Part shown: piece by piece, positions 1 through 20,761 of the stretch
How the letters are laid out: each line of letters starts with the position of its first letter
Numbering within the stretch: the first letter of the stretch is position 1
NCBI GenBank assembly: GCA_021778935.1
Contig: JAJYBQ010000014.1
Coordinates: forward strand, 1-20,761
Length of the DNA stretch: 20,761 nucleotides
DNA from: Pseudomonadota bacterium
Lineage (GTDB): Bacteria; Pseudomonadota; Gammaproteobacteria; Burkholderiales; Burkholderiaceae
Direction: 5' to 3'
Position numbers and translations under genes: made by a program
Notes under the pieces: generated by a model
Database searches by the model: none
The model's input: the letters and a program-made list of their open reading frames with translations, nothing else
Told to the model about the DNA's origin: nothing

Positions 1-82
1 GATCGCAGCTCTGTCGGACTACATGCGGCGGCAGGAGGCGAAAGATGACGGGCACGCGTCGGGTGATGGCGCAACTTCCTAG
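1..82 (+). CDS. C-terminal end of an unrecognised upstream gene (partial)
   Basis: A reading frame is open from the left edge and ends at the TAG at 80-82. The readable tail is about 26 residues, starting IAALSDYMRRQEAKDD and ending in a Gly/Ala/Ser-rich stretch, which looks like a helix followed by a flexible end. The stop overlaps the AGGAG that serves parA, so the two genes would be translationally close, as expected for an operon. In IncP plasmids korA lies upstream of and overlaps incC, but the tail is too short for me to assign this or any other family. Confidence 0.45.
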   Translation, partial: IAALSDYMRRQEAKDDGHASGDGATS

Positions 83-94
83 GAGCGGCACAGC

Positions 95-892
95 ATGAAG
101 ACTTTGGTCTTGGCCAATCAGAAGGGTGGGGTCGGCAAGAGCGCGGTGGGCGTGCAGCTGGCGTACTACCTGGCGCACGTGGGGAGGAAGGTTCTGTTCC
201 TGGACCTCGACCATCAGCGCAATTCGTCGACGCCCATCGTCAAGAGCAAGAAGGCAGTGGTGGCGGGATTCAGCGCAACCGAGCTGCTGCTTGGCAGATC
301 CGGCGCGCTGCCCGAGGGTGACTTCATCCTCGTGCCTGGCGACGACCAGCTGAGCAGCCTCGAGCGACAGCCCGACAAACACAACGTGATGGTGAACTCG
401 CTCAAGGGCTTGCTTGACACTGCTCGTTCCCGGTTCGACATCTGCATCCTGGACACCAACCCAAACCCCGATATTCGCTACGCGGCGGCGATGGCCACCA
501 GCGACTTCGTCCTCTCGCCGATCCAGCTCAACCAGGAGGCGATCGACGGGATTGGGTCGCTTCTTACACATCCGCGCTATGGCTTCCAGAAGATCAAGGC
601 GGTGTTGAACCGCAATCTTGAATTGATCGGCATCCTGCCGAACATGGTGGAGCCCACGCCCTTCCAGAAGGGGAACTTCAGCCAGCTGGTGGCGGCGTAC
701 TCGAAGCTGCTGATCCCGGTCGACGCCGCACAGGGTCGGTTCGCGTTCATACCGAAACGGTCGGTCATTGCCGAGGCGCAGGCCGAGGGTCTGTTTATCG
801 CAGAGATCCGCAAAACTGCGGCGAAGGACGCTTGGCGGGACATCAAGCCTTCCTTCGACGTGATCGCAAAACGCATGTCCATTGAGGTGTAA
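95..892 (+). CDS. parA: ParA/IncC-type partition ATPase
   Basis: This 265-residue protein is a ParA-family Walker ATPase that should drive plasmid partition together with the KorB-like protein encoded next. It carries the deviant Walker A motif KGGVGKSA at residues 10-17, an A' segment LFLDLDHQRN near residues 34-43 and a Walker B segment ICILDTNP near residue 117. It lacks an N-terminal DNA-binding extension, so it resembles short IncC rather than long P1-type ParA. The ATG at 95 follows AGGAG (81-85) by nine bases. The gene ends two bases before korB, and the pair matches the incC-korB order of IncP plasmids. Family confidence is high; the IncC label rests on the KorB neighbour. Confidence 0.93.
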   Translation: MKTLVLANQKGGVGKSAVGVQLAYYLAHVGRKVLFLDLDHQRNSSTPIVKSKKAVVAGFSATELLLGRSGALPEGDFILVPGDDQLSSLERQPDKHNVMVNSLKGLLDTARSRFDICILDTNPNPDIRYAAAMATSDFVLSPIQLNQEAIDGIGSLLTHPRYGFQKIKAVLNRNLELIGILPNMVEPTPFQKGNFSQLVAAYSKLLIPVDAAQGRFAFIPKRSVIAEAQAEGLFIAEIRKTAAKDAWRDIKPSFDVIAKRMSIEV

Positions 893-894
893 GC

Positions 895-1920
895 ATGGCA
901 CTCGACCTTTCCGCTCTCGACGACGCTACGTTCAGTGACCAGACCGCCAGTGCCGCCTCGCCGCGCGCGATGCGCGCGCCACTGGAGCGCTTTGAGGAGG
1001 ATCCGGAGAACCCTCGGTTCGAGTTCGACGACGATCCGGATTTCCCATCATTCGTTGAGGACATCCGGGTGCGGGGAATCCTGCAGCCTCTTATCGTCCG
1101 CGAGGTCGACGGGATGCTGCGCATCCGCTTCGGTGCTCGGCGCCTGCGTGCGGCCAGGCAGCTTGGCCTCGTCGATGTTCCCTATGTGATCACCGAGGAC
1201 GAGCGGCAGTTCGACGACTACGCCCAGGTTTCGGAGAACCAGCAGCGGAAGAACCTGCAGCCACTCGAGTTGGCCACGTTCATCTCCAAGAAGATCTCCG
1301 CCGGCGAGAAGAAAAAGGACGTCGCCGCCAAGCTGCAGATCGATGCAAGCGCGGTGACTCATTTGCTGTCTCTGGTGGATGCGCCGGACTTCCTCTTGAA
1401 CCTCTATCACTCGCGCAAGTGCCGTGCGGCGCATTACCTCTACGAGCTTCGCAAGCTTCACGGGCAGGAGCCCGCGCTCGTGGAGCGATATTGCGAGGAG
1501 GCGGCGGAAGTCGATCGGCGACTGCTGGCCACCATTGCTTCGGCACTTAATCCCCAGGCGACGGCATCCCCGTCCGACTTTGGTGTCGCCAGCGAGGGTT
1601 CCACCGCAAGCAGCACGCGCGCTTCGGACGGCGGCGACGCGGCGGCGGGTGCCGAGCCCGCCGGGCCGGCGGTGCAGCAAGTGCCGCCCCACAACCCTGA
1701 CATCGAGCCTGAGCCCAACGGCCGGCCCGTCGATCCCAGCCGGATCAAGAAGCCGTTACTTCTTGGGAAGTACCGCAAGCGCGACGTCATGATCGACCTG
1801 CAGAAGCGCCCCACGGCCGTCGGCCTGGTCGTCATTCGCTACGAGGACGGGTCGGGCGAGGATGAGGTCGTCATCGGCGATGTCAAGCTCACGCAACTGA
1901 CCGACGCCGCGGCCGCTTGA
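895..1920 (+). CDS. korB: KorB-type ParB partition protein and transcriptional repressor
   Basis: This 341-residue protein has a ParB N-terminal domain (about residues 28-125, with FGARRLRAAR at 79-88 and the ENQQRKNLQPLE segment near 115-126). A helix-turn-helix region follows around residues 137-160, then a Pro/Ala/Gly-rich linker (about 220-280). The C-terminal domain (about 284-335, starting DPSRIKKPLL) matches the KorB SH3-like dimerisation domain. In IncP plasmids KorB binds operators to repress replication and transfer genes and also acts in partition with IncC. The start is two bases after the parA stop with a GAGGTG upstream. I found no perfect IncP KorB operator (TTTAGCSGCTAAA), so its target sequence here has probably diverged. 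Confidence 0.92.
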   Translation: MALDLSALDDATFSDQTASAASPRAMRAPLERFEEDPENPRFEFDDDPDFPSFVEDIRVRGILQPLIVREVDGMLRIRFGARRLRAARQLGLVDVPYVITEDERQFDDYAQVSENQQRKNLQPLELATFISKKISAGEKKKDVAAKLQIDASAVTHLLSLVDAPDFLLNLYHSRKCRAAHYLYELRKLHGQEPALVERYCEEAAEVDRRLLATIASALNPQATASPSDFGVASEGSTASSTRASDGGDAAAGAEPAGPAVQQVPPHNPDIEPEPNGRPVDPSRIKKPLLLGKYRKRDVMIDLQKRPTAVGLVVIRYEDGSGEDEVVIGDVKLTQLTDAAAA

Positions 1921-1937
1921 GGCAGGAGATGCCCATC

Positions 1938-2402
1938 ATGGTGACCGCACCCACCGTCTCCAGGGTTGCGATGGCCATCGCGGCTCTGGTCATCGCGATA
2001 GCTTTTGTCCTCAAGCTTCGCTATCGCTTTCGTCACTGGTTTCGGCCTCGTCGGCCAGGCGAGTCGCTTCGACAGTTTGCCGAGCGGGCACGTTACGAGG
2101 GCGTCCTCGATGGGCGTGCGCGCGATCGCATGTGGGGAAACCACTCTGCCGCCGCTGCGCTGATCCAGTTGGTCGCGCTGCTCGCCGGCGGCTACTGCTT
2201 GGTCCGTTGGCGGACGGCGCTGTGGCCCTTCCTCGCCTATGTGGCCGCGGGCTACTGGTTCACGCGTCGCGCAGCGCGTGAGGGACGGCAAGATGACTAC
2301 GAACGCTTGGGCTGGTCCGATCGTGCGTGGCACCGCATGGCCTACGTGTGGATCTGGCCCGTACTCGTGTTGGCACGGCTTCCCAGGGCTGTAAAGCGCT
2401 AG
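1938..2402 (+). CDS. Small inner-membrane protein downstream of korB, unknown function
   Basis: I do not recognise a family. The predicted protein is about 154 residues. Residues 8-24 form a membrane segment, a basic loop follows (RYRFRHWFRPRRPGE), and two more hydrophobic segments (about 70-85 and 90-105) are followed by a charged stretch and a last hydrophobic segment near the C-terminus. The ATG at 1938 is chosen because AGGAG (1924-1928) sits nine bases upstream; the in-frame ATG at 1929 abuts that AGGAG. It starts 17 bases after korB and is probably cotranscribed, occupying the place of the small korF/korG genes of IncP plasmids, although I see no similarity to them. Confidence 0.72.
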   Translation: MVTAPTVSRVAMAIAALVIAIAFVLKLRYRFRHWFRPRRPGESLRQFAERARYEGVLDGRARDRMWGNHSAAAALIQLVALLAGGYCLVRWRTALWPFLAYVAAGYWFTRRAAREGRQDDYERLGWSDRAWHRMAYVWIWPVLVLARLPRAVKR

Positions 2403-2407
2403 GGTTT

Positions 2408-2680
2408 ATGGAACCGACTCCCGGAAGCGAAGGGCCGTTGGTGTTGAGCCCGCTTTCCGAGCGGGCGAAGCGCCGTCTGCAGATCGCTGCCGCGATGCTG
2501 CGCGGCCAGGGCATGCGCCTGGAGTGTCCGCGCAGCGAGTTTTACGACGCCATTCAGAAGTTTCTCCGGGGCCTTCCGATCGAGCAACAGACCGAACTAC
2601 GCGCTCTCGTCGATTGGGTGGAGACCTACGAACGCGCTGAGGCTGGTGCTCAAGCGCCGACGTCCACCAATGTCTCCTGA
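2408..2680 (+). CDS. Small hypothetical protein (90 aa)
   Basis: The frame starts at an ATG five bases after the previous stop and ends at 2680, overlapping the 3' end of the sprT-like gene on the other strand by 31 bases. The product is soluble and predicted helical, with a basic segment (ERAKRRLQIAAAMLRGQG) and an acidic segment (VDWVETYERAEAG). No family is recognised. The start is preceded only by a weak AGGG. Tight spacing to the upstream operon supports it, but it could be a chance frame. Confidence 0.5.
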   Translation: MEPTPGSEGPLVLSPLSERAKRRLQIAAAMLRGQGMRLECPRSEFYDAIQKFLRGLPIEQQTELRALVDWVETYERAEAGAQAPTSTNVS

Positions 2681-3348
2681 CAGGCACCGCACACCAAGTG
2701 TAGCGACGGCTTGCCCCACGCATTGATGCGGCAGGTAGGGCAGCTGTACTTTCGACGGGTCGACTTCGACTCGCTTGGCCGGATCTCGATTCCCATCGAG
2801 GCCAGATCGCTCGGATCCACGCCTTCAACCGTGCCGGCCACCGCTTGCTCGAGCTGTGCCTTGACGGGGAACCGGTCCTTCCAGGTGATGGCGAAATCCG
2901 CGGTGAACAACGCGGCGCAGGCCTGGTCGAAGGCGCCTCCACTCAAAACGTAGTCGGACATCTTCTCGCCTACTTTGCGGCCACCCTCCTGGCCGGTGTC
3001 CGATGGCATGAGGCCAAGGCCTTCCATCCTCGCTGCCCACTCCTTGTTGTGATAGCCACGGCGACCTGGCTTGCCGAAGTGGAACTGCCACAGGTGGACC
3101 ATTTCGTGGACCAACGTCTGCATCACCTCCACCGGCTGCACGACGGCGAAGTACGCCGGGTTCATCGCGATCTCGTCGGTCTTCTGCCCGACACCGTTCA
3201 CGAACCGCTCGGAGGCGAAGTAGCCGTAGGTGCGCTTGTCACGCTGTAGCGTGATCAGGCAAGACGGCAACGCGCCGTCGAAAAGCGCGTGGTTGAAATG
3301 ATCGTAGGCCGTCTGCAGCTCGCCATAGGCCTCTTCAGTCGGAAGCAT
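2650..3348 (-). CDS. SprT-like zinc metalloprotease
   Basis: This 232-residue protein has the SprT-family zincin site HEMVH at residues 81-85, with a likely third zinc ligand H100 in GYHNKEW. A C-terminal zinc ribbon with CPTC (203-206) and C220-x2-C223 follows. Eukaryotic SPRTN proteins of this fold degrade DNA-protein crosslinks; the role of bacterial SprT-like proteins is less clear. A purified purpose on a conjugative element could be removal of covalent relaxase-DNA or other adducts, but that is inference. The ATG at 3348 follows a strong GGGGAGGG. It is transcribed divergently from kfrA across a palindrome-rich control region and converges on the parA-korB operon. Both zinc sites look intact. 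Confidence 0.88.
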   Translation of the reverse strand: MLPTEEAYGELQTAYDHFNHALFDGALPSCLITLQRDKRTYGYFASERFVNGVGQKTDEIAMNPAYFAVVQPVEVMQTLVHEMVHLWQFHFGKPGRRGYHNKEWAARMEGLGLMPSDTGQEGGRKVGEKMSDYVLSGGAFDQACAALFTADFAITWKDRFPVKAQLEQAVAGTVEGVDPSDLASMGIEIRPSESKSTRRKYSCPTCRINAWGKPSLHLVCGACQETLVDVGA

Positions 3349-3391
3349 CGCGCCCTCCCCTTTTCATCTTTGCGCCCATCCGGCCGCCGAT

Positions 3392-3409
3392 CTGGATTGT
3401 GCAATCCAG
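3392..3409. promoter_or_regulatory. 18-bp operator-like palindrome A, copy 1
   Basis: Arms CTGGATTG and CAATCCAG are perfect reverse complements around a TG spacer. The site lies between the divergent sprT-like and kfrA genes, about 44 bases upstream of the sprT-like start. The core TGGATTGTGCAATCCA recurs exactly at 9174-9189 upstream of mobC, which supports a specific DNA-binding site rather than chance. Confidence 0.62.
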
Positions 3410-3499
3410 TTTAGCAGCGGGCCGCTTTGCGGCCGCGCCGACCTCCGCCCGGTCTTGCGGGCTCCCTGCGCGCAACGTGCGCGAGCCCGCTGGCGCCAT

Positions 3500-3514
3500 C
3501 TTGAAAATTTCAAG
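3500..3514. promoter_or_regulatory. 15-bp operator-like palindrome B, copy 1
   Basis: CTTGAAAATTTCAAG has seven-base arms around a central A and lies just upstream of the proposed kfrA -35. The identical 15 bases recur at 9319-9333, close to oriT. A 14/15 match on the minus strand at 16972-16986 lies inside topB and is probably coincidental. Confidence 0.6.
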
Positions 3515-3521
3515 AATGCGC

Positions 3522-3556
3522 TTGAATAATAAGCAGAAGAATAATATTATTCTTCT
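3522..3556 (+). promoter_or_regulatory. kfrA promoter with overlapping 22-bp perfect palindrome
   Basis: A -35 TTGAAT (3522-3527) and a -10 TATTAT (3545-3550) are separated by 17 bases. A perfect 22-base palindrome at 3535-3556 (left arm AGAAGAATAAT) covers the -10. Transcription would start near 3557, 22 bases before the kfrA ATG. KfrA of IncP plasmids is known to repress its own promoter by binding such a site, so this is the natural KfrA operator candidate. The AT-rich patch stands out sharply from its high-GC surroundings. Confidence 0.68.
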
Positions 3557-3578
3557 TACTGACCGAACAGGAGCCGAC

Positions 3579-4529
3579 ATGGATCTGAATCAAGACACCC
3601 GCGCCCGCGTGCTCACCGTTGCCAACTCGCTGTACGAGGAAGGCGGTCGGAGCGCCTTCCCCACCGTCGACGCGGTGCGCCGCGCCGCGAAGGTCGACAT
3701 GAACGCCGCCAGCCTGCTGATGCGCGAGTGGCGGCGGATGCAGACCGCGTCGCCGGCGCCCCTGGCGGTTGCGGTGCCTGATCGGCTGCGACAGGCTCAG
3801 GACGGCGCCCTCGCCGCCCTATGGGCCGAGGCCCAGGAGATCTCCAACGAGGCGCTGAAGGCCGCGCAGAGCGCTTGGGACGCCGAGCGCGACCAGGCCG
3901 AATCGCTCCGCGCCGAGCTGGCGGCAGCGTTCGAGACCGAGCGATCGGAACTCGAGGCCGCCACTGCTCGTCTCGCCGACCTCGAGCGCGAACTACAGCT
4001 GCTGCGCGACACCTCGGCCGCCACCGCCCGCGAGCTGCGGGCGGTTGACGAAGCTCGCGCTGCGGCGGAGGGCCGCGCCGCGGTCGCCGAGCAGCGCGCC
4101 GAGGAGTTGGCCAACCGAGTGGCCGATTTGAAGACGGAGTTGAGTCGTACTCACCACGAAAGCGACCGCTTGCGCGCCGAGCGCGACCAGGCGGCCCAGA
4201 CCTCCGACGCGGCCAGCGCCCGTCTCGAGTCGCTGCGTGACGAGCTTGCCACCGTGAAGGCCCGCGCCCACGCTGAGCGTGAGGCGCACGCCGAACAACG
4301 CAAAGTGGCCGCGCAGGAAGCGCAGCGCAGCGCCGAACGCCTTACCAAGGCTCAGGCCGAGCGCGACCAGGCCTTGCGCGACGTCGGCCGAGCGCGCGAA
4401 GAAGCTGCACGGCTGAGCGGTCAGGTCGAGGCGCTCCAGACGCAGTACGCGATCATGAAGCAGCTGGCCGCGGAGAGCGCTGCAGCTGGAAAGGCTGCTC
4501 GCGCTCCTACTTCGAAGGGGGCGAAATGA
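3579..4529 (+). CDS. kfrA: KfrA-type DNA-binding coiled-coil protein
   Basis: This 316-residue protein has a KfrA-type N-terminal DNA-binding domain (about residues 5-65, with FPTVDAVRRAAKVDMNAAS). A long Ala/Glu/Arg-rich coiled coil from about residue 85 to 300 and a short basic tail follow. In IncP and IncW plasmids KfrA is an autorepressor whose coiled coil multimerises and supports stable maintenance, possibly as a nucleoid-like scaffold. The ATG at 3579 is chosen because CAGGAG (3568-3573) lies five bases upstream; the same frame is open further upstream but crosses the promoter palindromes. Its stop overlaps the next gene by ATGA. Length is close to RK2 KfrA. Confidence 0.9.
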   Translation: MDLNQDTRARVLTVANSLYEEGGRSAFPTVDAVRRAAKVDMNAASLLMREWRRMQTASPAPLAVAVPDRLRQAQDGALAALWAEAQEISNEALKAAQSAWDAERDQAESLRAELAAAFETERSELEAATARLADLERELQLLRDTSAATARELRAVDEARAAAEGRAAVAEQRAEELANRVADLKTELSRTHHESDRLRAERDQAAQTSDAASARLESLRDELATVKARAHAEREAHAEQRKVAAQEAQRSAERLTKAQAERDQALRDVGRAREEAARLSGQVEALQTQYAIMKQLAAESAAAGKAARAPTSKGAK

Positions 4530-4777
4530 GCCCCACGGTCGTCAGTGCCTTCGAGTGGACGGGTTCGCTGCTGGGACTGTTGGGTGCCCTTCTCCTCGCT
4601 ACTCACACTCGCCTATCCCGGTTCGGATGGGTTGCCTTCTTCATCGCGAACGTGGCCATGATCGCCTTCGCCATCGGCATTTCTCGCTACGGCCTGCTCC
4701 TGCAGCAGGTCGGCTTTATGGCCACGAGTCTGCTCGGGCTGTACCGCGCCGGCTTCCTCGGTCGGCGCGCGCTCTAG
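4526..4777 (+). CDS. Small three-helix membrane protein coupled to kfrA
   Basis: The 83-residue product has three hydrophobic segments (about residues 8-25, 33-50 and 56-74), with a short basic stretch after each of the first and last. The ATG overlaps the kfrA stop (ATGA), so translation is probably coupled. The WVAFFIANV and YGLLLQQVGF segments recall the helices of PnuC-like nicotinamide riboside transporters, but a full transporter is about three times longer, so transport should not be assumed. It could tether KfrA to the membrane (inference). Confidence 0.75.
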   Translation: MSPTVVSAFEWTGSLLGLLGALLLATHTRLSRFGWVAFFIANVAMIAFAIGISRYGLLLQQVGFMATSLLGLYRAGFLGRRAL

Positions 4778-5130
4778 TCCGCGTCGGTCAAGGCCGGACG
4801 CCCTCCCCTTCCCTATCGAGCTTCGCTCTGCCGACCGCGGTCGGCACCGTGGCTTCGCTGTCCAGTGGCATTTCACTGCCCGGCGCCATCGTGCGCCCTG
4901 CGCGATTCGTCGACCGGGTAGCCGGCCAGGCGGCCGCAATGTTCGCCCGGCCTTCTCCCCTTCAAGGGCTTTCGCGGCATAAACGGTGCCCGCCTACGGC
5001 CTGCCTCCCATTTATTCCACGTCCCTTGATCGCCGCTTCGCTCCTGGCGCCCGCCAGCGCCGGGCAGTGAAATGCGGCGCCCGCATCGGGTGTCCCGGCC
5101 TCGCTGCTCCATTGTTCGCATGGAGCCATC
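4778..5130. other. Structured non-coding block upstream of the methyltransferase
   Basis: No convincing gene lies here. It holds a perfect 16-base palindrome, GCCGACCGCGGTCGGC, at 4830-4845 and the long inverted repeat listed separately (4868-5075). The palindrome may act as a terminator stem for kfrA and the membrane gene, although no T run follows. A frame running through from 4555 has atypical composition and is a shadow. Confidence 0.6.
4868..5075. repeat. 19-bp perfect inverted repeat spanning 208 bp
   Basis: GCATTTCACTGCCCGGCGC at 4868-4886 is the exact reverse complement of 5057-5075. The arms are 170 bases apart, and matching stops at both ends of each arm. The right arm ends 55 bases before the methyltransferase start. 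It could be a remnant of a small mobile element, or a fold formed in single-stranded DNA or RNA; I see no target duplication flanking it. Confidence 0.72.
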
Positions 5131-5778
5131 ATGGACAGTCGTTTCATCCTCGGTGATTGCCTCGCCGTTCTTCCCACCCTGGCAGCTGGTAGCGTGGACC
5201 TGGTGCTGACCGATCCGCCGTACCTGGTGAACTACCAGGACCGCAGCGGGCGGTCGATCGCCAATGACGATCGCGCCGGCGACTGGCTGGCGCCCGCCTT
5301 CGCGGAAGCGTTCCGCGTTCTCAAGCGAGATGCGTTCTGCATCAGCTTCTACGGCTGGAATCGCGTGGACCAGTTCGTCGCCGCATGGAAGTCCGCGGGG
5401 TTCCGGGTGGTCGGCCATATCGTCTTCGCCAAGCGATACAGCTCCAAGGCCACGTTTCTGTCCTACCGGCATGAGTCGGCCTACCTGCTCGCCAAGGGAC
5501 GACCGGAGAAGCCGGCGCAGCCGGTGCCCGACGTTTTGGACTGGAAATATTCGGGGAACACGCTGCACCCGACGCAAAAGCCCGTCGGGTCGCTGGTGCC
5601 GCTGATCGAGAGCTTTTCAAGGCCGGGGGGCCTGGTGCTAGATCCATTTGCTGGGTCGGGCTCGACCTGCGCCGCGGCACAGCAGCTCGGCCGGCGGTAT
5701 ATCGGGATCGAACTCGACCCGGCATTCCATGCCGTGGCGTCGCGACGGCTAGCTGCGCCAGTGGTGGCCGCGGCCTGA
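5131..5778 (+). CDS. Orphan DNA methyltransferase, beta-type order (likely N6-adenine)
   Basis: This 215-residue protein is a site-specific DNA amino-methyltransferase. The catalytic motif DPPY is at residues 28-31, HPTQKP at 146-151, and the AdoMet-binding motif DPFAGSGST at 171-179. Having the catalytic motif before the AdoMet motif gives beta-type order, and DPPY favours N6-adenine. The segment between (about 50-140) is short and would carry target recognition. GGAG at 5122-5125 sits five bases before the ATG. No restriction nuclease is nearby, so it is an orphan enzyme; on conjugative elements such enzymes can protect incoming DNA from host restriction or tune regulation. Its target sequence cannot be read from the gene. 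Confidence 0.9.
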   Translation: MDSRFILGDCLAVLPTLAAGSVDLVLTDPPYLVNYQDRSGRSIANDDRAGDWLAPAFAEAFRVLKRDAFCISFYGWNRVDQFVAAWKSAGFRVVGHIVFAKRYSSKATFLSYRHESAYLLAKGRPEKPAQPVPDVLDWKYSGNTLHPTQKPVGSLVPLIESFSRPGGLVLDPFAGSGSTCAAAQQLGRRYIGIELDPAFHAVASRRLAAPVVAAA

Positions 5779-5782
5779 CGCC

Positions 5783-5810
5783 GGCCGGCCCCGTCGCCGC
5801 GGGGCCGGCC
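5783..5810 (+). terminator. Strong GC hairpin after the methyltransferase gene
   Basis: A perfect 10-base stem (GGCCGGCCCC with GGGGCCGGCC) encloses an 8-base loop, starting four bases after the stop codon. No T run follows, so it could be a Rho-independent terminator of weak type or a 3'-end stabilising hairpin. Confidence 0.5.
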
Positions 5811-6349
5811 ATGGGGAGCGCGGTTTCGCAACCAGCACGGGGGGCAACACCACCGTGCTACGCCGGCCACGGCACGTGCACGCGTGTGCCTTACAGGCTG
5901 CGGCTCCCACCCTCAGCCAGGTGCGCGCCGTCACGCGCCCTGCCCGGCCGGATGGCTGCGCCATTGTCACCGGCCGGCCATGTCACGCGCCGGCGCGCGA
6001 ACATCCCACCCGCCGCAGCAAAAGGCCCGCCGACGTTGAGGCTGTGTCGTCGGGTTCGGTAACGCTGTCGGATTTTAACGTCGATGGTCCCGGCCCCGAG
6101 CGCCCCGGCCTGCGGCCGGCCTGGCTGGCGCGCTACGCGCCGAGCCCCTGCAGGTCTCGGCCCTTCGGGCTTTCATCCTTGGCGCAAACACCTGTCCGCG
6201 GGCCGTGGGGTTGCGTCGGTTGTCTACCGCCCACGGACACAAGCCCTGTCGGCGTCGCCCGGCAAAGCCGCGCGACGTTGGCCGGTCGGCCCTGCGGGCC
6301 CGTCCGGGTTGCCGGATCCGTGGTTCGCGCCACCCCTGCGCAGGTTCCA
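5811..6349. other. Hairpin-rich non-coding block
   Basis: I find no supportable gene. The frames across it have no ribosome site and the proline/arginine-rich composition of shadow frames. It contains several short GC-rich hairpins, for example CCGTGGG (6203-6209) with CCCACGG (6230-6236). Together with the next element it forms a run of over 700 bases without coding capacity between the methyltransferase and the 122-aa gene. Confidence 0.6.
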
Positions 6350-6483
6350 CCTTTCGGAGCCGGGGCGACTTTTCAGGGTGCCAAGCGGGACACGAATCGC
6401 GCCAGGCCCTGCCGGGCCTGTCACGCCTCCTGCCCTTAAACCCGCGCCCTGAAAAGCTCGACCTGTGACCCGGCTCCGAAAGG
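6350..6483. repeat. 134-bp nested inverted repeat upstream of the leading-region operon
   Basis: Three nested stems can form. The outer stem pairs CCTTTCGGAGCCGGG (6350-6364) with 6469-6483 perfectly over 15 bases. The middle stem pairs 6370-6381 with 6444-6455 (12 pairs, one G-T). The apical stem pairs CAGGCCC (6403-6409) with GGGCCTG (6414-6420). The structure ends 30 bases before the start codon at 6514. It could be a single-stranded DNA promoter, a structured leader or a small mobile-element relic. Confidence 0.72.
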
Positions 6484-6513
6484 CAGAACCCAACCACGTA
6501 TAGGAGGATGACC

Positions 6514-6882
6514 ATGCGCGAACTCACTTCCCCGGCAACCAACTACCCCCTTCCGGGGGACCCTCACCAAAAGGCAGCGGGGGCAATCACCCCTGAACGC
6601 ATCCACGAGGCCATGCAGAAGCACGGCACGATCTTCTTCGACCATGCCCTCAACCCAGTCCAGCCCGAGGAAGGGCAATGGTTCTGCGAGTACGAAATTT
6701 TCCTCGGCTTCGGCGGCGAGGAGCTTGTCCGGGAAGGGGCGATCGTCGAATACCTGGGCGTGTCGCTCACCTACGTGCTCGACGGCGACCGCTTTGTCGA
6801 GCGGCCGTCACACCGCGTCCAGACAGAGTACTCCGACACTGACCGCGAACCCGTAGGTGATGCCCTAATCCGGCAGGCATGA
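6514..6882 (+). CDS. Hypothetical acidic protein (122 aa) upstream of the ParB-like gene
   Basis: No family is recognised. The protein is soluble and acidic with no membrane segment; it has a segment HEAMQKHGTIFFDHALNP and an aromatic and acidic stretch around residues 45-60. The ATG at 6514 is preferred: a perfect AGGAGG (6502-6507) is six bases before it, whereas the in-frame ATG at 6508 directly abuts the AGGAGG. It precedes the large ParB-like gene by 71 bases with a terminator-like hairpin between. In the proposed oriT orientation it enters the recipient early, so an establishment or anti-defence role is possible but unproven. Confidence 0.78.
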   Translation: MRELTSPATNYPLPGDPHQKAAGAITPERIHEAMQKHGTIFFDHALNPVQPEEGQWFCEYEIFLGFGGEELVREGAIVEYLGVSLTYVLDGDRFVERPSHRVQTEYSDTDREPVGDALIRQA

Positions 6883-6890
6883 CTCCCGGC

Positions 6891-6920
6891 CCGGGCCGGA
6901 GGTAGCGGCCCGGACCTTTT
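6891..6920 (+). terminator. Terminator-like hairpin between the 122-aa gene and the ParB-like gene
   Basis: An eight-base perfect stem, CCGGGCCG (6891-6898) with CGGCCCGG (6906-6913), has a seven-base loop and is followed by ACCTTTT. A competing perfect palindrome, CCGGCCCGGGCCGG, occupies 6886-6899. Together they could form an attenuator between the two genes. Confidence 0.6.
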
Positions 6921-6953
6921 CCCCTCACTCAACGCACCTCGAAAGGAACGACC

Positions 6954-8894
6954 ATGACCACCACCCAAGCCACCGCTGAAGCCCTGCAGTACCTCCCGCT
7001 GCACGCGCTGCGCATCGACGAACTCAACGCCCGCAAGGCCGAGCCGACCGACAGCGAGATCGACGAACTGGCCAGCCTGATCGCCTCGCAGGGACTGCTC
7101 CAGAACCTCACCGTGATCGCCTACGACCAGTCCCGGCGCGAGAAAGGCAAGGGCAAGCGCAAGGCCCAGGACTGCACCCACGGCGTGATCGCCGGCGGCC
7201 GTCGCCTGCGCGCGCTGCAGCGACTGGCACAGCGCGGCGTGCTGCCCGCCGATGAACAGATTCTGTGCAACGTAGTGCCGGTCGAGCAGGCCAGGGCGAT
7301 CAGCGTGGCGGAGAACTCGGGCCGCGCCGATATGAGCGTGGTCGACACCATTGTCGCCTTCGCCGACATGGTGAAGGACGGGGCCAGCGTCGAGGAAATC
7401 GCCGTGGCCTTCGGCATCGCGCCGATCACGGTCCGGCGTCGCTTGAAGCTGGCCAACGTGTCGCCGCGTCTGTTCGACCTGTTCCGCGCGGGCGAGATCG
7501 AACTCGATCAACTCCAGGCGCTCGCCCTTACGGACGACCACGCCCGGCAGGAAGCTGCGTGGGATGGCACGCCCGCGCATTCCCGGTATGCACACGTTCT
7601 GCACCGCCTCATTGTCGGCGACGGGGTGCCCGCCAGACTGGTGCGCTTTGTCGGCCTGGATGCCTACGAGCAGGCGGGTGGCGTGGTGCTGCGCGACCTG
7701 TTCTCCGGCGAAGGGGAGAGCGGCGTGGTGCAGGACGGCGCCCTGGTGCATTCCCTGGCCGTTGCTAAGATGGAACTGACCGCCGAGCAACTTCGCGCCG
7801 AGGGCCTGTCGTGGGTAGAGGTGCGGCCGATATTCGATTATTCGGACCGGCAGGATTTCATGCGCGCGCCCACCGCGAAGCGGGCCGCGACCGAGGACGA
7901 GGCGAAGGCGCTGGCCAACATGGAGACGCAGCAGGACGCGCTCGGCCAGCAGATCGAAGCGCTGTACGAGAGCGACGAGGACGGCGAGGACGCCGAGATC
8001 ACGGCGAAGATTGACGTCCTGGAGCAGCAGCAGAACGAACTCGCGGAACAGCGGGACGCCATCGAGGACGCGCTGCGCGTGACCGTCCCGGAGGCTGCGG
8101 CGCTGGCCGGGGCGGTGATCTACGTGACTGACAGCGGGCAGGTCGGCGTCGAGCGCCACCTGATTCGCAAGGCGGACCAGAAGGCGGCGAAGCAGGCCGT
8201 GGCGACGTTCGCCGCCGAGCAAGGGCAGGGGAGTGCGGCTGATGCCGAGGAAGGCAGCGGCCTGTCCGAAGCGCTGACGCGGCAGTTGACGGCACATCGC
8301 ACCCGCGCCCTGCAGGCGGCGATGATCGACCAACACCAGATCGCCCTGGCTGCGCTCGCGCATCCGATGATCCTGGACATGCTCTACGACCGGGGCGACA
8401 CGTGGAACGCTCCGAGGTCGGCCCTGGCGGTGAACGCCAAGGGTTGCGAGGGCCAACTGCGGGCCGTCGCCAGCGACTTGGGCGAGAGCCGCGCGGAGCA
8501 GGCTGTGGCCGCCGCGATCGAGGCCGCCGTGGGCGACCTCCCGAAGAACGCGGCCGACCTGCTTCCCTGGCTGCTCCAGCAGCCGCAGGACACCCTGGTC
8601 AAGCTGCTGGCTCTGTGCGCCTCGCTGACCATCGACGCCATCAGCGGCAACGGCGGCGCACACGCGGCCGACCCTCTGGCCAAGGCGGTCGGTCTGGACA
8701 TGGCCGACTGGTGGCAAGCCACCGGTCCCGGCTACCTCTCCCGGGTGCCGAAGGCGCTGATCGTCGAGGCGGTGACGGATGCCGGCATGGCCAAGGACGC
8801 CCAGGCCCTCGCCAAACTCAAGAAGGGCGAGGCCGTGGAGCGAGCCGCCGCGTTGCTGGACGGCAAGCGCTGGCTGCCTAGCGTACTGCGCTAA
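6954..8894 (+). CDS. Large ParB/Spo0J-family protein (second ParB of the element)
   Basis: This 646-residue protein begins with a ParB/sulfiredoxin-fold domain (about residues 12-120, with AGGRRLRAL at 80-88 in place of the usual GERR). A helix-turn-helix follows at about 145-167 (SVEEIAVAFGIAPITVRRRL). The rest is a long, mostly helical region with an acidic coiled segment near 310-365. ParB-fold domains can bind CTP and some have nuclease activity; which applies here is not visible. AAGGA lies just upstream of the ATG at 6954. Since parA-korB already covers partition and no ParA accompanies this gene, it probably has another role. Proteins of this size and type are common near oriT on conjugative elements; F-plasmid and IncN leading regions carry ParB-fold proteins, so an establishment function is plausible. 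Confidence 0.88.
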   Translation: MTTTQATAEALQYLPLHALRIDELNARKAEPTDSEIDELASLIASQGLLQNLTVIAYDQSRREKGKGKRKAQDCTHGVIAGGRRLRALQRLAQRGVLPADEQILCNVVPVEQARAISVAENSGRADMSVVDTIVAFADMVKDGASVEEIAVAFGIAPITVRRRLKLANVSPRLFDLFRAGEIELDQLQALALTDDHARQEAAWDGTPAHSRYAHVLHRLIVGDGVPARLVRFVGLDAYEQAGGVVLRDLFSGEGESGVVQDGALVHSLAVAKMELTAEQLRAEGLSWVEVRPIFDYSDRQDFMRAPTAKRAATEDEAKALANMETQQDALGQQIEALYESDEDGEDAEITAKIDVLEQQQNELAEQRDAIEDALRVTVPEAAALAGAVIYVTDSGQVGVERHLIRKADQKAAKQAVATFAAEQGQGSAADAEEGSGLSEALTRQLTAHRTRALQAAMIDQHQIALAALAHPMILDMLYDRGDTWNAPRSALAVNAKGCEGQLRAVASDLGESRAEQAVAAAIEAAVGDLPKNAADLLPWLLQQPQDTLVKLLALCASLTIDAISGNGGAHAADPLAKAVGLDMADWWQATGPGYLSRVPKALIVEAVTDAGMAKDAQALAKLKKGEAVERAAALLDGKRWLPSVLR

Positions 8895-8905
8895 GCGCGC
8901 GAGGG

Positions 8906-8955
8906 GAGGGCGTTGCCCTCTCGCCCACGCCGGCCGGCCCGTTTCACGGGCCGGC
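8906..8955 (+). terminator. Tandem hairpins after the ParB-like gene
   Basis: Two hairpins follow the stop codon in succession: GAGGGC/GCCCTC at 8906-8920 with a GTT loop, and GCCGGCCCG/CGGGCCGGC at 8933-8955 with a TTTCA loop. Neither has a T run, but the double arrangement right after the gene suggests a transcription end or bidirectional insulation from the oriT region. Confidence 0.55.
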
Positions 8956-9173
8956 GCTCTCCAGGGCTTCGCCCCGGCCGCGAGGCCGCCCCACATTTGC
9001 GCGCTACTCGCGGGAGTGGCCGGAGGCAGACGTACCTTATGTGCGCCTCTGCAATCAACGCGCAGGGCGCGTCGGCCGGCTTCGCCGGCGGCCTCTACAG
9101 ACTTGGATGCTGAGTCGCAGGCCCGCCGGGCGGGCCGTCTTAGCGCTAGTCGCGTTCCCCACCGGGCACGGCG

Positions 9174-9189
9174 TGGATTGTGCAATCCA
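9174..9189. promoter_or_regulatory. Operator-like palindrome A, copy 2
   Basis: TGGATTGTGCAATCCA, seven-base arms around TG, is identical to the core of 3392-3409. It lies 11 bases before the 9200-9250 hairpin and about 170 bases from the nick candidate, so the same DNA-binding protein may act at kfrA/sprT and at oriT/mobC. Confidence 0.62.
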
Positions 9190-9199
9190 TACCGTGGCC

Positions 9200-9250
9200 G
9201 GGGACAACCCGTCCTCTGCAACGCGTGGGCTTGCCGGACGGGTTGTCCCC
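9200..9250. repeat. Long perfect hairpin near oriT
   Basis: GGGGACAACCCGTCC (9200-9214) is the exact reverse complement of 9236-9250, with a 21-base loop whose ends GCAA (9218-9221) and TTGC (9231-9234) can extend the fold. It lies 108 bases to the left of the nick candidate, on the side that would enter the recipient first. Possible roles are a single-strand initiation or promoter structure, a transcription barrier, or an oriT accessory fold. Confidence 0.7.
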
Positions 9251-9318
9251 CGGTTCCCCCGTGGATAACGCGATGTCGTGAGCTGATCGAGCGCTAGCCG
9301 CATAACTCGTTTCGTTCG

Positions 9319-9333
9319 CTTGAAAATTTCAAG
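9319..9333. promoter_or_regulatory. Operator-like palindrome B, copy 2
   Basis: CTTGAAAATTTCAAG is identical to 3500-3514 and lies 24 bases from the nick core at 9358. Palindrome A lies to its left, as at the kfrA locus, so both sites occur in the same order in the two regions. Confidence 0.62.
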
Positions 9334-9357
9334 AAACGGCGGAGTGGTGTTGCTATT

Positions 9358-9401
9358 GCAGGATAGGCTGTCGCCGGTACTTGCAATGCCTTCGGCATTG
9401 C
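9358..9401 (-). other. oriT: Putative origin of transfer: IncP-like nick core with adjacent hairpin
   Basis: The minus strand reads CCTATCCTGC at 9367-9358, identical over ten bases to the RK2 nick region (CCTATCCTG|C; general IncP/MOBP core YATCCTG|Y). Cleavage would fall between the bases opposite 9359 and 9358. On the 5' side of the nicked strand a perfect hairpin, GCAATGCC-TTC-GGCATTGC (9383-9401, plus-strand reading), stands 15 bases away, as an accessory-protein inverted repeat does in RK2. The site lies 74 bases before mobC and the relaxase gene, the usual position for MOBP oriT. Confidence 0.74.
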
Positions 9402-9440
9402 TCTAGGCTGCGCGTAGCGCGCTCAGCTGTGTGTGACTGC

Positions 9441-10001
9441 ATGAACACCCCTCGTAAACGACCAACCCAAATCACGACTGACCTACAGGGCTTGAAGGAG
9501 CCCTGGATGGCCTGGTGCGCGGCGAACGGCGTCACCCCCAGTGAAGCAATGCGGCAAATCGTCTCCAAGCTGACCATGCCTAGTGCGACGGCTGCGGCCA
9601 GCGCGCCTAGCGTTCCCACCGCGAGCGAAGTGCGGCGGCCGCCGGGGCCGGGGAGGGCACGAAGGGAGATTCGCCTCACGGAAGATGAAGACTCCCTGGT
9701 CAGGCAACACGCGGCATCCACGGGCTACTCGGTCCAGCGTTGGATCGTCGCTCTGATTCGCGGTCAGCTCCGCAAGTCTCCCGACTTCGGGCAGCGAGAG
9801 CTCGAGGCGCTCGGTGAGTCGAACTACCAATTGCTGTCGATCGGCCGGAACCTCAATCAGATCGCCCGTGCCCTCAATGCGAATCCTGGGAGTAGGGCGG
9901 CCTACAACGAGGAGATCATCCACCAACTGCGCCAGTACATCGAGCGCCACACAAAGCTGGCTGCGCAGCTCATCGAGGCAAGCACACAACGCTGGCTCTG
10001 A
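9441..10001 (+). CDS. mobC: MobC-like relaxosome accessory protein
   Basis: This 186-residue protein fits the MobC/TraJ-type accessory family that binds oriT and helps the relaxase open the strands. The N-terminal part (about residues 1-45, with GVTPSEAMRQIVSKL) looks like a small DNA-binding fold. A variable Ala/Pro linker and a second region (REIRLTEDEDSLVRQHAASTG, near 75-95) follow. The C-terminal part has the typical MobC segment NYQLLSIGRNLNQIARALN near residue 132. The ATG at 9441 lacks a clear ribosome site; upstream in-frame TTG starts fall inside the oriT hairpin and are unlikely. The relaxase gene starts one base after its stop. Confidence 0.82.
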   Translation: MNTPRKRPTQITTDLQGLKEPWMAWCAANGVTPSEAMRQIVSKLTMPSATAAASAPSVPTASEVRRPPGPGRARREIRLTEDEDSLVRQHAASTGYSVQRWIVALIRGQLRKSPDFGQRELEALGESNYQLLSIGRNLNQIARALNANPGSRAAYNEEIIHQLRQYIERHTKLAAQLIEASTQRWL

Positions 10002-10002
10002 A

Positions 10003-11025
10003 ATGCCCAAGGCTCCGAAAACATACGTCGATGGCCTCCTGGTGAACTGGGCGGAACGCTGGGATTGGTCGCCCCAGCACCGCGTCGTTCCGAACAAGAA
10101 GACGCCGGCCGGCTTATGGCTGCGGCCAGCGGAATACACTCGTCCTTCGGTAACGCCGCTAGACGCACGCCGCAACCTCGCGGGGTTTGCGCGCAAGGTC
10201 CCGCAGGTGATGGTGAAGATCAGCGGGGGAGGGAAGGGGATGCGGCGGATTGTGGCGCATCTCGACTACATCACGCGAAACGGGCAGCTCCGCCTCGAGG
10301 ACGAACGTGGGGACGTGGCGAACGGGAGGGCAGACGTTCACGATCTCGCGGCGGTATGGGCGCAGGGGCGATTTCCGATTCCCGACGAAAGCACTCGGCG
10401 TGAGTCCTTTCACATCGTTCTTTCAATGCCGGAAGGGACCGAGGCGAACGGCGTCCTTAAGGCTGCACGTCGGTTTGCGGCTGCGCAGTTCGGGGAAAAC
10501 TTCCAATACGCGATGGCGTTGCACACGTTCGCCACCGACCCGGATCCGAAGCCGTCCCGGCACCCGCATGTGCACCTGGTGGTGAAGGCGCAAGGACGCG
10601 ACGGGATCAGGCTCAACCCACGGAAGGCGGACCTGCAAGACTGGCGTGAGGGCTTTGCCGCCGCTTTGCGCGAACACGGCATTGAGGCAATAGCGACGCG
10701 TCGACGGGGTCGCCTGCAACGCGAGAAAGGCGAGAGCCAGGCCGTTCGCCACCTCAAGGGGAGGGGAGTGACACCCAAACGGCTGGCGACCGAGGCCACT
10801 CAGCCGAAGGCGGTCGCGCGAGCGCGTGACAATGCATTGCGCGCGAAGAAGGATTTCGGCGCAATTGCGCGGGCGCTGGCTGCCTCCGAGGACCGTGCCG
10901 ATCGCGCGCTTGCACTCGATCTGGTGAAGCGTCTGAAGGAACTGAACGAACCGACGAGGACCGCGGATCGCCCGACGACACAGGACCGTGCGCGAGGGGA
11001 GGGCGGTAAGGCTCGGTCCGACTAA
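10003..11025 (+). CDS. VirD2-like MOBP relaxase
   Basis: This 340-residue protein should nick oriT and stay attached to the 5' end of the transferred strand. The core begins near residue 68 (VMVKISGGGKGM). The likely catalytic tyrosine is Y89 in HLDYITRNG, and the metal-binding histidine motif HPHVH is at residues 187-191, preceded by H174. A basic C-terminal part (about 225-340) follows. An extension of about 65 residues precedes the core. The ATG at 10003 is the first start after mobC and only one base separates the genes, so they are coupled. The protein is short and lacks the LPD7 and related C-terminal domains of many plasmid relaxases; these occur on a separate protein at 17657-19318. 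Its stop overlaps the end of fic by three bases, convergently. Confidence 0.9.
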   Translation: MPKAPKTYVDGLLVNWAERWDWSPQHRVVPNKKTPAGLWLRPAEYTRPSVTPLDARRNLAGFARKVPQVMVKISGGGKGMRRIVAHLDYITRNGQLRLEDERGDVANGRADVHDLAAVWAQGRFPIPDESTRRESFHIVLSMPEGTEANGVLKAARRFAAAQFGENFQYAMALHTFATDPDPKPSRHPHVHLVVKAQGRDGIRLNPRKADLQDWREGFAAALREHGIEAIATRRRGRLQREKGESQAVRHLKGRGVTPKRLATEATQPKAVARARDNALRAKKDFGAIARALAASEDRADRALALDLVKRLKELNEPTRTADRPTTQDRARGEGGKARSD

Positions 11026-11906
11026 CGGCCGCGGTCCACGTCGAGCGAGCGGGCTGGCGACGGCTGCTCGCGCGCAGGCCGGCCGAGCACCTGGCCGTTG
11101 TCGAGGCGGCGCACGATCTCGGAGTGCGCTTGTTTCAGATAGTGCGCCTGTGCCTTTTCGTTGTCCGGGTACTTCTCTTTGTAGGTCTCCCGAACGCCGT
11201 GAAGCACCGCATAGGCGTCGCGTAGCTCCGGATGCCGGCGTAATGCCTCGGCTTCGGACAACTGCTCAAATGCGATTGCACGGGAAGGGCGCACAGCTTG
11301 CGTGAAGATCCGCTTCAGTCCGGCCATGTCGCCGCGCATGCTGTCAGCACACGCCTTGTTCCACTGGTCTTTGCTGTTGTCGATTTTCGCGTTGTCCAGG
11401 TCGTAGCCGACCTGGCGCGCGAGTTGGGCCATGAATTCCCGCGTTGCCCGACCATTCCCTTCTCGGAACGGGTGCAAAGCGTTCCAGTCGCCGTAGTGCT
11501 CGGCGAACCGCTCCACGAAGGCGGCCTTGTCAAGGCCGCGCAGGAAGCTTTCCTTCGCCAGCCGGCCCGTCATGCGCGCCGCCTCGGTTGCGATGAACTC
11601 GGGGCGTGCGAACTGGCTGTTCACCTTCGCGATGTCGACCGTGCGCAGCTGACCTGCCCACTCGTACACATCTTGGAAGATATAGCGATGGACTTCCTGA
11701 AGCTGCTGCAGATCGAACTTCCCAGAACTCGGCTTTTCACGCAGCTCGGCAATGCGAGCTGCGGACTGCTCATAGTCGAACGCGCGCACGGCCTGCTCGT
11801 CGCGCAGTCCGGGAATGTTCTTGAGGACGCTGGTGCCCTGGTAGAAGTATGAGTCCCAGGCTCGTGATACGTCAGGCGGCACGATCCGTCTTGCGCTCGA
11901 GCTCAC
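11022..11906 (-). CDS. fic: Fic-family AMP-transferase toxin (VbhT-like)
   Basis: This 294-residue protein carries a complete Fic motif, HPFREGNGR, at residues 145-153, which transfers AMP from ATP to target proteins. The preceding helices (YFYQGTSVLKN, then IAELREKP) are typical of class I Fic toxins such as Bartonella VbhT. VbhT has a BID translocation domain; here there is instead a C-terminal part of about 90 residues with a helical region (HPELRDAYAVLHGV) and an Arg/Pro-rich tail. The GTG at 11906 is used, overlapping vbhA by 35 bases; a GTG at 11882 is also possible. Antitoxin-toxin overlap and order match known vbhA-vbhT loci. Its active site looks intact. Targets are likely bacterial, such as DNA gyrase for VbhT, but this is inference here. 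Confidence 0.92.
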   Translation of the reverse strand: MSSSARRIVPPDVSRAWDSYFYQGTSVLKNIPGLRDEQAVRAFDYEQSAARIAELREKPSSGKFDLQQLQEVHRYIFQDVYEWAGQLRTVDIAKVNSQFARPEFIATEAARMTGRLAKESFLRGLDKAAFVERFAEHYGDWNALHPFREGNGRATREFMAQLARQVGYDLDNAKIDNSKDQWNKACADSMRGDMAGLKRIFTQAVRPSRAIAFEQLSEAEALRRHPELRDAYAVLHGVRETYKEKYPDNEKAQAHYLKQAHSEIVRRLDNGQVLGRPAREQPSPARSLDVDRGR

Positions 11907-12069
11907 GTGCGCGATTGAGCGAATTGGTTCTCAGCTGATCGAACGACAGATCTCCGCGCACGGCACGCGCCGCGTCGCGAGCGAATTCTTCACTGGGCTC
12001 AAAACCCTCGACGCGACAGTTCGCGATCGCTTGCTTCATATTCCACCGGCGTTGTTCTTGACTCGGCAT
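11872..12069 (-). CDS. vbhA: VbhA-family antitoxin of the Fic toxin
   Basis: This 65-residue protein is the class I antitoxin for the Fic toxin. The inhibitory helix AIANCRVEGF (residues 14-23) supplies the glutamate E21 that blocks ATP positioning in the Fic site. The consensus is [S/T]xxxE[G/N]; here the glutamate and glycine are present but the first position is Asn17. The rest (FEPSEEFARDAARAVRGDLSFDQL) is typical of the family. The ATG at 12069 follows AAGGAG by six bases; an upstream TTG in frame lacks support. An extended -10 promoter lies about 37 bases upstream, so the pair probably has its own transcript. Confidence 0.88.
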   Translation of the reverse strand: MPSQEQRRWNMKQAIANCRVEGFEPSEEFARDAARAVRGDLSFDQLRTNSLNRARELERKTDRAA

Positions 12070-12105
12070 CTTGAACTCCTTTGCGATCAACGACTTGACA
12101 CCCGA

Positions 12106-12114
12106 ATTATACCA
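12106..12114 (-). promoter_or_regulatory. Extended -10 promoter of vbhA-fic
   Basis: On the minus strand the sequence reads TGGTATAAT, a perfect -10 hexamer with the TGn extension. No good -35 lies 17 bases upstream, which is normal for extended -10 promoters. It lies 37 bases before the vbhA start, giving a short leader, and allows toxin and antitoxin to be expressed independently of the upstream genes. Confidence 0.68.
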
Positions 12115-12162
12115 GCGGTCCCGCTCTCTGAGGGCGCTTTGCTCTTGACGGATGGCAGGCCA

Positions 12163-13512
12163 CTATGGCTGGTCGTCGCCTGGCTGCAGCTGCGCCCGCA
12201 GCTCCGCCGTGGTCAATGCAACCCGGGGCGCGAACTCGCCGAGGATCTGCGCCTTCAAGGCCGATTCGGGCATGAGGGCGAACAGCGGGCGGGCCCGCGC
12301 GACGGACGCTGCCCGGCCCTCGGCGCTGGACATGGCCAGCCCCTGGGCCAGGGTTTCCAGGAGGAATACCGAAAGGGGCAGGGCGCGGGCGACCTCCCGC
12401 TCGAAAGCCTCGGCGCTGTTGGCGCGAACGAAGGAATCCGGATCGTGCTCGGGCGGCAGGAACAGGAACTTGGCCCCGCGCTCGTCGGACACTAGCGGCA
12501 GCGCCGCCTCCAGGGCGCGCGCCGCGGCTTTCCGCCCGGCGGTGTCGCCATCGAAGCTGAACACCAGCTGGTGTGCCTGCTGGAACAGCTTGCGCATGTG
12601 CTGCGCGGTGCAGGCTGTTCCCAGGGTGGCCACGGCCTGCGGCACACCGTGCTGTGCCAGGGCGATGACGTCCATGTAGCCCTCGACCACCAGCGCGTAG
12701 CCGGCGCGCTGGATGGCCTTCCGCGCCTCGAACAAGCCGTAGAGTTCCTCGCCCTTGTGGAACAGTGCGCTTTCGGGCGAGTTGATGTACTTAGGCTCGC
12801 CCTTGTCGAGCACGCGCCCGCCGAAGCCGATTAGGTCTCCGCGGGCGTTGCGGATCGGAAAAACAATGCGGTCACGCAGCCGGTCGAAGCGGCGTGCGCC
12901 GGGAGCGCGCGTGGTGCCTGCCGCCTTGATGGTGGCGCGCTGTGCGTCGCGTGCCACCACCAGGCCGCTGCGCACCAAGACTTCGTCCGAATACTTGCGA
13001 AAGGCCGTGGCAAGCGCCTGGCGCTCGTCGGGCGCGTAGCCCAAGTGGTAGCGTGCAGCGACTTCGCCTGTCAGCCCGCGCCGGCGCAGGTAGTCGACGG
13101 CTCGTGCGCTGCACTTCAGGCGTTGCTGGTAGAAGCTCTCTGCCTGCAGCATCACCTCGCGCAGGACCTGATCCTGTGCGCGCGCCTGCTGCGCCTGGCG
13201 CGCCTGCTGCGGGCTGCGGTCGACCTCTGGGACGGCCAGGCCCGCGCGGCCGGCAAGATCGCGTACCGCGTCGACGAAGCCTACGCCCTCGGCCTCCATC
13301 AGGAACCCCAGGGCGCTGCCGTGTGCGCCGCAGCCGAAGCAGTGGAAGAACTGCTTCGCAGGGCTGACCGTGAAGGACGGCGTCTTTTCCTCGTGGAAAG
13401 GGCAAAGTCCCAGGTAGTTGGAGCCGGACCTCTTCAGTGTCACCCGCCGGCCGACGACGTCGACTACGTCGGTGCGGGCCAGCAGCTCCTGGATGAAGGT
13501 CGGGGGGATCAT
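12163..13512 (-). CDS. dnaG: DnaG-type primase lacking the helicase-binding domain
   Basis: This 449-residue protein is a bacterial DnaG-type primase. The CHC2 zinc ribbon uses C37, H40, C58 and C61. The catalytic core includes RFDRLRDRIVFPI near 207-219, the TOPRIM motif EGYMDV at 277-282 and FDGD at 319-322. Chromosomal DnaG is near 600 residues; here the protein ends soon after the core, so the C-terminal domain that binds DnaB is absent. Sequence flavour is betaproteobacterial. The ATG at 13512 starts at the conserved MIPPTFIQELL; a TTG further upstream only adds non-conserved residues. It may prime the transferred strand in the recipient, as plasmid primases TraC and Sog do, independently of host helicase. 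Confidence 0.9.
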   Translation of the reverse strand: MIPPTFIQELLARTDVVDVVGRRVTLKRSGSNYLGLCPFHEEKTPSFTVSPAKQFFHCFGCGAHGSALGFLMEAEGVGFVDAVRDLAGRAGLAVPEVDRSPQQARQAQQARAQDQVLREVMLQAESFYQQRLKCSARAVDYLRRRGLTGEVAARYHLGYAPDERQALATAFRKYSDEVLVRSGLVVARDAQRATIKAAGTTRAPGARRFDRLRDRIVFPIRNARGDLIGFGGRVLDKGEPKYINSPESALFHKGEELYGLFEARKAIQRAGYALVVEGYMDVIALAQHGVPQAVATLGTACTAQHMRKLFQQAHQLVFSFDGDTAGRKAAARALEAALPLVSDERGAKFLFLPPEHDPDSFVRANSAEAFEREVARALPLSVFLLETLAQGLAMSSAEGRAASVARARPLFALMPESALKAQILGEFAPRVALTTAELRAQLQPGDDQP

Positions 13513-13591
13513 TCGTTGGTAATCGACTTGGCTTGACGGTTGAGGGGCCGCACAACCGCCAACCAAACAATTCGTGCATCTTTACTTCGCA

Positions 13592-13650
13592 GGAAGATCT
13601 TCCAGGGAATCGCCCTTTCAAGGACGTTACACAATTTTACATAAGATGTA
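13592..13650. promoter_or_regulatory. AT-rich control region upstream of dnaG with small palindromes
   Basis: The 165-base gap between the membrane gene and dnaG has an AT-rich core. It includes a perfect 12-base palindrome, GGAAGATCTTCC (13592-13603), and an inverted repeat TACAT-AAG-ATGTA (13638-13650). -10-like sequences such as TATACA occur on the minus strand, but no convincing -35 pairs with them. A regulated dnaG promoter is likely somewhere here. Confidence 0.4.
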
Positions 13651-13677
13651 TATGCTTCGTTTCCGATCCTGGACCGG

Positions 13678-14103
13678 TTACAGCTCCTCAAGCCACTTGC
13701 CGGCAACGTATGCAGCCACCGAAAGAATCAAAACCCCTGCGAGCATCACCCAGGCATGCGCATACCACGGCAACTGATTCCCGCCGAATTGACTCAGATC
13801 GAAGCCCGCTTCGTTCACCGGATTGTCGGCCCGGTAAATGAGTAGCGGCGCTGCAACAGTTAATGCCGCCGGCGCCAGGAGCGGAAACACACGAAATATG
13901 GACCATTGTCTCAACCACACCAACAATGCCGCGATCACGACCCAGGCGATCGCAAGTTCGCCCATGGTTTCCAGGGTGTCCAGATTAATTCCCCAACTCG
14001 CCGCGAGTGCTTTGAGCTTGAAGTACACATATGCAATAACCAACGCCATGACGATCGCGAGAAGAATCGCCATGTCCGCATCGCCGCGGCTCCTCTTTTG
14101 CAT
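13678..14103 (-). CDS. Four-helix integral membrane protein, unknown function
   Basis: I do not recognise the family. The 141-residue product has hydrophobic segments at about residues 11-29, 47-63, 70-88 and 117-135, with a polar loop between the last two (DNPVNEAGFDLSQFGGNQLPW). The ATG at 14103 is preferred because GGAGA lies about six bases upstream; earlier in-frame starts lack ribosome sites. It follows the secreted-protein gene by 54 bases in the same direction, so the two may form an operon. A role at the cell envelope such as entry exclusion would fit its place among transfer genes, but nothing in the sequence proves it. Confidence 0.75.
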   Translation of the reverse strand: MQKRSRGDADMAILLAIVMALVIAYVYFKLKALAASWGINLDTLETMGELAIAWVVIAALLVWLRQWSIFRVFPLLAPAALTVAAPLLIYRADNPVNEAGFDLSQFGGNQLPWYAHAWVMLAGVLILSVAAYVAGKWLEEL

Positions 14104-14157
14104 GTTCTCTCCACTCATGTAACGGACTTTTTTCAATTTCGCTCGGCGTGCCGAAGG

Positions 14158-14544
14158 CTACTTGCTGTGCGGATGCGCACAGCCCGCCGCGTGTTGCGCG
14201 TCGAGATCCGCGAACCAGGCCGTCGCATACGCATTGCATTGGGCCGCCGTCCACGGCGATCCCTTGCCCACCGCTCCTCGAGGCCCCACACAGGCCACAG
14301 CCGCCGCCGCCGCGCGCGTCTCTCCCTTCCCGTCGGCCATCATCGAGAAACCCGTCCTGTAGACGGGATCCCACATCAGCGGCGGCGTCACGAACATGCT
14401 TCCAGGGCCCCAAGCCTTCTCGAACTTGGCCATCAACGCATCGGAACGCGGCATCCTGCCGCACGTGCCCGCATCCGCAGAGGCCACGGCCGGCGTGGCC
14501 AAGGCGGCGGCGAGTGCCGCGACAACGATGGTGGTGACTCTCAT
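14158..14544 (-). CDS. Secreted small protein with four cysteines
   Basis: The 128-residue product has a clear signal peptide: MRVTTIVVAALAAALA followed by a likely signal peptidase I site after AVASA (about residue 22). The mature protein has four cysteines (C28, C85, C103, C122), enough for two disulfides, so it is probably periplasmic. No family is recognised; the first mature cysteine is too far from the signal end to be a lipobox. GGGAG precedes the ATG by about six bases. It pairs with the downstream membrane protein gene. Confidence 0.75.
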   Translation of the reverse strand: MRVTTIVVAALAAALATPAVASADAGTCGRMPRSDALMAKFEKAWGPGSMFVTPPLMWDPVYRTGFSMMADGKGETRAAAAAVACVGPRGAVGKGSPWTAAQCNAYATAWFADLDAQHAAGCAHPHSK

Positions 14545-14676
14545 GGCTTCTCCCGAACAGTGGTTTGCGATGCCCCAAATGTAGCGCGTCGCGCGCTACT
14601 GTGCAAGCGTCCACGACAGCCGCGCAGGGCGCGGCACCTGGATTGGCCTGGTCCCTGGCGGCGGGTTTTCAGACTA

Positions 14677-14727
14677 GGCATGCAGGGCATGCCGGCGACG
14701 GCCCGGACAGGTTGCCAGAGCCGGGCC
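14677..14727 (-). terminator. Hairpin pair at the end of the transfer operon
   Basis: Two stems lie just beyond the last gene of the long minus-strand operon: GGCCCGG (14700-14706) with CCGGGCC (14721-14727), and GGCATGC (14677-14683) with GCATGCC (14687-14693). The first begins 14 bases after the stop codon. No T run follows. The rest of the gap 14545-14741 holds nothing I can name. Confidence 0.45.
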
Positions 14728-14741
14728 AGAACGTTCCTGCC

Positions 14742-14966
14742 TTACCCGCGCGAGAACAGCCGCAGCAAGCCGCTGCGGGCATTGCCGTGCCGCGCTGGCT
14801 TGCGGCTCACCGCCGCGCTGCTGTCGGCCTTGGGGCTGGACGCGGCATCGAGCGAGTCGAGCGCTGCAAAGAAGTCGCCGATCAGCTCGCTGATGCGTTC
14901 ATCGGTCCACCCGTCGTCCCCGGCCGCTGACAGCCCGCATTCCATGGTTTCCTGCACCGTTCCCAT
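14742..14966 (-). CDS. Small acidic protein (74 aa) sharing a motif with the VirD4 tail
   Basis: No known family is recognised. Near residues 20-40 it carries a segment matching the pattern DExxxELxxxFFAxLDxxDA, which also occurs in the C-terminal tail of the VirD4 protein of the same operon. A basic tail (SRKPARHGNARSGLLRLFSRG) follows. The ATG at 14966 overlaps the stop of the 99-aa gene (TGATG); a GTG one codon earlier would overlap as GTGA. Being the last, translationally coupled gene of a transfer operon suggests a real, small transfer-related protein. Confidence 0.68.
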   Translation of the reverse strand: MGTVQETMECGLSAAGDDGWTDERISELIGDFFAALDSLDAASSPKADSSAAVSRKPARHGNARSGLLRLFSRG

Positions 14967-15265
14967 CACGCACTCCCCTGTTCAACCTCAACGTTATGCG
15001 GCAGCTCGCCCGCCGGCTGTGTTCTCCGGCGCCGGTCGATATTTGCTTCCGCGTTCACCGACTCGACAAGCCATTCGGCATGCGCGATCCACTCGACGCC
15101 CCCGGGCAGGCTGTTGCCCGCCTCCGCGATCGCCGCGATCATCTTCAAGCGCTCTTCCGGGGAAAGCCGATCGCCGAAGCGGCCGCCGGCGATCAAAGTG
15201 ATGGACTTGAAGCACGCGTTTGCAGCGCGCAACGTCCGCCGCTCGATAGGTTCGTGTCTGCTCAT
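14966..15265 (-). CDS. Hypothetical protein (99 aa) coupled to topB
   Basis: No family is recognised. The ATG overlaps the topB stop (ATGA), so it is translated with topB. The product is soluble, with a segment FGDRLSPEERLKMIAAIAEAG and a second helix (WIAHAEWLVESVNAEANIDRRRR). Its place between topB and the 74-aa gene, with overlaps on both sides, supports that it is expressed. Confidence 0.75.
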   Translation of the reverse strand: MSRHEPIERRTLRAANACFKSITLIAGGRFGDRLSPEERLKMIAAIAEAGNSLPGGVEWIAHAEWLVESVNAEANIDRRRRTQPAGELPHNVEVEQGSA

Positions 15266-17655
15266 GCTCGCCGCAGCCGTCCCGTGAAATCCGGCTTCCC
15301 GGCCTTGTCGGGAAACGTCGTCTTGCAGCCTTCCTTGTACCTGCTGCAGCCCCAAAACTTGCCCTTTGTGCCCGTGATCGAGCGGAGCGTCCCTTGGCGG
15401 CAGGCGACGCACTTGTAGACGGGCTGTGGCGTCAGATCCGGCTTGCCCAGCTTGTCGTCGAACCGCGCTGCGCACTTCGGTTCGGCGTTCCAGTTCGAGC
15501 AAAACCAGAAGATGCCCCTCTCGCCGACCTTGCGCCGGAGCTGCCCGCTCTTGCAGGTCGGGCAGGCGATCGCTACCAGCTGCGGCTTCCCATTGACATC
15601 CTGGAATCGCGCGTCGCACTTTGCGCCTTCTCGATTCCAGTTGCTGCAGTACCAGAATGCGCCCTTCTCGGCGTCCTTGCGCTTGAGCGTTCCGCTCTTG
15701 CACTTCGGACACGCGATCGCGCCGGCGGCGCGCGGCAGATTCATCGCCAGGCCTTCGGCTCGGCGCACGACATCCGTGATCCAAGCGACTGTGTCACCGA
15801 TGAATTGGTCGTAGGTGATCTCGTTTCTTGCCACGCGATCCAGCTTGGCCTTGAAGAGGCCCGCCTGCGCTGGCTCCTTCACATCCATCGGCAAGGCGTC
15901 GATCAGCGTGCGCGCCGTCGCCGACGCCATGAGCTTTTTGGACCCAGCCTTGAGCGGCACGATTAGCTCGCGATCCTTCAACTCCTGGATGATCCCGGCG
16001 CGTGTCGCGGTTGTCCCAATCCCGTCACCGTCCCTCAGACGCTTTCGTGCCTCTTCGTCCGTGACGTACTTGTAGACGTTCATGGTGGCCTCGAGCAACA
16101 GCTTGTCGTCGAAGCGCGGCGGTGGCGCGGTCTTTCGGCCTACCTGGTCGCATTTCATGCACAGCGCGAAGTCGCCCTTTGCCATCGCCGGCAGAGTTTG
16201 CTTGCCCTCCTCGCTCTCGCCGTCGTCGCTTCCCGCACCGTCTTCGGCCTCAACCTCGGCGAAAACGGCCTTCCACCCCTGTGCGACCGGCGTCTTCCCA
16301 CTCGCCGCGAACCGTTCGCCGTCGAGGTCGACGTCGACGCTGGTTTGCATGTACTCGAACGGTGCGGCGAACTGCGCGAGATATGACCGCACGACCAGGT
16401 CGTACACGTTGCGCTCGATCTCCGTCCAGGCCTGCGTGTTCACAGGGATCTCAGGCACGGTGGGGACGATCCCGTGATGCGGCGTGCCCTCCATCTTCTT
16501 GTCGTCGAACGCGTCCGACTTGCGTGTCGGGTCCACGATCGGGCCCAACCCAACCAGGTCCGGCCGCAGCTTGAAGACGGCCGCGAGGATCGTCGATGCT
16601 TCTCGATGTTGCGCTTCCGACAGATACCGGTTGTCGCTGCGCGGATAGGTAGTCACCTTGTACGACTCGTACAGCTTCTGGCCCGCCTCGAGGACCTGCT
16701 GACCTGTGTACCCGTAGCGCTTGAAGCCCTCGATCTGCAGCTCGTTCATCGACAGCGGTAGCGGAGGTTTCTGCTCCCTCTTGGTCTTCGTGTATTCGAC
16801 GATCGTCCCCGGTTTCCCCGAGAGGCGGGTCGCAAGCGCCGCCGCCACGTCGACGTCGACCAACCGCCCCGATTCGTCCAACCCTCGCTGATCGTCCTTC
16901 GGCCGCCAGGTGGCGTTGAACGTGCCGTGCGAATGCCTCAGTCGTGCGATCAACACGTAGAACGGAACCGACTTGAAATTTTCAATTGCGCGGTCGCGCT
17001 CCCGCACGATGTACAACAGCGGTGTCTGTACGCTGCCAACCGGGAGCACGCCCCCGAAGCCGAGCTCGCGGCCGCGCAACGTCATTGCGCGGGTGCAGTT
17101 CAGGCCGAACAGCCAATCGTAGTGACTCCGCGCGAGGCCCCACCGATACCAACCGCGAAACAAGGGTTCGCCGTTGTCCCGCAGCGCGGCCAACGCCTGC
17201 TTCACTTTCGTCTCGTTGTAGTCGTTCACCAGCACCCGCTTCACGGGCTTGCGGTTGCCGTAGTACATCAACGCTTCATCGACCAGGACCTGGCCCTCCT
17301 CGTCAGGATCGCCGAGGTGGACCACCTCGTCGACCTCGCTGAGAAGCTCGGCCATCTTCTCGAGGCGGGCCCTCTTCCCTTCCTTCGGAAGAATCGCCCA
17401 CTCCACCGGGACGATCGGCAGGTCCGACTTGCGCCAGACCTTGCGACCGCTACTTGTCGTCGGCACGGTGGCTGGCAGGTAATGGTCAGGCATCGCTTGC
17501 TCGAACGCGTGCCCATCCAGCCATACGAACCAGTTCTCGCCTACACGATTGTGGGTCAGTCCCCTACTGTCCCAGGGGGACTGGGCCGGCCCGAGCGCCT
17601 TTGCGACAGCCTCGGCAAGGCTCTTCTTCTCCGCGACCCAAAGCCGGCCCGACAT
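15262..17655 (-). CDS. topB: Topoisomerase III (TraE/TopB-like) with C-terminal zinc fingers
   Basis: This 797-residue type IA topoisomerase passes single strands and can unlink DNA during transfer or replication. The TOPRIM domain begins at once (WVAEKKSLAEAVAKAL, E9) with the acidic motif GDPDEEG at 115-121. The catalytic tyrosine is Y337 in TTYPRSDNRYL. The last 160 residues carry at least three zinc-finger repeats (CPKCKSG, CPTCKSG and CVACRQG, each with a second Cys pair). IncP plasmids encode a homologue, TraE, in their transfer region. The ATG at 17655 lies one base after the stop of the upstream LPD7/KfrB gene, with AAGGAG inside its end; the frame's longer upstream extension overlaps that gene and is not used. 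Confidence 0.93.
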   Translation of the reverse strand: MSGRLWVAEKKSLAEAVAKALGPAQSPWDSRGLTHNRVGENWFVWLDGHAFEQAMPDHYLPATVPTTSSGRKVWRKSDLPIVPVEWAILPKEGKRARLEKMAELLSEVDEVVHLGDPDEEGQVLVDEALMYYGNRKPVKRVLVNDYNETKVKQALAALRDNGEPLFRGWYRWGLARSHYDWLFGLNCTRAMTLRGRELGFGGVLPVGSVQTPLLYIVRERDRAIENFKSVPFYVLIARLRHSHGTFNATWRPKDDQRGLDESGRLVDVDVAAALATRLSGKPGTIVEYTKTKREQKPPLPLSMNELQIEGFKRYGYTGQQVLEAGQKLYESYKVTTYPRSDNRYLSEAQHREASTILAAVFKLRPDLVGLGPIVDPTRKSDAFDDKKMEGTPHHGIVPTVPEIPVNTQAWTEIERNVYDLVVRSYLAQFAAPFEYMQTSVDVDLDGERFAASGKTPVAQGWKAVFAEVEAEDGAGSDDGESEEGKQTLPAMAKGDFALCMKCDQVGRKTAPPPRFDDKLLLEATMNVYKYVTDEEARKRLRDGDGIGTTATRAGIIQELKDRELIVPLKAGSKKLMASATARTLIDALPMDVKEPAQAGLFKAKLDRVARNEITYDQFIGDTVAWITDVVRRAEGLAMNLPRAAGAIACPKCKSGTLKRKDAEKGAFWYCSNWNREGAKCDARFQDVNGKPQLVAIACPTCKSGQLRRKVGERGIFWFCSNWNAEPKCAARFDDKLGKPDLTPQPVYKCVACRQGTLRSITGTKGKFWGCSRYKEGCKTTFPDKAGKPDFTGRLRRA

Positions 17656-17656
17656 C

Positions 17657-19318
17657 TCAGCTCCTTCCGCCTCGCGACCGCTCGGCCGTGCGGGTCGTTT
17701 CACGCACGATCTCCGGCCGGAATTCCGACCGCATCGCGTGGCGGTCGTAGACACGTACCAACGGCTCGACGTCCGCCTTCCGCGACGCGTCCCCGACCTT
17801 TTCCCGCACTTCGTCACGCAGCGAGTCCAAACGACGCAGATCCCACGCATTGCGGTTCGTGGTGATCTCCTTCACGCCGACGATCTCCCCACGCTCGTTG
17901 CGCTCCTTGGTCTTGACCGTCACCGGCTTTCGCCCTTGGTAAGCGACAGCGATCTCGTCGCCGACCGTTGCCCCGCCCTCTTCCATCGCACGCGGCAAAT
18001 CGACGCCCCAGACAGTCTTCTCCCCGCCTTCGGTCTGCAGCTTGATGAAGTAGCTGCCCTCGTTGTCCACCTTGTGCTCGTAGGGCGCGGCGCCGTGCTC
18101 GAGGATCTTGCCGACGTAGACGCGGCTCGTCTGAAAACGCTCCGCCGCCAAGTCTGTGGCCAAGTTGATCGCCTTCTCGGAATCCCCGCGGGCCCGCATG
18201 TAGACCTGCAGCGCGGCGAGCGCGGCCTGCTGCCGATCGGAAAGGCCTCCTTGATGCTCATCGACCACAGCAGTGCGTTCAGGCGGCGCCTGCCGATCGC
18301 GGGCAGGGCTTGCCGCATTCGGTTCCGCTCGCGTTGCCAAGGCGGCTTCGCGCCGGCGCTCGTCGCCACGTTCGACGGCATTCGCGCCCCTATCCCCCGC
18401 GCGCTTGGTCTCCTCGAGGCGCTCCGCCAGCCGCGCCAGGTCGACGTCGCGCGGCTCGAAGCCACGCACCTCGAGGCCGCGCAGGCGGGCCTCGAACCAG
18501 GCCTCCCGCTGGAACTCCGGACTGCCCTTCACGCGGATCGACTTCCACCCCTTCGCTACCGCGAGTTGCACCATGGCGTGCGCGACGTCTGCATCGTTGT
18601 GCTGCGTCACCAGCCGCTTGCCACGATCCTCGAACGCGAGCGTTTGCGCGTCGTCGCGAAAGTGAAAGCGGTTGTCGACCTGCAGGAATCGCCTCCGGAG
18701 CGACTCGGGAACGGCAGAGCCATCCTCCCGACGCGCGTCATGCTCTTGATGCTCGCTGCCCTTTGGCGGCGCCGCCGGCACCTCGCCGATCGCTCGCGCG
18801 TTCTCCGCGACTTCGGTCGGCACACCGCTCTCCCCGAGGCCCATTTCGTTGCGCGCCATTTCCCGGTCGACCTGGCGACGCCGCCGAAGGCGCGCGGAGG
18901 TGATCTCGTCCAGCTCCCGTTCCGGGCCCTGCTCAACCTCGTTCTCCTGGCCGACCTCCGCGGCCTGCTGAGCCTCGGCTGCGGCCAGCGGCGCGCGCTG
19001 CACTTCTGCACGCACCGCGCGTTCCGCCGCCTCGTATCGCTCGGCCCCCTCGGGGTGCCGGAACTGATACAGGTACGTGTCGTGCGGCTCTGCAGTGAAC
19101 GCACCGTCCAGCAGCAATTGGCTGTCCGTGATGGCGGCATAAGCTCCTGGGCCGTGGACCTTCCCGAAATCGCTGTGCCGCAGTTCCGCGAGCGACTGCA
19201 TAGCACGGTCCGCATCGTCGAACTCGTGGGCGCTGACCGTTACCCCGTCTCGCCCTACCAGCGCAACGCGGAAGCGCGGCTCCTGGCCTGTTCCGTCATT
19301 CTCATGAACTGATTCCAT
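17657..19318 (-). CDS. LPD7 and KfrB-domain protein of the transfer operon
   Basis: The 553-residue protein has an N-terminal alpha/beta region (about 1-105), a charged, Ala/Glu-rich linker, an LPD7 domain (about 205-300, including FHFRDDAQTLAFEDRG and KGWKSIRVKGSPEF), a second linker, and a KfrB domain (about 400-495, including GSYFIKLQTEGGEKTVWGVD). LPD7 is usually found fused to relaxases or other large plasmid polypeptides, and KfrB domains occur on conjugation proteins. Here both are on a protein without any nuclease or helicase motif, which suggests a relaxase partner or DNA-transfer accessory. GGGAGG lies eight bases before the ATG, overlapping the upstream stop. It is coupled to topB. 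Confidence 0.85.
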   Translation of the reverse strand: MESVHENDGTGQEPRFRVALVGRDGVTVSAHEFDDADRAMQSLAELRHSDFGKVHGPGAYAAITDSQLLLDGAFTAEPHDTYLYQFRHPEGAERYEAAERAVRAEVQRAPLAAAEAQQAAEVGQENEVEQGPERELDEITSARLRRRRQVDREMARNEMGLGESGVPTEVAENARAIGEVPAAPPKGSEHQEHDARREDGSAVPESLRRRFLQVDNRFHFRDDAQTLAFEDRGKRLVTQHNDADVAHAMVQLAVAKGWKSIRVKGSPEFQREAWFEARLRGLEVRGFEPRDVDLARLAERLEETKRAGDRGANAVERGDERRREAALATRAEPNAASPARDRQAPPERTAVVDEHQGGLSDRQQAALAALQVYMRARGDSEKAINLATDLAAERFQTSRVYVGKILEHGAAPYEHKVDNEGSYFIKLQTEGGEKTVWGVDLPRAMEEGGATVGDEIAVAYQGRKPVTVKTKERNERGEIVGVKEITTNRNAWDLRRLDSLRDEVREKVGDASRKADVEPLVRVYDRHAMRSEFRPEIVRETTRTAERSRGGRS

Positions 19319-19330
19319 GGCCGGCCTCCC

Positions 19331-19906
19331 TTAACGGTCCCGCGACGTCGCCGCGTCGCGCGTGGCGGCGTGCTGCGTCGTGCGCTGCTCGAAGCCGCGG
19401 TTCTTCGCATCGCGGTACTTCTCGATCATTGCGTCCTTCACGGCGTCGAGCTGCTTGTTGAACGTTTCGAGAGCCTTGCCCTTGAACTGCTCGGCGGCGC
19501 CCTTCTTGATGCGATGGACCATCTCGTCAATGGCTGCTCGTTGCGGGTCGTAGAAGTAGGCCCGGCCCTGCGCGCCTTCGTAGCGGATGGTCAGACTCGC
19601 ATCGTTGAGCTTGTTCGCGTCGTGCCGCTTTTGCATGTTCTCGGTGGTATAGAAATCCACCTGGTCACGCCGGTGCACGACGGCGCTTTGCGTGCCGACC
19701 TTCTGCACGACGAACTCCGCGTCCGCGAAGACCTGTCCGTTGTAGCGCCCGTTCTCGCGGGCTGCGCTCAGCTCGACGCTTGCGCCCCACCGCGCTTGCG
19801 CTTCCTGCAACAGTGTTCGCGGGATCTGCTTGATATCGTGCAGGCGCTTGCCGGGTGCGCGACTGGTTTGCGCTTCCTGGTTGCTATTCGCAGCTTGGGT
19901 TTCCAT
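19331..19906 (-). CDS. Hypothetical transfer-operon protein (191 aa)
   Basis: No family is recognised with confidence. After a Gln/Ala-rich start, residues 20-45 and 130-170 are helical. The centre (about 45-125) is mixed, with aromatic and charged segments (FADAEFVVQKVG, HRRDQVDFYTTENMQKRHD, YEGAQGRAYFYDPQR). There is no signal peptide, membrane segment or nucleotide motif. AGGAG precedes the ATG by nine bases. It lies between virD4 and the LPD7/KfrB gene, which starts 12 bases after its stop, so it belongs to the same operon and may be a DNA-processing accessory. Confidence 0.8.
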   Translation of the reverse strand: METQAANSNQEAQTSRAPGKRLHDIKQIPRTLLQEAQARWGASVELSAARENGRYNGQVFADAEFVVQKVGTQSAVVHRRDQVDFYTTENMQKRHDANKLNDASLTIRYEGAQGRAYFYDPQRAAIDEMVHRIKKGAAEQFKGKALETFNKQLDAVKDAMIEKYRDAKNRGFEQRTTQHAATRDAATSRDR

Positions 19907-19929
19907 GGTGCCGCTCTCCTTTGAAAAAT

Positions 19930-19949
19930 GCCCGTACTTCTAGACGGGC
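19930..19949 (-). terminator. Weak intrinsic terminator or attenuator after virD4
   Basis: On the minus strand a six-base stem (GCCCGT/ACGGGC) with an eight-base loop is followed by ATTTTT. It lies 10 bases after the virD4 stop and just before the AAAGGAG of the next gene. It could reduce read-through so that genes after virD4 are expressed at a lower level. Confidence 0.55.
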
Positions 19950-19959
19950 GGGTTGGGGA

Positions 19960-20761
19960 TCAATCCTCGTAAAGGGCATGGATGTTGATGCCGCTGCCGC
20001 CGGCGCTCGCGCCAGTCGCGGCCACCACGGCGCGCCCGCATACCTCGGGCCCGTCGACCACGTCGGCGTCGTCAGGCGCCGCTTCGTCGCCCGACAACAC
20101 CTCGTCATCCGGCAGCAAGTCGTCCAACACCGAAACTGTGTCGTCCGCGGACTCGCTCGCGTCTTCGATAACACCGCCGGGCTCGGCTTCGCCGAACGCG
20201 AACGCGGTCGCGCCTTCCGGCGCCTCCCCGATCTCTCCGGTGTTGGCGTCGGCCCAGTCGAGCTGCGCGAAGAAGCTGTCGACGAGCTCGGCGACGTTCT
20301 CGTCGCTCGGCTCGTCGGGATCGTCCAGCGGTGCCGTGCCACTCAGATCGGTGGCCAGCTTGTTGATGTCGATTTCGTCACCGACCTTCGCCACGCGCGT
20401 CCGGTTCTCGACCTTCGCCTTGTAGCCGTCGACGTCGAGCGTCGGCACCGGCGCGGACAGCTCCTTGCGCACAAAGGCCGCCTCCTCGAGCTCCCGCTGG
20501 CCAGGCAACCTCTTGCCAAGCGCGCGCAGGAAAGGGCTTACCGCCTTGAGCCGATCGATGAAGACGGGCGTCTCGTAGTAGCGAGACTTGTCGCACATGA
20601 TCGGCTTGGCGTTTTCAAGAATGACGATTTCTTTGCCCTGGTCGAGCTCTTTCAGCTCTTGCGGAAGCATTAGCGCGCGTCGCTGGTCGGACACGTTCTC
20701 GCTGCTCGACGGGTTGCCCCCGCCGAGCAGCCCACGCGACCGGCTGACTCCGGTCGATACC
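19960..20761 (-). CDS. virD4: VirD4/TraG type IV coupling protein, C-terminal part (partial)
   Basis: The frame is open to the right edge, so only the C-terminal 266 or so residues are seen. The segment GNPSSSENVSDQRRALMLPQ followed by ELKEL, EIVILENAKPIMCDK and SRYYETPVF matches the end of the ATPase domain of VirD4/TraG coupling proteins, which link the relaxosome to the T4SS channel. The Walker motifs would lie outside the window. A GTG near 20694 is internal, not a start. After the conserved part comes an acidic tail of about 140 residues rich in Asp/Glu/Ala, containing the motif shared with the 74-aa protein. Acidic tails on coupling proteins often bind accessory or relaxosome proteins. 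Confidence 0.9.
   Translation of the reverse strand, partial: VSTGVSRSRGLLGGGNPSSSENVSDQRRALMLPQELKELDQGKEIVILENAKPIMCDKSRYYETPVFIDRLKAVSPFLRALGKRLPGQRELEEAAFVRKELSAPVPTLDVDGYKAKVENRTRVAKVGDEIDINKLATDLSGTAPLDDPDEPSDENVAELVDSFFAQLDWADANTGEIGEAPEGATAFAFGEAEPGGVIEDASESADDTVSVLDDLLPDDEVLSGDEAAPDDADVVDGPEVCGRAVVAATGASAGGSGINIHALYED

Follow-up and report, generated by a model that had tools for sequence, protein, structure and literature searches.

The window analysed here (the whole stretch of 20,761 nt, positions 1-20,761 of the forward strand of contig JAJYBQ010000014.1, assembly GCA_021778935.1) begins with ParA (IncC-like) and KorB partition genes (95-1920, plus strand) that are related to those of pIPO2 and pSB102. 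Further along the same strand lie genes for a DNA methyltransferase (5131-5778; PF01555), for a protein of 124 aa with no assigned family (6508-6882) and for a ParB-like protein of 646 aa (6954-8894), all three on the side proposed below to enter a recipient first, the ParB-like gene being the nearest to the transfer site. An earlier note on this DNA, made from its letters and open reading frames, had given the second of these as a 122-aa gene; the open reading frame encodes 124 aa, and the figure of 122 corresponds to a second ATG two codons in. The next two genes, also on the plus strand, encode a MobC/NikA-like relaxosome auxiliary protein of 186 aa (9441-10001), which matches PF21983 with 31.5 bits against a cut-off of 27 (scored on the longer open reading frame 9381-10001), and a MOBP-type (VirD2/MobP1-like) relaxase of 340 aa (10003-11025), which matches PF03432 with an E-value of 1.1e-10 and 42.3 bits, above the cut-off of 24.6 (scored on the longer open reading frame from 9814). 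Since the relaxase reached 88.3 bits with the NCBIfam MobP1 model, below its curated cut-off of 200, it is filed here as a MOBP relative and not as MobP1. Its residues Y89, H174, H189 and H191 are invariant in an alignment of 34 rows (the window and 33 database proteins), and we take them to be the catalytic tyrosine and three-histidine motif known from VirD2. A profile search with the relaxase among solved structures returned none at E 0.1. Beyond the relaxase gene, the opposite strand carries primase, topoisomerase, LPD7 and VirD4-like genes; the LPD7 protein (17657-19318, minus strand) has a further match, to the C-terminal portion of the MobP1 relaxase model, and IncU plasmids likewise have a separate LPD7 gene.

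The putative oriT and its relatives

The ten-base sequence CCTATCCTGC occurs once in the window, on the minus strand at 9367-9358, and the ATG of mobC at 9441 is 74 bases from position 9367. The chance expectation was 0.02 copies per dinucleotide shuffle, and two of 100 shuffles contained the sequence. Read 5' to 3' on the minus strand, the region consists of a palindrome, GCAATGCC-GAA-GGCATTGC (9383-9401; arms at 9383-9390 and 9394-9401, paired at 8/8 positions around a loop of three, 15 bases from the core), followed by AAGTACC, by a mini-hairpin GGC(GACA)GCC (9366-9375) and, directly after it, by TATCCTG|C. The nic core, CCTATCCTG|C at 9358-9367, carries the predicted nick between 9359 and 9358, the exact bond being presumably the one that corresponds to that cut in RK2. 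The core, the 8-base-arm hairpin to its 5' side and the mobC-relaxase pair were therefore all found as the earlier note had described them. When 61 bases were folded as single-stranded DNA, both hairpins formed together with a third one of three pairs, located beyond the nick (z -3.67). No consensus sigma-70 promoter or terminator was found in 8890-9500, and KorB-type operators (TTAGCGCTA, one mismatch allowed) were as frequent near the site as expected (2 found vs 2.0).

Relatives of the relaxase were sought in genome and viral contigs. A single-sequence search of both confirmed none, nor did an alignment search of the viral contigs; the alignment search of genome contigs gave 271 encoded relatives, the best 80 of which were used. 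With three plasmids added there were 83 loci, each examined with about 4 kb of flank, and with the window 84 relaxase rows, whose tree has several long branches and an unsure placement of the window. A matrix built from 24 relatives aligned by their cores, without the window, ranked the site first of 41,432 positions (44.4 vs 2.6 for the next), and a covariance model of 22 relatives, again without the window and run unfiltered, found the site and nothing else in the window (43.6 bits; E 3.1e-11, E-values of this model being rough). As the relatives in both were chosen by the presence of the core, the core columns are invariant by construction and cannot count as evidence; the matrix score with the ten core bases masked is free of this selection effect. 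A chance occurrence of the ten bases, with the oriT at another place, for which one could cite that YATCCTGY alone is no commoner in the window than expected (3 matches vs 1.6, not significant) and that 25 of the 84 rows have no such site in the examined DNA, is so improbable that we set it aside, as the masked matrix, which rules it out, still ranks the site first of 41,432 (25.5 vs 8.5) and its position and strand are kept in relatives.

This conservation of position can be counted. A stretch of at least 900 bases before the relaxase was available in 77 of the 83 loci. In 43 of these the antiparallel strand has the core at -900 to -550 from the relaxase and in none does the other strand have it there, compared with an average of 0.33 and a maximum of 2 in 200 letter shuffles, although the 43 are not independent, many being close kin. 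The core was also located before mobC in pIPO2T, in pSB102 and in an Asticcacaulis plasmid. Over the whole tree, GCC-TATCCTGC was present in 35 rows (window included) and GCCA-TATCCTGC in 24; these 24 site-bearing rows belong to a single clade of 27 Nitrospira-type rows, to which the GCCA form is confined and of which three have no site. Of the 25 rows in which none was found, two (L017 and L073) have too little upstream DNA, ten form one Alcaligenaceae clade and the rest are scattered. The Alcaligenaceae loci (L029, L039, L040, L043-L047, L049 and L050) do have mobC in the examined DNA, and their relaxases possibly use another oriT.

In loci such as L006-L008, L016, L020, L031, L041, L042, L052, L054 and L070 the site has another position, 1.1-5.0 kb past the start of the relaxase gene, and two of these loci have it on the other strand. 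Eight (L007, L008, L016, L020, L031, L041, L042 and L052) carry an oriT-like site on the minus strand 1.1-4.2 kb past the relaxase start, so that the relaxase gene would enter early. The 46-position oriT profile fits sites far from relaxase genes, and it also fits a tiny plasmid of Xanthomonas citri, pXAG2.EB08 (1804 bp), whose two annotated genes are one for replication and one hypothetical, and in which positions 246-274 scored 35.7; this plasmid is probably mobilised in trans.

Taken together, the matrix, the covariance model and the relatives support both the identity of the site as an oriT and the nicked strand that had been proposed for it, and the site is very probably the place where a mobile element is cut for the transfer of one strand to another bacterium. 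We hold with high confidence that 9352-9401 represents the oriT of a conjugative element related to PromA and IncU, functioning in the manner outlined next. With the MobC-like protein as its helper, the relaxase would bind the minus strand at the point where the mini-hairpin presents TATCCTG|C; it would cut between 9359 and 9358, stay on the 5' end at 9358 and lead the minus strand, as the T-strand, through a type IV channel towards lower coordinates, so that the genes for the ParB-like protein, the 124-aa protein and the methyltransferase would be the first to enter. The site, its conservation, the gene homologies and the orientation are read from the sequence, and it is from these that nicking, protein binding and promoter activity are predicted. 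With this, the transfer origin and the first-entering genes of the element are now placed. It could also be that the site is an oriT by descent only, in an element that has become defective or relies on a different relaxase acting in trans, since the window has just the last part of the VirD4-like gene and the element is known here from the window alone. We consider this improbable, because mobC and the relaxase gene are unbroken open reading frames, the relaxase keeps the residues that are invariant in the 34-row alignment (of which it is itself one row), and the primase, topoisomerase, LPD7 and VirD4-like genes follow.

The oriT is of an already known kind. The plasmids of the PromA group (pIPO2 and pSB102) share with the window the GCCTATCCTGCAATAG core on the antiparallel strand before mobC-relaxase and nearby IncC/KorB partition genes, and their relaxases are about 44% identical to that of the window. 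They differ from it in that about 7.4 kb, with SprT-like, KfrA-like, 83-aa, methyltransferase, 124-aa and ParB-like genes, separates korB from the oriT in the window; the PromA layout, with the oriT at the border of the partition operon, was not found, as korB ends at 1920 and the oriT is near 9360. Neither the flanking DNA 8895-9480 in plasmids nor the oriT flanks in plasmids and phages had a blastn match at E 1e-5. Since the core and flanks match those of relatives, on the antiparallel strand before mobC, the site would work like a PromA oriT, and the backbone is not filed as PromA. The bench-tested relative, the IncU plasmid RA3, also has a mobC-relaxase operon beside its oriT and a SprT-like gene on the left, and pFBAOT6, which is annotated near-identically to RA3, has the LPD7, VirD4-like and topoisomerase genes on the opposite strand as the window does; RA3 differs in its core, AATCCTGC, and in the sequence of its MobC operator. 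As regards the earlier description of the site as IncP-like, the ten-base nic core is indeed shared with IncP RK2/RP4, but these have a traJ/traI gene set, and beyond the core the site is of the PromA type (pIPO2, pSB102): with the family matrix, the RK2-type locus scored at best -3.1 anywhere, compared with 43.3 for the window, which rules out IncP membership beyond the ten bases. In IncI1 R64 the nic-like site is likewise on the minus strand before nikA-nikB, and the genes to its left read towards it, whereas its core is CATCCTG|T and a long palindrome abuts it.

The two hairpins beside the nick

The mini-hairpin abutting the core is, with the detail of the first-entering region, one of two features that go beyond the earlier note. 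In the loci and the window TATCCTGC occurred 74 times; 14 occurrences were left out because neither GCC nor ACC, followed or not by an A, precedes them, and the remaining 60 sites correspond to 57 distinct ones. A stem of at least three pairs ending at the core was present in 56 of these 57, against 19.7 (sd 3.1) in 200 shuffles that kept the 3' arm, and one of at least four pairs in 20, against 5.0. Two sites (L013 on the plus strand and L071 at +175) were dropped as coincidental. Of the 55 left, 54 have GGC/GCC as their outer pairs and one has GGT/ACC; a fourth pair is found in 17 (CG 9, TA 5, AT 2, GC 1), one site having GGTC/GACC. By our own count, 14 of the 19 tetraloops of three-pair stems without the inserted A are GNNA, and GNNA loops are unusually stable in DNA. 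The mini-hairpin therefore recurs in nearly all sites found through the core. The distal palindrome, for its part, varies in sequence, length and distance from the core: its arms reach at least 7 bases in 11 of the 55 sites (0.55 in shuffles) and are shorter than 5 in 34, many of them Nitrospira-type.

Experimental background comes from RA3 and the PromA plasmids. According to PMC4175270, the nick sites of PromA plasmids, as located in silico, coincide in part with the -35 predicted for the mobC promoter, mobilisation of RA3 is abolished by two-base changes at its putative nick site, and a 45-base RA3 oriT without the MobC operator transfers well, even though loss of MobC costs 1000-fold. The RA3 operator adjoins the core region, at -34 to -19 from the nick. 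By analogy with these systems (PMC4175270), it is probably the MobC-like protein, rather than the relaxase, that recognises the palindrome at 9383-9401, as its operator at the promoter of mobC-relaxase. With somewhat less than even confidence, we go further and suggest that across the MOBP relaxases of the PromA and Nitrospira types the nick is presented by a tiny GGC-GNNA-GCC hairpin distinct from the palindrome bound by MobC, and that the changes in its stem and the one-base insertion of the Nitrospira type may reflect co-evolution of relaxase and nic.

The converse assignment, with the 8-base-arm palindrome as the relaxase's hairpin and the GGC/GCC repeat as conserved primary sequence only, is less likely, although several observations speak for it: the long hairpin is a much stronger fold, and the three outer pairs of the short one are almost invariant and so hold little information on pairing. 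Moreover, in RA3 (PMC4175270) a mutation beside the core lowers mobilisation 100-fold though another 4-base stem can form, which means that sequence may matter more than pairing; because of that alternative stem, the mutation was set aside as proof of the mini-hairpin. Against this assignment stand the variability of the distal palindrome, with its short arms in most of the sites, the maintenance of the proximal stem while its inner pairs change, and the function of the RA3 minimal oriT mentioned above. In the assignment preferred here the mini-hairpin would serve the relaxase and the palindrome MobC; so short a hairpin is a directly testable feature.

The first-entering region and its hairpins

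The earlier note had the DNA to the left of the site entering the recipient first, and this direction gains support from the layout of R64 and from homologues. R64 has a methylase, a ParB-like gene and a conserved hairpin motif on the same side and in the same reading direction as the window. The methyltransferase is 63% identical to the methylase on the first-entering side of R64 over 207 columns, and the ParB-like protein is 30% identical, over 652 aligned columns, to the R64 protein encoded at 57207-59165; relatives of the window's ParB-like protein occur in at least 5000 plasmid records, the best at 54.6% among the matches listed. The 124-aa gene had no Pfam match and no tblastn match in plasmids. 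On its first-entering side R64 is annotated with ssb, psiB and ardA, and families of this type had no match among the scanned open reading frames of the window. The companion claim, that transfer genes enter last, fits the window and is no general rule, given the relatives with a site 1.1-5.0 kb past the relaxase start; the position of the relaxase gene does not by itself fix the direction of transfer.

According to PMC7736820, M.EcoGIX and M.BceJIII are plasmid methyltransferases of single strands that act on entering DNA, and the protection given by M.EcoGIX depends on the orientation of oriT; we infer that the R64 methylase belongs to this family. Likewise, PMC11541004 describes the 300 commonest leading-region families, in which every gene for anti-defence, methyltransferase or SSB functions is oriented so that it can be read from the strand that enters, an orientation that the leading genes of the window have too. 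The DNA predicted to enter first carries genes of a kind that helps incoming DNA to survive. The loci L001 and L003 have SprT, KfrA and the 83-aa gene before the oriT. Within the roughly 4 kb flanks, none of the relaxase loci had the ParB-like gene, and for the methyltransferase there was a single weak match, past the relaxase of L048; this block therefore looks like an addition.

All three genes read towards the oriT, so the strand that enters is their template. On this strand a long imperfect hairpin (4868-5075, minus), with a conserved core at 4962-5029, stands 55 bases from the methyltransferase start, and a second long one (6343-6490, minus), without that core, stands 17 bases before the 124-aa gene; overlapping palindromes excluded, they are the window's longest inverted repeats between genes. 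In a fold scan of the minus strand (206 overlapping windows of 200 bases, 25 shuffles each) the six lowest z values all start left of the nick, the most structured stretch being 6301-6500 (z -8.3). The same scan of R64, as a control for single-strand promoters, was unspecific, with many low scores, also away from the leading genes: the nikB end is among the lowest, and the stretch before ssb went no lower than -4.4.

With the first hairpin as query, blastn matched 98 plasmid records, at 125 places altogether and in no case over 80% of its length, and its core is found in plasmids of Burkholderia, Xanthomonas and Bordetella, in plasmids typed IncP and in R64. Of the 15 copies compared, that of the window among them, every one has CGTGGAATA, and every one has TATGCCGCGAAAG save for one mismatch in one copy. 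RNAalifold gave only a weak consensus for the 15 (-2.2), and the case for a conserved core is therefore built on the sequence and on folds of single copies; Rfam gave no match at gathering scores. A Frpo (ssi) element has this arrangement, an imperfect hairpin on the strand that enters, ahead of a first-entering gene oriented to match, and the hairpin before the methyltransferase may therefore work as a single-strand promoter, one of a widespread and directly testable kind.

A role of the hairpins that precede the first-entering genes as RNA leaders, terminators or replication signals seems less likely, though far from negligible. As RNA, these stretches would fold too, and visual inspection gave no clear -35/-10. 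Two plasmids typed IncP have a copy with a replication gene on one side and a DNA-binding-protein gene on the other, and copies in L056 and L064 lie beyond the relaxase. In R64 the motif was found only before the methylase (L084), inside an annotated hypothetical gene, and the ssb and ardA stretches (L089 and L091) had no copy. What favours single-strand promoters is that the next annotated gene has the matching orientation in 9/9 records examined of the 98 (methyltransferase 4, DNA-binding protein 2, ParB-like 1, DUF932 with ssb close behind 1, hypothetical 1), that the motif starts at nearly the same distance before the methyltransferase in the window (150 bases) and before the methylase in R64 (146), and that, according to PMC7736820, an Frpo (ssi) is located upstream of ecoGIXM. 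The second hairpin matched 31 bases in one plasmid record. The stretch 9130-9357, between the nick and the ParB-like gene, is itself highly structured (z -6.1), would enter first and contains a perfect 15-base stem at 9200-9250.
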